From assembly GCF_014647475.1 (NCBI RefSeq), contig NZ_BMPG01000002.1:310001-374000 (forward strand): a stretch of 64,000 nucleotides of DNA, read 5' to 3'. The position numbers and the translations under genes are program-made. The stretch comes from Halocalculus aciditolerans (GTDB taxonomy: Archaea; Halobacteriota; Halobacteria; Halobacteriales; Halobacteriaceae). The first letter of the stretch is position 1. Each line of letters begins with the position of its first letter. This document shows, piece after piece, positions 1 through 64,000 of the stretch. Below the pieces are notes generated by a model. It was not told where the DNA came from and did not search any database. It was given only the letters and a program-made list of their open reading frames with translations.

Positions 1-1
1 C

Positions 2-187
2 GTGAGTCAGGCGTTGAAGGACCGCGGCGTCGTCGTCGACTACCGCCCGCCGAACGTGATTCGCGTCTGCCCCAACCCGTTCTACGTCACGCACGAGGAC
101 GTCTGGCACGTCGCCGCAGAACTCCACGACATCCTCGACTCGGACGCCCACGAGGCGTACACGGCGCGGTCGGGCGGCGTCACGTAG
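2..187 (+). CDS. kynU: Kynureninase, C-terminal fragment (cut by window edge)
   Basis: Only the last ~61 codons are present; the gene enters from the left edge, so the start is unknown. The residues RGVVVDYRPPNVIRVCPNPF match the conserved C-terminal stretch of kynureninases, where a PLP-fold type I enzyme ends with a 'D-R-P-P-x-x-I-R-x-x-P-x-P-x-Y' segment. Kynureninase cleaves kynurenine to anthranilate and alanine in tryptophan degradation. The stop is TAG at 185-187, 33 bases before the convergent end of the sensor kinase gene. The family call rests on this single tail motif. Confidence 0.72.
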   Translation: MSQALKDRGVVVDYRPPNVIRVCPNPFYVTHEDVWHVAAELHDILDSDAHEAYTARSGGVT

Positions 188-220
188 TTGAGTCGATTAC
201 GTCACCGGTCACGTCGCCGA

Positions 221-1609
221 TCACGTCGACGGCACCGGGAGCCGCACGGTGATCTCGTTTCCTGACTCCGTTCTGTCGAGCGAGACGCTGCCGTCGGAGA
301 GTTCGACGGCCCAGCGCACGAGCCAGAACCCGAGGCCGCTCCCGTGGGAGAGCGCGTCCGCCTCGCGGTCCCCGAGCAGGACATCGATATCCTCGGAGGG
401 GATCGGCGGCCCGCGGTCGGCGACCGTCAACGCGGCCATCTGTTCCTCGATGCGAACCGAGACGTCGACGGAGGGCTCGGCCCCGGTGGCGTGTGCGGCC
501 GCGTTCTCGATGAACTCGACCGCGGCGAGGTCGAACCCCGCGACGCCGACGACGAGCGCCTCCTCGGGCGCGCACACGGCGACGTTCGCGTTCGGGTACT
601 CCTGTTCGACTGACGCGACCGCCGCGTGCACGGTGTCCACGAGGTCGAAGGTCACTCGCGTCCCCGCCTGCGAGAGGAGGTTGACGATGTCGCGTTCTTT
701 CTCCGCGGTCGCGAGGATGCTCCGGCAGATGCGCTCGATGGCGGTGGTGTGCTCGCGGACGTCGGGCGACCCGTTCTCGGCGGCGAGCTCCGCGCGCCCG
801 ATGACGACGTTGAGTTCGTTCCGGAGGTTGTGCCGGAGGAGGCGATCCATCACTTGGAGCTGGCGCTCGCGCCGCCGCCGGTCCGTGATGTCGCGCGAGA
901 ATCCGGTGACGCGCGCGACGTCGCCGTGCTCGACGACCGGCACGCCGCGCACCCACACCCACCGGGAGTAGTCTTGGGCCTCGTTCACGCGGTACTCGAT
1001 GTCCACCGTCTCGCCCGCGGAGAGGCGCGCCATCGCGGTGCGGACGCGCTCGCGGTCGTCCGGGTGGACGGCGTCGAGGAACGCCTCCGGGTCGTCATCG
1101 AGCGCCGACGGCGACAGCCCGTAGAGCGATTCGAACGCGTCGTTCAGGAACAGGACCTCGCCCCAGTCGGCGGTGAACATCCAGAGGACCTCGGACGTGT
1201 TCGCGGCGATTTCCTCCAGCCGGGTCTCGGTCTCGCGACGCGCGAACTCCGCTTCCTTCCGTTCCGTGATGTCGCGCGAGCTGACGACGTACCCGCCGAT
1301 TTCGGAGTTCGAGTGGTCGGCCATCCGGCTCTCCAGCCAGCGCCACCCGCCGTCGGCCGTCCGGTGGCGGTACTCGATGCCGGCGGGTTCCACGCTACCG
1401 TCGGCGGTGGCGAAGAACGCCGTTCGGACGCGCTCGCGGTCTCGGGGGTGGATGTAGTCGAAGGTGGCGTCGCCGACGAGGTCGTCGGGGTCGTAGCCCA
1501 GGATGCGTCGGACCGCACCGTTGACGTACTGGTAGGTCCCGGTATCGTCGAGAACGACGATTTTGTCCTGCGCCTCGTCGAGGAGGGCGCAGTGCTGGGC
1601 GCAATCCAT
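221..1609 (-). CDS. PAS-PAS sensor histidine kinase
   Basis: Predicted 462-residue cytosolic sensor kinase. PAS domain 1 spans about residues 15-120 (ends SRDITERK) and PAS domain 2 about 133-248 (ends SRDITDRR). The phosphoacceptor helix carries LLRHNLRNELN with His260. The ATPase domain follows, with an N-box FIENAAAHA near 366 and a G-box HGSGLGFWL near 422. No membrane segment is visible, so it probably senses an internal redox or light-type signal. I chose ATG at 1609 (MDCAQ); a GTG nine codons upstream at 1636 is also possible. No response regulator gene adjoins it, as is usual for haloarchaeal kinases of this type. The ligand cannot be inferred. Confidence 0.9.
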   Translation of the reverse strand: MDCAQHCALLDEAQDKIVVLDDTGTYQYVNGAVRRILGYDPDDLVGDATFDYIHPRDRERVRTAFFATADGSVEPAGIEYRHRTADGGWRWLESRMADHSNSEIGGYVVSSRDITERKEAEFARRETETRLEEIAANTSEVLWMFTADWGEVLFLNDAFESLYGLSPSALDDDPEAFLDAVHPDDRERVRTAMARLSAGETVDIEYRVNEAQDYSRWVWVRGVPVVEHGDVARVTGFSRDITDRRRRERQLQVMDRLLRHNLRNELNVVIGRAELAAENGSPDVREHTTAIERICRSILATAEKERDIVNLLSQAGTRVTFDLVDTVHAAVASVEQEYPNANVAVCAPEEALVVGVAGFDLAAVEFIENAAAHATGAEPSVDVSVRIEEQMAALTVADRGPPIPSEDIDVLLGDREADALSHGSGLGFWLVRWAVELSDGSVSLDRTESGNEITVRLPVPST

Positions 1610-1686
1610 AGGCGGTTCTACACCCCCATTGTCCACCACCCGCAAAGAGTTTGCCGCCGGATACGTGTGAGGAAACGAACCGGTAC

Positions 1687-1694
1687 TGCTTACT
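1687..1694 (+). promoter_or_regulatory. Weak TATA-like box for the galactonate dehydratase-like gene
   Basis: TGCTTACT is centred about 27 bases before the ATG at 1718, the spacing expected of a leaderless haloarchaeal transcript. The sequence is only moderately A/T-rich. Confidence 0.35.
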
Positions 1695-1717
1695 CGGTGG
1701 CGAGTACGCCTCGAACT

Positions 1718-2872
1718 ATGGAGATAGTCGACTACGACCTCTACCGGGTGCCGCCGCGCTGGCTCTTCCTCCGCGTCGAGACGAGCGACGGCACGGTCGG
1801 CTGGGGCGAGCCCGTCGTCGAGGGGCGCGCGCACACCGTCGAGGCCGCCGTCGAGGAGCTCATGGAGGGCTACTTGCTCGGCGAGGACCCGCTCCCGGTC
1901 GCGGACCACTGGCAGACGATGTACCGCGGCGGGTTCTACCGCGGCGGTCCCGTGCTCATGTCCGCCATCGCGGGCGTCGACCAGGCGCTCTGGGACATCC
2001 GGGGCAAGCACTTCGACGCGCCGGTCTACGAGCTCCTCGGCGGCCCGGTCCGCGAGCGAATGCGCGTCTACCAGTGGATCGGCGGCGACCGCCCGGACGG
2101 GGTCGCGGACGCGGCGCGAGAGAAGGTGGACGCCGGATTCACGGCGCTGAAGATGAACGCGACGCCCGAGCTGCGCCGTATCGACAACCCTGCCGCGGTC
2201 GAGGCCGCCGTCGAGCGCGTGCGCGCGGTCCGCGAGGCCGTCGGCGACGAAGTCGACATCGGCGTGGACTTCCACGGCCGCGTGTCGAAGCCGATGGCGA
2301 AGCGCCTCGCCGCGGCGCTCGAACCCCACGAGCCCTTCTTCTTAGAGGAGCCGGTGCTCCCCGAGCACAACGACGCGCTCCCCGAAATCGCGTCCCGGAC
2401 GAGCACGCCTATCGCGACGGGCGAGCGGATGTACTCGCGCACGGACTTCAAGCGGGTCTTCGAGCAGGGCTCCGTGGACCTGATTCAGCCCGACCTCTCG
2501 CACGCCGGGGGCATCACCGAGGTGAAGAAAATCGCGGACATGGCGGAGGCCTACGACGTGGCGATGGCCCCGCACTGCCCGCTCGGCCCCATCGCGTTGG
2601 CCTCCTGCCTCCAGGTGGACGCCGTCGCGCCGAACGCGCTCATTCAGGAGCAGAGCCTCGACATCCACTACAACGAGACCGCGGATGTCCTCGACTACCT
2701 CGCCGACCCCTCCGTCTTCGACTACGAGGACGGGTTCGTCGCGCTCCCCGAGGGCCCGGGCCTCGGCATCGACGTCGACGAATCCGTCGTCGAGGAGCGC
2801 GCCGCGGCCCGCGACGAGGACTGGCACAACCCTGTCTGGCGGCACGACGACGGCAGCGTCGCCGAGTGGTAG
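1718..2872 (+). CDS. dgoD: Enolase-superfamily sugar-acid dehydratase (D-galactonate dehydratase-like)
   Basis: A 384-residue member of the mandelate racemase subgroup, close to the usual length of DgoD (~380). Metal-binding acids are visible in DFHGR (Asp then catalytic His), FFLEEPV and ATGERMYS, and the C-terminal catalytic His lies in PHCPLGP. The enzyme would dehydrate a sugar acid to a 2-keto-3-deoxy acid for a semi- or non-phosphorylated Entner-Doudoroff route. Haloarchaeal relatives also act on gluconate or xylonate, so galactonate specificity is uncertain. It stands alone, with no KDG aldolase or kinase beside it. Start chosen at MEIVDYDLYRVPPRW, which matches the family N-terminus and the TATA spacing. 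Confidence 0.82.
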   Translation: MEIVDYDLYRVPPRWLFLRVETSDGTVGWGEPVVEGRAHTVEAAVEELMEGYLLGEDPLPVADHWQTMYRGGFYRGGPVLMSAIAGVDQALWDIRGKHFDAPVYELLGGPVRERMRVYQWIGGDRPDGVADAAREKVDAGFTALKMNATPELRRIDNPAAVEAAVERVRAVREAVGDEVDIGVDFHGRVSKPMAKRLAAALEPHEPFFLEEPVLPEHNDALPEIASRTSTPIATGERMYSRTDFKRVFEQGSVDLIQPDLSHAGGITEVKKIADMAEAYDVAMAPHCPLGPIALASCLQVDAVAPNALIQEQSLDIHYNETADVLDYLADPSVFDYEDGFVALPEGPGLGIDVDESVVEERAAARDEDWHNPVWRHDDGSVAEW

Positions 2873-2966
2873 GCGCGCGTCGACCCCACGACAACGCCAC
2901 TCACAGGAGAGGTCATAGCAGCGGTTTTGCGGCGGTTCGACCACCCTCCTCGCGGGTGTTCGAGGG

Positions 2967-3767
2967 ATGCCGTCAGACGCGGCCGGCGGCGGTGGAGCAT
3001 CGAGCGGTCGACTGTCCCGACGCGGGTTCCTCGGCGGGGCGTCCGCGGCGGTAGCGGCGGCGACGACGGGCTGTTCGGGCGTGCCGCACGAGTCGGCGCG
3101 CCGCGTCGTCCGCCGGTCGTTCTCGTGGGACATCGACGGGGAAGAAGTCACGGTCGCGTTCACGATTCCGGACGCGGGAGGCGACGTGAAGCGGACGGTG
3201 CCGGCGGCGTTCGAGGCGGCACAGCGCGGGGACGTGGTCGGGCGCGTGGCGCGCACGCTCGCGACGGTCGCGCCGGCGGCGACGACGGACGCGACGGCGG
3301 CGGTGCGGGCGGCGCAGTCGCTCGCGGTGTCCGTGCCGTTCGAGACGGACGCGGCGTCGTCGGGGCGCGCGGAGTACGTGCGGTACGCGGCAGAGACGCT
3401 CGCGGACGCGGTCGGGGACTGCGAGGACAAGGCCATCCTCCTCGCGGGCGTGCTGTCGCGAGCGCCGTTCGCCGTCGACCCGGTGCTCTTCTTCCTGCCG
3501 GGGCACGCGGCGGTCGGGGTGCCGCGGTCGGCGGTCGACGTCGACGCCGCGGACCCGCGCGTCGTGTCGGTTCGCGGGCGCGAGTACGTCTACGTCGAGT
3601 CCGTGGCCGCGTCCCCGCTGGGCGAGGTCACGAGAGAGTACCGGGACGGGCCGGTGATGGCCGCCTACGACGGCCAGTGGGCGGTCGTGGACGCCGCGGC
3701 GTTCGTCGGGCAGGCGCGGCGCGCGTTCGACGACGGCCACGTCGCGGCCGTCGGCCAGTACCTCTGA
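2967..3767 (+). CDS. Tat-exported lipoprotein with transglutaminase-like domain
   Basis: A 266-residue protein. The N-terminus has twin arginines in SRRGFLGG (residues 17-24), a short Ala-rich hydrophobic stretch and a lipobox ending at Cys36 (AATTGC), so it is predicted to be exported by Tat and lipid-anchored. The mature part contains VGDCEDKA with Cys152 and FFLPGHAAVG with His180. This is the Cys...His pattern of the transglutaminase/cysteine-protease superfamily, where the Cys is often followed by Asp/Glu-Asp-Lys. Substrate and role are unknown. It may act in cell-surface protein processing. The gene stands alone between dgoD and the prkA operon. Confidence 0.68.
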   Translation: MPSDAAGGGGASSGRLSRRGFLGGASAAVAAATTGCSGVPHESARRVVRRSFSWDIDGEEVTVAFTIPDAGGDVKRTVPAAFEAAQRGDVVGRVARTLATVAPAATTDATAAVRAAQSLAVSVPFETDAASSGRAEYVRYAAETLADAVGDCEDKAILLAGVLSRAPFAVDPVLFFLPGHAAVGVPRSAVDVDAADPRVVSVRGREYVYVESVAASPLGEVTREYRDGPVMAAYDGQWAVVDAAAFVGQARRAFDDGHVAAVGQYL

Positions 3768-3880
3768 CGCGCGAGGCACGGGAATTCAGTCGTCGAACCG
3801 CCGACAGAAGGCGTCTCGCCGGAGTTCGCGGCCGTTCTCGCCGTTCCAAGTCTGTTACGCCTATCGGTTTCAGGGACATA

Positions 3881-3890
3881 CTTATATTTT
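3881..3890 (+). promoter_or_regulatory. TATA box of the prkA operon
   Basis: CTTATATTTT is the strongest A/T stretch in the 198-base spacer. Its centre lies about 27 bases before a GTG at 3913 and about 80 bases before the prkA1 ATG, so the mRNA likely has a ~53-base leader or starts with a small ORF. Confidence 0.7.
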
Positions 3891-3912
3891 AGTGTCTCGT
3901 TAACACGACACA

Positions 3913-3969
3913 GTGGCTTCGGTTGCGGCGACCCCCACCGGTCGTCGTCGACGCCCCCTCAAACCATGA
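3913..3969 (+). CDS. Possible 18-codon leader ORF upstream of prkA1
   Basis: A GTG-started ORF (MASVAATPTGRRRRPLKP) begins at the predicted transcription start. Its TGA at 3967-3969 overlaps the prkA1 ATG at 3966 as ATGA. No Shine-Dalgarno-like GGAGG is seen before the prkA1 ATG. A leaderless leader peptide with termination-reinitiation coupling would explain how prkA1 is translated. The Arg-rich run could make coupling respond to translation rate. This is inferred from geometry only, and a non-coding leader is the alternative. Confidence 0.35.
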   Translation: MASVAATPTGRRRRPLKP

Positions 3970-6038
3970 CAGGCGACACGACCACCCTCGACGCGCTCAC
4001 CGAGCGCTACCGGGAATCGACTCCCACCGACCTCCGCCAGCACCACGACGTGGCGTGGTACCTCGACACCGTGTACGCGGACCCCCGCGTGGCGCGCAAC
4101 GCCCACCAGCGCCTCGCCGACATGTTCGACTACTACGGCTCCGCCTACGACGACGACCGCGGACTCGTCGAGTACCACCTCGCCTCAGAGGACCCGCTCG
4201 GCGACGGCGAGAACACCTTCTACGGCCGCGACGTCCACGCCGCCATCCACGAGTTCGTCAACAAGGTCAAGAGCGGCTCGCGCGGCCTCGGCCCCGAGAA
4301 ACGCATTCTCCTCCTCTTGGGCCCCGTCGGCTCCGGGAAATCCGCCTTCGACGCCCAAGTCCGCCGATACTTCGAGGACTACACCCACCGCGACGACGGC
4401 CGGATGTACACTTTCCGCTGGACGAACCTCTGCGACGTTATCCCCGACCAAGACCCCGCCGACGACGTCGTGCGCTCCCCGATGAATCAGGACCCGCTCG
4501 TCCTCCTCCCCGTCGAACAGCGCGACGACGTCGTCGACGACCTCAACGAGCGCCTCGACGCACCCTACACGATTCGGAACGACCAGTCGCTCGACCCGGC
4601 GAGCGCCTTCTACATGGACGCGCTCCTCGAACGCTACGACGACGACCTCAAGGCCGTCCTCGACGAGCACGTCGAAGTCATCAGGCTCGTCGCCGACGAG
4701 AACAACCGCGAGTGCATCGAGACGTTCGAGCCGAAGGACAAGAAGAACCAGGACGAGACGGAACTCACAGGAGACGTCGACTACTCGAAGATCGCCGTCT
4801 ACGGCGAGAGCGACCCGCGCGCGTTCGACTACTCGGGCGCGTTCTGTAACGCCAACCGCGGCATCTTCAGCGGCGAAGAGCTCCTCAAGCTCCAGCGCGA
4901 GTTCCTCTACGACTTCCTGCACGCGACGCAGGAGCAGACGATCAAGCCGAAGAACAACCCGCGAATCGACATCGACCAGGTCATCGTCGGCCGGACGAAC
5001 ATGCCGGAGTACCGCGATAAGCGCGCGGACGAGACGATGGAGGCGTTCAACGACCGGACGAAGCGCATCGACTTCCCGTACGTCCTCGAATACGAACAGG
5101 AAGCCGAGGTCTACGCGAAGCTCCTGCGGAACGCCGACGTCCCCGACGTCCACGTCGAGCCGCACACGCTCACGATGGCCGGCCTCTTCGGCGTCCTCAC
5201 GCGCATCACCGAACCCGACAACGACGCCGTCGACGTCGTCCAGAAAGCGAAGGCGTACAACGGCGACATCGGCGAGGAGGACGTCGACGTCCGAAAGCTC
5301 CGCGAGGAGGGCGCGGCCGCCGCCGACATCGGCGAGGGCTTAGAGGGCGTCAGCCCGCGGTTCGTCGGCGACGAAATCGCGGACGCCATCGTCGAATCGA
5401 TGCACCGCGAGAGATCCTACCTCAGTCCCCTCGCGGTCTTCCGACACGTCGACGAGAACCTCGACCACCACGGCTCCATCGCCGAGGAGAAACTCGACAC
5501 CTACCACCGCTTCCTCGAACTCGTGCGCGACGAGTACCGCGAGCGCGCCATCGAGGACGTCCGGCACGCGCTCGCCTACGACGTCGAGGAGATCCAGCAC
5601 CAGGGCGAGAAGTACATGGACCACGTGATGGCGTACATCGACGACGGCACCATCCCGGACGAGGTGACGGGTCAGGAGCGCGAGCCGGACGAGACGTTCC
5701 TCCGCGCCGTTGAAGAACAACTGAGCGTCCCGGAGGACCGGAAAGACGACTTCCGTCAGGAGGTGTCGAACTGGGTGAGCCGCCGGGCCCGCGAGGGCGA
5801 TACGTTCCACCCGCAGGACAACGACCGGCTGCGCCGCGCGCTCGAACGCAAGCTCTGGGCGGACAAGAAGCACAACATCAACTTCTCCGCGCTGGTGTCG
5901 GCGAACGACCTCGGCGAGGAGCGCTCCGGCTGGGTGGACGCGCTCACGGACCGCGGCTACTCGACGGACGGCGCGCTGGAGGTGTTGGAGTTCGCCGGCG
6001 CGGAGGTCGCGAAGGCGGAGTTGACCGATGACGAGTAA
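3966..6038 (+). CDS. prkA: PrkA family AAA+ protein kinase/ATPase, paralogue 1
   Basis: A 690-residue protein of the PrkA (YeaG) family. The AAA+ core has Walker A GPVGSGKS at residues 119-126, and GRTNMPEYR marks the sensor/Walker B region further on. The C-terminal third is the PrkA-specific domain. Bacterial PrkA was described as a serine protein kinase, and later work suggests an ATP-dependent protease-like activity, so the biochemical role is open. It heads a tightly overlapping operon with a second prkA, a DUF444 vWA protein and SpoVR. The same gene set occurs as yeaG-yeaH-ycgB in enterobacteria and is linked there to stress and starvation. Confidence 0.93.
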   Translation: MTGDTTTLDALTERYRESTPTDLRQHHDVAWYLDTVYADPRVARNAHQRLADMFDYYGSAYDDDRGLVEYHLASEDPLGDGENTFYGRDVHAAIHEFVNKVKSGSRGLGPEKRILLLLGPVGSGKSAFDAQVRRYFEDYTHRDDGRMYTFRWTNLCDVIPDQDPADDVVRSPMNQDPLVLLPVEQRDDVVDDLNERLDAPYTIRNDQSLDPASAFYMDALLERYDDDLKAVLDEHVEVIRLVADENNRECIETFEPKDKKNQDETELTGDVDYSKIAVYGESDPRAFDYSGAFCNANRGIFSGEELLKLQREFLYDFLHATQEQTIKPKNNPRIDIDQVIVGRTNMPEYRDKRADETMEAFNDRTKRIDFPYVLEYEQEAEVYAKLLRNADVPDVHVEPHTLTMAGLFGVLTRITEPDNDAVDVVQKAKAYNGDIGEEDVDVRKLREEGAAAADIGEGLEGVSPRFVGDEIADAIVESMHRERSYLSPLAVFRHVDENLDHHGSIAEEKLDTYHRFLELVRDEYRERAIEDVRHALAYDVEEIQHQGEKYMDHVMAYIDDGTIPDEVTGQEREPDETFLRAVEEQLSVPEDRKDDFRQEVSNWVSRRAREGDTFHPQDNDRLRRALERKLWADKKHNINFSALVSANDLGEERSGWVDALTDRGYSTDGALEVLEFAGAEVAKAELTDDE

Positions 6039-8271
6039 TTACATCGCGAGCGCGGACGCGGCGCTGACGGGCGCGTACGACGACCCGCTCTCGCTGCGAG
6101 AGTTCGTCGACTCGCTCGCCGAGCATCCGGAGCGGGCGGCGGGCGCGACGGAGTACGTGCTCGCGGCGGTGGAGTCGTTCGGGACGCGACCCGTCATCGA
6201 GGACGGCGAGGAACTCGAACGCTACCGGTTCTTCGACGACCCCGCGAACGACGGCGAGCACGCCGTCCTCGGGAACTCCCGCGAGCTGAACGGGTTCGTC
6301 GAGGACCTGCGCGCTATCGCGTCGGGGCGGGCGAAAGCGGAGAAGATTCTCTGGTTCGCCGGGCCGACGGCAACCGGAAAGTCGGAGTTCAAGCGGTGTC
6401 TGGTCGCGGGGCTGCGGGCGTACTCGCAGACGCCCGCGGGTCGCCGGTACACCGTGGAGTGGAACGTCGCGTCGGGCGACGGCGGCGGCGCGGACTTCAC
6501 GTACGGCGACGGCATCCCGGTCGAGCGCGAGGACGACTGGTACGCCTCGCCGGTGCAGAGCCACCCGCTCTCGGTCTTCCCGCCGGGGACGCGCGCGGAG
6601 ATACTCGCGGACGCGGGCGTGTTGACGCCGGCGCTCGCGGACATCGACCCGTTCTGCCGGGAGGCGTACGACGTCCTCGAAGAGCGCTACCGGCGGGCGG
6701 GCCGCGACGACCTCTTCACGGCCGTCTCGGACCCCGGCCACGTGCGCGTGAAGAACTACGTCGTGGACGTCGGCCGTGGCGTCGGCGTGCTGCACGCGGA
6801 GGACGCGGGCACGCCGAAAGAACGCCTCGTCGGATCGTGGATGCCCGAGCTCCTCGCGAGCCTCGACAGCAGGGGGCGGAAGAACCCGCAGGCGTTCAGC
6901 TACGACGGCGTGCTCAGCCAGGGGAACGGCGGCGTCACGGTCGTCGAGGACGCGACGCAGCACGCGGACCTCCTGCAGAAGCTGCTCAACGTCCCCGACG
7001 AGAAACGCGTGAAACTCGACAAGGGCGTCGGGATGGACCTCGACACCCAGCTGGTCGTCATCTCGAACCTCGACCTCGAAGCGACGCTGAACCAGCACGC
7101 CGACCGGCAGAGCCACGACCCGCTGAAGGCGCTGAAACGCCGCCTCGACAAACGCGAGTTCACCTACCTCACGAACGTGAGCCTGGAGGCGCAGCTCCTC
7201 CGGCGGGAGCTCGCGGGCGCGACGGAGCTCTGGACGGACACGGACGCGGACGCCATCGACGAGCGCGTGCGCGCCCCGCTCGTCCTGCCGGGCGGCCGCG
7301 ACGGCGGGGAGCGCGAACTCGCGCCGCACGCCGTCGAAGCCGCCGCGCTCTTCGACGTCGTCACCCGCCTCGACGAGACGGGGGAACTCTCGCTCGTGGA
7401 GAAAGCGTTGCTCTACGACGCCGGCGAGCTCGGCGAGGGCGACGACGTGCGGACGCGAGAGGACTTCGACTTCGACGACGAGACCGAGGGGCGGACGGGC
7501 GTGCCCGTGACGTACACGCGGGACGTCGTCGCGGACCTCCTCGCGGAGCGCTCAGAGCGTCGCCACCCCGACCTCGCCGTGGAGTCAGTGGTGATGCCCG
7601 CCGACGTGCTGGACGCGCTCGCCGCGCGGATGGACGACGCGCCGGTGCTGTCGCGCGCGGAGCGCGAGACGTTCAGAGAGCGCGTCGACGGCGTGCGCGA
7701 GCGCGTGCTCGACCGGCAGACGCGCGACGTGTTCGCCGCCGCGACCGCGGACGTGACGGTGGACGCGGAGACGGTCGCGGACTACGTCGAGCACGTCTAC
7801 GCGTGGGCGACCGGCGGTGACGTCGAGGACGCGCACGGCGAGCGCGTCGAACCCGACGCGCTCCGCCTGAAGGTCTTCGAGACCGAGCACCTCGGGCGGT
7901 TCGACGAGAGCGACTACCGGGGCGTGGAGCCGCGGTCCGCCGTGAGCGAGTTCCGCGAAGGCACGATTCTCCCCGCGCTGAACCGGCACGCGTGGGAGAG
8001 CCGGACGACGGGGTTCGCGGTCGGCGACGTCGACCTGACGGACATCCCCGTCATCCGGTCGGTGCTCGAAGCGACGGACGCCGAGGACGTCGCGCGGGCG
8101 TTCCCGGACCTCGACCCCGCGCAGTGGGCGGAGCCGCCCGAAGGAACGGAGACCGCACGCGTGAAGGCCGCGACCGTCGAGCGCCTCGTCGCCGACGCCG
8201 GCTACACGCCGGCGTCCGCCGAACTGACGAGTCGCGCCGTGATGGCCGAAGTGGAGGAGTCATGGGACTGA
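6028..8271 (+). CDS. PrkA family AAA+ protein kinase/ATPase, paralogue 2
   Basis: A 747-residue diverged paralogue of the preceding gene, overlapping it by 11 bases. Walker A is GPTATGKS at residues 112-119. NLDLEATLN and the long helical C-terminus with dense acidic/basic runs follow the PrkA layout, but similarity to paralogue 1 is low outside the ATPase core. Having two PrkA proteins in one operon suggests a hetero-oligomeric ring or separate substrate specificities. The stop lies within the start of yeaH (overlap 10 bases), so the genes are translationally coupled. The start ATG at 6028 is the only one giving this compact overlap. Confidence 0.88.
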
Positions 8272-9560
8272 GAGACGACCTCGAACGGTACCGGGAGGTC
8301 GGCGAGGAGCGCCGCGAAGACCTCCGCGCGTTCATCACGCACGGCGAGCTCGGGAACGGCACGGACATCCAGATTCCCATCAAGCGGATCGACCTCCCCG
8401 AGTTCAGCTATCAGAAACCCGCGATGGGCGGCGTCGGACAGGGCGAGGGCGGACAGCCGGACGTCGGCCAGCCGGTCGGCCAGCCGCAGCCGGGCGACGG
8501 TGACGGCGAGGGCGACGAGGCGGGCGACGGCGAGGGCGACCACGGCTACTACGAGATGAATCCTGAAGAGTTCGCAGAAGCCCTCGACGACGAGCTCGGC
8601 CTCGACCTCGAACCGAAGGGGAAGACGGTGGTCGAGGAAGTCGAGGGCGATTTCACCGACGTCGCCCGGACGGGGCCGCGGTCGACGCTCGACGTCGACT
8701 CCCTCTTCAAGCAGGGGTTGAAGCGGAAGCTCGCGGTGGACTTCGACGAGGCGTACGCGGCGGGCGTGCTCCGCGTGTCGGGCGTCGGCGTCGACGAGGC
8801 GTTCCGGTGGGCGCGCGCGAACCACCTCCCCGTCTCCCGAGCGTGGTACGAGACGCGACTCGACGCCCTCCCCGAGAGCGAGCGCGACGAGTACCCGTCC
8901 ATCGAGGCCTACGAAGCGGTAGAAGCGCCGACGCCGGTGAACGCGCGCATCCGCCGGGACGGCCTCGGCCCCGTGCCGCTCCGGCGCGACGACGAGCGCT
9001 ACCGCTACCCCGCGGTGGAGGAGGTGACGGAGAAATCCGTCGTCGTCGTGAACATCCGGGACGTCTCCGGGTCGATGGGCGAGGAGAAACGCGACCTCAT
9101 CGAGCGCGTGTTCACGCCGCTCGACTGGTACCTGACAGGCAAGTACGACACGGCGGAGTTCGTCTATATCGCACACGACGTCGAGGCCTGGTCGGTGGAG
9201 CGCGAGGCGTTCTTCGGCATCAAATCCGGCGGGGGGACGCGCATCTCCTCGGCGTACGAGCTCGCCGCGGCGGTGCTCGACGAGCACTACCCGTGGAGCG
9301 AGTGGAACCGCTACGTCTTCGCCGCCGGCGACGGCGAGAACAGCCACAACGACAGCGAAGACCGCGTCGTCCCCCTGATGGAGGCCATCGACGCGAACCT
9401 CCACGCGTACGTGGAGACGACGCCGGGCTCGATGGGCGGCCGGCACGGCGAGCGCGTCGAGGACGCGCTCGGCGACCGCGACAACGTCGCCGTGACCCGA
9501 GTCGGGAGCGCCGACGACGTCGTGGACGCCATCGAGACCATCCTCAGCACGGAACAATGA
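8262..9560 (+). CDS. yeaH: YeaH/YhbH family protein (DUF444) with von Willebrand A domain
   Basis: A 432-residue DUF444 protein. The N-terminal part contains a Gly/Asp/Gln-rich low-complexity linker (about residues 60-95), typical of the family. The C-terminal vWA fold carries the MIDAS motif DVSGSMG, followed by [11 protein letters not shown]. Family members always accompany PrkA and SpoVR, and are thought to be metal-dependent adaptor or scaffold proteins for the PrkA ATPase. Start ATG at 8262 ([11 protein letters not shown]) lies inside the end of prkA2. Its own TGA overlaps the spoVR ATG by four bases. Confidence 0.92.
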
Positions 9561-11533
9561 CGAGAGAGAAGACGGAGATCGCACGGACGCTCGAAACGCC
9601 GGCGCGGGACGCCCGCGAGCTCGCGGAGAAACTCGGGCTGCGGCCCTGCGACGTGAACTACTGGGTCGTCGACAACGACGAGATGAACGAGCTCATCGCC
9701 TACGACGGCTTCCAGACGCGCTACCCGCACTGGCGGTGGGGGATGAAGTACGACCGCCAGGCGAAGCAGAACCGCTTCCTCGGCGGGAAGGCGTTCGAGA
9801 TCGTCAACAACGACGACCCCGCGCACGCCTTCCTGCAGGCGTCGAACTCGATGGCGGACCAGAAGGCCGTCATCACGCACGTCGAGGCGCACGCGGACTT
9901 CTTCGCGAACAACCGGTGGTTCCGCGAGGACGGCGAGCAGCCGAACGCCGCCGCGACCCTCGAACGGCACGCCCAACGCATCCAGCGTCACCTCGACGAC
10001 CCCGACGTGGAGCGCTCCGAGCTGGAGTCCTTCCTCGACAGCGCGCTCACTATCGCGGACTGCATCACGCCGCACCGCGGCACCGACCCGCCGGGGAGCG
10101 AGACGGTCGAGACGGACGACGACCTGAAGGAGCGACTCGGCGACCTCGGCCTCGACTCGGACGTCGTCGACGAGGTGTTCGACGACGAGTGGCTCGCCGG
10201 CCTCGACGACGACGCCGAGCGCGTGGCGGTGCCCGCCGAACCGGAACAGGACCTCCTCGGGTTCCTCCGCCGGTTCGGGCAGGCGTACGACGGCGACGCC
10301 GGGCGCGCCGTCGACTACGAGGACTGGCAGCGCGACGTCCTCGACGTGGTCCGCGAGGAGGCCTACTACTTCGCGCCGCAGAAGCTCACGAAGGTGATGA
10401 ACGAGGGGTGGGCGGCGCTCTGGGAGTCCCTGATGATGGGCGAGGAGGCGTTCGCGGGCGACGACGAGTTCCTCGACTACGCCGACCACCAGGCGAAAGT
10501 ATTGGGCAGCCCGGGGTTCAACCCCTACAAGGTCGGAAAACAGCTCTGGGAGCACGTGGAGAACACGACGAACAGGCGGGAGGTCCTCGAACACCTCCTG
10601 CGCGTGGAGGGCGTGACGCCGGCGACGTTCCACGAGCGCGTAGACATAGATGCCGTCCTCGCGGCGCTCGCGCCGCCCGCGGCGCTGGACGAGCTCTCCC
10701 GAGAGCGTCTCCACCTCCTCGACGACCTCCCCGCGGCGTGGGTGGACGCCGAGGGCGTCGAGGCGGCGGCGGCCGGCGAGTTCGACCCGGCGGACTACCC
10801 GTGGCGCGTCCTCACGAGCGAGGGGCTGGCGGTGCGGCACTACTCGCTGGCGAAGCCGCAGTACGCGGGCGTCCTCCGGCGCGTGACGCGCGCAGACCTC
10901 GAGGAGGTCCACCGTTACCTCTTCGAGACGGACCGGTACGCCTCGGTGCGGGACGCGCTCGCGGCCGTGGACCGGACGGCGGGCTGGGACCGGCTGTTCG
11001 AGGTGCGCGCGAGCCACAACGACGTGACGTTCGTCGACGCCTTCCTCACCCAGGAGTTCGTGGACGCGAACGACTACTTCGCGTACGAGCAGAGCCACGC
11101 CACCGGCCAGTACCACGTCTCCAGCGTCGACGCCGACGACGTGAAGAAGAAACTGCTCCTCCGGCTGGCGAACTTCGGGAAACCCACGATAAAAATCTAC
11201 GACGCGAACTTCGAGAACGCGGGCGAGCTCCGCCTCGGCCACGAGTACAACGGCGTGCCGATGAACCTCGACCGAGCGGAACGGGTCGTCGAGCGGCTGT
11301 TCGACCTCTGGGGGCGGCCGGTGGTGCTGGACACCATCGCGCCCGTCTACGACGACCGCCAGGTGACGCTCGCGCAGAAGACCGGCGGCGAGCCCGAAGC
11401 GGACGAAGTCGGGCTCCGAATCCGATACGACGGCGAGGAGGCGACGCGCGAGGAAGTCGCGTGGGAGGTCGTCGCCGACCTCGCCGCCGACGACGTCGAC
11501 TACGACACGAAGCCCGCGGAGTGGCTCGCCTGA
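9557..11533 (+). CDS. spoVR: SpoVR family protein
   Basis: A 658-residue SpoVR homologue, longer than the ~470-510 residues of bacterial forms. Family landmarks include the N-terminal [11 protein letters not shown] region, [17 protein letters not shown] and SLMMGEE in the centre, and the C-terminal [21 protein letters not shown]. In Bacillus SpoVR affects spore cortex formation. Haloarchaea have no spores or peptidoglycan, so here it must serve the PrkA-YeaH stress module instead. It is the last gene of the operon, with ATGA overlap to yeaH. Much of the extra length is acidic sequence around residues 170-250. Confidence 0.93.
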
Positions 11534-11550
11534 GCCCCGAACCGTCACGG

Positions 11551-11557
11551 TTTTATT
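11551..11557 (+). promoter_or_regulatory. TATA box for the 95-residue hypothetical gene
   Basis: TTTTATT is centred about 26-27 bases before the ATG at 11580. This favours a leaderless transcript starting at MATRG rather than the in-frame ATG at 11571. Confidence 0.55.
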
Positions 11558-11579
11558 GGTCACTCTCGCTATGTGTGGC

Positions 11580-11867
11580 ATGGCAACTCGTGGGACGACC
11601 GAGGGAGCGGGGCGTCCGTCCGCCGACGCGCTCCCCGTGGACGGGCGCGCGCTCTCCTTCGCGCTCGGCGACCGACTGACTGCGGCGGAGACGCCGGTCG
11701 CGGCGTTCGACCACGCGGCGTCGCCGGGCGGCATCAGGCTCTACCCCGCGACCGAACACACGCGGATTCTCGCGCTCCGCTCGCCCGTCGGCCACCGGCG
11801 GTTCTACGAAGTCGACGACGGCGTCGAGGACGCGCTCGACGACGCGGACGACTGGCAGCGCGCCTGA
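11580..11867 (+). CDS. Small conserved-looking haloarchaeal protein, function unknown
   Basis: A 95-residue acidic protein (MATRGTTEGAGRPSADAL at the N-terminus, DALDDADDWQRA at the end). No signal peptide, membrane segment or metal motif is visible. The middle, RLYPATEHTRILALRSPVGHRRFYEV, reads like a small alpha/beta domain. I do not recognise the family. Codon use matches its neighbours. The start was picked from TATA spacing; ATG at 11571 would add three residues. It lies just after the prkA operon but has its own promoter. Confidence 0.6.
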   Translation: MATRGTTEGAGRPSADALPVDGRALSFALGDRLTAAETPVAAFDHAASPGGIRLYPATEHTRILALRSPVGHRRFYEVDDGVEDALDDADDWQRA

Positions 11868-11929
11868 GACGCGTCCACAACCGGCAATTCCACCGCCCGC
11901 CAGACGACTTATACTCACTATGCGACTAG

Positions 11930-13234
11930 GTGGGCGTAGTGTCCAGTACCGCCCACGGCGACCCGCTCTCCCTCTTCCGGAACCGCGAGTTCCTCGCGCT
12001 CTCCGGGACGGCGTTCGCGCGAGCGCAAGCGTACTCGACCATCCTCATCGCGCTCGCGCTCTACGCCGACCTCTTCAACACGAGCGACACGGTCGCCGGC
12101 CTCTTCGGCACCGCGTTCGCCGTCGTCCAGCTCGTCATCGTCCTGCCGCTCGGCCGCCTCGTCGACACGAAGAACGCGAAGCACTTCCTGCTCGGCGGCC
12201 TGCTCGTCAACGTCTTCGTCTTCGTCGGCTTCATGTTCGTCGAGTCGGCCGCGCACGTCATCCTGATGCGCGTCGTCCAGGGGTTCGGCGCGAGCATCCT
12301 CTGGATAACCGGCTCGACCGTCGTCGGCGAGATCTCCCCGGAGGCCGACCGCGGCCTCTGGCTCGGGACGTACAATCAGGTCGCGGCGTTCTCCAGCTTC
12401 GCCGGCGACCTCGTCGGCGGCTACCTCCTCCACACCTACGACTTCTCCCTCACCTACATCGTCCTGACCGCCATCACCATCCTCGCGACCGTCGGCGTGT
12501 TCTTCTTCCTCCGCGACAACCCCGGCGGGCGGACGGACCCCGAGGAAGCCACGTCCATCGACACCTTCCTGAACCTCCTCGACCGCCCGATGGTCCGCTC
12601 GCTCGTCGTCTTCCGCTTCGCCTTCTCCGTCGGGAAGATGGCGGTCATCATCTTCCTCCCCGTCTACGCCCGGAAGGACTTCGGCGTCTCCGCGGTCGCC
12701 ATCGGCGGCATCCTCGCCGGCGGGAAACTCACGAAGGCGCTCCTCCAGGGGAAGATGGGGACGTGGACCGACCGCGTGGGACAGACCCATCGGTTCGTGC
12801 TCGCGGGCGCGCTCCTCTACGCGCTCGGCACGGCCGCCATCCCGCTCGCCGGCGTCGTCCACGACGTCGCGCCGACGCTCTCCGTCACCGCGCTCGGCCG
12901 CGAACTCGCCGTCTCCGGCGCGGTCGCCACGCTCTTCGTCGCCTACGGCGTCCTCGGCGTCGCCGACAGCATCCGCCTCCCCGCCAGCATGAGCCTCTTC
13001 GTCGAGGAAGGCGAGCGCTTCGACTCCGTCGCCTCCTCCATGAGCCTCCGCTCTATCTCGTGGAAGGTCGGACAGGTCGCCGGCCCCGTCGCCATCGGCG
13101 CAGTCATGGACGCGCTCGGCCGCGCGATGGGGTTCGTCGCCGCCGCCGGCTTCCTCGCCGTCTCCGCCGGCCTCTTCCTCGTCACCCGCGCACTCTCCGA
13201 GCCGACGCGCACCGCAGTCACCGCCGACGACTGA
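11930..13234 (+). CDS. MFS transporter, 12 TM helices
   Basis: A 434-residue permease with about twelve hydrophobic segments. Major-facilitator landmarks are the loop 2-3 motif PLGRLVDTKNAKH and the later repeat GGKLTKALLQGKMGTWTDRVGQTHRF. The N-terminal tail is short and cytosolic. Substrate cannot be told; the overall look is of a proton-coupled drug or metabolite exporter. The start is GTG at 11930, or possibly GTG at 11939, which better fits the TATA-like CTTATA at 11908-11913. The gene precedes a 7TM sensor kinase on the same strand, 117 bases away, with no sign of an operon. Confidence 0.85.
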   Translation: MGVVSSTAHGDPLSLFRNREFLALSGTAFARAQAYSTILIALALYADLFNTSDTVAGLFGTAFAVVQLVIVLPLGRLVDTKNAKHFLLGGLLVNVFVFVGFMFVESAAHVILMRVVQGFGASILWITGSTVVGEISPEADRGLWLGTYNQVAAFSSFAGDLVGGYLLHTYDFSLTYIVLTAITILATVGVFFFLRDNPGGRTDPEEATSIDTFLNLLDRPMVRSLVVFRFAFSVGKMAVIIFLPVYARKDFGVSAVAIGGILAGGKLTKALLQGKMGTWTDRVGQTHRFVLAGALLYALGTAAIPLAGVVHDVAPTLSVTALGRELAVSGAVATLFVAYGVLGVADSIRLPASMSLFVEEGERFDSVASSMSLRSISWKVGQVAGPVAIGAVMDALGRAMGFVAAAGFLAVSAGLFLVTRALSEPTRTAVTADD

Positions 13235-13321
13235 CGACGCACTCCACCGAACCCGCCGGTTCTGAGGCGACGCCCGCCACGGTCGCCGATCGGGGACGCC
13301 GCGTCGGTCCCGCCGCCCGTA

Positions 13322-13328
13322 CTTATTA
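13322..13328 (+). promoter_or_regulatory. TATA box of the 7TM histidine kinase gene
   Basis: CTTATTA is centred 27 bases before the GTG at 13352, supporting that codon as a leaderless start. Confidence 0.5.
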
Positions 13329-13351
13329 CGATTCGGCGAGTGGGTGCGGTC

Positions 13352-15055
13352 GTGTTTGCGCTCTCCTGGCCGGCCGTCGCCTCCCTCGTGGCCGGCGCTA
13401 TCTCGCTGTCCTTCCTCTACTTCCTCTGGCCGCGGCGCGACGTGCCGGGCGGGCGAGCGTTCCTGGTGACGATCGGCTTCGTCGCGGTCTGGTCGCTGTC
13501 CTACGGCGCGGCGCTGACGGTGTTCGACCCGATGCTCCGCCTGGCGCTCGAAGTCCCGATCTGGCTGTCGGTTAACTTCGTCGGCGTCGCCTTCCTCGCG
13601 TTCGCGCTCACCTACACGGGCCGCGGGAACCGCGTGGACTCCTGGTGGATGGGCGCGCTCATCCTCTGGGCGACGTTCAACAGCGTCGCCGTCATCACGA
13701 ACGACTACCACCATCTCGTCTGGACGAACTACCACCTCGACCCCGTCTTCGGCGCGGCCACCGTCCAGTACACTCGCCAGCCCTGGCTCTTCGTGAACGT
13801 CACGAGCGTCGCGCTCACTGTCGCCCTCGCGGCGTTCCTCCTGCTGGAGACCGTGCTTGCGTACGGGCCGCTCTACCGGAAGCAAGCCGTCGCGCTCGCG
13901 CTCTCACCCGTCCCGCCCGGGGTCGCCTACATCCTCTACCTCTTCGGCCTCGGCCCCGCCCCCGCGCTCAACCTCACCCCGCTCGTCTTCCCCCTCCACC
14001 TCGGCCTCGACATGTACGCGCTCTTCTCACAGGGCATGTTCGACCTCACGCCCGCCACCCGTCGCGTCGGCGAGCGCGCCGCCGTCGACGACCTCGGGAG
14101 CGCCGTCGTCATCGTCGACACCGAAGAGCGCGTCGTGACGATGAACCCCGAAGCCGAACGCGTCCTCGGCGTCGAGACCCGGGACGCGCTCGCCCGTCCG
14201 CTCGACGCGTTCCTCCCGGCCGCCGTCTCCTTCGACGGCGACGGCGGCACGCTCACCGTCGACACCGACGACGGCCGCCGCGTCTTCGACGTCACGACGA
14301 ACCCGCTCAACGACCCCGATGGCGCGCACGTCGGCTACACCCTCCTCCTCTACGACGTCACGGGAGAACGCCGCCTGAAACAGCGCCTCGAAGTCCTCAA
14401 CCGCGTGCTCCGCCACAACCTCCGGAACGACCTGAACGTCGCCGCCGGCAACCTCGACCTCGCCGCCGAACGCGCCGAGGACGACGACGTCCGCCGCCTC
14501 GTCGAGATGGCCGACGGGAAAGTCGAGAGCGTCATCGACCTCGGCGAGACCTCCCGCCGCATCGAGAGGGCGCTCGCCACCGCCGGCGACGCGACCGCCG
14601 TCGACGCCCGCGACGCCATCGCCTACGCCGTCGACCGCGTCACCGACGACGCAGAACACGGCGGCGTCACCCTCGACGTCCCCGGCGACCTCGCGCTCTA
14701 CGGGTCGCCCGAACTCGTCGACGGCCTCTTCGCGTCGCTCGCCCGCAACGCCCTCGAACACGGCGGCCCCGACGTCGCGCTCACAATCGCCGTCGTCGCT
14801 CGCGACGCCGACACCGCAACCATCGAAGTGCGCGACGACGGCCCCGGCATCCCCGACCACGAGCTCGTGCCCATCACGCGCGGGAACGAAACCGACCTCG
14901 AACACGGCAGCGGCCTCGGCCTCTGGTTCGTCCGCTGGGCCGTCGACGCTCTCGGCGGCACCATCGGCTTCCGCACGCCCCCGGACGGCGGCACCACCGT
15001 CACGCTCACCCTCCCGACCACCGCCGCCGACCCCGAGCCCCGCCCCGAACGCTGA
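13352..15055 (+). CDS. Membrane histidine kinase with N-terminal 7TM sensor and PAS domain
   Basis: A 567-residue kinase. Residues 1-225 hold seven hydrophobic helices of the 7TM histidine-kinase N-terminal type, with the characteristic NDYHHLVWTNY in the loop after helix 4. A PAS domain follows (about 245-340). The phosphoacceptor helix has VLRHNLRNDLN with His355, and the ATPase domain has an N-box (ARNALEHG) and a G-box (HGSGLGLWFVRW). It would sit in the cytoplasmic membrane with the kinase inside. The H-box closely resembles that of the PAS-PAS kinase at 221-1609, so both belong to the same haloarchaeal kinase class. GTG at 13340 is an alternative start. Confidence 0.88.
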   Translation: MFALSWPAVASLVAGAISLSFLYFLWPRRDVPGGRAFLVTIGFVAVWSLSYGAALTVFDPMLRLALEVPIWLSVNFVGVAFLAFALTYTGRGNRVDSWWMGALILWATFNSVAVITNDYHHLVWTNYHLDPVFGAATVQYTRQPWLFVNVTSVALTVALAAFLLLETVLAYGPLYRKQAVALALSPVPPGVAYILYLFGLGPAPALNLTPLVFPLHLGLDMYALFSQGMFDLTPATRRVGERAAVDDLGSAVVIVDTEERVVTMNPEAERVLGVETRDALARPLDAFLPAAVSFDGDGGTLTVDTDDGRRVFDVTTNPLNDPDGAHVGYTLLLYDVTGERRLKQRLEVLNRVLRHNLRNDLNVAAGNLDLAAERAEDDDVRRLVEMADGKVESVIDLGETSRRIERALATAGDATAVDARDAIAYAVDRVTDDAEHGGVTLDVPGDLALYGSPELVDGLFASLARNALEHGGPDVALTIAVVARDADTATIEVRDDGPGIPDHELVPITRGNETDLEHGSGLGLWFVRWAVDALGGTIGFRTPPDGGTTVTLTLPTTAADPEPRPER

Positions 15056-15093
15056 CCGTCGCCGCCCGAACCGACCGCGGGGAAGGGAAACCC

Positions 15094-15100
15094 ATTTATC
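15094..15100 (+). promoter_or_regulatory. TATA box of the tRNA-Gly gene
   Basis: ATTTATC is centred about 27 bases before position 15124, just ahead of the mature tRNA 5' end at 15126. Confidence 0.55.
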
Positions 15101-15125
15101 CCACACGATGAATACGATGAGGTGC

Positions 15126-15197
15126 GCGCGGTTGGTCTAGCGGCTATGACCTCAGCCTTCCAAGCTGATGACCCGGGTTCAAATCCCGGACCGTGCA
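15126..15197 (+). tRNA. tRNA-Gly (anticodon TCC)
   Basis: A full cloverleaf can be drawn. The acceptor GCGCGGT pairs with ACCGTGC, with discriminator A at 15197 and no encoded CCA. The anticodon stem TCAGC/GCTGA encloses the loop CTTCCAA, giving TCC, which reads GGA/GGG glycine codons. The T arm is CCGGG-TTCAAAT-CCCGG. No intron is visible. The gene is followed by several repeats of its own 3' end, so software may report spurious partial tRNAs downstream. Confidence 0.93.
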
Positions 15198-15434
15198 CTG
15201 AGCGAACGAAGTGAGCGAGGGAACCGTCCGGGATTTGAAGCAGGGAGTGGAGCGAAGCGGAACGACTGTGGTTCAAATCCCGGACCGCGTATTTTCGACG
15301 CGGGCGCAGCGAGCGTGAAAACCACCAGAGGGATTCTGAACTCGGGAGGACGTGCGCAGCGAAGCGGAACGACTGTGGTTCAAATCCCGGACCGTCGTTC
15401 CAATGCTGGACCGTGGTTCAAATCTCGGACCGTG
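15178..15434 (+). repeat. Cluster of tRNA-Gly 3'-end (T-arm) repeats
   Basis: The tRNA T-arm/acceptor segment GTTCAAATCCCGGACCG at 15178-15194 recurs exactly at 15271-15287 and 15378-15394, and with changes at about 15397-15414 and 15416-15432. A reverse copy (GTCCGGGATTTGAA) lies at 15226-15239. The two exact downstream copies sit inside a longer 37-base direct repeat, 15251-15287 and 15358-15394, which begins AGCGAAGCGGAACGACTGTG. These look like repeated partial duplications of a tRNA end, as left by integrative elements, but no integrase gene is present. Confidence 0.85.
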
Positions 15435-15468
15435 TACGTTCTGCGGACTAAGGGCCAGCTAGCGCGGC

Positions 15469-16107
15469 TTATTCGGGTGTGACGGTGGCGTAGCAGTTGC
15501 CGCTGGAGAGTTCGAGGTCGCTGAGGTGGAGGTCGCTGTCGGCGAGGTCGGTGCGGAAGTCGTCGGGGCTGTAGATGTGGTAGTATCTCGGGACGGTGTC
15601 GCCGCCGGGGAGGGTCCAGTCGACGGTGGTGTCGAAGCTCTCGGTTTCGTCGAAGGTGTCGTGGGCGGTGCTCCAGACGCTGACGAGGGCGGTGGCGTCG
15701 GGGGTGAGGACGCGGGCGAGTTCGTCGAGGCTGGCGAGGCGCGCGGTGCGAGTGGGGAGGTGGTGGAGGGTGGCGACGTAGACGGCGAGGTCGGCGGCGT
15801 CGTCGCGGAGGGGGAGGGCGGCGGCGTCGCCGTGAAGGAGGCTGGTGCGGTCGGCGAGGTCGGCGGCGGCGAGGCGGGCGCGGGCTTCGTCGAGGAGGCC
15901 GCGGCTGGCGTCGAGGCCGACGGCGTGGGTGACGCAGTCGGCGAGGCGTTCGGTGTGGCGGCCGTTCCCGCAGCCGACGTCGAGGCCGCGGCGGCCGCGG
16001 CGGCCGTCGAGGAAGGCCTCGACTTCCGGCCACGCGTACTCGCGGGTCTCGGAGAAGTGACTCGCGATTTCCTCGTAGGTCGCGCGGACGTCGCGTCGCT
16101 CCGTCAT
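15469..16107 (-). CDS. Class I SAM-dependent methyltransferase, Trm9/ALKBH8-like
   Basis: A 212-residue methyltransferase. The N-terminus YEEIASHFSETREYAWPEVEAFL and motif I GLDVGCGNGRHTERL resemble the eukaryotic Trm9/ALKBH8 methyltransferase domain. Motif IV-like AVYVATLHHLPT and a C-terminal YYHIYSPDDF also fit that group. Trm9 completes mcm5U34 in tRNAs and needs the zinc protein Trm112. Archaea have Trm112 with several methyltransferase partners, so a Trm112-dependent tRNA or rRNA target is plausible. The start is ATG at 16107; an open frame continues upstream but lacks similarity. It is convergent to tRNA-Gly(TCC). A small-molecule target is the alternative. Confidence 0.75.
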   Translation of the reverse strand: MTERRDVRATYEEIASHFSETREYAWPEVEAFLDGRRGRRGLDVGCGNGRHTERLADCVTHAVGLDASRGLLDEARARLAAADLADRTSLLHGDAAALPLRDDAADLAVYVATLHHLPTRTARLASLDELARVLTPDATALVSVWSTAHDTFDETESFDTTVDWTLPGGDTVPRYYHIYSPDDFRTDLADSDLHLSDLELSSGNCYATVTPE

Positions 16108-16332
16108 CGTGGTGCGATAGCTATCGGCCGGGACGGATAGCTGTTCGCATCCGACGGAAGAAGGGCGTTCGAACGTGTTACGGTCCGAAACAGTTCGGGA
16201 CGGGCGAACGTGACTGTTCGTCTCAATAAACGGCTTGTGAGTGGATGGGCGTTCACTTATCGTCCGGCTCGGGCGTCTAAGACGGCGGTACTCGCGAGGT
16301 ACATAAGTCGCATAACATGACTGGACCGAAGG

Positions 16333-16340
16333 AAATATAT
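16333..16340 (+). promoter_or_regulatory. TATA box of the dpp operon
   Basis: AAATATAT is centred 27 bases before ATG 16364, a classic leaderless arrangement, and is one of the most A/T-rich sites in the window. Confidence 0.7.
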
Positions 16341-16363
16341 CGTATGTTTTGGTTGGATTTACC

Positions 16364-18319
16364 ATGGTAGATGACGACAGACGAGACCGGCTCTCGCTCC
16401 TCAATCGTTTCGCGGACTCCCAGAGTTCGACCAGCCGTCGTCGGCTCCTGAAGTATCTCGGGGCGACGGGCGTCGCCGCCAGCCTCGCCGGGTGTTCCGG
16501 CGGCGGGAGCGGCACGACGACGCAGGGAACGGGCGGGACGACGCAGCCGACGCAACAGGCGGAGCGGACGCACGGCGGGACGTTCATCTCGGCGTCGACG
16601 AACACGACGAACGGCGTGAACGTCTTCCGCATCGGGGACGGGGAAACGTCCGACCGCGCGCTCCTCGTGATGGACACCGGCTACACGAACGAGGGCCCGG
16701 AGTACGACGACTTCCTCCCGCTCTGGTTCGACCAGATCGAGGTCAAACAGCCGATCAACGAGGTAGAGATCACCCTCCGCGACAACCTCAAGTTCGGCGA
16801 GGGCTACGGCGAACTGACCGCCGACGACTACCTCTGGTGTATCGACAACCTCTGGAAGGCGGACTGGGCGAGCTTCACGTACGCGAAGGAATTCTACGTC
16901 GGGAAGAACGACGACCCGATTCAGTTCGAGAAGGTCGATAAGTACACGATTCGCGAGACCATCCCGGACTCGCGGCCGTTCTTCCCGTACAACGAGCCGC
17001 TCTCCGACATGTTCCCGATTCCGAAGGGCCTCGCGAAGCCCTACGTCGACAGCCAGGACGCCGAGGGGCTCGCGCAGGACGAGTCCGTCATGAAGGCGAC
17101 GTTCAACGGGAACCTCGGCCCGTGGGACCTCAAGCGCTGGTCCCAGCAGTCCGTCATGGCGTTCGAGCGCGCCGACGAGTACTACCTCCGGAAGTGGGCG
17201 AAAGAGGACGACCGCGTCCCCGAGGTTCTCGCGGAGGCCCCGTACTTCGACGAGTACCACATCCAGTACTTCGATAAGTCCCAGACGGCGCGGCAGGCGC
17301 TCCAGGCCGGCGAGATCGACACCGCGTACATTCCGTCGACGCAGGTCGGGACGTACAAGCAAAAAGACGACCTCAAACTCTACAAGAACCCGTACCGCTC
17401 GTGGTCGGGCTACCTCGGCATCAACCACCGCGCGAACGGCTGGACGCAGCTCCGGAACAAGAAGGTCCGCCACGCGATGGCGCACATCTACAACAACCAG
17501 TACGTCGTCGAGAACATCCTCGACGGCCGCGCGGGCGTGCAGAACACGCTCTACCCGACGTGGGGGCCGTACTACCCAGAGGAGGACGCGGTGACCTTCG
17601 ACGACTCCCTCGAGAAGGCGAAGCAGCTCCTGAAGGAGGGGACGTCGAGCGACTACGGCTACGACGGCGGCAAACTCCTCGGTCCGGAGGGCGAGCAGGT
17701 CGAACTCACGGTCGTCTACCAGTCGGGCGAGACGGACGACCTCCGCGCCGCCTACCTCAAACAGCGGCTGGATCAGGTCGGCATCGAGCTGAAACAGGAG
17801 ACGACGTCGTGGACGAACCTCCTCGGGAACTACTTCCAGACGTCGCAGAAGGCCGAGGGCTTCAGCGGCGAAATCGGCTACGGCGACGACAACGTCCAGC
17901 CGTCCGCGTACAACAAGGGCCCGTGGGATGAGGCCGTCTCCGCGCAGCCCTGGGACTTCATGCTCACGCTCGGGTTCGACTACGGGCCGCTCACGCCCGC
18001 CGGCACCATCGCGTCGCTCTTCGGCGAGCGGGAGAACTTCAACGCCTACGGCTACTCGCCGAGCAAGGACCTCGCCGAGATGCGTGACGAAGCGCAGACC
18101 GCCGACACCCGCGAAGCAGCTGCGAGCACGATTCGGGAGATGCTCGCGTTCATCTCCGAGGAACGCCCCGTCATCTTCGAGTACAACCCCTACAACTACT
18201 ACGCCTACCGGAACGACGTGCACGGCATCGGGCAGAGCCCGCCGGAGAGCTACTTCGCGAACCTCCAGAACCGCTCTTCTTCCCGCATGTTCTTCTCGAA
18301 CGGCGAGAGCGGCCGGTAA
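16364..18319 (+). CDS. dppA: ABC transporter substrate-binding lipoprotein, dipeptide/oligopeptide family
   Basis: A 651-residue SBP family 5 protein. The signal peptide has the Tat motif SRRRLLKYLG and a lipobox LAGC, followed by a Gly/Thr/Gln-rich tether of about 20 residues. The mature domain shows family 5 features such as EITLRDNLKFGEGYGELTAD near the N-terminus and YLGINHRANGWTQLRNKKVRHAMAH in the hinge region. It would capture peptides or another large solute at the cell surface and pass it to the two permeases encoded next. It is the first gene of a five-gene importer. The exact ligand (peptide, sugar oligomer or metal chelate) cannot be decided. Confidence 0.92.
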   Translation: MVDDDRRDRLSLLNRFADSQSSTSRRRLLKYLGATGVAASLAGCSGGGSGTTTQGTGGTTQPTQQAERTHGGTFISASTNTTNGVNVFRIGDGETSDRALLVMDTGYTNEGPEYDDFLPLWFDQIEVKQPINEVEITLRDNLKFGEGYGELTADDYLWCIDNLWKADWASFTYAKEFYVGKNDDPIQFEKVDKYTIRETIPDSRPFFPYNEPLSDMFPIPKGLAKPYVDSQDAEGLAQDESVMKATFNGNLGPWDLKRWSQQSVMAFERADEYYLRKWAKEDDRVPEVLAEAPYFDEYHIQYFDKSQTARQALQAGEIDTAYIPSTQVGTYKQKDDLKLYKNPYRSWSGYLGINHRANGWTQLRNKKVRHAMAHIYNNQYVVENILDGRAGVQNTLYPTWGPYYPEEDAVTFDDSLEKAKQLLKEGTSSDYGYDGGKLLGPEGEQVELTVVYQSGETDDLRAAYLKQRLDQVGIELKQETTSWTNLLGNYFQTSQKAEGFSGEIGYGDDNVQPSAYNKGPWDEAVSAQPWDFMLTLGFDYGPLTPAGTIASLFGERENFNAYGYSPSKDLAEMRDEAQTADTREAAASTIREMLAFISEERPVIFEYNPYNYYAYRNDVHGIGQSPPESYFANLQNRSSSRMFFSNGESGR

Positions 18320-18352
18320 CCCCCCGCAACTACCGACTTAGCTACATACTCC

Positions 18353-19333
18353 ATGAAGTGGTATATCGCGAAACGCCTTCTGTGGACGGTCGTCGCCGTG
18401 TGGATCGCGCTCACCATCACGTTCGGCCTCCTCTCGGTCACGCCGAACCCCGGCATGACGAAGGCCGTGATGGGCTGCGCCGCCGCCGGCGACGACCCCC
18501 AGCAGTGCCGCGAACAGTTCAAACAGCAACACGACCTCGATATCCCCGTCACCGAGCGGTACGAGAACTACATGGTGAACATGGCGACCCTCAACTGGGG
18601 GTGGTCTGACTCCAGAGGGCAGTACGTCACGTCGGCGATCGCCGACGCGTGGAAGTTCACCGCGCAGTACGCGATACCCGTCATCGTGCTCTCCACGCTC
18701 ATCGGGTACAGCATCGGGCTCTACTCCGCCTACAAGCCCTACACGCTGACGGACTACGCCGGGTCGTTCGTCGCGTTCTTCGGTATCAGCATCCCGAACT
18801 TCTGGTTCGCGCTGGTGTTGATTATGTTACTGGGGACGCGATTCGACTTCATCCCCGTCTACTACCAGAGCGGAATCCCCGTCGAGCAGGGGTGGTTCTC
18901 CCTCGCGAACGCGATGCAGCTCGTCCTCCCCATCACCGTGATGTTGACGGCGTCGCTCGCGTGGCAGATGCGGTACTCGCGGGCGCAGGCGCTCGAACAG
19001 ATGAATCAGGAGTTCGTGAAGGTCGCGAAGGCGAAGGGCGCGAGCCAGTTCCGCCTGATGATCTATCACGTCCTCCGGATGGCGGCGGTCCCGCTCTCGA
19101 CGAGCTTCGTCGGGAGCCTCATCGCCATCTTCTGGTCGGGGTCCGTCATCATCGAACAGATATTCGCGATTCCCGGGCTCGGCTACATGTCCTACACCGC
19201 GCTCGTCGAGCAGGACACCGCGCTCATCCTGGCGACGACGCTCATCACGGTGTTCCTCGCCATCATCGGGAACCTCATCGAGGACATCGCGTACGTCGTC
19301 CTCGACCCGCGCATCGACTACGGAGACCGATAA
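18353..19333 (+). CDS. dppB: ABC transporter permease, DppB type
   Basis: A 326-residue inner-membrane permease with about six TM helices. It starts with the conserved MKWYIAKRLLWTVVAVW and has a large external loop after helix 1. The ATPase-contact EAA region is KVAKAKGASQFRLMIYHVLR. It pairs with the next gene to form the translocation pore of the peptide importer. The spacing is 33 bases after dppA and 3 bases before dppC, consistent with one transcript. Confidence 0.93.
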   Translation: MKWYIAKRLLWTVVAVWIALTITFGLLSVTPNPGMTKAVMGCAAAGDDPQQCREQFKQQHDLDIPVTERYENYMVNMATLNWGWSDSRGQYVTSAIADAWKFTAQYAIPVIVLSTLIGYSIGLYSAYKPYTLTDYAGSFVAFFGISIPNFWFALVLIMLLGTRFDFIPVYYQSGIPVEQGWFSLANAMQLVLPITVMLTASLAWQMRYSRAQALEQMNQEFVKVAKAKGASQFRLMIYHVLRMAAVPLSTSFVGSLIAIFWSGSVIIEQIFAIPGLGYMSYTALVEQDTALILATTLITVFLAIIGNLIEDIAYVVLDPRIDYGDR

Positions 19334-19336
19334 CTC

Positions 19337-20497
19337 ATGGCTACAGACAACGACACGTCGTTCGAAGATATCGACTGGGACGCCCACTCGGTGTCGAAGT
19401 TCTCACTCTCGGCGGCCGGCGCGGCCGAAATCGTCGCGTACCTCGTGCTCGCCGGCGCGTTCCTCTACGACTACGCGGTCCTGCAGAACGCGGGGCCGCT
19501 CGTGCTCAACTGGGACGTGTTGAGCGTCGAGTGGATGTTGATGGGGACGCTCATCGCGATGTTCTTCCACGGCGTCATCCCGCTCGCCCGAAACGCGCGG
19601 ATGCGGGAGTTCTACTGGCGGCGGTTCAAGAAGAACAAGATCGCGGTGGTGGCGCTCTGCTACCTCGTCACCATCTTCTTCGTCGGTATCGTCGGGCCGC
19701 TCTTCCTCGACCCGCCGCAGATCCGGTTCGGGAATCGCATCGTGCCGCCCGTCGGCGTGACGGCGACGGTGAACGGCGTCGTGAAGACGGGGTCGTGGCA
19801 GTTCCCGCTCGGCACGACCGGCGAGGGGTACAGCGTCCTGAAACTCGTGGTCTACGGGATGCGCGTGAGCATGGAGGTCGGCCTCATCGCGACGGTCTTC
19901 TCCGTCGTCATCGGCTCCGTCGTCGGCGCGGTCGCCGCGCTCGCGACCGCGCTCGACGTCGGGTGGCTGGACGAAGTCCTCATGCGGTACGTCGACATCC
20001 AGTCGGTCTTCCCGGCGTTCATGCTCCTCTTGCTCCTCGTCTACCTCTTCGGGAGTCAGCTCTGGATGATTATCCTCATCTACGGCTTCCTCTCCTGGGA
20101 GGGCATCGCGCGCACGGTGCGCGGCGAGGCGCTCCAGCGCTCGTCCGAGGAGTACATCGAGGCGGCGCGCGCGTCCGGTGCGAACATGATGTACATCGTC
20201 CGTCAACACCTGATTCCGAACTCCGCGAACAGTATCATCATCAACGCGACGGTCGCGATTCCGACGTTCATCCTCGGGGAGGCGGCGCTCGCCTTCCTCG
20301 GGTTCAGCGACCCGAGCACGTTCTCGTGGGGGCGCACCATCTCCGCGGGGCAGGCGCACCTCGGCGACGCCTGGTGGATTTCGACGATTCCGGGCGTCTT
20401 CCTGTTCTTCACCGTGCTCTCCTTCTACTACGCGGGGGAGGCGATGCGTGACGCGATGGACCCGCGACAGGAGGTCGGCGGGGGTGGTGGCCTGTGA
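19337..20497 (+). CDS. dppC: ABC transporter permease, DppC type
   Basis: A 386-residue permease, longer than bacterial DppC (~300). It has an N-terminal ~90-residue extension with two extra hydrophobic stretches (AEIVAYLVLAGAFLYDY and WMLMGTLIAMFFHGVI) before the usual MREFYWRRFKKNKIAVVAL start. The EAA loop is YIEAARASGANMMYIVRQHLIPN. The C-terminus ends in a Gly-rich tail. It forms the pore with DppB. The last codons overlap the GTG start of dppD by four bases. The extension is seen in other haloarchaeal homologues as far as I recall. Confidence 0.9.
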   Translation: MATDNDTSFEDIDWDAHSVSKFSLSAAGAAEIVAYLVLAGAFLYDYAVLQNAGPLVLNWDVLSVEWMLMGTLIAMFFHGVIPLARNARMREFYWRRFKKNKIAVVALCYLVTIFFVGIVGPLFLDPPQIRFGNRIVPPVGVTATVNGVVKTGSWQFPLGTTGEGYSVLKLVVYGMRVSMEVGLIATVFSVVIGSVVGAVAALATALDVGWLDEVLMRYVDIQSVFPAFMLLLLLVYLFGSQLWMIILIYGFLSWEGIARTVRGEALQRSSEEYIEAARASGANMMYIVRQHLIPNSANSIIINATVAIPTFILGEAALAFLGFSDPSTFSWGRTISAGQAHLGDAWWISTIPGVFLFFTVLSFYYAGEAMRDAMDPRQEVGGGGGL

Positions 20498-21552
20498 GCG
20501 ACCGAGAGCCGCTGCTCTCCGTCGACGGCCTGAAGACGTACTTCCACACCGACGAGGGAACCGCGTACGCCGTCGACGGCGTCTCCTTCGACGTCGAGCG
20601 CGGCGAGACGGTTGCCATCGTCGGCGAGTCCGGGAGCGGGAAGACCGTGACGAGCGAGTCGATCACGAAAATCCTCGACATGCCGCCCGGCGAAATCGTC
20701 GAGGGCTCCATCACGTTCGACGGGACGGAGCTCACGACGAAGACGGACAAAGAGTTACAGAAGATCCGCGGGAACCGCATCAGTCACATCTTCCAGAACC
20801 CGCAGAACGGCCTCAACCCCGTCTACAAGGTCGGTCGGCAGATCGGGGAGACGCTCCGCATCCACCGGGACGACCTCTCGAAGGGGGAGGTTCGGAAACG
20901 CGTCGTCGACTTGCTCGACCGCACGGGGATTCCGGAGGCGTCGGCGCGCGTCGACGACTACCCGCACGAGTTCTCGGGCGGGATGAAACAGCGCGTCCTC
21001 ATCGCGATGGCGCTCGCCTGCGACCCCGACCTCCTCATCGCGGACGAACCCACGACCGCGCTCGACGTCACCATCCAGGCGCAGATTCTCCGCCTCCTCG
21101 AAGACATCCAGGACGAGTTCGACATGAGCGTCATCTTCGTCACGCACGACCTCGGCGTCGTCTCCGAGATCGCGGACCGCGTCGTCGTGATGTACTCGGG
21201 GAAGGTCATGGAGGCCGGCACGGTGGAAGACGTCTTCCGGAACCCCGCACACCCCTACACGAAGGCGCTCATCGAGTGTCTGCCGGGGCGCGGCGGGTCG
21301 ATGAACCGCATCCCGGGGTCGCTCCCCGCGGTCACGGACCCGCCCGAGGGCTGTCGGTTCAGCCCGCGGTGTGCGTACGCGACCGAGGACTGCCGCACGG
21401 GCGGCCAGCCGGCCATGCACGCGGTCCATTCGGAGACGCACGAGGCCTCCTGCGTCTACTACGGCGCGGGCTACGACGAAGCGGAGCTCGACACCGGGAG
21501 CGCGGACGAGACGAGCAGTCGAGACACGATGGCTGACGGAGGGACGCGATGA
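20494..21552 (+). CDS. dppD: ABC transporter ATPase, DppD type
   Basis: A 352-residue ATPase. It has Walker A GESGSGKT, Q-loop FQNPQNGLNP, signature FSGGMKQR, Walker B LLIADEPTTALD and H-loop VTHDL. The C-terminal oligopeptide-transporter domain has four cysteines (GCRFSPRCAYATEDC, then SC near the end). This arrangement is known to hold a [4Fe-4S] cluster in some family members. It starts at GTG 20494, overlapping dppC, and overlaps dppF by ATGA. It energises the importer together with DppF. Confidence 0.93.
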   Translation: MSDREPLLSVDGLKTYFHTDEGTAYAVDGVSFDVERGETVAIVGESGSGKTVTSESITKILDMPPGEIVEGSITFDGTELTTKTDKELQKIRGNRISHIFQNPQNGLNPVYKVGRQIGETLRIHRDDLSKGEVRKRVVDLLDRTGIPEASARVDDYPHEFSGGMKQRVLIAMALACDPDLLIADEPTTALDVTIQAQILRLLEDIQDEFDMSVIFVTHDLGVVSEIADRVVVMYSGKVMEAGTVEDVFRNPAHPYTKALIECLPGRGGSMNRIPGSLPAVTDPPEGCRFSPRCAYATEDCRTGGQPAMHAVHSETHEASCVYYGAGYDEAELDTGSADETSSRDTMADGGTR

Positions 21553-22862
21553 GTCAACGCACGTTCGACCGGCCGACGGACGCAGACGAACCGCTCTTGC
21601 AGGTGCGAGACCTGGAGAAACACTACCCCATCAGGAAGGGCGTCCTGAAACAGGAGGTGGCGCGCGTCCGCGCCGTCGACGGCATCTCCTTCGACGTCCA
21701 CCCCGGCGAGACGGTGGGAATCGTCGGGGAGTCCGGCTGCGGGAAGTCGACCGTCGCGAAATCCATCCTCCGGCTCGACGACCCGACCGCGGGGAGCGTC
21801 GAGTTCGACGGCGAGGACATCACGGAGTACGGGGACCGCGAGCTGAAGCGGTTCCGGCGGGAGGCGCAGATGATCTTCCAGAACCCGGATTCGAGCTTCG
21901 ACCCGCGGATGACCATCGGGGAGTCCGTCTCGGAGCCGCTGCGCATCCACGGCGTCGGCCCGCGGACGCGCCGGCTCGAAATCGCCCGCGACCTCCTCGA
22001 ACGCGTCGGGCTGAACGCGGACGACGCCGACCGCTACCCCCACGAGCTCTCGGGCGGGCAGAAACAGCGCGTCGCGCTCGCTCGCGCGCTCGTCGTGAAC
22101 CCGCGCCTCGTCGTCGCCGACGAACCCGTGAGCGCGCTCGACGTCTCCGTGCAGGCCGAAGTGCTCTCCCTCCTCCAGGACATCCAGGAGGAGTTCAACC
22201 TCGCCATCCTCTTCATCAGCCACGACATGAGCGTCGTGCGCGAGGTCTGCGACCGCGTCGCCGTGATGTACCTCGGACAGATCGTCGAAATCGGCTCGAC
22301 GGAAGAGCTCTTCGCGAACCCCGAACACCCCTACACGCGGGCGTTACTCCGGTCGATTCCGACGCTCGACCTCGACTCGCGCGGCATCGACGCCGGCCTC
22401 CGCGGCGAAGTCCCGGACCCGACGGACCCGCCCTCGGGCTGTAACTTCTACACGCGGTGTCCGGAAGTCATCCAGCCCGAAGGATACGATTTCGAACAGG
22501 AGCACTGGCGGAGCGTCATGGACCTCCGCGTCGCGATGGAGCGCCACGGCGTCGACGTCGACGGGCTCCGCGAGTTCGTCGGCCTCGACGACGGCGAGTC
22601 GGTCTCCGAGGCGGACGCCGCGAAGATGAAAGCGGAGCTCCGCAGAGAGCACGACATCCCCGAGTCGCTCACGGACGCGAGCGCGGAGACCGTCCTCGAA
22701 CGGGCGCTCGACGACGTCGTCCACCGGAACGTCGCGGCGGCCCGCGACCGCCTCGCCGAGGAGTTCGAGACGGTCTGCGAGCGACAAGAGCCGGCCTTGG
22801 ACGCGGAAGGGTCGAGTCGGCCGACCGCCTGCCACCTCGACGGCGCGCCCGCCGACGACTAA
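21549..22862 (+). CDS. dppF: ABC transporter ATPase, DppF type, with ~95-residue insertion
   Basis: A 437-residue ATPase, about 100 longer than bacterial DppF. It has Walker A GESGCGKS (60-67), signature LSGGQ (167-171), Walker B with DEPVSALD near 191 and H225. The C-terminal family domain starts normally at PPSGCNFYTRCP (Cys298, Cys304) and ends normally at VCERQEPALD...TACHL (Cys410, Cys428). An acidic, helical insertion of about 95 residues (about 308-404) lies between the two cysteine pairs. It is the last gene of the importer operon and runs convergent to pilC, 20 bases away. Confidence 0.92.
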   Translation: MSQRTFDRPTDADEPLLQVRDLEKHYPIRKGVLKQEVARVRAVDGISFDVHPGETVGIVGESGCGKSTVAKSILRLDDPTAGSVEFDGEDITEYGDRELKRFRREAQMIFQNPDSSFDPRMTIGESVSEPLRIHGVGPRTRRLEIARDLLERVGLNADDADRYPHELSGGQKQRVALARALVVNPRLVVADEPVSALDVSVQAEVLSLLQDIQEEFNLAILFISHDMSVVREVCDRVAVMYLGQIVEIGSTEELFANPEHPYTRALLRSIPTLDLDSRGIDAGLRGEVPDPTDPPSGCNFYTRCPEVIQPEGYDFEQEHWRSVMDLRVAMERHGVDVDGLREFVGLDDGESVSEADAAKMKAELRREHDIPESLTDASAETVLERALDDVVHRNVAAARDRLAEEFETVCERQEPALDAEGSSRPTACHLDGAPADD

Positions 22863-22882
22863 GCCGCCCCCGTCAGTTCTTT

Positions 22883-24994
22883 TCAGCCGCCGAAGACGAG
22901 GAGCGTGGCGTACGCGACGAGGAGGAGGAGCGTGGCGTGTTTCGCGCCGGCGCGCGTCGTGCTCTGCCCCATGTGGCCGGCGACGAACCCCGAGCAGACC
23001 GCCTGCACGATGGCGGTGTGGAAGAGGAGGAGGCGGTATTCGGGCTTCTCGCCGCCGCCGCTGCTGCCGCCGACGAAGGAGGGCGTGCCGCCGGGGATCG
23101 ACGTCCCGGCCGCGCCGGAGCCGAGCTGGCCGAGGTCCGTGGGGATGGAGGGGATGAAGACGACGACGAGCGCGACGATGATGGCGATGAAGACGAAGAA
23201 GGAGAGGTAGATGACGATGAGGTAGGTGAGGAGTTCGGTGCGGCGTTCGCGCTTCAGGCGCTGGCTGGCTTTCGCTTCGTCGGCGGCGATGCGGAGGACG
23301 GGGCCGAGGTCGCCGCTCGCGCCCATCGCGTTCGTGACGAGCGTGGTGACGCGGGTGACGGTCGCGGTTCCCATCCGGGATTCGAAGCGCTGGAGGGCGG
23401 TCTCGGCGTGTGCGCCCCACTGGATGTCGGCCCAGACGCGTTCGAGTTCGCGGGAGAGCGCGCCGAGTTCGGTGTTGACGACGCGGCCGATGCTCTCGAC
23501 GATTGACATCCCGGCTTCGTTCGTGCTGGCGAGGCGGTCGAGGAAGTCGGGGACGACGGCTTCGATGGCGCTGATGCGGCGGCTCCGCACTTCGTGGGCG
23601 GCGGCGAACGTGCCGGTGACGAAGAGCGTGGCGATGACGAGCGGGTCGTCGGCGCGCGCGAGCGTGAGCGACCCCGCCGTCGCGGCGCGGTAGAGGTCGA
23701 CGGCGACGGCGAGAACGGCGACGGGGATGACGATGTAGAGGACGGCGAGCGGGTTGTCGACGAGGTTCTCGACGGGGTGGCGGAGGCGGTAGGTGATGGG
23801 GCGGAGGCGGCAGGCGGCGGCGAGGCGCGCGTGGTTCTTCCGCCGGCGGTCGCCGCCGTCGGTGACGGGGCTGGCGTCGGCGTCGGTGTTCGCGGTTTCG
23901 GCGTGGCGGGCGTCGGGGAGGGTCTGGTGCTGCGTGCGCTCCTCGGGCGAGGTGGCGACGGTGGACTCGGTGACGGAGTCGAGGTAGACGAGGAAGCCGA
24001 GGGTCGTGACGGGGAGGACGAGGTAGGCGAGGAGGCGGAGGTAGATGAGCATCCCGCCCATGACGAGGCCGATGACGACGAGGACGGTGATGAGGAAGAG
24101 CGGGCCGGCGACGAAGACGGTGACGTAGGCTTCGGCGAGCGTGGAGAGGAGTTCGAGGAACTGCGTCTGCTTCGACTCCGCTTGCTCTTTGAAGTACTCG
24201 TACTCGTCGCGGAGGAAGCTCGGGAGGTTCTGCCCGGACTGGAGGACGCTGACGAGGTTCTCAGCGAACTCCTGGAGGTCGTCGTTCGGCGTGCGGTCGG
24301 CGAGCCGGCGGAGGGACGCGAGGATGTCCGTGCCGAACATGTCGACGTCCTTCACGACGATTTCGAGTTCGTCGGCGGTCGCGCCGTAGACGTCCTTGTT
24401 CCGCGCGAGGACGCGGATGATGTCGGTGAACGCCATGCCGGAGCGCGAGAGCGCGTACATGAAGGCGATGTTCCGCTGGAGGCTGGCGTCGATGTGACGG
24501 CCGCGGGTCTCGGCGTCGTGTTCGACCATCGACCAGCGGAAGCGGTAGACGGCGAAGGCGGCGGCGACGCCGACGGTCGCGCTCGCGAGGAGGAAGATGC
24601 CGGCGAGCTGGAGGACGGAGAAGCCGGGGGAGATGGAGCCGAGGAGCGCGGAGAGTTCACCGGGGAGGGCGTCGGCGAGCGCCGCGTTCCCGGCGACGAC
24701 GAGGACGACGACGGCGGCGACGGCGTAGACGCTGAGGACGCTGCCGGCGAGCGCGGCGAACGTCGCGTAGAGGAAGGTCTTGGACGCGAAGACGCGGTAG
24801 GTCTCGCTGCGGTGGGCGGCGCGGAGCGTCTGGACCTGGTGGCGGTTCACGGGTTCGCGCCGCCGCGTGTACGCGCCGAACGTCGTGAGCGCGATGCGCG
24901 TGAAGAGGCGGTTGAGCCGGGGGACGTAGGGCGTGGTGGAGACGAGGAGGACGAGCGCGAAGACGCCGGCGAGCGGGAGGAACTCCGCGATCAT
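22883..24994 (-). CDS. pilC: PilC/TadC-type membrane platform protein with two T2SF domains
   Basis: A 703-residue integral membrane protein with two GspF/TadC (T2SF) domains. The first follows a TM pair (RSGMAFTDIIRVLARN...) and the second carries LASTNEAGMSIVESIGRVV. A charged linker of about 60 residues between them (HQTLPDARHAETANTDADAS) is low complexity. The C-terminal TM helices end in a Gly/Ser-rich loop and VAYATLLVFGG. It is the inner-membrane platform for an archaeal type IV pilus-like system driven by the adjacent ATPase. The ATG at 24994 overlaps the pilB stop (ATGA). No prepilin genes are adjacent. Confidence 0.88.
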   Translation of the reverse strand: MIAEFLPLAGVFALVLLVSTTPYVPRLNRLFTRIALTTFGAYTRRREPVNRHQVQTLRAAHRSETYRVFASKTFLYATFAALAGSVLSVYAVAAVVVLVVAGNAALADALPGELSALLGSISPGFSVLQLAGIFLLASATVGVAAAFAVYRFRWSMVEHDAETRGRHIDASLQRNIAFMYALSRSGMAFTDIIRVLARNKDVYGATADELEIVVKDVDMFGTDILASLRRLADRTPNDDLQEFAENLVSVLQSGQNLPSFLRDEYEYFKEQAESKQTQFLELLSTLAEAYVTVFVAGPLFLITVLVVIGLVMGGMLIYLRLLAYLVLPVTTLGFLVYLDSVTESTVATSPEERTQHQTLPDARHAETANTDADASPVTDGGDRRRKNHARLAAACRLRPITYRLRHPVENLVDNPLAVLYIVIPVAVLAVAVDLYRAATAGSLTLARADDPLVIATLFVTGTFAAAHEVRSRRISAIEAVVPDFLDRLASTNEAGMSIVESIGRVVNTELGALSRELERVWADIQWGAHAETALQRFESRMGTATVTRVTTLVTNAMGASGDLGPVLRIAADEAKASQRLKRERRTELLTYLIVIYLSFFVFIAIIVALVVVFIPSIPTDLGQLGSGAAGTSIPGGTPSFVGGSSGGGEKPEYRLLLFHTAIVQAVCSGFVAGHMGQSTTRAGAKHATLLLLVAYATLLVFGG

Positions 24995-26634
24995 TCGCCG
25001 CCGAACCCGGTGTCGACGTCCTCGTCGAGGCGGTCGGTCACGCGCTCGACGACGCGCTCGGGGTGGGCGTAGTACTCGTTGACGAGCGCGGTGAACCGCC
25101 GGTAGTCGGTGACGTCCTGGTCGACGAGGTACCGGAGTACGCGTTTTCGGTTCTGGAGTTCGCGGAGGAGTTCGGAGCGACTCCACCCGCGTTCGTCCTG
25201 GATGTCGCTCAACACCTGGCTGTCGTACTGCTCGAAGGAGTCGTCGACGGGGTTCCACTCGAAGGCGGTGGAGTAGTCGAGGTCGCCGGTACGCTGGTCG
25301 ATGCCTTCGATTTCGGCGATGACGCGGTTCCGGCGGACGCGGTCGTCGCCGACGTACGTGAGCGTCTGCACGCAGAGGATGTCGAGGCTCTGAATCATCG
25401 CGCGCGGGACGTTGATGGGCTCGTTCTCTAAGCGATTGATCGCCGTCTGGACGCTGTCGGCGTGCATCGTCGAGTACGTCGTGTGACCGGTGTTCATCGC
25501 CTGGAAGAGCGTCATCGCCTCCGCGCCGCGGACTTCGCCGACGATGATGTACTCGGGGCGGTGGCGGAGCGCGGAGCGGAGCAGGTCGTACATCGTGATG
25601 TCCTCGCTCTCGCCGATGCTCTCGCGGGTGACGGAGGAGAGCCAGTTCTCGTGGTAGAGCGTGAGTTCGCGGGTGTCCTCGATGGTGAGGACTTTGGAGC
25701 GCGGCGGGACGAACATGGAGACGGCGTTCATGCTCGTGGTCTTCCCGGACGCCGTCCCGCCGGCGAAGAGGAGGCTCTTGTTGGACTCGATGGCGAGCCA
25801 CAGATAGGCCATCTGGTCGAGGTCGAAGGTGTCGAAGTCGACGAGCGTCGCGGGCGTGAACGGCTCTTCGGAGTACTTCCGGATGGTGAACGCGGAGCCG
25901 CGCGGCGTGACTTCGGTGCCGAGCGCGAGTTCGGCGCGCGACCCGTCGGGCAAGGTGGTCTCCGTGACGGGGTCGCCGATGGAGATGTGCCGCCCGGACT
26001 GCTGGGCGAGGCGGACGACGAAGGAGTCGAGGTCCTCCTCCTCGAAGGTGACGTTCGTGCCGATGTCGGCGTAGTCGTCGTGGTAGACGAAGATGGGGAT
26101 GTCGTAGCCGTCGCAGGAGACGTCCTCGATGTGGGGGTCCTCCATGATGGGGTCGACTTTCTCGAACCCCTCGAAGGAGCGGTAGAGGTAGTAGAAGAGC
26201 CGGTAGAAGGTGTTCATGTCGAGGACGACCCCGTACTCTTCGAGGAGGTCCTCCATCTGGGTTTTCAGGATGGCTTCGGAGTTCTCGGGGTCGTATTCGG
26301 CGCGGAAGACGAGGGACTCACGAATGTCCTCGTAGAGGTCTTCGAGGAGGTCGCGTTCGAACTCGTCGAGTTCGGGTTCGACGGCGACGTAGCGGTGTTC
26401 GTTCTCCGCTTCGCTGTAGTTCACGGAGACGAACGCGAAGGGGGCGTTCACCCAGTAGCGGTCGACTTCCTCCATGCCGTCGACGCCGGAGAACGAGACG
26501 AGCGGGCCGTGCTCGCTCGGGTCGTAGTTCTCCACGTCGAGGTCCGCGCCGCGGAGCACGTCGACGTAGCGGTGGAGCTGCCAGCGGACCGCTGACGCGC
26601 GCGCCTCGACGCTGGAGAGGAAGTCACTCGACAT
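24991..26634 (-). CDS. pilB: PilB/TadA-type secretion ATPase
   Basis: A 547-residue type II/IV secretion ATPase. It has Walker A GGTASGKTT (292-300), an Asp box VLTIEDTRELTL, Walker B EYIIVGEVRGAEA and a His box TGHTTYSTMHAD. The N-terminal ~250 residues form the usual archaeal PilB N-domain (TFYRLFYYLYRSFEGFEKVDPIMEDPHIEDVSCDG). It powers assembly of pili for adhesion or biofilm formation with PilC. It differs from the archaellum ATPase, since no fla/arl genes are nearby. It starts at MSSDFLSSVEARA, close to a TATA box. Confidence 0.9.
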   Translation of the reverse strand: MSSDFLSSVEARASAVRWQLHRYVDVLRGADLDVENYDPSEHGPLVSFSGVDGMEEVDRYWVNAPFAFVSVNYSEAENEHRYVAVEPELDEFERDLLEDLYEDIRESLVFRAEYDPENSEAILKTQMEDLLEEYGVVLDMNTFYRLFYYLYRSFEGFEKVDPIMEDPHIEDVSCDGYDIPIFVYHDDYADIGTNVTFEEEDLDSFVVRLAQQSGRHISIGDPVTETTLPDGSRAELALGTEVTPRGSAFTIRKYSEEPFTPATLVDFDTFDLDQMAYLWLAIESNKSLLFAGGTASGKTTSMNAVSMFVPPRSKVLTIEDTRELTLYHENWLSSVTRESIGESEDITMYDLLRSALRHRPEYIIVGEVRGAEAMTLFQAMNTGHTTYSTMHADSVQTAINRLENEPINVPRAMIQSLDILCVQTLTYVGDDRVRRNRVIAEIEGIDQRTGDLDYSTAFEWNPVDDSFEQYDSQVLSDIQDERGWSRSELLRELQNRKRVLRYLVDQDVTDYRRFTALVNEYYAHPERVVERVTDRLDEDVDTGFGGE

Positions 26635-26660
26635 CTACTACCCCTAATAGGCGGGTGAGA

Positions 26661-26668
26661 CTAAAAAC
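26661..26668 (-). promoter_or_regulatory. TATA box of the pilB-pilC operon
   Basis: On the minus strand the site reads TTTTTAG. It is centred about 27-30 bases before ATG 26634, predicting a leader of only a few bases. Confidence 0.5.
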
Positions 26669-26762
26669 GCCCGTGTCGAAACGGACGACGGGGTGACAGG
26701 ACGCCGGTCGAGGGCGTTTGAGGGTTCGAACTGTTCAAGTGCGGCGCGGGCGGATGGCCTGC

Positions 26763-28112
26763 ATGGAACTCTTCGGGACTGCGGGAATCCGTGGCAGCGC
26801 CGAGACGCGGGTGACGCCGTCGCTCGCGCTGGACGTGGGGCGGGCCGCCGGCGTCAACGGCGGCGAGTTCGTCGTCGGGCGGGACGGCCGCGTGACCGGG
26901 CCGGCGCTCGCCGCGGCCGTCGAAGCGGGACTGGAGTCGGCGGGCGCGTCCGTCGTCCGCCTCGGGCAGTGTCCGACGCCGGCGCTCGCGTGGGCGAGCC
27001 GCGGGCGGCGCGGCGTGATGGTGACCGCCTCCCACAATCCGCCGCAGGACAACGGGCTGAAGCTCTTCGTCGACGGCACGGAGTACGACGGGAGCGAGGA
27101 GGGCCGCATCGAGGAGCGCGTCGCGGCGGGGGCGGCACCGGCGGCGTGGGACGAGTGGGGCGAGGGCACGCACGCGTCAGTGCTCGGAGACTACCGCGCG
27201 GCGGTCGCCGACTACGCCCGCGGGCACGGCGCGGCCGCAGACGGCCTCCGCGTCGCCGTGGACTGCGGGAACGGCATGGGGAGCGTCGCGACGCCGCAAG
27301 TCCTGCGCGCGCTCGGCGCGGACGTCGTCGCGTTGAACGCGAACGTCGACGGCCACTTCCCCGGTCGGCCGAGCAAGCCCACGCCCGAGACGCTCGGCGA
27401 CCTACAGGCGTTCGTCGCCGGCGGCGAGTTCGACCTCGGACTCGCGCACGACGGGGACGCCGACCGCATCGTCGCGCTCGACAGCGAGGGCGACGTCGTC
27501 CACGAGGACACCGTGCTCGCGGTGCTCGCGGAACACTACACGCGCACGGTCGACGTCGCGGACCCCGTGGTCGTGACGACGCCGAACGCCTCCGGGCGTA
27601 TCGACGACCGCGTGGAGGCGGCGGGCGGGCGCGTAGAGCGCATCCACCTCGGCGCGCTCCACGAGGGCATCGCCGCGGCCCGCGAGCACGGCGGCGACGT
27701 CGTGTTCGCCGCGGAACCCTGGAAGCACATCCACACGGAGTGGGGGTCGTGGATCGACGGCGTCACCTCCGCTGCGGTACTCGCGCGCCTCGTCGCGGAC
27801 GCGGGGAGCGTCGCCGCGCTCACGGCCGACGTGCAGGAGCGCCCGTACCGGAAAGTCTCGGTGGACTGCCCGGACGACGCGAAACCGGCGGTGATGGCCG
27901 CGCTCGAAGACGCGCTTCCCGAGACGTTCCCCGAGGCGGCCGTCTCCACGGAGTACGGCGTCCGCCTCGCGTTCGACGACGGGTCGTGGGCGCTCGTCCG
28001 ACCGTCCGGCACGGAGCCCTACGTCCGGGTGTACGCGGAGAGCGAGACCGTCGACGACCTCGTCGAGACCGTCGTCGGCGTCGTCGAGGACGCGGTCGCG
28101 GCCACGTCGTAA
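26763..28112 (+). CDS. Alpha-D-phosphohexomutase superfamily enzyme; possible phosphopentomutase
   Basis: A 449-residue mutase. The catalytic phosphoserine loop is TASHNP (Ser90), the Mg loop DGDADR (230-235), and the phosphate-binding loop RPSGTEP (413-419). The sugar-binding loop, normally GE(M/Q/P)S(A/G)H, reads EPWKH at 318-322, so the substrate may not be the usual hexose or glucosamine phosphate. The gene precedes a nucleoside importer by 111 bases, and uridine phosphorylase lies 6 kb downstream. An archaeal phosphopentomutase of this superfamily is known from Thermococcus. GlmM or phosphomannomutase is the default alternative. The start could also be ATG 26754. Confidence 0.78.
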   Translation: MELFGTAGIRGSAETRVTPSLALDVGRAAGVNGGEFVVGRDGRVTGPALAAAVEAGLESAGASVVRLGQCPTPALAWASRGRRGVMVTASHNPPQDNGLKLFVDGTEYDGSEEGRIEERVAAGAAPAAWDEWGEGTHASVLGDYRAAVADYARGHGAAADGLRVAVDCGNGMGSVATPQVLRALGADVVALNANVDGHFPGRPSKPTPETLGDLQAFVAGGEFDLGLAHDGDADRIVALDSEGDVVHEDTVLAVLAEHYTRTVDVADPVVVTTPNASGRIDDRVEAAGGRVERIHLGALHEGIAAAREHGGDVVFAAEPWKHIHTEWGSWIDGVTSAAVLARLVADAGSVAALTADVQERPYRKVSVDCPDDAKPAVMAALEDALPETFPEAAVSTEYGVRLAFDDGSWALVRPSGTEPYVRVYAESETVDDLVETVVGVVEDAVAATS

Positions 28113-28188
28113 CGCGAATCCGTTCGCGTCCTTTCGCCCGACCGACGTGAATGCGGCCGTGAGGCACGCACGAGGGACGGAACGACGG

Positions 28189-28196
28189 ATTTATGC
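28189..28196 (+). promoter_or_regulatory. TATA box of the nucleoside importer operon
   Basis: ATTTATGC is centred about 32 bases before ATG 28224, predicting a leader of about five bases. Confidence 0.5.
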
Positions 28197-28223
28197 GCAA
28201 ACCATCCTGTGTTTCCGGCAGGT

Positions 28224-29357
28224 ATGGCGGACTTCGAACGACGAGACATTCTCAAGACGCTCGGTGGGGCAGGCACACTCGCGATGACCGGACTGGCCGG
28301 CTGCTCGGGAGGGGGAGGCAACGAGACGACGACGCAGAGCGGCGGGTCGGAGAGCGGGGACTCCGAGGACGCGGAGACGACGAGCAGCGACCCGACGAAC
28401 GTCGGGATGGTGTACGCGCTCGGCGGCCTCGGCGACAAATCCTTCAACGACATGGCGCACCGCGGCGTGCAGGAAGCCGAAGACGAGTACGGCGTCTCCT
28501 ACCAGAACATGGAACCGGGCTCGCAGAGCGAGATTTCGACGCTCCAGCGGAAGCTCGCGTCCTCGCAGAGCCCGAGCTACGAGCTCGTCACCACGGTCGG
28601 CTACGTGCAGGCTGACGCGCTGAAGACGAACGCCGAGCAGTTCCCCGACCAGCAGTTCCAGATCATCGACTCCGTCGTCGACATGGACAACGTGTCCTCG
28701 TACACGTTCAAGGAACACCAGGGGTCCTTCCAAGTCGGCTACCTCGCGGGCCTCCTGTCGACGCAGGACTTCTCCGCGGGCACGGGCAGCACGAAGCCCG
28801 ACGAGAAGGTCGTCGGGTTCGTCGGCGGGAAGGAAGTCCCGCTCATCCAGAAGTTCGAAGCGGGCTACCGCGCGGGCGTCAAGCACGCCGACGACAGCAT
28901 CGAAGTGCGCGCGGCCTACGCCGGCGCGTACAACGACCCCGCGACCGGGAAGGAGATCGCGCTCTCCATGTTCGACGAGGGCGCGGACATGGTCTACCAC
29001 GCCGCCGGCGGCACCGGCATCGGCGTGTTCAAGGCCGCACAGGAACGCGGCCGGTTCGCGTTCGGCGTGGACTCCGACCAGTCGAAGTCCGCCTCCGAAT
29101 ACGCCGACGTCATCCTCGCGTCGATGGTGAAACGCGTGAACAACGCGGTGTTCGAGTGCGTCGGGAACGTCGTGAACGACGAGTTCGACGGCGGCTCCGT
29201 CCACTCCCTCGGTCTCGCCGAAGACGGCGTCGCGTGTGTCTACGGCGCGGAACTCGGCGGTGACATCCCGCAGTCCGCGAAGGACAAACTCGCGACGTCG
29301 AAAGAGCAGATCGCGTCCGGCGAGATCGAAGTTCCGCAGAAACCCGAGAACGTCTGA
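28224..29357 (+). CDS. BMP family substrate-binding lipoprotein (nucleoside ABC importer)
   Basis: A 377-residue protein of the Bmp/PnrA/Med group. The signal peptide has a near-Tat RRDILKTLGG motif and lipobox LAGC, then a Gly/Glu/Ser-rich tether. The mature part starts NVGMVYALGGLGDKSFNDMA, the hallmark first strand and loop of BMP proteins. VDSDQSKSAS and ASMVKRVNNAVFECV fit the ligand pocket and C-terminal region. Characterised members bind purine or pyrimidine nucleosides. It is followed immediately by a matching double ATPase and two permeases. Confidence 0.9.
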   Translation: MADFERRDILKTLGGAGTLAMTGLAGCSGGGGNETTTQSGGSESGDSEDAETTSSDPTNVGMVYALGGLGDKSFNDMAHRGVQEAEDEYGVSYQNMEPGSQSEISTLQRKLASSQSPSYELVTTVGYVQADALKTNAEQFPDQQFQIIDSVVDMDNVSSYTFKEHQGSFQVGYLAGLLSTQDFSAGTGSTKPDEKVVGFVGGKEVPLIQKFEAGYRAGVKHADDSIEVRAAYAGAYNDPATGKEIALSMFDEGADMVYHAAGGTGIGVFKAAQERGRFAFGVDSDQSKSASEYADVILASMVKRVNNAVFECVGNVVNDEFDGGSVHSLGLAEDGVACVYGAELGGDIPQSAKDKLATSKEQIASGEIEVPQKPENV

Positions 29358-29384
29358 AGCTGTCGCCGACGCGCACAGCTATCA

Positions 29385-30944
29385 ATGTCTCTCGCAGTTC
29401 ATCTAGACGGTATCACGAAGCGGTTCCCTGGGGTGGTCGCGAACGACGACGTCGATCTACGCGTCAGGGAAGGGACAGTGCACGCGCTCCTCGGTGAGAA
29501 CGGCGCGGGAAAGACGACGCTGATGAACGTCCTCTACGGCCTCTACACGCCGAACGAGGGGACGGTGAACGTGGGCGGCGAACCGCGGTCGTTCGCGTCG
29601 CCGCGCGACGCCATCGACGCCGGCGTCGGGATGATCCACCAGCACTTCATGCTCGTGGACACGATGACGGTCGCGGAGAACGTCGTCCTCGGCCGCGAAC
29701 CCCGGAAGTGGGGCGGGCTCGCCGTCGACCACGACCGCGCGAGCGAGGAAGTCCGCGACCTCTCCGAGAAGTACGGGTTCGACGTGGACCCGGACGCCCG
29801 CATCGAGGACGTCAGCGTCGGCGTCCAGCAGCGCGTCGAGATTCTGAAAGCCCTCTACCGCGGCGCGGACATCCTCATCCTCGACGAACCCACGGCCGTC
29901 CTCACCCCGCAGGAAGTCGACGAGCTCTTCGACGTCTTCGACGAGCTCGCCGCCGAGGGGAAGACGATCATCTTCATCAGTCACAAGCTCGGCGAAGCGA
30001 TGGAGGCCGCCGACGACATCACCGTCCTCCGCGACGGGAAGAACGTCGGGACCGTGGACGCGAACGCGACCTCCCGCGAGGAGCTCGCGGAGTTCATGGT
30101 CGGCCGCGAAGTCCTCTTAGAGGCCGACAAGGACCCGGTCGAGCCCGGCGAACGCGTGCTCGGCGTGGAACACCTCACCGTCGAGGACGACCGCGGCATC
30201 ACCGCCGTCGACGACCTCTCCTTCGAGGTTCGAGAGGGCGAAGTGTTCGGCGTCGCGGGCGTCGACGGGAACGGCCAGTCCGAGCTCGTGCAGGCCGTTA
30301 CCGGCATCCGGACGGCGGCGGCCGGCAGCGTCTCCTTCCTCGGCGACGACGTCACGCACGCGTCCCGCCGCGACCACATCGACGCCGGCATCGCGTACAT
30401 CCCGGAAGACCGCCAGGAGCGCGGGCTCGTCATGGAGTACGACCTCGTGGAGAACGACATCCTCGGGAGCCAGCACGACGAGCGCGTCGCGCCCGGCGGC
30501 CGCATCGACTGGGACACCGTCGAAGCCGACGCGCGCGACGTCATCACCGAGTACGACGTCCGCCCGCCCGACCCGAACGCGACCGCGGAATCGCTCTCCG
30601 GCGGCAACCAACAGAAGTTCATCGTCGGCCGCGAGTTCGAACGCGACCCCGACCTCGTCGTCGCGAGCCACCCCACGCGCGGGGTGGACGTCGGGAGCAT
30701 CGAGTTCATCCACGACCGACTCCTCGACCTGAGAGAAGAGGGCAAAGCCATTCTACTCGTCTCCTCGAAACTCGACGAAGTCCGCCAGCTCTCCGACCGC
30801 CTCGGCGTCATGCACGACGGCCGCCTCAGCGGCGTCGTCGACCCGGACGCGGTCACGGAGGAACAACTCGGCCTGCTGATGGCGGGCGAGGACGCGGACG
30901 CGCCGCGCGCCGAACGCCTCCCGTCCGGGGGTGACGACGCGTGA
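29385..30944 (+). CDS. Nucleoside ABC importer ATPase, RbsA/NupO-like double domain
   Basis: A 519-residue tandem ATPase. The first half has Walker A GENGAGKTT, the unusual family signature VSVGVQQRVEILK and Walker B ILILDEPTAVLTPQ. The second half has the degenerate Walker A GVDGNGQSE and signature LSGGNQQK. That pattern is typical of ATPases paired with BMP binding proteins. Its GTG-started partner permease overlaps the last four bases. It would energise uptake of nucleosides. Confidence 0.93.
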   Translation: MSLAVHLDGITKRFPGVVANDDVDLRVREGTVHALLGENGAGKTTLMNVLYGLYTPNEGTVNVGGEPRSFASPRDAIDAGVGMIHQHFMLVDTMTVAENVVLGREPRKWGGLAVDHDRASEEVRDLSEKYGFDVDPDARIEDVSVGVQQRVEILKALYRGADILILDEPTAVLTPQEVDELFDVFDELAAEGKTIIFISHKLGEAMEAADDITVLRDGKNVGTVDANATSREELAEFMVGREVLLEADKDPVEPGERVLGVEHLTVEDDRGITAVDDLSFEVREGEVFGVAGVDGNGQSELVQAVTGIRTAAAGSVSFLGDDVTHASRRDHIDAGIAYIPEDRQERGLVMEYDLVENDILGSQHDERVAPGGRIDWDTVEADARDVITEYDVRPPDPNATAESLSGGNQQKFIVGREFERDPDLVVASHPTRGVDVGSIEFIHDRLLDLREEGKAILLVSSKLDEVRQLSDRLGVMHDGRLSGVVDPDAVTEEQLGLLMAGEDADAPRAERLPSGGDDA

Positions 30945-32158
30945 GCGTCCGCGATACGGTCGACGCCACCCTCGAACGGCTCGTGAACGCCTCGACCGGC
31001 GAGCGCGTCGCCATCAGCGTCGCCGCGCTCGTCACCGCGATCATCGTCGGCGGCCTCGTCGTCACCGGCGCGGGCTGGGTGGCGACCTGCAGCACCGCGT
31101 GGGTGACGCTCCCGGGGATCGGCTCGTTCTGCTACGACCCCTTCCGCGTCTACAAATACCTCTTCGTCGGGTCGTTCGCCAGCCCGGACTCCCTCGCGTT
31201 CTCCGCGTTCAACCTCGCGATCACCCTGCAGGAGACGACGATTCTCCTCATCGCCGGGCTGAGCGTTGCCGTGGCGTTCCGCTCCGGGATGTTCAACATC
31301 GGCGCGCAGGGACAGCTCGTCCTCGGCGCGCTCGCGTCCGCGCTCGCCGTCATCGCCGCCGGGCCGTTCGTCCCGGGCGGCCTCGTCGGCACGCTCGTCC
31401 TCGTCCCGCTCGCCGTCCTCGTCGGCGCGGTCGTCGGCGGCGCGTACGGCGCGATTCCGGGCGCGCTGAAAGCGTACGCCGACGCGAACGAGGTCATCAC
31501 GACCATCATGTTGAACTTCATCGCGGCGAACCTCGCGTTCGTCCTCGTCACCCAAGTCTTCCAGGACCCCGGCTCGCAGGCCGTGCAGACGCGCGCCATC
31601 CCGGAAGCCGCACGGCTCGACCCCGTGCTCTCCGCCTTCAGCGCGGGCTCGCGGTTCTCCATCGTCGTCCTCCTCGGCGCGATGGTGCTCGCCGTCGGCG
31701 TCTACTGGCTGCTCACGCAGACCTCCTTCGGCTACGACCTCCGCACGAGCGGCATCCAGCCGAAAGCCGCCGAGTACGGCGGCGTCGACTCCAAGCGAAC
31801 GATGGTGTCCTCCATGGCGCTCTCCGGCGCGATCTCCGGCGTCGCCGGCGCAATCTACATCCTCATGGTGCTCGGGAAGTACCAAGACGGCGTTCCCTCC
31901 TTCGGCTTCGACGGCATCACCGTCAGCATTCTCGCGGGCAACAACCCGCTCGCCGTCCTCCCCGCCGCGCTCCTCTTCGGCGTGCTCAAAGGCGGGAGCA
32001 TCGCCATCGAGTTCGGCCTCGAAGTCCCGCCGCAGCTCGTGGACGTCCTCCGCGGGCTCATCATCCTCTTCGTCGCGATGCCGGAGTTCTTCCGGATGCT
32101 CGGCCTGAAACTCGGCCTCGGGTCGGACGCGACGGCCACCGGAGGTGAGAGCGAATGA
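30941..32158 (+). CDS. Nucleoside ABC importer permease 1 (NupP-like)
   Basis: A 405-residue BPD_transp_2 family permease with about ten hydrophobic segments. The family motif GMFNIGAQGQLVLGALAS lies near residue 124, and ANEVITTIMLNFIA and GVDSKRTMVSSMALSG follow, the latter being the ATPase-contact loop. It forms a heterodimeric channel with the next gene. The start is GTG at 30941, overlapping the ATPase gene, and the end overlaps the next ATG by four bases. It is coupled tightly within the operon. Confidence 0.92.
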   Translation: MSVRDTVDATLERLVNASTGERVAISVAALVTAIIVGGLVVTGAGWVATCSTAWVTLPGIGSFCYDPFRVYKYLFVGSFASPDSLAFSAFNLAITLQETTILLIAGLSVAVAFRSGMFNIGAQGQLVLGALASALAVIAAGPFVPGGLVGTLVLVPLAVLVGAVVGGAYGAIPGALKAYADANEVITTIMLNFIAANLAFVLVTQVFQDPGSQAVQTRAIPEAARLDPVLSAFSAGSRFSIVVLLGAMVLAVGVYWLLTQTSFGYDLRTSGIQPKAAEYGGVDSKRTMVSSMALSGAISGVAGAIYILMVLGKYQDGVPSFGFDGITVSILAGNNPLAVLPAALLFGVLKGGSIAIEFGLEVPPQLVDVLRGLIILFVAMPEFFRMLGLKLGLGSDATATGGESE

Positions 32159-33180
32159 CCGGCATCGACGGCGTCTCCCGCCGCGCGCAGATCACGCTCG
32201 GCGCGGGCGTCGCCGCCGCGGTCGGCCTCGTCCTCACCTCGGTGTTCGCACAGCCCCTCCAGTCGCTCACCGGCGTCTTCGACGTCTCCTACTTCCAGTC
32301 CGCGCTCCGCCTCACCGTCCCCATCGCGTTCGCCGCGCTCGGCGGTATCTTCGCCGAGAAATCCGGCGTCATCAACATCGGCCTCGAAGGCCTCCTCATC
32401 ATCGCGGCGTTCACCGGCGTCGCCGTCACCTCCGTCGTCGGCTCCGGGGACGCCAGCCAGTCGACGGTCTGGATCGGCTTCGCCGCCGCCGTCGTCGCGA
32501 GCGTCCTCCTCTCCCTCGTCTTCGCCGTCATCTGTATCGAGTACAAAGCCGACCAGATTATCGCCGGCCTCGCCGTCTGGCTGGTCGCGCTCGGCTTCGC
32601 GCCGTTCGCGTCGAACGTCATCTGGGGGAACGTCAACAGCCCCTCCGTCCCGACGCTCGACGTCTGGTTCGGCATCACGCCCACCGTCTGGATGCTGCTC
32701 ATCGCCGTCCCCGTCTGCTGGCACGTGCTCTACAACACGAACTTCGGCTACTGGGTGCGCGCGAGCGGCGAGAACCCGAAGGCGCTCGACACCGTCGGCG
32801 TCGACGTCCGGAAGGTCCGCTATTCTTCTGTCCTCATCTCCGGGTTCCTCTCCGGAATCGGCGGTGCCGGCCTCGCGCTCGGCCAAGTCGGCCAGTTCAT
32901 CGGCGGCGGCACCACGATGGTGTCCGGCCGCGGCTGGATCGCGATCACGGCGTACCTCTTCGGGAACTACAACCCTCTCGGCGCGTTCGGCGCGAGCTTC
33001 CTGTTCGCCGCGCTCAACGCGCTCCAGGTCCGCCTCCAGCAGATCGGCCTCGCCATCCCCTCCGCCGTCATCGAGATGATTCCGTACATCACGGTCATCA
33101 TCGTGCTCGCCCTCGTCGGCCGCACGCGCGTCCCCGACGCCGCCGGCGAGCACTACGACACCGGCGAAGACCAGCGGTAG
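32155..33180 (+). CDS. Nucleoside ABC importer permease 2 (NupQ-like)
   Basis: A 341-residue partner permease of the same family. The motif IFAEKSGVINIGLEGLLIIAAF near residue 64 is diagnostic of the NupQ/YufQ side, and the contact loop is KALDTVGVDVRKVRYSSVLISG. It has eight to nine hydrophobic helices and a short polar C-terminus. It is the last gene of the importer operon and is followed by a T-rich stretch that could end transcription. Confidence 0.92.
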   Translation: MTGIDGVSRRAQITLGAGVAAAVGLVLTSVFAQPLQSLTGVFDVSYFQSALRLTVPIAFAALGGIFAEKSGVINIGLEGLLIIAAFTGVAVTSVVGSGDASQSTVWIGFAAAVVASVLLSLVFAVICIEYKADQIIAGLAVWLVALGFAPFASNVIWGNVNSPSVPTLDVWFGITPTVWMLLIAVPVCWHVLYNTNFGYWVRASGENPKALDTVGVDVRKVRYSSVLISGFLSGIGGAGLALGQVGQFIGGGTTMVSGRGWIAITAYLFGNYNPLGAFGASFLFAALNALQVRLQQIGLAIPSAVIEMIPYITVIIVLALVGRTRVPDAAGEHYDTGEDQR

Positions 33181-33191
33181 CGAACCACCCC

Positions 33192-33203
33192 GTCTTTTCT
33201 TCT
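33192..33203 (+). terminator. T-rich terminator candidate after the nucleoside importer
   Basis: A pyrimidine run (GTCTTTTCTTCT) lies 12-23 bases after the permease stop, without a strong hairpin. Archaeal termination often occurs at such T tracts. Confidence 0.35.
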
Positions 33204-33223
33204 CGGCTGTCGAACCCGCCGCT

Positions 33224-33622
33224 ATGACCGACGACCAGCAGTTGCTCGCCGACGCCCGCGACGCTCTCGACGCCGCCTACGTCCCCTACTCGGAGTACCG
33301 CGTCGGAGCGGCGCTCCGCACCGCCGACGGAACCGTCTATACGGGCGCGAACATCGAGAACGCGAACTACTCGAACAGCCTCCACGCGGAGGAAGTCGCA
33401 CTCGCCGCCGCCGTCCGCGACGGCCACCGCGAGTTCGACACCGTCGTCGTGACGAACGACGAGCGCGACGGCCTCACGCCCTGCGGGATGTGCCGGCAGT
33501 CGCTCGCGGAGTTCTGCGACGACGACGTCCGCGTCCTCTGCGACACCGGCGACGGCTTCGACGAGTGGACGGTCGGCGAACTCATCCCTGACACTATCGA
33601 CCGCGGCCGGCTCGGAAAGTAA
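33224..33622 (+). CDS. cdd: Cytidine deaminase
   Basis: A 132-residue homotetrameric-type cytidine deaminase. Zinc-site motifs are HAEE with catalytic Glu56 (His54 as first ligand) and PCGMC with Cys87 and Cys90. YSEYRVGAAL and GANIENANYSNSLHAEE match the family core. It converts cytidine and deoxycytidine to uridine, feeding the uridine phosphorylase encoded 1 kb away. The His-Ala-Glu version in place of Cys-Ala-Glu is an accepted zinc-ligand variant. Its stop abuts the convergent transporter gene by one base. Confidence 0.93.
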   Translation: MTDDQQLLADARDALDAAYVPYSEYRVGAALRTADGTVYTGANIENANYSNSLHAEEVALAAAVRDGHREFDTVVVTNDERDGLTPCGMCRQSLAEFCDDDVRVLCDTGDGFDEWTVGELIPDTIDRGRLGK

Positions 33623-34531
33623 TCAGGGGAGGGCGTCGACGACCTGCCGGCGGTTCAGGAGGACGAAGCCGGCGACGATGACCGAGAACCCGAGGAGCGT
33701 CGCGGCGGTCACAGGCTCGCCGAGGAGAGCAGCGCCCGCGACCGTCGCGACGAGCGGCACCGTGTAGGAGACGAGGTTCGCGCGCACCGGGCCGGCCGTC
33801 CGGATGAGCGTGAAGTACGCGAGATAGGCGAACGCGGTCGCGAACAGCCCGAGGTAGAGGAGGATGCCGGCGACGGTCGGCGTCATCGTCGCGTCGGCGA
33901 GCGTCTCCCCGGACGCCGCCGCCCACGCGTGGAGGCCGACCGCGCCGACGACCATCGCCCACGCCGTCCCGGGGGCGGTCTCGATCGACGGCTGGACGCG
34001 CCGAGAGACGACGCTGCCGAGCGCGATTGCGGCCGCCGCGACGAACACGAGACCGAGCGCGAGCGTGTCCGCGCCGAGGAGCGCGTTCGGCTCGGGGTTC
34101 GCGACGATGACGACGCCGACGAGCCCGCAGAGCACGCCGAGCGCTTCGACGGCGTCGAGGCTGTCCGATGGGAGCAGGAGGCTCGCCACTCCGATGGAGA
34201 GGATGGGGTTGAGGCTGTAGACGATAGCGGCGGTTCCCGACGTGAGGTGTTGCTGGGCGACGAACAGCAGGCCGTTGTTGACGGCGACGATGAGGCCGCC
34301 GCTCACCAAGAGGTCGACGACGTCGCCCCGAGTGCGCGGGAGGAACGCGCCGCGCTCCGTGCGAGCGAAGGCAATTCCGAGCAGGATGGCTGCGCCGACG
34401 TCGAAGCGGAACGCGGCGAACAGGAGCGGCGGGAGCGCGTCGAGGCCCGCCTTGATCGCGACGAACGACCCGCCCCAGGCGAGCGAGACGTAGGCGAACA
34501 GCGCCGCAGCGAGATACCGAGAACGTGACAC
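33623..34531 (-). CDS. EamA/DMT family transporter, 10 TM helices
   Basis: A 302-residue protein with ten hydrophobic helices in two EamA repeats. The first contains SLAWGGSFVAIKAGL and ALPPLLFAAFRFDVGA. The second ends TAFAYLAYFTLIRTAGPVRANLVSYTVPL and LLGEPVTAATLLGF, both hallmarks of the family. Such proteins export amino acids, nucleosides or other metabolites. It lies between cdd and uridine phosphorylase on the opposite strand, so it may export nucleobases or nucleosides, but that is only context. The start is GTG at 34531. Confidence 0.87.
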   Translation of the reverse strand: MSRSRYLAAALFAYVSLAWGGSFVAIKAGLDALPPLLFAAFRFDVGAAILLGIAFARTERGAFLPRTRGDVVDLLVSGGLIVAVNNGLLFVAQQHLTSGTAAIVYSLNPILSIGVASLLLPSDSLDAVEALGVLCGLVGVVIVANPEPNALLGADTLALGLVFVAAAAIALGSVVSRRVQPSIETAPGTAWAMVVGAVGLHAWAAASGETLADATMTPTVAGILLYLGLFATAFAYLAYFTLIRTAGPVRANLVSYTVPLVATVAGAALLGEPVTAATLLGFSVIVAGFVLLNRRQVVDALP

Positions 34532-34615
34532 GAGTCGCGGTACGGCGTCCCCCCGGAAACACCACTCGGTTGCAGAACGGGAAGAACCATGGGCGTCCGC
34601 CGCCCTGCTCTCAGT

Positions 34616-35437
34616 ATGACCGACGACTCCGAAGACCCGAACGCGAACCGGCAGTACCACGTCGACGTCACGCCCGACGACGTCGCCGGGAGCGTCCTCC
34701 TCCCCGGGAACCCCGAGCGCGTCGATAAGATCACCGCGCTCTGGGACGAGCACGAGGAGAAGGCGTCCCACCGCGAATACCGGACCGCGACCGGGACCTA
34801 CGAGGACGCCCCGATCTCCGTCACGTCGACGGGTATCGGGAGTCCGAGCGCCGCTATCGCCGTCGAGGAGCTCGCGCGCGTCGGCGCGGACACCTTCATC
34901 CGCGTCGGCTCCTGCGGCGCGATCCAACAGGGCATGGAGGTCGGCGACCTCGTCATCACGTCCGGCGCAGTGAGACAAGAAGGAACGAGCGACGAGTACG
35001 TCCGCGAGGACTACCCGGCGAGCGCCGACCACGAAGTCGTCTCCGCGCTCGTCGCCGCCGCCGAACGCCTCGGTCACGACTACCACGTCGGCATCACGAT
35101 GAGCGCGGACTCCTTCTACGCCGGCCAGGGGCGACCGGGCTTCGGCGAGTTCATGGCCGCCGGCGGCGAGGACCTCGTTCACGACCTCCGAGACGCGAAC
35201 GTGAAGAACATCGAGATGGAAGCCTCGGCGATTCTCACCATCGCGAACGTCTACGGCCTCCGCGCGGGCGCGGTCTGCTCCGTCTACGCCAACCGCGTCA
35301 CCGGCGAATTCCGGACGGAGGGCGAGTCCAGAGCCGCCGAAACCGCGAGCCTCGCCGTGAAACTCCTCGCGAAGATGGATCAGGTGAAGGAGGACGCCGG
35401 CGTCGACGAATGGCACGCCGGCCTCAGCCTCGACTAA
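34616..35437 (+). CDS. udp: Uridine phosphorylase (nucleoside phosphorylase family)
   Basis: A 273-residue protein of the PNP/UDP family I. Key segments are LLPGNPERV (phosphate loop), GSCGAIQQGMEVGDLVI and NIEMEASAILTIANVYGLRAGAVC, where the Met-Glu binds ribose. It cleaves uridine with phosphate to uracil and ribose-1-phosphate. Some haloarchaeal relatives accept purine nucleosides, so the base specificity is not certain. It follows the importer, deaminase and mutase genes and fits a nucleoside catabolic set. The ATG at 34616 was chosen over upstream codons because it matches the family N-terminus. Confidence 0.9.
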   Translation: MTDDSEDPNANRQYHVDVTPDDVAGSVLLPGNPERVDKITALWDEHEEKASHREYRTATGTYEDAPISVTSTGIGSPSAAIAVEELARVGADTFIRVGSCGAIQQGMEVGDLVITSGAVRQEGTSDEYVREDYPASADHEVVSALVAAAERLGHDYHVGITMSADSFYAGQGRPGFGEFMAAGGEDLVHDLRDANVKNIEMEASAILTIANVYGLRAGAVCSVYANRVTGEFRTEGESRAAETASLAVKLLAKMDQVKEDAGVDEWHAGLSLD

Positions 35438-35858
35438 CGACGTCGCGGGAAACCTACACTTCGGGCGGATAGCGAACAGGCGACACCGAACTTCGTCGTC
35501 GCGGGACGTGGCGTCGCGCTCACCGAATCGCGCGCCCCGCGGCCATCATCACGTCACGACGCGAGTTGGCCGCGTCTTCGTACTTGAACGCTCGGAGGAA
35601 CAGAACCGATCCACGGAACCAGCGTCGAAGAAACAGAGAGAAAGCATCCGGCGACCGAGCGGGTCGAAGACCCCGGAATCTCGCGAGAGCAAGCTCTCGC
35701 TGAGTCACACTCACTCACCACGTTCGCTCGCGTGACGGCCGCCGGTTCACTCGCGGCTTCGCCGCGAGGCCGACGACTGAGGGACTGTAAGGACCGAAGG
35801 AGGAAGCTTTTGGTGGAGATTTTGCCAGCGCGCCGTCAGGCGCGCGCAGCAAAACGTG
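35438..35858. other. Gene-free spacer with hairpins and an A/T-rich dispersed element
   Basis: No convincing gene is present. The spacer contains a GCGAGAGC/GCTCTCGC hairpin (35683-35700) and a CTCGCGGC/GCCGCGAG hairpin (35750-35768). A purine-rich tract ending GGAGGAAGCTTTTGGTGGAG (35793-35819) follows. Parts recur inverted at about 47205-47316. The spacer separates the convergent ends of udp and the NDH-2-like gene. Confidence 0.6.
35740..35830 (+). repeat. Dispersed intergenic element, copy 1
   Basis: The order is CGGTTCACTCGCGGC, GCCGCGAGGCC, a GA-rich tract, GGAGGAAGCTTTT, then an A/T-rich block GATTTTGCC. The minus strand of about 47205-47316 has the same order of blocks. This points to a dispersed, non-coding repeat family. 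Confidence 0.55.
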
Positions 35859-37028
35859 CTATAGGGCGTCCCAGGCGTCGAGCGCGCGGTTCCAGGAGGT
35901 GATCTTGGCGATCCAGCGCGCGGCCGCGCCCTTCTTCAGGATCTTCGCGGGGAGGCTGTTGAAGGTGCGGATGGGGAGGTCGAAGTCGGCGACGGTGACG
36001 TCGTGGGCGATGGCGGTTTCGCCGACGGAGATGAGGGTGCCCTGGTCCTGGTACGTCCACTTCTTGAGGGGGCGGCCGTGGAGGGCGGCGACGATGTTCT
36101 CGGCCGCGACTTCGGCGGCCTGCCAGGCGGCGAGCGCGGTGGGCGGGGCGGGGCGTTCGCCGGGCTGGTCGATGACGGCGTTGTCACCGATGGCGAACAC
36201 GCGCTCGTCGCTCGTCTGGAAGTCCATGCCGGCTTGGAGGCGGTTGTGTTCCTTCTCGATGTCGACGTCTCCGTACTCCTGCGGTCCGGTGACGCCGCCG
36301 GTCCAGAGGAAGACGTCGTAGTCGAGGGCGTCGCGCTCCTCGAACTGCACTTGGTTCGCGGTGGCTTCGACGATGGGGTCGTCGGTGAGGATGTTGACGC
36401 CGGCTTCGTCGAGGCGGTGGCGGAGCGCGCCCTGGACCTGGGAGTCGCCCGGCGGGAAGATCTCCGGCATGGCTTCGACGAGGTGGATGTCGATGGGGGC
36501 GTTGTGGTTGTCGCGGAACTCGGCGATCTCGCCGGCGGACTGGATGCCGGAGAGGCCAGCGCCACCGACGACGACCTGCGCGGGACTCTCGCGGGTGGCG
36601 TTCTTCGCGGCCTGTTTGACCTGTTCGTGGATTTCGAGCGCGTCGTCGAGGCTCTTGAGGTAGAGCGGGTGGGTGTCCATCCCGGGGATGCCGAACGTCG
36701 CGGTCTCGCTGCCGATAGCGGCGAGGAGGTAGTCGTAGTCGACGGTGCTCCCGTCCTCGAGTTGGACGCGGCGGGAGGTCGTGTCGACGTCGACGACGCG
36801 GCCCTGGACGAACTCGGTTTCGGGCGATTTGATGTCGTCGACGGGGATGGTGATCTTGTCCTTGACGCTGGGGTCGCGGATGACGCGGTGGGATTCGTGG
36901 AGAACGAGGTGGTAGTCGGTGTCGGAGACCCAGGTGAGCGAGGCGTCGCGGGGTAGTGCGTCCTCGAGCGGGGCGATTGCGCCCGCGCCAGCGTAGCCAG
37001 CGCCGAGAACGACGACTCTGTCAGACAT
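35859..37028 (-). CDS. FAD-dependent NADH dehydrogenase type II-like oxidoreductase
   Basis: A 389-residue pyridine nucleotide-disulfide family flavoprotein. The FAD-binding Rossmann motif is VVVLGAGYAGAGA at the N-terminus, the NAD-binding motif GGAGLSGIQSAGEIAEF lies near residue 150, and the second FAD motif is VFAIGDNAV. No redox-active CxxC is present. The closest type is NDH-2, which passes electrons from NADH to menaquinone without proton pumping; sulfide:quinone reductase is less likely because its cysteines are missing. The C-terminal amphipathic part would attach it to the membrane. Confidence 0.86.
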   Translation of the reverse strand: MSDRVVVLGAGYAGAGAIAPLEDALPRDASLTWVSDTDYHLVLHESHRVIRDPSVKDKITIPVDDIKSPETEFVQGRVVDVDTTSRRVQLEDGSTVDYDYLLAAIGSETATFGIPGMDTHPLYLKSLDDALEIHEQVKQAAKNATRESPAQVVVGGAGLSGIQSAGEIAEFRDNHNAPIDIHLVEAMPEIFPPGDSQVQGALRHRLDEAGVNILTDDPIVEATANQVQFEERDALDYDVFLWTGGVTGPQEYGDVDIEKEHNRLQAGMDFQTSDERVFAIGDNAVIDQPGERPAPPTALAAWQAAEVAAENIVAALHGRPLKKWTYQDQGTLISVGETAIAHDVTVADFDLPIRTFNSLPAKILKKGAAARWIAKITSWNRALDAWDAL

Positions 37029-37050
37029 ACCTGTGGCTGGAACGCCGACG

Positions 37051-37061
37051 AATACAAAGCC
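37051..37061 (-). promoter_or_regulatory. TATA box of the NDH-2-like gene
   Basis: The minus strand reads GGCTTTGTATT, centred about 27 bases before ATG 37028, consistent with a leaderless mRNA. Confidence 0.5.
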
Positions 37062-37136
37062 TTTGGTTACGGGCGTTACGCGGTAAACGCGGGCGTCCGC
37101 CGCCCGTCAGACGACCGGAGTGGGAGAGCGCGGGAG

Positions 37137-37667
37137 TTAGTGTGCGGGCTGCTCGGCGGGCGCTTCCATCCGGTCGATTTTGAGGATGAGGACGTTGTTG
37201 GTGTCGTCCTTGCCGTCGACGTCGCCTTCGACGACGAGCTTGGAGAGCGGGGTCGGGCCGACGACGACGTGGTCGCCTTCGTGGAAGTCGCGGACGCTCC
37301 CGCGGAGGTGGATTTCGGCGCGGCAGAGGTCGGGGTGGTGGACGCTCGTGAGCGAGATTTCTTCGACGTTCGCGTCGACTTCCTCACCGTCGTGCGTGAC
37401 GGGGACTTCGGCGGCGGAGTCGAGCTGCTGGACGTCGAGGGCCTTGTACGCGTTCGACGTCGGCTTGTATCCGCCCTTCGGGCCGGGGACGCCCTCGACG
37501 AGCTGGAGGGCTTTCAGGCTCTGCATCTGATTCCGAATCGTCCCGGGGTTCCGGTCGACCTCCGCGGCGATGTCCTCGCCCTTCACGGCTTCTTCGCGTT
37601 CCGTGTAGAGGTTCACGAGCGCCGTGAGAATCGCGCGCTGACTGGACGTCAGCTCGATTGATGACAT
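37137..37667 (-). CDS. Rrf2-like winged-helix transcriptional regulator
   Basis: A 176-residue protein. The N-terminal winged helix includes LTSSQRAILTALVNLY, recognition region NPGTIRNQMQSLKALQLV and a glycine-rich wing GVPGPKGGYKPT, as in Rrf2-type proteins. No Fe-S cysteine triplet is visible. The C-terminal half is a beta-rich domain (EIHLRGSVRDFHEGDHVVVG...LVVEGDVDGKDD) of unknown ligand. ATG 37667 fits the TATA box. It is divergent from arginase with 200 bases between, and 108 bases ahead of the NDH-2-like gene. Confidence 0.8.
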   Translation of the reverse strand: MSSIELTSSQRAILTALVNLYTEREEAVKGEDIAAEVDRNPGTIRNQMQSLKALQLVEGVPGPKGGYKPTSNAYKALDVQQLDSAAEVPVTHDGEEVDANVEEISLTSVHHPDLCRAEIHLRGSVRDFHEGDHVVVGPTPLSKLVVEGDVDGKDDTNNVLILKIDRMEAPAEQPAH

Positions 37668-37691
37668 ACGTGCAGGTTCGTGCGAGAACCG

Positions 37692-37699
37692 CATAAAAC
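37692..37699 (-). promoter_or_regulatory. TATA box of the Rrf2-like regulator
   Basis: The minus strand reads GTTTTATG, centred 27-28 bases before ATG 37667, consistent with leaderless initiation. Confidence 0.6.
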
Positions 37700-37836
37700 T
37701 CTCGAAGGCCGGGACGGGCCGAGGCGTCGAATCGCCCGCCGAGCGGGTCGCACGGGAGCACCAGTAGAGAGGTGTCGAGAGCGCGTTCGGAGACGGCTCC
37801 CGTGGTGGAGTTCTGGGGTGGGGTGTGAACCGGTCG

Positions 37837-37843
37837 TACTTTC
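37837..37843 (+). promoter_or_regulatory. Weak TATA-like box of the arginase gene
   Basis: TACTTTC lies about 27 bases before ATG 37868. It is the best A/T candidate in the divergent spacer on this strand. Confidence 0.35.
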
Positions 37844-37867
37844 AGGCGGGCACGCCGAGTGTGGGCT

Positions 37868-38794
37868 ATGACGCTCGACCGACCTGTGCGAATCATCGGC
37901 GCGCCCTCCGACTACGGTGCGAACCGCCGTGGCGTCGACATGGGGCCGTCAGCCATCCGGTACGCCGGGCTCGCCGAGGAGCTCGAAGCGATGGGGTTGG
38001 AGACGACGGACGAGGACGACCTCCCGATTCCGCGCGCGGAGACGCGTGACCCCGACGTCGAGCAGCTCCGGTCGGGGAACGCGAAGTTCCTCCGGGAGAC
38101 CCGTGAGGTCTGCGAGGCGCTCGAAGCGCGCGTCGCGGACGCCATCGAGGCGGGGATGTTCCCGCTCGTCCTCGGCGGCGACCACTCCATCGCCATCGGC
38201 TCGCTGAACGGCGCGGGGAAGAACGCGGACGTCGGCGCGATCTGGTTCGACGCGCACGGCGACTTCAACACGCCGGAGACGAGCCCGTCCGGGAACGTCC
38301 ACGGGATGCCGCTCGCCGCGGCGCTCGGCCGCGGCGCGTTCGCCGAGGAGCCGTGGGCGTCCGAGAACCGCCTGCGCGAGGAGAACGTCGTCTACGTGGG
38401 CCTGCGCTCCGTCGACGACCACGAGCGCGACGCCATCAACGCGAGCGAGATGACGGCGTTCACGATGAGCGACATCGACGAGCGCGGCATCGGCCCCGTC
38501 GTCGAGGACGCCCTCGACGCGGCCACCGCGGGCGTCGACGGCATCCACGTCAGCTTCGACATGGACTGGCTCGACCCGAACGAGGCCCCGGGCGTCGGGA
38601 CGCCCGTCCGCGGCGGCTCCAGCTACCGCGAAGCCCACTCCGCGCTCGAACTCGTCGCCGAACGCCACGCCAGCGAGGGCGTCCTCCGCTCCATGGAGCT
38701 CGTCGAAGTCAACCCGATTCTCGACTCCCACAACCAGACCGCGGACCTCGCGGTCGAACTCGCGGCGTCCGCGCTCGGGAAACGCATCCTCTGA
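37868..38794 (+). CDS. rocF: Arginase family ureohydrolase, probably arginase
   Basis: A 308-residue ureohydrolase. Mn-ligand motifs are LGGDHSIAIGSL, FDAHGDFNTPETSPSGNVHG and SFDMDWLDPNEAPG. The NTPETSPSGNVHG segment resembles arginase (NTP-x-T-x-x-SGN-x-HG) more than agmatinase. In the third motif, Trp replaces the usual Gly of D-x-D-G-L-D-P. It would hydrolyse arginine to ornithine and urea in arginine use as nitrogen source. It is divergent from the Rrf2-like regulator. The start is at MTLDRPVRIIGAP; a GTG three codons upstream is less likely. Confidence 0.88.
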   Translation: MTLDRPVRIIGAPSDYGANRRGVDMGPSAIRYAGLAEELEAMGLETTDEDDLPIPRAETRDPDVEQLRSGNAKFLRETREVCEALEARVADAIEAGMFPLVLGGDHSIAIGSLNGAGKNADVGAIWFDAHGDFNTPETSPSGNVHGMPLAAALGRGAFAEEPWASENRLREENVVYVGLRSVDDHERDAINASEMTAFTMSDIDERGIGPVVEDALDAATAGVDGIHVSFDMDWLDPNEAPGVGTPVRGGSSYREAHSALELVAERHASEGVLRSMELVEVNPILDSHNQTADLAVELAASALGKRIL

Positions 38795-38827
38795 GAGAAA
38801 AACCGGAAGATTCGGGTTTCGAGCGAG

Positions 38828-43269
<4,442 letters not shown>

Positions 43270-43294
43270 TTACTCGCTGCTAGGTCCTACTCTC

Positions 43295-43302
43295 TTAAAA
43301 AG
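43295..43302 (-). promoter_or_regulatory. TATA box of gyrB-gyrA
   Basis: The minus strand reads CTTTTTAA, about 36 bases before ATG 43263, predicting a leader of about nine bases. Confidence 0.6.
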
Positions 43303-43586
43303 CCTCTCGTGCGCGTGCGCGACGCGCGTATGACACGTGTTCGACACCGCGGCTCGAAGCATCCGCGGGCCGAGGCGTCGGCGAACCGAGAGTGCGACTC
43401 GACGGGCCAGCCTCGCGGCGCGACCGTTCGGCTCGACGGCGCGCCCTCCGACCTGACGCCGTCGACGGATGCGTTCGACGGCGCGCGACACGACCCGCTC
43501 CGAGCGGGTATTTCGACGTTCCGCCCCGCGTCGGCGTTTTCGTGGCTCCTCGCGTCGGTCTTCACTTTCACTCCGCCACCGGGACG

Positions 43587-43594
43587 TTCTTATC
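43587..43594 (+). promoter_or_regulatory. TATA box of top6B-top6A
   Basis: TTCTTATC is centred about 30 bases before ATG 43621, giving an almost leaderless transcript. Confidence 0.5.
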
Positions 43595-43620
43595 TCGGGA
43601 AGGGATACATCCGGTACTGA

Positions 43621-46008
43621 ATGACGTCCTTCCAGTCGACGCTCGGCGACGGGGTGGCCGAGGAGCTCGCGCAGAACCAGCGCGAGATCTCCATCGCCGA
43701 GTTCTTCGAGAAGAACAAACACATGCTGGGCTTCGACTCGGGGGCCCGCGGGCTCGTCACCGCCGTGAAAGAGGCGGTCGACAACGCCCTCGACGCCGCC
43801 GAGGAAGCCGGAATCCTCCCAGACATCTACGTCGAAATCGCCGAGAACGGCGACTACTACACGCTCGTCGTCGAGGACAACGGCCCCGGCATCACCAAAG
43901 AACAAGTCCCCAAGGTCTTCGGGAAACTCCTCTACGGCTCGCGCTTCCACTCCCGCGAGCAGACCCGCGGCCAGCAGGGCATCGGGATCTCAGCGGCCGT
44001 CCTCTACAGTCAGCTCACCTCCGGGACGCCCGCGAAAATCACGAGCCGGACGAAGGGCTCGGACACCGCCGAATACTTCGAGCTCATCATCGACACGGAC
44101 ACGAACGAGCCGGAGATTCAGACGGCGGAGACGACGTCGTGGGACCGAACCCACGGGACGCGCATCGAACTGGAGATGGAGGCGAACATGCGCGCTCGCG
44201 GTCAGCTCCACGACTACATGGAGCACACGGCGGTCGTGAACCCGCACGCGCGCCTCGAACTCCGCGAGCCGAACGCCCACGAGAAGTACGAACGCGCGGA
44301 GAACGCGGGGCTCCCCGCGGAGACCGAAGAGATCCGCCCGCACCCCCACGGCGTCGAACTGGGCGCGCTCATCAAGATGCTCGGTGAGACCGACTCGCAC
44401 TCGGTCTCCGGCTTCCTCCAGGAGGAGTTCACGCGCGTCGGCGCGAAGACCGCGGACAGCATCCTCGACGCCTTCCGCGACAACCACTTCGGCCGCGAAG
44501 CCGCCTGGCAGACGCCCGGCGCTGGCGACGATGTGGACGTCGAGGCCGTCGTCACGGACGCGATCTCGAACAAGGGCGCGGCGGCGACGTCGGCGTTCGC
44601 CGAGCACGTCGAGCGCGCCTTCGCGGAGCGCGACCGGCTCTCGTATACGGACCTCGAAGCCGTCGTCGCGAACGTTTCTGATACGGTCGAAGGCGAGACC
44701 GGGAAGTCGTTCGGCGACACGGTGCAGGAGAACGTCGTCGACGCGCTCTGGGGCGTGCTCGCCGCCGACGAGAACCGAACGGAGAGCCTCTACCCGTTCG
44801 TTGACGAGGCGACGACGGTGCAGAAGGGCGACGCGGTCGTCCACGGCCTCGCCGAGCGCATCGCGGAGAAGTTCGACGAGGAGACGCCGCGAGCGCGCGT
44901 GACCCGCGGGACGCTGGAGACGTTCGTGGAGCGCGCCGCGGAGATGACGGCCGACGTCGAGGACGCGACCGTCGGCGAGACGGCGCGGGAGAACGTCGCG
45001 GACGCCATCTGGGCGTCGATGGTGCGCGTCGAGGACGACGTGCCGCTCGTCCGCGAGATCGCCGGGGAGCGCGACCTCGCCCGCGACCTGCTCGACGCGA
45101 TGACCCGCACGGACGTCATGGCTCCGCCGACGGACTGCCTCGCGCCCATCACCGCCGAGCTCGTCGAAGCGGGGTTACGCAAGGAGTACGACGCGGACTT
45201 CTACGCGTCGGCGACGCGGGACGCGGACGTCCACGGCGGCGACCCCTTCATCGTCGAAGCCGGCATCGCGTACGGCGGCGAACTCGCCGCGGAGGGGAGC
45301 GTCGACCTCATGCGCTTCGCGAACCGCGTGCCGCTCGTCTACCAGCGCGGCGCGTGCGCGACGACGCAAGTAATCAAGAACATCGGCTGGCGGAACTACG
45401 GCCTCGACCAGCCCGGGGGAAGCGGGATGCCGAGCGGCCCCTGCGTCGTCATGATCCACGTCGCCTCGACGAACGTGCCCTTCACGAGCGAGTCGAAGGA
45501 CGCGCTCGCGAACGTTCCCGCCATCGAGGACGAAATCGAACTCGCCGTCCGCGAGGCCGCGCGCGACCTGAAGTCCTACCTGAAGGCGCAGCGCTCCCGG
45601 CAGAAGCGCCGGCAGAAGCAGAACGTCATCGCGGACATCCTCCCGAAGATGGCGCACAAGGTCTCCGAGATGACCGGCCGCGAGGAGCTCGTCGTCGACG
45701 ACTCCCTCGCCCGCATCATGAACAACGTCCTCGTCGAACGCGAATCCGAGGGAGACACGGCGAGAATCGTCGTGGAGAACCACTCCGGGCAGTCCGCCGA
45801 CCTCGACGTCACTGACATCGTCACCGAAGAACCCACGGACCTCTCGGACGGCACCGTCGTCGAGATGGACGGCGAGTGGTTCGTGAAGTGGTCGCCCTCC
45901 GTCGCGAGCGGCGACGACGCCGTCCTCTCCTACACCGTCCCCGACGGCAGCGAGGGCGGTCTCACCGTGAAAGGCGTCGACGACGAGAAACTAACCGTCA
46001 ACCAATGA
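43621..46008 (+). CDS. top6B: DNA topoisomerase VI subunit B
   Basis: A 795-residue subunit. The GHKL ATPase domain has [35 protein letters not shown] and the ATP lid [19 protein letters not shown]. The middle (about residues 290-520) contains repeated helical stretches not typical of short TopoVI-B proteins. The C-terminal transducer and beta domain follow. It is an ATP-driven partner of Top6A for passing DNA through double-strand breaks, needed for decatenation and relaxation. It overlaps top6A as ATGA. Its length exceeds Sulfolobus Top6B (~530), as is usual for haloarchaea. Confidence 0.96.
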
Positions 46009-47102
46009 GTCAGACAGACAACACCGACGAAATCGCACAGGAACGCCTCCTCGACCTCGCCGAGGAGTTCTACGACCAGTTCCTCGACGGGGAGATCCCC
46101 CACATGGACATCCCGACGCGCTCGAAGTCGAACATCGTCTTCGACGAAGAGTCTCAGGTCTGGGTCTACGGCGACCGGAAGAGCACTCGCTCCGCGAACT
46201 CCGTCCGCGGCGCGCGCAAACTCCTCAAAGCCGTCTACACCGTCGAATTCCTCGAACAGCAGTTAGAGGAGGACCGCTCGTCGACGCTGCGTGAACTCTA
46301 CTACCTCTCCGAGTCCTGGGACGAGGCGGAGGCGAAGTTCAACGACCAGTCGGAGTCCGACAAACTCGTCGAAGACTTAGAGATCGTCTCCGGCGTGAAA
46401 CGCGAGGACTTCCACATGCGCCCCGAAGAGTCGGGCGCGAAAGTCATGGGGCCGCTGCGCATTCGCGAGCAGACGAACCGCGGCGACCGCGAAATCCACT
46501 GTCAGGAGGACGTCGGCCAAGGCGGCTACCAGATTCCCAACAACCCCGACACCATCGAGTTCCTCGACCACGACGTCGACTTCGTCCTCTGCGTCGAGAC
46601 CGGCGGGATGCGCGACCGCCTCGTCGAGAACGGCTTCGACGACGAGTACAACGCCCTCGTCGTCCACCTCGGCGGCCAGCCCGCCCGCGCCACCCGCCGC
46701 CTCACCAAACGCCTCCACGACGAACTCGACCTCCCCGTCACCGTCTTCACTGACGGCGACCCCTGGAGCTACCGCATCTTCGGCTCCGTCTCCTACGGCT
46801 CTATCAAATCCGCCCACCTCTCCGAATACCTCGCCACCCCTCAGGCCGAGTTCATCGGCATCCAACCGAGCGACATCGTCGAATACGACTTACCTACTGA
46901 TTCGCTCTCCGACTCCGACGTCAACGCCCTCGAAAGCGAGTTAGAGGACCCCCGCTTCCAGGACGACTACTGGACCGAGCAGATCGAACTCCAACTCGAC
47001 ATCGGCAAGAAGGCCGAACAGCAGGCGCTCGCGTCTCGCGGGCTGGACTTCGTCACCGACACCTACCTCCCCGAACGCCTCGACGAGATGGGCGTCATCT
47101 AA
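46005..47102 (+). CDS. top6A: DNA topoisomerase VI subunit A (Spo11-like)
   Basis: A 365-residue subunit. The winged-helix nuclease domain holds the catalytic tyrosine in [11 protein letters not shown] (Tyr99 or Tyr100). The Toprim domain shows the metal-binding acids in [16 protein letters not shown] and [18 protein letters not shown]. It cuts both DNA strands via 5'-phosphotyrosyl links, and it is homologous to eukaryotic Spo11. The start codon lies within the end of top6B. A T-rich stretch (GTTTTTATTG) and several hairpins follow the stop. Confidence 0.96.
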
Positions 47103-47382
47103 ACACCCACGTTTTTATTGTCGTTCGAAAGGCGCGTTGCGCCTTTCGCGATGACGAGAGACGGCGAAGCCGTCTCTCGAACCACGAGCTGTCGGCTTCG
47201 CCGACCGCCCGATAAAAACCTGGACTAAAAGCCTCCTCGCTCCTGCCGCGCCCTCTGGGCGCGTTAGTCGCTCGTTGGCCTCGCGGCTCGCATTCGCTCG
47301 CCGCGAGTGAACCGCGACCCTACCGGGCTCTGGGCGGGACCGGTAGGGTCGCGGACGCTCACCCCGTCTGTTGTTTGACGAG
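47103..47382. repeat. Hairpin cluster between convergent genes
   Basis: At least five perfect inverted repeats lie between the top6A stop and the PhzF remnant. Arm pairs are 47126-47135/47139-47148 (10 bp), 47155-47165/47169-47179 (11 bp), 47191-47196/47200-47205 (6 bp), 47280-47287/47300-47307 (8 bp) and 47312-47326/47340-47354 (15 bp). A T run (47111-47119) precedes them. They may act as a two-way terminator. Confidence 0.8.
47205..47316 (-). repeat. Dispersed intergenic element, copy 2 (inverted)
   Basis: Read on the minus strand, the block order is the same as at 35740-35830: CGGTTCACTCGCGGC, GCCGCGAGGCC, a GA-rich tract, GAGGAGGCTTTT, then an A/T-rich block. Confidence 0.55.
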
Positions 47383-48262
47383 CTACCGGAGTCGCCCGTC
47401 GAGAACGGGTTCGACGCGGCCACCGACTTCGACGTCGATTCCGTCGCGTGTTTCCTCGGCGCGGAGATGGAGGCGCGAGGGACGATCCATCTCGTAGCCC
47501 TGTTCGACGGTGGCGTCGACGGGGTCGGCGTCGACGTAGTCGTGGCGGGCGAGGTAGGCGGCGAGGCAGCCGTTCGAGGAGCCGGTGGCGGGGTCTTCGG
47601 GGACGCCCGCGCAGTCGGCGAAGACGCGGGCGTGCAGGTCGTTTCCGGGTTCTTCGGTTTCGTCGGTGAAGACGAGGACGTTGAGGTTCCCGTGGACGTC
47701 GATGAGTCGGTCGTAGTACGCGTCGAGTTGGGTGTCGGCGCGCCGGACGGCGTCGAGGGAGGCGAGCGGGACGACGACGGTCGGGAGGCCGGTGGAGACG
47801 ACTTGCACCGGATGTTCGGCGTCGAGGTCGGCTTCGGCGAGGCCGAGGACGGCCGCGAGGAGCGCGGGAGGGAGTTCGTCGCCGAAGTCGGGTTCGATCT
47901 GTTGCATCCAGTAGACCGCCTCGTCGTGCTCGCGTTCGACCCAGACCGGAATGCGGCCGACGCCGAGGTCGAGGACGAGTTCGTCCGGGCGGTCGTCGGC
48001 GACGTGTTCGCGGACGACGTTCGCCGCGCCGAGCGTCGGGTGGCCGGCGAACGGCAGCTCTTCGGCGGGGTCGAAGATGCGGACGGGGTACGCGCCGTCG
48101 ACGGGTTCCTCGGACTCGACGAACGCGGCTTCGGAGAAGTTCGTCTCCCGCGTGCATCTCCGCCGCGTCGAGGGCCGAGGCGTCGCGGACGACGGCGAGC
48201 TGGTTCCCCGTATACCGGTCCTGCGCGAAGACGTCGACGTAGTGGACGGGGTTGTGGAGCAT
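47383..48262 (-). pseudogene. PhzF family isomerase/epimerase, frameshifted
   Basis: The gene is split between two frames. The N-terminus (MLHNPVHYVDVFAQDRYTG..., from ATG 48262) reads to EMHA. The rest, from RETNFSEAAFV to the stop at 47383, is in another frame. PhzF proteins normally have about four codons between the Met of 'EM' and the Arg of 'RE-x-NFSE'; here only four bases remain, implying loss of about 8 bases near 48147-48155. The catalytic Glu of NFSE and the FAGHPTLG and DPATGSSNGC motifs are intact, so the break looks recent. A sequencing error is possible. Confidence 0.82.
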
Positions 48263-48304
48263 CGCTCGACTCGACGCGGCGACACGCCTTCTACCTTGTC
48301 GGTG

Positions 48305-49225
48305 TCACTCGGTCTCGACGTCTTCGAGCGTGAAGTCGACGCGCCACTCGACCTCCGTGCTCGGTCCCTGCGCCTCGCCCTCGCGGTGATAGGTGAGCGT
48401 GTCGGAAATCGTCCAGTCGCCGGGGCCGAGCGAGCGAGTACGAGGTTTCGCGGGGTCGATGGCGTACTCGCGGGTGATCGTCTCGCCGGGCTCGATGGGG
48501 GTGCGGACGCCGATGGCGCAGACGACGAGTCGGTCGTCCTGAATGCCGACGCACTCGTCGTCGGCGTAGCGGTCGTTCCAGAGGAGGAAGTCTGTCGGGC
48601 TCTCGCTCCCGAGGTCGCTCGGCCGGGTGGCGTTGAGGAGGCTGAACGGCGGGACGGTCCCGCTGAAGACGGCGTAGGTCTCGCCGCCGACGTTGGTGAG
48701 CGAGAACTCGATGGCGGCGGGGTCGTCGGCGCTGACGCCGCTGTCGGTGACGCGGGCGTCGAACTGGACGGCGGGCGAACTGCCGGGGTCGGCGTCGAAG
48801 ACGCCGAGGCTCCAGTGGGTGGCGGTCGCGTCGGCGGCGGTGTTCGCCGCCCACGTCACGAGGTCGGTGCGCGCGACGAAGTCGCGGAGACCGTCCGGAA
48901 TCGAATTAGTCCGGTACTCCCCGTCTCGGAGCGTGCGCTCGACGGCGTCGCGGATCTCGGGGTCGTCGATGTCCGCGACGTCGACGACGACCGGGTCGGT
49001 GAAGTGGCGGCCGACGGCGTCCGTCGAGTAGACGCCGGTGATGCGGACGAGCCACCGGTAGTCCGGGGCGACTTTCTCCGTGGTGACGTCGAAGTCGGTG
49101 ACGGCGAGCGCGGCGTCCGCGTCGGGGTCGGGGACGGGCGGCCGAAAGCCGGGCGCGCGGACGCAGCCGGCGGCGGAAGCGGCGGCTCCGGACGCGAGCG
49201 CGGCGAGGAGGGCGCGGCGACGCAT
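48305..49225 (-). CDS. Predicted secreted lipoprotein, function unknown
   Basis: A 306-residue protein. The N-terminus MRRRALLAALASGAAASAAGC is a signal peptide with three arginines and a lipobox ending in Cys21. The mature part is beta-rich and acidic, with segments such as VQFDARVTDSGVSADDPAAIEFSLTN that suggest an immunoglobulin-like or CARDB-like fold. Two cysteines late in the chain (DDECVG and VVCAIG) might pair. I do not recognise the family. It is the last gene of a minus-strand run, 54 bases after the metallo-beta-lactamase-fold gene. Confidence 0.65.
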   Translation of the reverse strand: MRRRALLAALASGAAASAAGCVRAPGFRPPVPDPDADAALAVTDFDVTTEKVAPDYRWLVRITGVYSTDAVGRHFTDPVVVDVADIDDPEIRDAVERTLRDGEYRTNSIPDGLRDFVARTDLVTWAANTAADATATHWSLGVFDADPGSSPAVQFDARVTDSGVSADDPAAIEFSLTNVGGETYAVFSGTVPPFSLLNATRPSDLGSESPTDFLLWNDRYADDECVGIQDDRLVVCAIGVRTPIEPGETITREYAIDPAKPRTRSLGPGDWTISDTLTYHREGEAQGPSTEVEWRVDFTLEDVETE

Positions 49226-49279
49226 ACTCGGACTCTCCGCGAGAGCGTAATGGGTCTTGGGGAGCGGAGTCCGAACGGG

Positions 49280-50023
49280 CTACTGCTCGTTGGGGTCGTC
49301 GAGGACGACGGGGACCTGTTCGTGCGCGACGTCGGCGACGAAGCGGTCTTCGTCCGCTTCGAGGGCGTCGAAGGTGTCGTAGTGGACGGGCATGACGAGG
49401 CCGGGGTCGAGGCGGCCGGCGAGCGCCGCGGCGTCATCCTGCGTCATCGTGTAGGAGTGGCTGATCGGCGGGAGGAGGACGTCGACGACGAGGGAGTCGT
49501 AGAAGCCGAGCGCGTCCGAGTCGCCGGGGTAGAAGACGTTCTTTTCACCTACGCCGACGAGGTAGCCGACGCCGAATCCTTCGGGGTGCGGGACGTTCCC
49601 GTCGCCGTCGTCGTTCGGGCCGCCGACCTCGTTGTAGCCGGGGAGGGAGCGAACGGACACGTCGCCGACGACGGTTTCGTCGCGCTCACCGAGCCGGATG
49701 ACCGAGAAATCGAGGTCGTCGACGGGCGTGACGTCGCGGTCGATGTTCGCGGTGTCGACGCCCTCGTAGACGATGATGGTCGCGTCCTCCTCGGCGACGC
49801 GTTCGATGCCGTCGGAGTCGTAGTGGTGGTCGTGGGTGACGCAGACGACGTCGCCGTCGCGGGCGTCGTAGTCGTCGAGCACGCCGTACCGGCCGGGGTC
49901 GAGGTAGACGACGGAGCCGTCGCGCTTCCGACCCGGTTCGGCGGACTGGTCGGCGTCGCTCTCGATGCGGGTGGTGGCGTAGCCGAGCCAGTCGAGCGTG
50001 AGGCCGGCGAAGTGAACGGTCAC
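49280..50023 (-). CDS. Metallo-beta-lactamase-fold hydrolase (UPF0173-like)
   Basis: A 247-residue MBL-fold protein. Metal-site candidates are THDHHYDSDG (in place of the usual H-x-H-x-D-H), the Asp in FYPGDSD and the His in MPVHYDTFDA. This spacing resembles UPF0173/UlaG-type hydrolases, where the C-terminal PVHYDTF block is common. The His in the HxHxDH motif is shifted, so the metal site may be altered. The substrate is unknown. It lies 36 bases after the HAD phosphatase gene in the ligase-mazG run. Confidence 0.8.
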   Translation of the reverse strand: MTVHFAGLTLDWLGYATTRIESDADQSAEPGRKRDGSVVYLDPGRYGVLDDYDARDGDVVCVTHDHHYDSDGIERVAEEDATIIVYEGVDTANIDRDVTPVDDLDFSVIRLGERDETVVGDVSVRSLPGYNEVGGPNDDGDGNVPHPEGFGVGYLVGVGEKNVFYPGDSDALGFYDSLVVDVLLPPISHSYTMTQDDAAALAGRLDPGLVMPVHYDTFDALEADEDRFVADVAHEQVPVVLDDPNEQ

Positions 50024-50059
50024 GCCCCGTAGTTCACCCGCTGGAGGGATAACGTTTCG

Positions 50060-50851
50060 TCAGTCGGAGAGGACGGCGGCGATGTCGCGGAGGCCGTCGA
50101 GGACGTAGTCGGGGGCGACGTCGCTGTCGGCGAGGTCGGCGTCGGTCGCGATGCCGGTGCGGACGAGGACGGTCGTCATCCCGACGGCGTCTCCGAAGGC
50201 GACGTCGGTGTTCAGGCGGTCGCCGACCATGAGGCACGCTCCGGGGTTCACGCCGAGGCGGTCGAGCGCGATGTCCGCGGTCTCCGCCGAGGGTTTTCCC
50301 AGAATGGCGTCGGGGTCGCGGTCGACGACGCCGGAGACGGCGTGGACGAGCGCGCCGGAGCCGGGGACGGGGCCGTCGGGGCTGGGGACGGTGTGGTCGG
50401 GGTCGGTGCCGACGAATCCCGTCGCGCCGGCGTCGAACGCGCGGATGGCGGCGGTCATGTCGTCGTAGCCGAAGCCGCGGTCGTAGCCGACGACGACGGC
50501 GTCGCTCGCGGTCGGGTCCTCGACGAGGTCGAGGTTCGCGTTCTCGAACTGGCTCGTGACGCTCTCCTCGGCGATGGCGAAGAGCGCGTCGTCGGCGTGG
50601 TGGGCGCGGAGGTAGGCGATGGTCGCGTCGCAGGAGGTGAGAATCTCGTCCGGCGTCGCCTCGACGCCCATGTCGCGGAGGTGTTCCGCGTAGGCCTCCG
50701 GACTCCGCGTGGGGTTGTTCGTCACGAAGAGGATTCGTTCGACGCGGTCGCGGAGCGCGCGGAGGCCGTCGGCAGCGCCCGGCAGGAGCGACTCGCCGGA
50801 GAGCACCGTGCCGTCGAGGTCGACGACGGCCGCCCGATACGCCGCAGTCAT
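50060..50851 (-). CDS. HAD-IIA phosphatase, NagD family
   Basis: A 263-residue sugar- or nucleotide-phosphatase. Motif I is VVDLDGTVL with both nucleophile Asp residues, motif II FVTNNPTRSPEAYAEHL is typical of NagD proteins, motif III is LGKPSAE and motif IV VGDRLNTDVAFG. The cap sits between motifs II and III. It would hydrolyse a phosphoester such as a nucleotide monophosphate or phosphosugar. The start overlaps the mazG stop by four bases (ATGA), and the MazG neighbour suggests nucleotide cleaning. Confidence 0.9.
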   Translation of the reverse strand: MTAAYRAAVVDLDGTVLSGESLLPGAADGLRALRDRVERILFVTNNPTRSPEAYAEHLRDMGVEATPDEILTSCDATIAYLRAHHADDALFAIAEESVTSQFENANLDLVEDPTASDAVVVGYDRGFGYDDMTAAIRAFDAGATGFVGTDPDHTVPSPDGPVPGSGALVHAVSGVVDRDPDAILGKPSAETADIALDRLGVNPGACLMVGDRLNTDVAFGDAVGMTTVLVRTGIATDADLADSDVAPDYVLDGLRDIAAVLSD

Positions 50852-51150
50852 TCGCCGGAAGAGGCCGTTCCCGTCGCCTCGATGCGGGATTCGTACTTCT
50901 CGATGGCCTCGTCGAGGCAGGCGCTCGCGTCGAGGTCGAGCGAGTTCGCGACGGCGAGGAGGCTGAAGAGCACGTCGCCGACCTCGTCCGACTTCACCTC
51001 GACCTCGCCGCTCGCGCCGTAATCGGTGGATTCGACGGCGTCTTTCGCGAGCTCGCCGACCTCAGAGGTGAGGTCGAGAAGCTGGTACGCCGGTTCGCCT
51101 TCGAGGTCGTGTTCGTCGAAGAAGTCGGCGACGCGGTCTTGTTCGCGCAT
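50848..51150 (-). CDS. MazG-like nucleotide pyrophosphohydrolase
   Basis: A 100-residue all-alpha protein with the MazG Mg site: SEVGELAKD and SDEVGDVLFSLLAVAN (E-x-x-E and E-x-x-D pattern). It would hydrolyse NTP or dNTP to the monophosphate and pyrophosphate, removing damaged nucleotides. It lies 24 bases after the DNA ligase gene on the same strand and overlaps the HAD phosphatase gene, so a shared role in nucleotide-pool and genome maintenance is likely. The start MREQDRVADFFDE is the only one that fits. Confidence 0.88.
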   Translation of the reverse strand: MREQDRVADFFDEHDLEGEPAYQLLDLTSEVGELAKDAVESTDYGASGEVEVKSDEVGDVLFSLLAVANSLDLDASACLDEAIEKYESRIEATGTASSGE

Positions 51151-51174
51151 ACCCCCATGTCTCGCGGGCCGTCC

Positions 51175-52836
51175 TTAGTCGTTCGCGACGAGGCGTTCGA
51201 CGCGTTCGAGGGAGTCCGCCGTCGCCGGCGTCTTGTCCTCGCGAACGGTGACGAACCGCGGGAAGCGGAGGGCGTACCCCGAGGAGTACGTGGGTGACTG
51301 TTGGATCTCCTCGTAGCCGACTTCGAAGACGACGGCGGGTTCGATGTCGACCGTCTGGCCCTCCTCGTGGCGGACGTGCGGTTCGAGTACGTCGGTGAGT
51401 TCCGCGAGTTCTTCGTCGGTGATGCCGGTCGCCACCTTCCCGATGGTCTCGAATCCGTCCTCTGTTCTCGCGGAGAGGAGGAAGGTCCCGAGGAGTTCGG
51501 CGCGGCGGCCCTCGCCCCACTCCGCGCCGGTGACGACGAGGTCGAGCGTCTCCACGTCGGGCTTGCGCTTCAGCCAGTTCTGTCCGCGTTTCCCCGGCGA
51601 GTAGTGCGAACGAGGATTCTTCAACATGATGCCCTCGTGGCCGGCGTCGAGGCTCTCGGCTTCGAACGCCTCGATCTCCTCGACGTCGCCGGAGACCGAG
51701 AGGTCGGAGACGGCGTTCGTGTGACCGAGCAAGGCGTCGAGCGCATCGTGGCGGTCGACAAGGGGGTCGTCGAGGCGGTCGTCGCCCCACGCGTGCAGGC
51801 AGTCGAACGCCCGCAGCTCGACGGGGACGTCCTCGCGCGCTTTCGCCACGTCGTGTTTCCGCCGGAACCGCCGGAGGACGTGCTGGAACGCCCGCGGATT
51901 CCCGTCCGCGTCGACCGCGACGACCTCTCCGTCGAGAATCGCCGGCACGGGGAGTTCCGCCTCGGCGAACTCCACGACCTCCGGGAGCGCGTGCGTCACC
52001 TCCTCCATGTTCCGCGAGAATATCTGGACGTCCTCCCCGTCGTAGTGGAGTTGGACGCGCGCGCCGTCGTACTTCGTCTCGACGGCCGCCTCCTCCCACG
52101 CGTCCAGCGCGTCGGTCACCGTGCCGGCCTGCGCGAGCATCGCCTGCACCGGCCGGCCGATTTCGAGGTGGATGCCGTCGAGACCCGCTTCGCCCGCGTC
52201 GCGCGCCGTCCGGGCGACGAGTCCGTAGTCGTTCGACACCTGCAGGGCGCGCTCTACCCGCTCGGCCGGGACGCCGAACGCCGCCGCGATGCCGTCGCGG
52301 ACCGCGCCCTCGCCCACGCCGATACGCATCTCGCCGAGCACCAGCCGCGCGAGGTACTTCGCCTCCTCGCTCGAACACCGATTGAACAGGCCGAAGAGCC
52401 GGCGCACCGTCTCCTTATCGCTCCCCGACCCCTCCGTCTCCGCCACTGCGTCGAGTTCGTCGACGACGTCGGCGAGCGAGAGCGCGTCATCCTCGCTCTC
52501 GTCGCCGGTGAACGCCGCGAGGCCCCGCTGGCTGTCGAGGTCGTAGCTCGCCGCGACCGCGCCGATTTCGCCCACGTCCGCGAGGCGGTCCTCGACGTCG
52601 CCTGCGGTGACGTTCGGGCCGGCGGCCTGCGCGAGCGCCTCGTAGACCGCGGCCGGGCCGACGTCGAGTTTCCGCTCGCTCCACGCCGGGAACACCCGGC
52701 CCTGTACGAACCGCGTCACCGCCTCCAGGTCGCCCCCGGCGTCCGCGAGGAGCGCCGCGACGAGGTCGACCGTCTCCAGGTCCGCGGGCTCCGCCTCGAT
52801 GGCGGCGGCGTGTTCGACGAACTCGCTGAACTCCAT
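51175..52836 (-). CDS. ligA: ATP-dependent DNA ligase
   Basis: A 553-residue ligase, the usual archaeal length. The N-terminal DNA-binding domain contains EEAKYLARLVLGEMRIGVGEGAV. The adenylation domain has motif I TKYDGARVQ with catalytic Lys, motif III RAFDCLH, IV EGIMLKNP and V NWLKRKPD. The OB-fold contains RFPRFVTVREDK near the end. It seals nicks in replication and repair. It starts at MEFSEFVEHAAAI, 85 bases from the divergent GCS2-like gene. Confidence 0.95.
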   Translation of the reverse strand: MEFSEFVEHAAAIEAEPADLETVDLVAALLADAGGDLEAVTRFVQGRVFPAWSERKLDVGPAAVYEALAQAAGPNVTAGDVEDRLADVGEIGAVAASYDLDSQRGLAAFTGDESEDDALSLADVVDELDAVAETEGSGSDKETVRRLFGLFNRCSSEEAKYLARLVLGEMRIGVGEGAVRDGIAAAFGVPAERVERALQVSNDYGLVARTARDAGEAGLDGIHLEIGRPVQAMLAQAGTVTDALDAWEEAAVETKYDGARVQLHYDGEDVQIFSRNMEEVTHALPEVVEFAEAELPVPAILDGEVVAVDADGNPRAFQHVLRRFRRKHDVAKAREDVPVELRAFDCLHAWGDDRLDDPLVDRHDALDALLGHTNAVSDLSVSGDVEEIEAFEAESLDAGHEGIMLKNPRSHYSPGKRGQNWLKRKPDVETLDLVVTGAEWGEGRRAELLGTFLLSARTEDGFETIGKVATGITDEELAELTDVLEPHVRHEEGQTVDIEPAVVFEVGYEEIQQSPTYSSGYALRFPRFVTVREDKTPATADSLERVERLVAND

Positions 52837-52921
52837 CGGAGAGGAGTTAGACGACGCCGGATTTAACGGCGGCGACCCGCGGCCGTCGGGTTTGAAGTCC
52901 TCGCGGGCGAACTTCCCGGGT

Positions 52922-54454
52922 ATGCCCGAACCGGAGCTCCTCGCGGACATCCACGACGTCCTCGACACGGACCCCGAGGCCTTCCAGGAGCGCGTCCGCG
53001 CGGACGCCGAGACTATCAAGACCGAACTCGAAGCCGGGACCTTCGACAACCCGCAGGCCATCATCGGCCTCGAGTACGAGTTCTACGCCGTGAACGACGA
53101 CGGCGCGCTCGCCCGCATCCCCCGTCGCCTCCTCGAATACGTCGGGTTCGAGAAGGAACTCGGCCTGCACAACGCCGAGATGACGGCGTCGCCACAGCCG
53201 CTGAACGAGTACGGCCTCGACGCCCAGGAAGCCGAAGTCCAATCCCGCCTCGAAGCCGCCGCCGGCCCGATGGACGCCGAAGGCCTCCACCTCGTCAGCG
53301 ACGCCCTCTGGACCATCCCGCCCGAGGGCGAAACCGCGAGCGAGTACCTCGCCGACAGCATCGAAGCCGACGGCGTCCGCCTCGCGACGAACATGAGCAG
53401 CTCCGCGCGCTACCAAGCGATGGCGAACACCGACCAGCCCGCGGGGATGAAACTCGACTTTCCGCATGTCTCCCTCGACGCGGACACCGTCATGCCGGAG
53501 GCGCTCATCACCTCCATCCAGCCGCACTACCAGGTCCCGCAGGCCGTCGACCTCGCGACCTACTACACGTACGCGCTCCGCATCGCCGCCCCGCTCGTCG
53601 CGCTCACCGGGAACTCCCCGTTCTTCCCGCCCGACCTCTACGACGACGGCGCGAGTAGCGAGGACATCATCGCCGACGGCTGGGACGAATCCCGCATCGG
53701 CGTCTTCGAAGACGTCCTCAACGTCCCCGGCAAGCAGGAGAAGGTCCGCTTCCCCGAGGACGCCGACACGGTCTTCGACCTCGTCGACATGGTCGCGGAC
53801 GACCCCGTCATCGTCCCGATGCCCGTCGAGCGCCAGGGCCGCTTTGACGACGAGTTCGCGGACTTCCGAATGAAACACGGCACGTACTGGCGGTGGGTGC
53901 GCCCGGTCTTCGGCGGCGCGACGAAAGAGGAGGCGAACGCCCGCATCGAGTTCCGCCCCATTCCCTGCCAGCCCACGGTCCGCGACACGATGGCCGTGCA
54001 GGCGCTCTTCGCCGGCCTCCTCGAATCCATGGTGAAGCGCGACCACCCGCTCTACGACCTCGACTGGGAGACCGCGAAGACGAACTTCTACAACGCCGCG
54101 CGGAACGGCATCGGCGCGGACCTCACCTACGTCACCGCCGACGGCGACACCACCACCGACCACACCGAACTCTACACCGACCTCTTCGAGCAGGCCGAAG
54201 CCGGCCTCACCGACCGCGGCCTCTCCGAGACCGCCGCCGCGAAATACCTCTGGCCGCTCCGCCAGCGCGCCCGCCACGCAGTCACGCCCGCCATGTGGAA
54301 GCGAGCGCGCGTCAGCGAACACTTAGACGAGGGCGCGGACTTCACCAACGCCGTCTACGAGATGCAGTTCGAGTACCTCCAGAACCAACACGAAACCCTC
54401 CTCGAGGGGAGTTTCGCGGACTGGGTGGGGCGCGGGCAGAATATGGACGACTGA
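52922..54454 (+). CDS. GCS2-like carboxylate-amine ligase (glutamate-cysteine ligase family)
   Basis: A 510-residue protein. GLEYEFYAV near residue 49 matches the first metal and ATP motif of GCS2 ligases. NAEMTASPQPLN near 84 and ALTGNSPFFPP near 227 fit the substrate pocket, and ARIEFRPIPCQP with the following DTMAVQALFAGLLESM fits the C-terminal core. Haloarchaea use gamma-glutamylcysteine as their main thiol and carry a GCS2-type gshA, but this gene may instead be a paralogue with another amine substrate. It is divergent from DNA ligase and ends 84 bases before the convergent proteasome gene. Confidence 0.72.
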   Translation: MPEPELLADIHDVLDTDPEAFQERVRADAETIKTELEAGTFDNPQAIIGLEYEFYAVNDDGALARIPRRLLEYVGFEKELGLHNAEMTASPQPLNEYGLDAQEAEVQSRLEAAAGPMDAEGLHLVSDALWTIPPEGETASEYLADSIEADGVRLATNMSSSARYQAMANTDQPAGMKLDFPHVSLDADTVMPEALITSIQPHYQVPQAVDLATYYTYALRIAAPLVALTGNSPFFPPDLYDDGASSEDIIADGWDESRIGVFEDVLNVPGKQEKVRFPEDADTVFDLVDMVADDPVIVPMPVERQGRFDDEFADFRMKHGTYWRWVRPVFGGATKEEANARIEFRPIPCQPTVRDTMAVQALFAGLLESMVKRDHPLYDLDWETAKTNFYNAARNGIGADLTYVTADGDTTTDHTELYTDLFEQAEAGLTDRGLSETAAAKYLWPLRQRARHAVTPAMWKRARVSEHLDEGADFTNAVYEMQFEYLQNQHETLLEGSFADWVGRGQNMDD

Positions 54455-54538
54455 CCGACCCAGCGCTCCGGTCTCGACGGCGCAATCGCTCACCGGGTGA
54501 GCGAAAGAGAAAGCGGCGGGTCGTCGGTTCTCGTCGAC

Positions 54539-55273
54539 TTACAGGAGCTCGTCGACGTCCTCGTACGCGGAGATCTCGACGTTCTCGCGCGTGATCTTCG
54601 TGATGTGAATGCCGTTGCCGGACGCGGTGTCGCGCTCGGTCGCGGCGTTGATGGCCTTCGCGCCGACCGTGACGGCCTCGTCCGTCGTCATGCCGTCCTC
54701 GAACTCGTTTTCGAGCGTCCCGAGCGCGTACGGCATCCCGGAGCCCTGCGCCGTGTACTTATCCTCCATGCTCGACCCGCTCGGGTCGAGGCTGAAGACG
54801 TGCCCGCCGTCGTCGTCGACGCCGGCGAGGATGGGGACGACGACGAAGAAGGGGCCGCCGCGGAGGAGGTTCGACGCGATCGTCGAGAGCGCGGGGATGT
54901 TCATGTACTCGCCGCGACGCGCCTCGTAGAGGTTCGCCTCGGCGCGGAGCGAGCGGATGAAGGACTGCGCGCCGCCGACGCTCCCGGAGATAGTGATCGC
55001 CGCGTTCGGCTGAATCTCCTCGACCTTCTGCACGTTCTTGTTCGAGACGACGCGGCCGCCGAGGCTCGCGCGCTGGTCGGACGCCATCACGACGCCGTCC
55101 TGCGTGACCATCCCGACGATGGTCGTCCCCGTCTTGTTGACGTTCTCCATGTCCGCCTGCGTCATCTCGTTCTGCGGCATATCCCCGAGCTCCGGCCCGT
55201 ACGGGTTCTCGAACTTACCCTGGAACCGGTCGAGGTTACGGGAGAAATCCGACGACTGATTGGGGTTGTACAT
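54539..55273 (-). CDS. psmB: Proteasome beta subunit precursor
   Basis: A 244-residue precursor. Cleavage before Thr50 (KTG|TTIVG) removes a 49-residue propeptide, as known in haloarchaea, and exposes the N-terminal catalytic threonine. Asp66 (equivalent of Asp17) and Lys83 (equivalent of Lys33, after a one-residue insertion) are present. GSVGGAQSFIRSL and AQGSGMPYALG follow the family. It forms the inner rings of the 20S proteasome with alpha subunits encoded elsewhere. ATG 55273 fits the TATA box; an upstream in-frame ATG at 55309 is not favoured. Confidence 0.95.
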   Translation of the reverse strand: MYNPNQSSDFSRNLDRFQGKFENPYGPELGDMPQNEMTQADMENVNKTGTTIVGMVTQDGVVMASDQRASLGGRVVSNKNVQKVEEIQPNAAITISGSVGGAQSFIRSLRAEANLYEARRGEYMNIPALSTIASNLLRGGPFFVVVPILAGVDDDGGHVFSLDPSGSSMEDKYTAQGSGMPYALGTLENEFEDGMTTDEAVTVGAKAINAATERDTASGNGIHITKITRENVEISAYEDVDELL

Positions 55274-55298
55274 TGGGTGTTCGTACAGGTGGCTAACT

Positions 55299-55306
55299 GA
55301 TAAAAG
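55299..55306 (-). promoter_or_regulatory. TATA box of psmB
   Basis: The minus strand reads CTTTTATC, centred about 29 bases before ATG 55273, consistent with leaderless transcription. Confidence 0.6.
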
Positions 55307-55321
55307 CAACCCTTCCGGTGT

Positions 55322-55489
55322 TCAGCGCGTCGACTCGTACGCGCCCTCCGCGCGCTCCACGAGCCGGCCGACCGGGAGTGTCACCCCCATCCGACGCGCC
55401 ACGAGCGCGAACGGGAGGAGCATGATACCGACTGCGAGGCTGGTCTGATAGGCGACCGCCGTCGTGAAACGGGCGACCTGTGACTGCAT
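55322..55489 (-). CDS. Small single-pass membrane protein (55 residues), unknown function
   Basis: A short ORF read directly from the sequence. The N-terminus is MQSQVARFTTAVAYQTSLAV, followed by GIMLLPFALVARRMGVTLPV, then a charged tail ending EGAYESTR. The hydrophobic stretch (residues 11-30) is flanked by arginines, so it is a likely membrane anchor with the charged tail inside. A TATA-like box (55520-55527) and a GGAGGT stretch about 7 bases before the ATG support expression. Similar short proteins are, as I recall, found in other haloarchaea, but I cannot assign a role. Confidence 0.68.
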   Translation of the reverse strand: MQSQVARFTTAVAYQTSLAVGIMLLPFALVARRMGVTLPVGRLVERAEGAYESTR

Positions 55490-55519
55490 TGGCTTACCTC
55501 CTCCTCACGCGACATCCCC

Positions 55520-55527
55520 TATAAATG
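55520..55527 (-). promoter_or_regulatory. TATA box of the 55-residue membrane protein gene
   Basis: The minus strand reads CATTTATA, about 34 bases before ATG 55489. It predicts a short leader that also contains a GGAGGT ribosome-binding-like stretch. Confidence 0.5.
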
Positions 55528-55733
55528 ACTTCCGCCCCCGACGCCCCGTCGAACCCGACGCAGTCTTGCGATTCAACCCAGCCAGTACCCGAGTAAACCG
55601 AACTGGATGTCGCCCGTGGTCTCCCGTAGCCCCACCCGTCCTTTCCTCACTCGTCTCTCTAAGTTATACAGCGCTCTCGCGTAACGTCCGCCCCGCGAAC
55701 CGGCCGTCGACGCCCCCCGCCGACGCCCCCCTC

Positions 55734-55885
55734 GTTCACGTCCCTCCCGTCGCTCCCGGTGGTCGCTTTGGTCGCGTTCCACACCTCCGCACAGATCTCC
55801 TCGCTCCCGCTCGGAATCTGAACTACGGTCGCTAGCGCTCCTTAGTTCACGTCCCTCCCGTCGCTCCCGGTGGTCGCTTTGGTCG
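55734..55885 (+). repeat. 41-base direct repeat pair
   Basis: Two exact 41-base copies (55734-55774 and 55845-55885) both start GTTCACGTCCCTCCCGTCGC and end GGTCGCTTTGGTCG. The bases between them are unrelated. It resembles short intergenic haloarchaeal repeats rather than an insertion sequence, and no transposase is present. Confidence 0.85.
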
Positions 55886-55931
55886 GGACGTGAACCGTAA
55901 GGCACGACTACCCTCGGCCACACCAGTGCGT

Positions 55932-56285
55932 ATGAGCAACTACGTCGTCGCCATGGAGGCGGCCTGGCTCGTCCGTGACGTCGAGAATTCGGACGACGCT
56001 ATCGGGGTCGCCGTCAGCGAAGCCGGGAAGCGTCTGAACGACAAGGACCTCGACTACGTCGAAGTCGAAGCCGGCGTCACCTCGTGTCCCGCCTGCGCCG
56101 AGCCGCTCGACGCCGCCTTCCTCGCCGCCGAGACCGCGCTCGTCGGCCTCGTCCTCGAACTCACCATCTTCAACGCCGACTCCGAAGAACACGCCTCACG
56201 CATCGCGAAGAGCGAAGTCGGCGGCGCGCTCCGCGACGTCCCGCTCAAAGTCATCGAAGTCGTCGAAGAACCCGAGGACGACTAG
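55932..56285 (+). CDS. UPF0212 (DUF555) family protein
   Basis: A 117-residue protein matching the archaeal UPF0212 family. It starts MSNYVVAMEAAWLVRDV and has CPAC at residues 53-56, followed by two alternating helix/strand segments. The CxxC pair could bind zinc or iron, but only one pair is present. The family has no known function. The start ATG at 55932 matches the family N-terminus. It converges on the Ala-rich gene, 43 bases away. Confidence 0.88.
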   Translation: MSNYVVAMEAAWLVRDVENSDDAIGVAVSEAGKRLNDKDLDYVEVEAGVTSCPACAEPLDAAFLAAETALVGLVLELTIFNADSEEHASRIAKSEVGGALRDVPLKVIEVVEEPEDD

Positions 56286-56328
56286 GACTTCTCCGACCCC
56301 GCTCTCTCACAGCCGAGAGCGACCGCTC

Positions 56329-58818
56329 TCACTCGTCCTCCGCCGTCAGTCCCTCCCGTAGCCCGCGAACGATTGCCTCTAAGTCCTCCGAGTCGACGTC
56401 GAGGTCCAGCGAAATCGCGTGTGGCTGCGACGCTGCCGGCTCACCGGCCGACACCGCCGGGCCACCGCCCGACGCCGCCTGCTCGGCCGCCGACTCCGCC
56501 CGCTCCGCCGCAGCCTTCGCCTCCGCCGCCGCCTCCCGCGCCTCCTCCGCTGCGTCCGCGATATCCGAAATCACGCCCTCGGCATCCGCGCCAACTCCCT
56601 CCACACCCGCCTCGGCGACGTCTTCACTGCTCTCCTCACCCTCGGCTTCGCCGGAACCTTCGGTGACTTCCTCCCCGTTCTCCTCGCCGCCTGCTCCGTC
56701 GGCGTCCGCAGCTCCCTCCGCTCCACCGTCTTCATCGCCCGCTTCGCCGGCCTCTTCGGCGGCGTCCTCGTCACCGTCCTCGCCCCCCGCTTCGTCAGCG
56801 TCTTCGGCGGCGCTCTCGCCGTCTTCGCCGGCTTCGCCTCCCGTATTCGATTCGTCGGCCGCCTCTCCCACGCTTTCCTCGTCGGCGGCCGCTTCGTCGT
56901 CACTGCCCGCTTCTTCCGCGCTCTCGGGTCCCCGTCCGCCCTCGTTCCCGGCTGCGTCGTCGTTGCCGACGGAGATGGTGATGCCGGGACCGGCGTCGAT
57001 GTCGATGCGGACCGTGTCGTCGTCTTCGACGAGTTCGACCGCGCTGTCGTCGTCGACCGTTCCGCCGTCGGTTTCGAGGTTCTCGTGGTCGATGTCGACT
57101 CCCAGCGGCGAGTCGCTGCCGAGTTGGAGGTCGTCCGGCAGGTCGATGTCTCGGAGGTCGACGTCGTCGTCGATGTGAATCTCGACGCCGGACTCTTCGT
57201 CGACCGAGAGCTCGACGCCGGAGTCACCGAGCGAGATTTCGACCGCGTCCTCGAAGAGGTCGCGCGCCGCTGTCTCGACCGCATCTTCGACCTCCTCACC
57301 GCCGGCTTCGACCGGCTCGGTGGATTCGCCCCCTGCGGGTTCGGTCCCGCTCGGCTCGACAGCCGACTCGACCGCCTCTGCGGGTTCGGTCCCGACCGAC
57401 TCGATAGCCGACTCGAGTTCCTCCGCGGCGTCACCGGTGCCCGCGGCCGCGTCCTCGGCCGACTCCGCGTCCGTGCTCGTCGCCGGTTCGCTGCTCTCGC
57501 GTGCGGCGGCGACCTCGCGGGCCGCGTCGGCGGCGTCCGCGGCGGCCTCGGCGGCGCGCTCGACGTCCGCGGTCGCTTCGCTCACCAGTGTTTCGGCTGT
57601 CTCGGTGGCCGTCTCCGCTGCAGTCGCTTCGGCGGCTGACGCCGCGACGTCCTCCGCGGCCTCACGTGCGGCGTCGCGCGCGGTGTCTCGGGCGACTCGC
57701 GCGGCGGTCTGTTCGGCGGCCTCCGCCGCCGCCTCTTCCGCCACCGTTCTCGCGGTCTCGCGCGCCGTCCGCGCCGCGACCTCCCGCGCGACTGACGCCG
57801 CCGTCTCCTCGGCGGTGGCTCTCGCGGTCTCCTCGATGGCCTCGGTCTCCACTTCCTCGGCCACCGACCGGGCGGTTTCGGCCGCGTCGACGGCGGTTTC
57901 GGCGGCCTCGTCGAGCTCGTCCGCGGCGTCCCCGACGACGTCCTCGGCGGCCGACTCCGCCCGCTCCGCCGCGGTTTCGGCGGCGACGTTCCGCGCGGTC
58001 TTCGCCGCGGCCTCCTCGGCGGCCTCGCGAGCCGCCTCTCGTGCGGTCTCCCGCGCTGTGGTCTCGGCGACGTTTCGCGCGGCCGCTTCGGCCGTCGATT
58101 CGGCGGTTTCTGCGACTGTCTGCTCCGCGACGTCCTCGATCGTCTCTTCGAGCGTCTCCGCTGCCTCGACCGGCTCGCCGGCCGACGTCTCTTCACCTGT
58201 ATCTTCGACCGCCTCTCGCGCGGTCGCTGCGGCGTCGACCGCTTCGCGTGCGGTTTCACCCGCTCGCTCGACCGCCTCGATGGTGCCGTCCGCCGACCCG
58301 GCCTCGTCGCTCTCGTCGGCGGGGAGGCGGTATCTGTCGTCGGCGTCCCGGTCGAGGAGCCCCGTCCACTCGTAGAGGTCGAGGAGCGTCTCGATGCCGG
58401 GTTCGACGCGGGTGGTTTCGAGGTCCTTCCCGGCGAGGTCCGCGGTCGTCTCGACGAGGTCGACTTCCGGGACGCCGCCGTCCGCGTCGGCGACGGCGTC
58501 GCGCACCTCCTCGGTGAGCGGCCAGTCGGCGAGGAGGGCGCGGGCGTGCTCGCGAGCGCGGTCGTCGTTCCCTTCGAGGAGCGCGCCAGCGAGCTCTCGT
58601 CCGTCCTGCGTGAGTTCGTGCTCCCGGTCGTGGCGTTCGAGCACGCCGAGCGATTCGAGGAAGCGGCTCTGCCGGCCGACGGCGTCGCGGATCCCCGTGA
58701 CCGACTCGACGTCCGACGTGTACTTCGGCTCCGTCGCGGCTCCCGCCTCGGCCCACCCGGCGATGATCTCTCGGAGGGTATCGAAGTCGACGCCCTTCGG
58801 GATGTGGTAGTCGGTCAT
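56329..58818 (-). CDS. Large Ala/Glu-rich coiled-coil protein with tandem winged-helix-like N-terminus
   Basis: An 829-residue protein I do not recognise. Two winged-helix-like segments, about residues 11-80 (ending FLESLGVLER...HELT) and 100-166 (ending LYEWTGLLDRDADDRYRL), open it. Residues about 180-470 are an almost unbroken run of A-R-E/T-A-x-E-A units forming long heptad/hendecad coils. A beta-like acidic segment (about 540-640; ELSVDEESGVEIHID and VRIDIDAGPGITISV) follows. Then come an E/G/D-rich low-complexity stretch and a final helix pair (ISLDLDVDSEDLEAIVRGL). No cysteine, signal or membrane helix is visible. A structural or DNA-organising role is a guess. Confidence 0.8.
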   Translation of the reverse strand: MTDYHIPKGVDFDTLREIIAGWAEAGAATEPKYTSDVESVTGIRDAVGRQSRFLESLGVLERHDREHELTQDGRELAGALLEGNDDRAREHARALLADWPLTEEVRDAVADADGGVPEVDLVETTADLAGKDLETTRVEPGIETLLDLYEWTGLLDRDADDRYRLPADESDEAGSADGTIEAVERAGETAREAVDAAATAREAVEDTGEETSAGEPVEAAETLEETIEDVAEQTVAETAESTAEAAARNVAETTARETAREAAREAAEEAAAKTARNVAAETAAERAESAAEDVVGDAADELDEAAETAVDAAETARSVAEEVETEAIEETARATAEETAASVAREVAARTARETARTVAEEAAAEAAEQTAARVARDTARDAAREAAEDVAASAAEATAAETATETAETLVSEATADVERAAEAAADAADAAREVAAARESSEPATSTDAESAEDAAAGTGDAAEELESAIESVGTEPAEAVESAVEPSGTEPAGGESTEPVEAGGEEVEDAVETAARDLFEDAVEISLGDSGVELSVDEESGVEIHIDDDVDLRDIDLPDDLQLGSDSPLGVDIDHENLETDGGTVDDDSAVELVEDDDTVRIDIDAGPGITISVGNDDAAGNEGGRGPESAEEAGSDDEAAADEESVGEAADESNTGGEAGEDGESAAEDADEAGGEDGDEDAAEEAGEAGDEDGGAEGAADADGAGGEENGEEVTEGSGEAEGEESSEDVAEAGVEGVGADAEGVISDIADAAEEAREAAAEAKAAAERAESAAEQAASGGGPAVSAGEPAASQPHAISLDLDVDSEDLEAIVRGLREGLTAEDE

Positions 58819-58840
58819 AGCTGGGGGTTCCCACGAAGCC

Positions 58841-58850
58841 GCAAAAAATC
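58841..58850 (-). promoter_or_regulatory. TATA box of the coiled-coil gene
   Basis: The minus strand reads GATTTTTTGC, centred 27 bases before ATG 58818, a leaderless arrangement. Confidence 0.6.
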
Positions 58851-58882
58851 CGGCGGCCGGGCGGACGACCGCGGAGCCAAAG

Positions 58883-58889
58883 CTTTATT
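58883..58889 (+). promoter_or_regulatory. TATA box of the HTH-CBS gene
   Basis: CTTTATT is centred 27-28 bases before ATG 58914. The two divergent TATA boxes lie only about 40 bases apart, so the genes share one control region. Confidence 0.6.
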
Positions 58890-58913
58890 CATTACCTGTG
58901 GTTATGAGCGGGT

Positions 58914-59453
58914 ATGTACCTCCCGACGCCGCAGGACCTCCGGGAGCGCCGGACCGAACTCGGCCTGACGCAGGCCGAACTCGCCGACCGCGCCGACGTC
59001 TCACAGCCCCTCATCGCCCGCATCGAGGGCGGCGACGTCGACCCGCGACTCTCCACGCTCCGCCGCATCGTCGAAGCGCTCGACGAAGCCGAAGGCGACG
59101 TCGTGCGCGCCCGCAGCCTCATGCACGAGGACCTCGTCACCGTCTCCCCCGACGACGCCGTCCGCGACGCCGTCGACCGCATGCAGGACGCCGGCTTCAG
59201 CCAGCTCCCCGTCCTCACGAACGGCGTCCCCGTCGGCTCCATCTCGGAGAGCGACGTCGTCCACGCCGGCGACGACGCCGGCAGCCTCGCCGTCCGCGAC
59301 GTCATGAGCGAGTCCTTCCCGACCGTCTCCCCCGACGCGACGCTCGAAGAGGTGTCGAGCCTCCTCGACCACTACAAGGCCGTCATGGTCACCGAGGACG
59401 GCGAAACGGTCGGCATCATCACGCAGGCCGACGTCGCCGCGCGCGTCTCCTAA
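58914..59453 (+). CDS. HTH-XRE and tandem CBS-domain regulator
   Basis: A 179-residue protein. The Xre-type helix-turn-helix is LRERRTELGLTQAELADRAD followed by VSQPLIARIEGGDVDPRLST (about residues 8-50). Two CBS domains follow: one around LMHEDLVTVSPDDAVRDAVD and the other around VMSESFPTVSPDATLEEVSS. CBS pairs bind adenine nucleotides, so it may sense energy state and regulate the divergent coiled-coil gene or others. The stop is followed directly by the TVP38-like gene (TAA then ATG), so they are likely co-transcribed. Confidence 0.92.
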   Translation: MYLPTPQDLRERRTELGLTQAELADRADVSQPLIARIEGGDVDPRLSTLRRIVEALDEAEGDVVRARSLMHEDLVTVSPDDAVRDAVDRMQDAGFSQLPVLTNGVPVGSISESDVVHAGDDAGSLAVRDVMSESFPTVSPDATLEEVSSLLDHYKAVMVTEDGETVGIITQADVAARVS

Positions 59454-60143
59454 ATGCCTCGCCCCCGCCGGCTGTTCCGCACGCACGACACCAAGCGGAG
59501 CGCGCTCGTCGCCGCGCTCGCGCTCGCCGCCACCGGCCTCCTCCTCGCGTTTCTCGTGACTCGCGTCGACGTGCTCGCGACGCCCGCCGCCGTCGAGCGA
59601 TTCGTCCGCGGCTTCGGCGTGCTCGCCCCGCTCGCGTTCGTCCTCCTGCAGGCCGTGCAGGTCGTCGCCGCGCCCATCCCCGGGCAGGTGCTCGCCTTCG
59701 TCGCCGGCTACCTCTTCGGCCCCGTCTGGGGCACCGTCTACGGCGTCACGGGCGCGACCATCGGAAGCTACGTCGCGTTCTCGCTCGCCCGGCGCTTCGG
59801 CCGCCCGTACGTCGAACGCGTCCTCCACGACGACGCCCTCGGCTGGCTCGACGCCTTCTCACACGACCACGGCCTCCTCGCGCTCTTCTGCGTCTTCCTC
59901 ATTCCCGGCCTCCCCGACGACGTCGTCTGTTTCGTCGCCGGCCTCACCGACCTCGACGTGAAGAAGATGACCGCCGTCGCCGCGCTCGGCCGAACGCCCG
60001 GCTTCTTCGCCGCGGCGTACGCCGGGTCGAACGCCGCACACGGCCGCTACGACACCGCGCTCGTCGTGCTCGCCGCGCTCGCCGCCGTCGCGCTCGGCGC
60101 GTGGATCTACCGCGAACGCATCCGGGACGCGCTCACCGCTTAG
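59454..60143 (+). CDS. TVP38/TMEM64 (VTT-domain) membrane protein
   Basis: A 229-residue protein with five to six hydrophobic segments. The VTT-domain signature is GQVLAFVAGYLFGPVWGTVYG followed by GATIGSYVAFSLARRFGR, and the later FLIPGLPDDVVCFVAGLT is also typical. Family members relate to DedA and to lipid scramblases, but function in archaea is untested. The gene directly follows the HTH-CBS stop. Its final four bases overlap the convergent end of purM. Confidence 0.88.
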   Translation: MPRPRRLFRTHDTKRSALVAALALAATGLLLAFLVTRVDVLATPAAVERFVRGFGVLAPLAFVLLQAVQVVAAPIPGQVLAFVAGYLFGPVWGTVYGVTGATIGSYVAFSLARRFGRPYVERVLHDDALGWLDAFSHDHGLLALFCVFLIPGLPDDVVCFVAGLTDLDVKKMTAVAALGRTPGFFAAAYAGSNAAHGRYDTALVVLAALAAVALGAWIYRERIRDALTA

Positions 60144-61123
60144 TCGAGCGTCAGCCCGCGCACCGCGACGTCCGAGCCCGCCTCGACCGCGCCGATGACC
60201 TGTCCGTCGGTGGCGTCGCAGAGCGCCTCGGCGGCGTCCGCGTCCGGAATCGCCGCGACGAAGCCCGTCCCCATGTTGAACGTCCGGTGCATCTCCTCGT
60301 CGGAGACGTTCCCCCGCTCCTGGACGAACGCGAAGACGTCCTGCGCGGGGAGCGGGTCCGTCACTGAATAGCGGTGGTCGCCCATCCGGGAGAGGTTCGT
60401 CCAGCCGCCGCCGGTGACGTGCGCGGCCGCGTTCGCGCCGGCCTCGCGGAGCGGGTCGAGGAGATAGGTGTAGATGCGCGTCGGTTCGAGGAGCGCCTCG
60501 CCCACGGTCTCGTAGCCGTCGTAGGGGTACGGGTCGTCGTAGTCGCCGTCGCGCGTGGCGGCCTTCCGGGCGAGCGTGAGGCCGTTCGAGTGAACCCCCG
60601 AAGAGGGGAAACCGACGAGGACGTCGCCGGGTTCCGCGTCGTTCTCGAAGACGTCGCCTTTCGCGGCGAGGCCGGCGACGGTGCCGGCGAGGTCGAACCC
60701 TTTGACGACTTCGGGCATCACCGCCGTTTCGCCGCCGACGAGCACGACGCCGGCTTCCTCGGCGGCGGCGGCGAGGCCGTCGCCGATCTGCGCCATCACG
60801 GCCTCGTCGGGGTCGTCGATGGCGAGGTAGTCGACGAACGCGACCGGGTCGACGCCGGCGGCGACGAGGTCGTTGACGTTCATCGCCATGCAGTCGATTC
60901 CCACTGTACTGTACTCCCCCACGGCGTCGGCGACGAGGAGTTTCGTGCCGACGCCGTCGGTGGCGAGGGCGAGGTAGCGGTCGCCGACGTCGAGCAGGCC
61001 GGCGTAGGCGGTGTCGTCGTCGAGTCCCTTCGTCGCGCCGACGAGCGCGGCGGTCGCGGCCTCGCTCGCCTCGATGTCGACGCCCGCGTCGGCGTACGTC
61101 AGCGACTCGTCGTCCTCAGACAT
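60140..61123 (-). CDS. purM: Phosphoribosylformylglycinamidine cyclo-ligase
   Basis: A 327-residue AIR synthetase. Key segments are LTYADAGVDIEA at the N-terminus, ATDGVGTKLLVAD (ATP binding), GIDCMAMNVNDLVAAGVDP, LVGGETAVMP and PSSGVHSNGLTLAR. HVTGGGWTNLSRM and NMGTGFVAAIPD close the fold. It makes AIR from FGAM in purine synthesis. The ATG at 61123 fits a TATA box 27 bases upstream. It converges on the TVP38-like gene with a four-base overlap. Confidence 0.96.
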   Translation of the reverse strand: MSEDDESLTYADAGVDIEASEAATAALVGATKGLDDDTAYAGLLDVGDRYLALATDGVGTKLLVADAVGEYSTVGIDCMAMNVNDLVAAGVDPVAFVDYLAIDDPDEAVMAQIGDGLAAAAEEAGVVLVGGETAVMPEVVKGFDLAGTVAGLAAKGDVFENDAEPGDVLVGFPSSGVHSNGLTLARKAATRDGDYDDPYPYDGYETVGEALLEPTRIYTYLLDPLREAGANAAAHVTGGGWTNLSRMGDHRYSVTDPLPAQDVFAFVQERGNVSDEEMHRTFNMGTGFVAAIPDADAAEALCDATDGQVIGAVEAGSDVAVRGLTLD

Positions 61124-61145
61124 ACACGACTGTGCGTATCTCACT

Positions 61146-61153
61146 CTCTAAAC
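61146..61153 (-). promoter_or_regulatory. TATA box of purM
   Basis: The minus strand reads GTTTAGAG, centred 27 bases before ATG 61123, a leaderless arrangement. Confidence 0.5.
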
Positions 61154-61225
61154 GTCTTCGATATGTGCAGGGTCGTTGGGTTCGGATGGGCGAACGCCTT
61201 TGCCCGCGGCGACGGGAGAGAGAGT

Positions 61226-61996
61226 GTGACGCTCGATTCGTTCGACCTCGACGGCGCAGTGGTAGTGGTGACGGGCGGGACGCGCGGCATCGGCCGCGCG
61301 ATAAGCGAGGGGTTCGCGGACGCGAACGCGGCGGCCGTCGTCCCGACCTCGCGGACCGAGACGGACGTGGAAGCGGCCGCCGACGCCGTCCGCGAGCGCG
61401 GCGCGGACTCGCTCGTCGCGCCGCTCGACGTGACCGACGACGACGCCGTGGACGACGCCTTCGCGCGCGTCGAAGCCGAGTTCGGCGGCGTCGACGTCCT
61501 CGTGAACAACGCCGGCATCAACGCCGAGGGCGCGCTCGGCACGCCCGAACGGGTCGAGATGGACGCCTACGATCAAGTGACGGACGTGAACCTCCGCGCG
61601 GCCTTCCGCTGCACGCAGGCGGCCGCGTCCTCACTGCGCGAGCGCGGCGGGAGCGTCGTGAACGTCGCGAGCGTCGGCGGCCTCGTCGGCCTCCCGCGCC
61701 AGCACCCCTACGTCGCCTCGAAGCACGGGCTCGTCGGCATCACGAAGTCGATGGCGCTCGACTGGGCCCCCGACGTCCGCGTGAACGCGCTCGCGCCCGG
61801 CTACGTCGCCACCGACCTCACCGCGGACCTCCAGGAGAACGAGGAGCTGCGGGCGTCCATCGAGCGACGCACGCCCCTCGACCGGTTCGCGGAGCCGGAG
61901 GAAATCGCGGGGCCGGCGGTCTTCCTCGCGAGCGACGCGGCGAGCTACCTCACGGGTGAGTGTCTCGCCGCCGACGGCGGCTGGACCGCTCGCTGA
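61226..61996 (+). CDS. SDR family oxidoreductase, FabG-like
   Basis: A 256-residue short-chain dehydrogenase. It has the cofactor loop VVTGGTRGIGRAI, NNAG motif LVNNAGINAEG, catalytic Ser in VNVASVGGL and YVASK with Tyr and Lys, and ends LTGECLAADGGWTAR. The pattern is that of 3-oxoacyl-ACP reductase-like enzymes, often used for 3-hydroxyacyl or alcohol substrates in archaea. GTG 61226 is the likely start; an upstream ATG at 61164 gives an extension without similarity. The stop TGA shares its last base with the ATG of the MFS gene, so they are coupled. Confidence 0.85.
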   Translation: MTLDSFDLDGAVVVVTGGTRGIGRAISEGFADANAAAVVPTSRTETDVEAAADAVRERGADSLVAPLDVTDDDAVDDAFARVEAEFGGVDVLVNNAGINAEGALGTPERVEMDAYDQVTDVNLRAAFRCTQAAASSLRERGGSVVNVASVGGLVGLPRQHPYVASKHGLVGITKSMALDWAPDVRVNALAPGYVATDLTADLQENEELRASIERRTPLDRFAEPEEIAGPAVFLASDAASYLTGECLAADGGWTAR

Positions 61997-63189
61997 TGAG
62001 CGCGCGCGAGGACGCCGGCCTCGACCCCTGGCTCACGCTCGCCGGCATCTGGGTGCTCTCCTTCGTCGTCAACGCCTACCTCATCGTCCCGTCGAGCGTC
62101 CTCCCGCTCATCATGGCCGACACCGGCGTCGACCACGCCACCGCCGCCTGGGTTATTAGCGGTGCCTTCCTCTCCTGGTCGCTCACCAACCTCGGCGTCG
62201 GCGTCGGCATCGACCGCTACGGCGACTACACCGTGTGCGCGGTCGGCACGCTCGTCGTCGCCGTCGCCGGCGTCTGGGGCTATTACGCCGGCGTCGACGG
62301 GGCCTTCGGCTCCCTCGTCGCCTCCCGCGTCGTCGCCGGCGTCGCCATCGGCGGCATCTGGACCGCCGGCTCGAACCTCGTCGGCCGCACGTTCCACTCG
62401 AGCCGGGCCGGCACCGCCCTCGGCCTCTTCACGACGAGCGCCCCCGCCGGCCTCGCCGTCGGCCAGCTCTTCGGCCCGCGCGTCGCCGACGCCGCCGGCT
62501 GGCCCGTCGCCATTGGGCTCTTCGGTGTCGCCGCCCTCGGCGGCTTCGCGCTCTTCGCGCTCGCCCACGGCCGCACCGACCCCGTCGACGCCCCCGCCGC
62601 GACCTCCGCGTTTCGTAATGTTCGCGCCGCCCTCTCCGAGCCCGCCGTCCGCTACGGCTGCGCCTTCGGCTTCGCCGCCTACTCGCTCTTCCTCATCTTC
62701 AACTCCTGGCTCCCCACCTACCTCTCCCAGGACCTCGGCGTCTCCCTCGCCGCCGGCGGCGTCGTCGTCGCCGTCTTCCCCGCGATGGGCGTCGTCTCCC
62801 GCGCGGCCGGCGGCGTCGTCTCCGACCGCTACCTCGGCCAGCGCCGCCTCCCCATCGTCGTCACGTCCTTCCTCGTCACGCTCCCCGTCGTCGCCGTCGT
62901 CGCGTTCGTCACCGACGTCACCGTCCTCCTCGCCGCGCTCGTCGTCGCCGGGTTCGCCGTCCAGCTCTCCATCGGCATCCTCTACAGCTACGTCCGGGAG
63001 GCCGTCGACGAGACCATCGCCGGCACCGCGCTCAGCCTCCTCGGTGCCGCCTCCATCTTCGGCGCGTTCTCCGCGCCCATCGCCGCCGGCTCCCTCATCG
63101 AGGGCTCCGGCTACGTCGCCGCCTTCGGCTACGCCGCCGCGCTCGCCGCGGTCGGCCTCGCGCTCACCTGGCTCGCCCCGGCGAACTAA
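61996..63189 (+). CDS. MFS transporter, 12 TM helices
   Basis: A 397-residue permease. The first half has MFS loop 2-3 GVGVGIDRYGDYTVC and GVAIGGIWTAGSNLVGR, the second half has GGVVSDRYLGQRRLP. Twelve hydrophobic helices are visible. Its start overlaps the SDR stop by one base, so the SDR and transporter may handle the same organic acid or alcohol. The family position resembles nitrate/nitrite or aromatic-acid carriers but the substrate cannot be set. It is unrelated to the MFS gene at 11930. Confidence 0.87.
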   Translation: MSAREDAGLDPWLTLAGIWVLSFVVNAYLIVPSSVLPLIMADTGVDHATAAWVISGAFLSWSLTNLGVGVGIDRYGDYTVCAVGTLVVAVAGVWGYYAGVDGAFGSLVASRVVAGVAIGGIWTAGSNLVGRTFHSSRAGTALGLFTTSAPAGLAVGQLFGPRVADAAGWPVAIGLFGVAALGGFALFALAHGRTDPVDAPAATSAFRNVRAALSEPAVRYGCAFGFAAYSLFLIFNSWLPTYLSQDLGVSLAAGGVVVAVFPAMGVVSRAAGGVVSDRYLGQRRLPIVVTSFLVTLPVVAVVAFVTDVTVLLAALVVAGFAVQLSIGILYSYVREAVDETIAGTALSLLGAASIFGAFSAPIAAGSLIEGSGYVAAFGYAAALAAVGLALTWLAPAN

Positions 63190-63219
63190 CCCGCTAGCCG
63201 CGTCCGCCGTGAATCGCGT

Positions 63220-63816
63220 TCAGAAGAAGAGGACGTAGACGGCGAGGCCGACGCAGGGGACGGCGGTGGCGGCCCAGACCGCGGTGCTCCACGCGCGGAC
63301 TTTCCGGCCGTCGAGCGGGCCGTAGGGGAGCATGTTGAAGCCGGCGAGCAGGAGGTTGATCGTCACGCCGTAGCCGGCGACGGCGGCGACGACGCCGCCG
63401 GCGAGGGAGAGGGCGTAGAAGCCCCCGGCGAGGACGAGGTTAGTGACGGGGCCGGCGAGCGCGATGAGGCCGCCCTGGCGGTCGGTGAGGCGGCCGCGGT
63501 GGTGGACCGCGCCGGGGGCGGCGAAGAGGAAGCCGGCGAGGCCGCTCGCCACGGCGAGGAGGAGCATGCCGTAGTCCGCGCGGAACTCCGCGTACTGGCC
63601 GTAGTGGACGGCGACGACCTTGTGCGCGAGTTCGTGGAGGAGGAAGCCGACGCCCGCGGTGAGCATCGTGACCGCGAGGAGCCGGTAGAACCCCGGAACG
63701 GTGAACACGGTCACGAGCTCCGTCGGGTCGAGGCGGAGCTGGAGGAAGGCGAAGGCGACGCCGAGCGCCACCCAGGCGACGAGGAGGTCGCGGAGCTCGG
63801 TCCGGGTGACGTTCAT
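63220..63816 (-). CDS. M50 family (site-2 protease-like) membrane metallopeptidase
   Basis: A 198-residue intramembrane protein. The zinc motif HELAHKVVAVHYG lies in a membrane segment near residue 60, and the second signature NMLPYGPLDGRKV carries the metal-binding Asp near residue 165. AGFLFAAPGAVHHRGRL lies between them. It is shorter than bacterial RseP, with no PDZ domain. It may cut a membrane-anchored regulator. ATG 63816 overlaps the stop of the upstream gene (ATGA). Confidence 0.87.
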   Translation of the reverse strand: MNVTRTELRDLLVAWVALGVAFAFLQLRLDPTELVTVFTVPGFYRLLAVTMLTAGVGFLLHELAHKVVAVHYGQYAEFRADYGMLLLAVASGLAGFLFAAPGAVHHRGRLTDRQGGLIALAGPVTNLVLAGGFYALSLAGGVVAAVAGYGVTINLLLAGFNMLPYGPLDGRKVRAWSTAVWAATAVPCVGLAVYVLFF

Positions 63817-64000
63817 GCGAGGCTCGTCAGGAGGTCGATGCTGTTCTGGATGCCGGCGCGCATCGCGGCGGTGACGGCGTCGACGGAGTCGAACCCGGAG
63901 ACGAAGGGGAGGACGACGAAGGGGAAGAGGATGCTCGCGACGAAGCTCCCGAGGTTCGTGACGGCGACGATGGCGATGAGCTTGAAGAGCGGGACGTCGA
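63813..64000 (-). CDS. Membrane protein, C-terminal fragment (cut by window edge)
   Basis: An open frame enters from the right edge and ends with the stop at 63813-63815. The visible 61 residues include a hydrophobic stretch LIAIVAVTNLGSFVASILFP, then FVVLPFVSGFDSVDAVTAAM and the end IDLLTSLA. This suggests a polytopic membrane protein. Its stop overlaps the M50 peptidase ATG, so the two are translationally coupled. I cannot assign a family from this piece. Confidence 0.6.
   Translation of the reverse strand, partial: DVPLFKLIAIVAVTNLGSFVASILFPFVVLPFVSGFDSVDAVTAAMRAGIQNSIDLLTSLA

What the first reader, a model, noticed from the sequence alone, without database searches (positions are those of the whole stretch)
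56329..58818. 829-residue Ala/Glu-rich coiled-coil protein with two N-terminal winged-helix-like segments
Seen: two similar N-terminal segments (about residues 11-80 and 100-166) each end in a 'small helix, G-x-L, charged wing' pattern, and a ~290-residue A-R-E-A coil follows. An acidic beta-like segment and a disordered E/G/D tail complete it. Inference: DNA binding at one end plus a long coil could bridge DNA or form filaments, like SMC-independent nucleoid or partition proteins. The acidic coil argues against plain DNA wrapping. Its leaderless promoter faces that of an HTH-CBS regulator only about 40 bases away.
Basis: partly seen in the sequence, partly recalled or inferred. Interest (0 to 1): 0.68.

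Follow-up and report, generated by a model that had tools for sequence, protein, structure and literature searches.

The report
Tandem winged-helix protein, expandable acidic arm

Summary
The 829-residue ORF (56329-58818, minus strand) is real and has homologues in about 28 of 391 haloarchaeal genomes. Structure prediction of residues 1-170 (pLDDT 94.7) shows two winged helices. Conserved basic residues sit in the first recognition helix and in the wings, so DNA binding is likely but untested. The spacer between them ranges from 8 to 649 residues, so the coil is dispensable. In this protein's seven-member clade the coil repeats every 4.0 residues, not every 3.5 as a coiled coil would. The HTH-CBS neighbour is coincidental: 27 relatives have DUF555 and HTH-CBS directly adjacent, and none of 31 homologue loci has that gene. 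The gene therefore appears inserted into a conserved block. Distant relatives carrying one of the two conserved ends lie beside a HerA-type ATPase, a restriction-like nuclease, or CRISPR genes. Best reading: a horizontally acquired DNA-binding adaptor with a long acidic tether and a C-terminal docking or oligomerisation motif. Nucleoid bridging or partition is not supported.

The parts
56329..58818 (-). whole gene, 829 residues
   Evidence: homologues
58573..58785 (-). winged helix 1 (residues 12-82): H12-24, H34-41, H46-57 (recognition helix), wing strands 60-63 and 66-69, H71-81
   Evidence: AlphaFold2 pLDDT 94.7; invariant R49 and Q50
58321..58524 (-). winged helix 2 (residues 99-166): H100-110, H118-128, H138-152 (recognition helix), wing strand 162-164
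   Evidence: R137, R157 and R164 conserved
57493..58299 (-). Ala/Glu/Thr-rich helical arm (residues 174-442) with a 4.0-residue repeat; length variable in the family, absent from short homologues
56998..57243 (-). acidic strand-like segments (residues 526-540 and 594-607), recognisable in most long homologues, low model confidence
56587..56997 (-). disordered Glu/Gly/Asp/Ala tail (residues 608-744)
   Evidence: pLDDT about 30; composition
56470..56583 (-). Ala-rich helix (residues 746-783)
56347..56424 (-). conserved C-terminal strand-helix motif (about residues 799-824, PHAISLDLDVDSEDLEAIVRGLREGL)
   Evidence: alignment A2; also present on a different protein with two winged-helix-like segments; helix 810-824
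58842..58849 (-). TATA-like element about 27 bp upstream of the start codon, consistent with a leaderless transcript
   Evidence: sequence; inference

Best explanation
It is a long-armed member of an unnamed, patchily distributed, horizontally moving family of haloarchaeal tandem winged-helix proteins. Residues 1-168 bind DNA, most likely at a particular sequence or structure, through recognition helix 46-57 and the two wings (inferred). The C-terminal strand-helix motif (about 799-824) is an interaction or oligomerisation element (inferred). The acidic middle, made of a roughly 270-residue helix, strand-like segments and a disordered tail, is an expandable spacer. If fully extended it could hold the C-terminal motif tens of nanometres from the DNA (inferred: 269 residues at 0.15 nm is about 40 nm). 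The likely role is a DNA-bound adaptor or regulator, possibly in genome defence, not a structural nucleoid filament. Shown by computation: the fold, the conserved ends, the variable middle, the inserted position, the patchy spread. Inferred: DNA binding, what the motif does, the role.
For: Fold: residues 1-170 at pLDDT 94.7, pTM 0.89, helix-helix-helix-wing twice. Structural neighbours: the FokI/Nt.BspD6I enzymes (best E 4e-3, TM 0.60 by query; that the match lies in their DNA-recognition part is inferred) and Sso10a. Sequence: weak winged-helix matches, HVO_A0261_N in 26 of 29 members (best 4.4e-6) and Sso10a by profile (0.0046). The recognition helix is the most conserved element, with R49/Q50 invariant and R52, H67, R137, R157, R164 conserved. 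Conserved ends around a spacer of 8-649 residues. The gene sits in a block whose two flanking genes are 30-185 bp apart in 27 relatives; host families mix in the tree; one homologue is on a 603-kb plasmid. The C-terminal motif recurs on a different protein next to a HerA-type ATPase in two genomes. A distant member outside the class lies next to a winged-helix/Mrr-like nuclease.
Against: No DNA-binding data. Foldseek E-values are weak (none below 0.001). The defence contexts belong only to distant relatives; the window gene and its close homologues have no shared neighbours. The C-terminal motif is poorly modelled. Profile matches are below the curated cut-offs.
Confidence: 0.5

Rival explanations
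1. A DNA-bridging or filament-forming nucleoid or partition protein: the coil dimerises or polymerises and links DNA segments.
For: Tandem winged helices; a predicted helical arm of about 270 residues; weak similarity to Sso10a, a winged-helix DNA-binding protein with a coiled coil; one homologue on a large plasmid.
Against: The arm is absent from 216-245-residue homologues. Its periodicity is 4.0, not 3.5, in this clade. Only about 7% of genomes carry the gene, so it is not a housekeeping nucleoid protein. No ParA-like gene adjoins it in the window; neighbours of the homologues were not all annotated.
Confidence: 0.12
2. The winged helices bind protein or RNA rather than DNA, and the acidic arm (net charge about -195 for the whole protein) acts as a nucleic-acid mimic or sink.
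For: Very acidic arm and tail; winged helices are sometimes protein- or RNA-binding, and the RNA-binding SelB winged helices also appear in the fold search.
Against: Recognition-helix and wing basic residues are conserved. High acidity is ordinary for haloarchaeal proteins (general knowledge). Short homologues have no acidic arm.
Confidence: 0.15
3. A subunit of an uncharacterised defence or mobile-element system in which tandem-winged-helix proteins carrying the C-terminal motif work with an ATPase or nuclease.
For: Distant relatives lie beside HerA-type ATPases, an Mrr-like nuclease, CRISPR-cas-like ORFs (L057) and a conserved partner ORF; the tree shows horizontal spread.
Against: No such partner adjoins the window gene or is shared by its close homologues; no PADLOC match for the window N-terminal module; the HerA-linked proteins share the C-terminal motif but were not shown to share the N-terminal module.
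Confidence: 0.2
4. A local regulator of the divergent HTH-CBS gene.
For: Divergent start codons 95 bp apart, TATA-like elements about 41 bp apart.
Against: HTH-CBS is conserved in 38 of 40 genomes. None of the 31 homologue loci has it nearby, and the site is empty in 27 relatives.
Confidence: 0.03

Closest known systems
Sso10a (Sulfolobus winged-helix DNA-binding protein; PDB 1r7j, 1xsx)
   Same: winged-helix fold of the first domain; weak profile match (E 0.0046) and Foldseek probability 1.0
   Different: Sso10a is about 95 residues with one winged helix and an antiparallel coiled coil; here there are two winged helices, a 4-residue-repeat acidic arm and a C-terminal motif
FokI / Nt.BspD6I type IIS enzymes (recognition part)
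   Same: best overall fold match of residues 1-170 (TM 0.60 by query)
   Different: E only 4e-3; about 9-10% identity; no nuclease domain seen in the window protein
HVO_A0261_N (PF25213)
   Same: 26 of 29 family members match weakly over winged helix 1
   Different: below the curated cut-off of 35 bits; the window protein scores 13.8 bits
C-terminal AAA-associated domain (PF09821)
   Same: 6 of 29 members match weakly across both winged helices; two proteins beside the distant homologue and one in the HerA module match above cut-off
   Different: the window protein itself has no match
DUF5343 (PF17278)
   Same: recalled architecture of N-terminal winged-helix-like part, linker, and strand-helix C-terminus (memory only, a lead)
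   Different: no hmmscan match in any of 29 members

Membership tests
Tandem winged-helix DNA-binding proteins (general kind) | two winged-helix folds in tandem | tested here: met
   AlphaFold2 pLDDT 94.7, secondary structure H-H-H-wing twice
Tandem winged-helix DNA-binding proteins (general kind) | binds DNA | not testable with these tools
   only conservation of basic residues in recognition helix and wings
Sso10a | winged helix plus antiparallel two-stranded coiled coil | tested here: not met
   winged helix matches weakly but arm periodicity is 4.0, not heptad
HVO_A0261_N (PF25213) | score above curated cut-off (35 bits) | tested here: not met
   13.8 bits; a related member 23.2 bits
AAA_assoc_C (PF09821) | score above curated cut-off (27.6 bits) | tested here: not met
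   no match for the window protein; best of 29 members E 0.0026
DUF5343 (PF17278) | match to the Pfam model | tested here: not met
   no match in 29 members at E up to 10
DUF5343 (PF17278) | profile-profile relation of N- and C-terminal parts | not tested
   no DUF5343 alignment could be assembled
FokI-type restriction enzyme | nuclease domain | tested here: not met
   no Pfam match in the 829 residues; middle and tail are helix, low-confidence strands and disorder
Nucleoid-bridging or partition protein with coiled coil | coil conserved in homologues and heptad-like | tested here: not met
   spacer 8-649 residues; period 4.0

The most novel reading that the evidence does not exclude
The C-terminal strand-helix motif is a shared docking tag used by several kinds of haloarchaeal tandem-winged-helix proteins to recruit a common partner such as a HerA-type ATPase. 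The window protein would be a version in which DNA recognition and docking are separated by a very long acidic helix with a four-residue repeat, a molecular boom.
Probability: 0.17. Interest if true: 0.68.

Novelty: new variant of a known kind. Interest (0 to 1): 0.4.

Why it matters
It defines an unnamed protein family (no Pfam or NCBIfam match above cut-off) with conserved ends and an extremely elastic middle: a natural length series from 8 to 649 residues for asking what spacer length does. It also links a C-terminal motif to a second kind of protein that sits beside a HerA-type ATPase, a testable lead to an uncharacterised archaeal system. The four-residue-repeat helix is unusual and its structure in high salt is open. 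It also corrects a tempting misreading: the long coil and the HTH-CBS neighbour are not the functional core.

Tried and rejected
Internal duplication of the two winged helices by sequence: no support. Viral or phage relatives: none in IMG/VR or INPHARED. Defence-family membership of the window N-terminal module: no PADLOC match. HTH-CBS partnership: rejected by empty sites. DNA-level tandem repeats as the source of the 4-residue period: only weak, diverged 12-base arrays. A first genome-contig scan with the single sequence found nothing; an alignment of closer homologues found 13. Four weak hits of the first genome search (L060-L063) were set aside as not homologous over the whole module. Literature on HVO_A0261 or DUF5343: no paper in the library.

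Full report
What is there. The ORF at 56329-58818 (minus strand) encodes 829 residues. The whole protein has no match in Pfam or NCBIfam above cut-off. It is coding: the N-terminal 170 residues have relatives in 28 of 391 genomes of the class at E<=1e-5 (32 at E<=1e-3), with one full copy in this genome. GC by codon position is 0.81/0.52/0.83.

Anatomy from homologues. I translated 28 homologous proteins from 27 loci. All share the N-terminal ~168 residues (alignment A1). All but one end in or near a motif of about 30 residues, consensus HALSL..DLDADPEDLE.LVR.IR.GL (alignment A2). The exception, L045, has an in-frame stop in the coil; the reading frame stays open to the motif after it. The spacer between the two ends runs from 8 residues (a 216-residue homologue) to 649 (Halospeciosus flavus). 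The conserved unit is therefore the two ends; the coil is optional. A tree of the N-terminal module puts this protein in a seven-member clade of long forms (support 95/91) that mixes host families, consistent with horizontal movement. One homologue lies on the 603-kb plasmid of Halarchaeum sp. CBA1220.

Fold. AlphaFold2 on residues 1-170 with 13 homologues gives pLDDT 94.7 and pTM 0.89: H12-24, H34-41, H46-57, strands 60-63 and 66-69, then H71-81, H85-97, H100-110, H118-128, H138-152, strand 162-164. I read this as two winged helices joined by helices 71-97. The two halves are not detectably alike in sequence. Foldseek's best matches are the nickase Nt.BspD6I (E 4e-3, TM 0.60 by query); FokI (E 3e-2, TM 0.55), SelB winged helices, MarR proteins and Sso10a follow among others. 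No E-value is below 0.001, so this supports the fold class, not homology. By sequence, 26 of 29 members match HVO_A0261_N weakly (best 4.4e-6; window 0.056), and the profile's best PDB match is Sso10a (0.0046). Conservation peaks in recognition helix 46-57; R49 and Q50 are invariant, and K8, R52, H67, R137, R157 and R164 are conserved. DNA binding is therefore likely but not shown.

The arm and tail. The full-length model has helices 174-210, 217-322 and 326-442 at pLDDT roughly 45-80, low-confidence strands near 526-540 and 594-607, a disordered stretch 608-744, a helix 746-783 and a C-terminal helix 810-824. The arm's hydrophobic pattern repeats every 4.0 residues; none of 500 shuffles reaches it, and the heptad period 3.5 is not enriched. 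All seven members of this protein's clade peak at 4.00-4.08, while most longer homologues outside the clade peak at about 3.5-3.6. A 4.0 period is not that of a left-handed coiled coil. The DNA shows only weak, diverged 12-base arrays, so the pattern is kept at the protein level or by old expansion.

Surroundings. That gene is in 38 of 40 relatives. In 27 of the fetched loci it directly follows DUF555 across 30-185 bp, usually with the proteasome beta gene beyond DUF555. In the window the same block is interrupted by the 829-residue gene (2628 bp, 56286-58913, between DUF555 and HTH-CBS). Among 31 homologue loci, none of the seven window neighbours tested was found at E 1e-8; at E 1e-4 there is one weak HTH-CBS-like match, in L040 (30% identity). 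The gene was thus most likely inserted into an old block, and the head-to-head promoters are a by-product.

Distant relatives. Three short, divergent members (L057, L058, L059) are followed by a conserved ORF of about 325 residues with no Pfam or PADLOC match; of 61 genomes searched, the two with that ORF are two that carry the family member beside it. L057 lies near a CRISPR-like repeat array and cas1/cas2/cas4-like ORFs, read from the sequence. A member outside the class (L137/L158) sits between a winged-helix protein and a winged-helix/Mrr-like nuclease. The C-terminal motif alone finds a different protein with two winged-helix-like segments in two genomes (L150, L156), each followed by a HerA-type ATPase, with an opposite-strand wH-like protein (AAA_assoc_C match shown for L160) beyond. 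That L150 and L156 contain winged helices is my reading of the sequence, not a model. These contexts suggest, but do not show, a link to genome defence.

Verdict. The best explanation is a horizontally acquired DNA-binding adaptor with an expandable acidic spacer and a C-terminal interaction motif (confidence 0.5). It is a new variant of a known kind.

Noticed in passing
window 58891-58905, and DUF555/HTH-CBS gaps in relatives: The promoter of the HTH-CBS gene carries an inverted repeat ATAAC-N5-GTWAT just downstream of its TATA box, present in 25 of 25 gap sequences checked (9 with perfect arms); the window copy reads ATTAC-N5-GTTAT. It looks like an autoregulatory operator.
   Followed up: partly
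L159 5251-9442 and L160 5143-9903: A conserved gene set in two genomes of different families: small wH-like ORF, motif-bearing protein of about 315 residues, HerA-type ATPase with a coiled-coil-like C-terminal part, and an opposite-strand wH-like protein. It may be an undescribed module.
   Followed up: partly
L158 6193-9472 (G497): Three same-strand genes: a 447-residue winged-helix protein, a distant family member of 224 residues, and a winged-helix/Mrr-like nuclease fusion of 355 residues; possible restriction-like system outside the class.
   Followed up: partly
L057 6740-9295: Two divergent members of the family flank a conserved ORF of about 325 residues, a few kb from a CRISPR-like repeat array and cas1/cas2/cas4-like ORFs.
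   Followed up: no
L045 (G066), coil region: One Halobacterium homologue has an in-frame stop in the coil while the frame stays open to the C-terminal motif; pseudogene, sequencing error or two-part gene not resolved.
   Followed up: no
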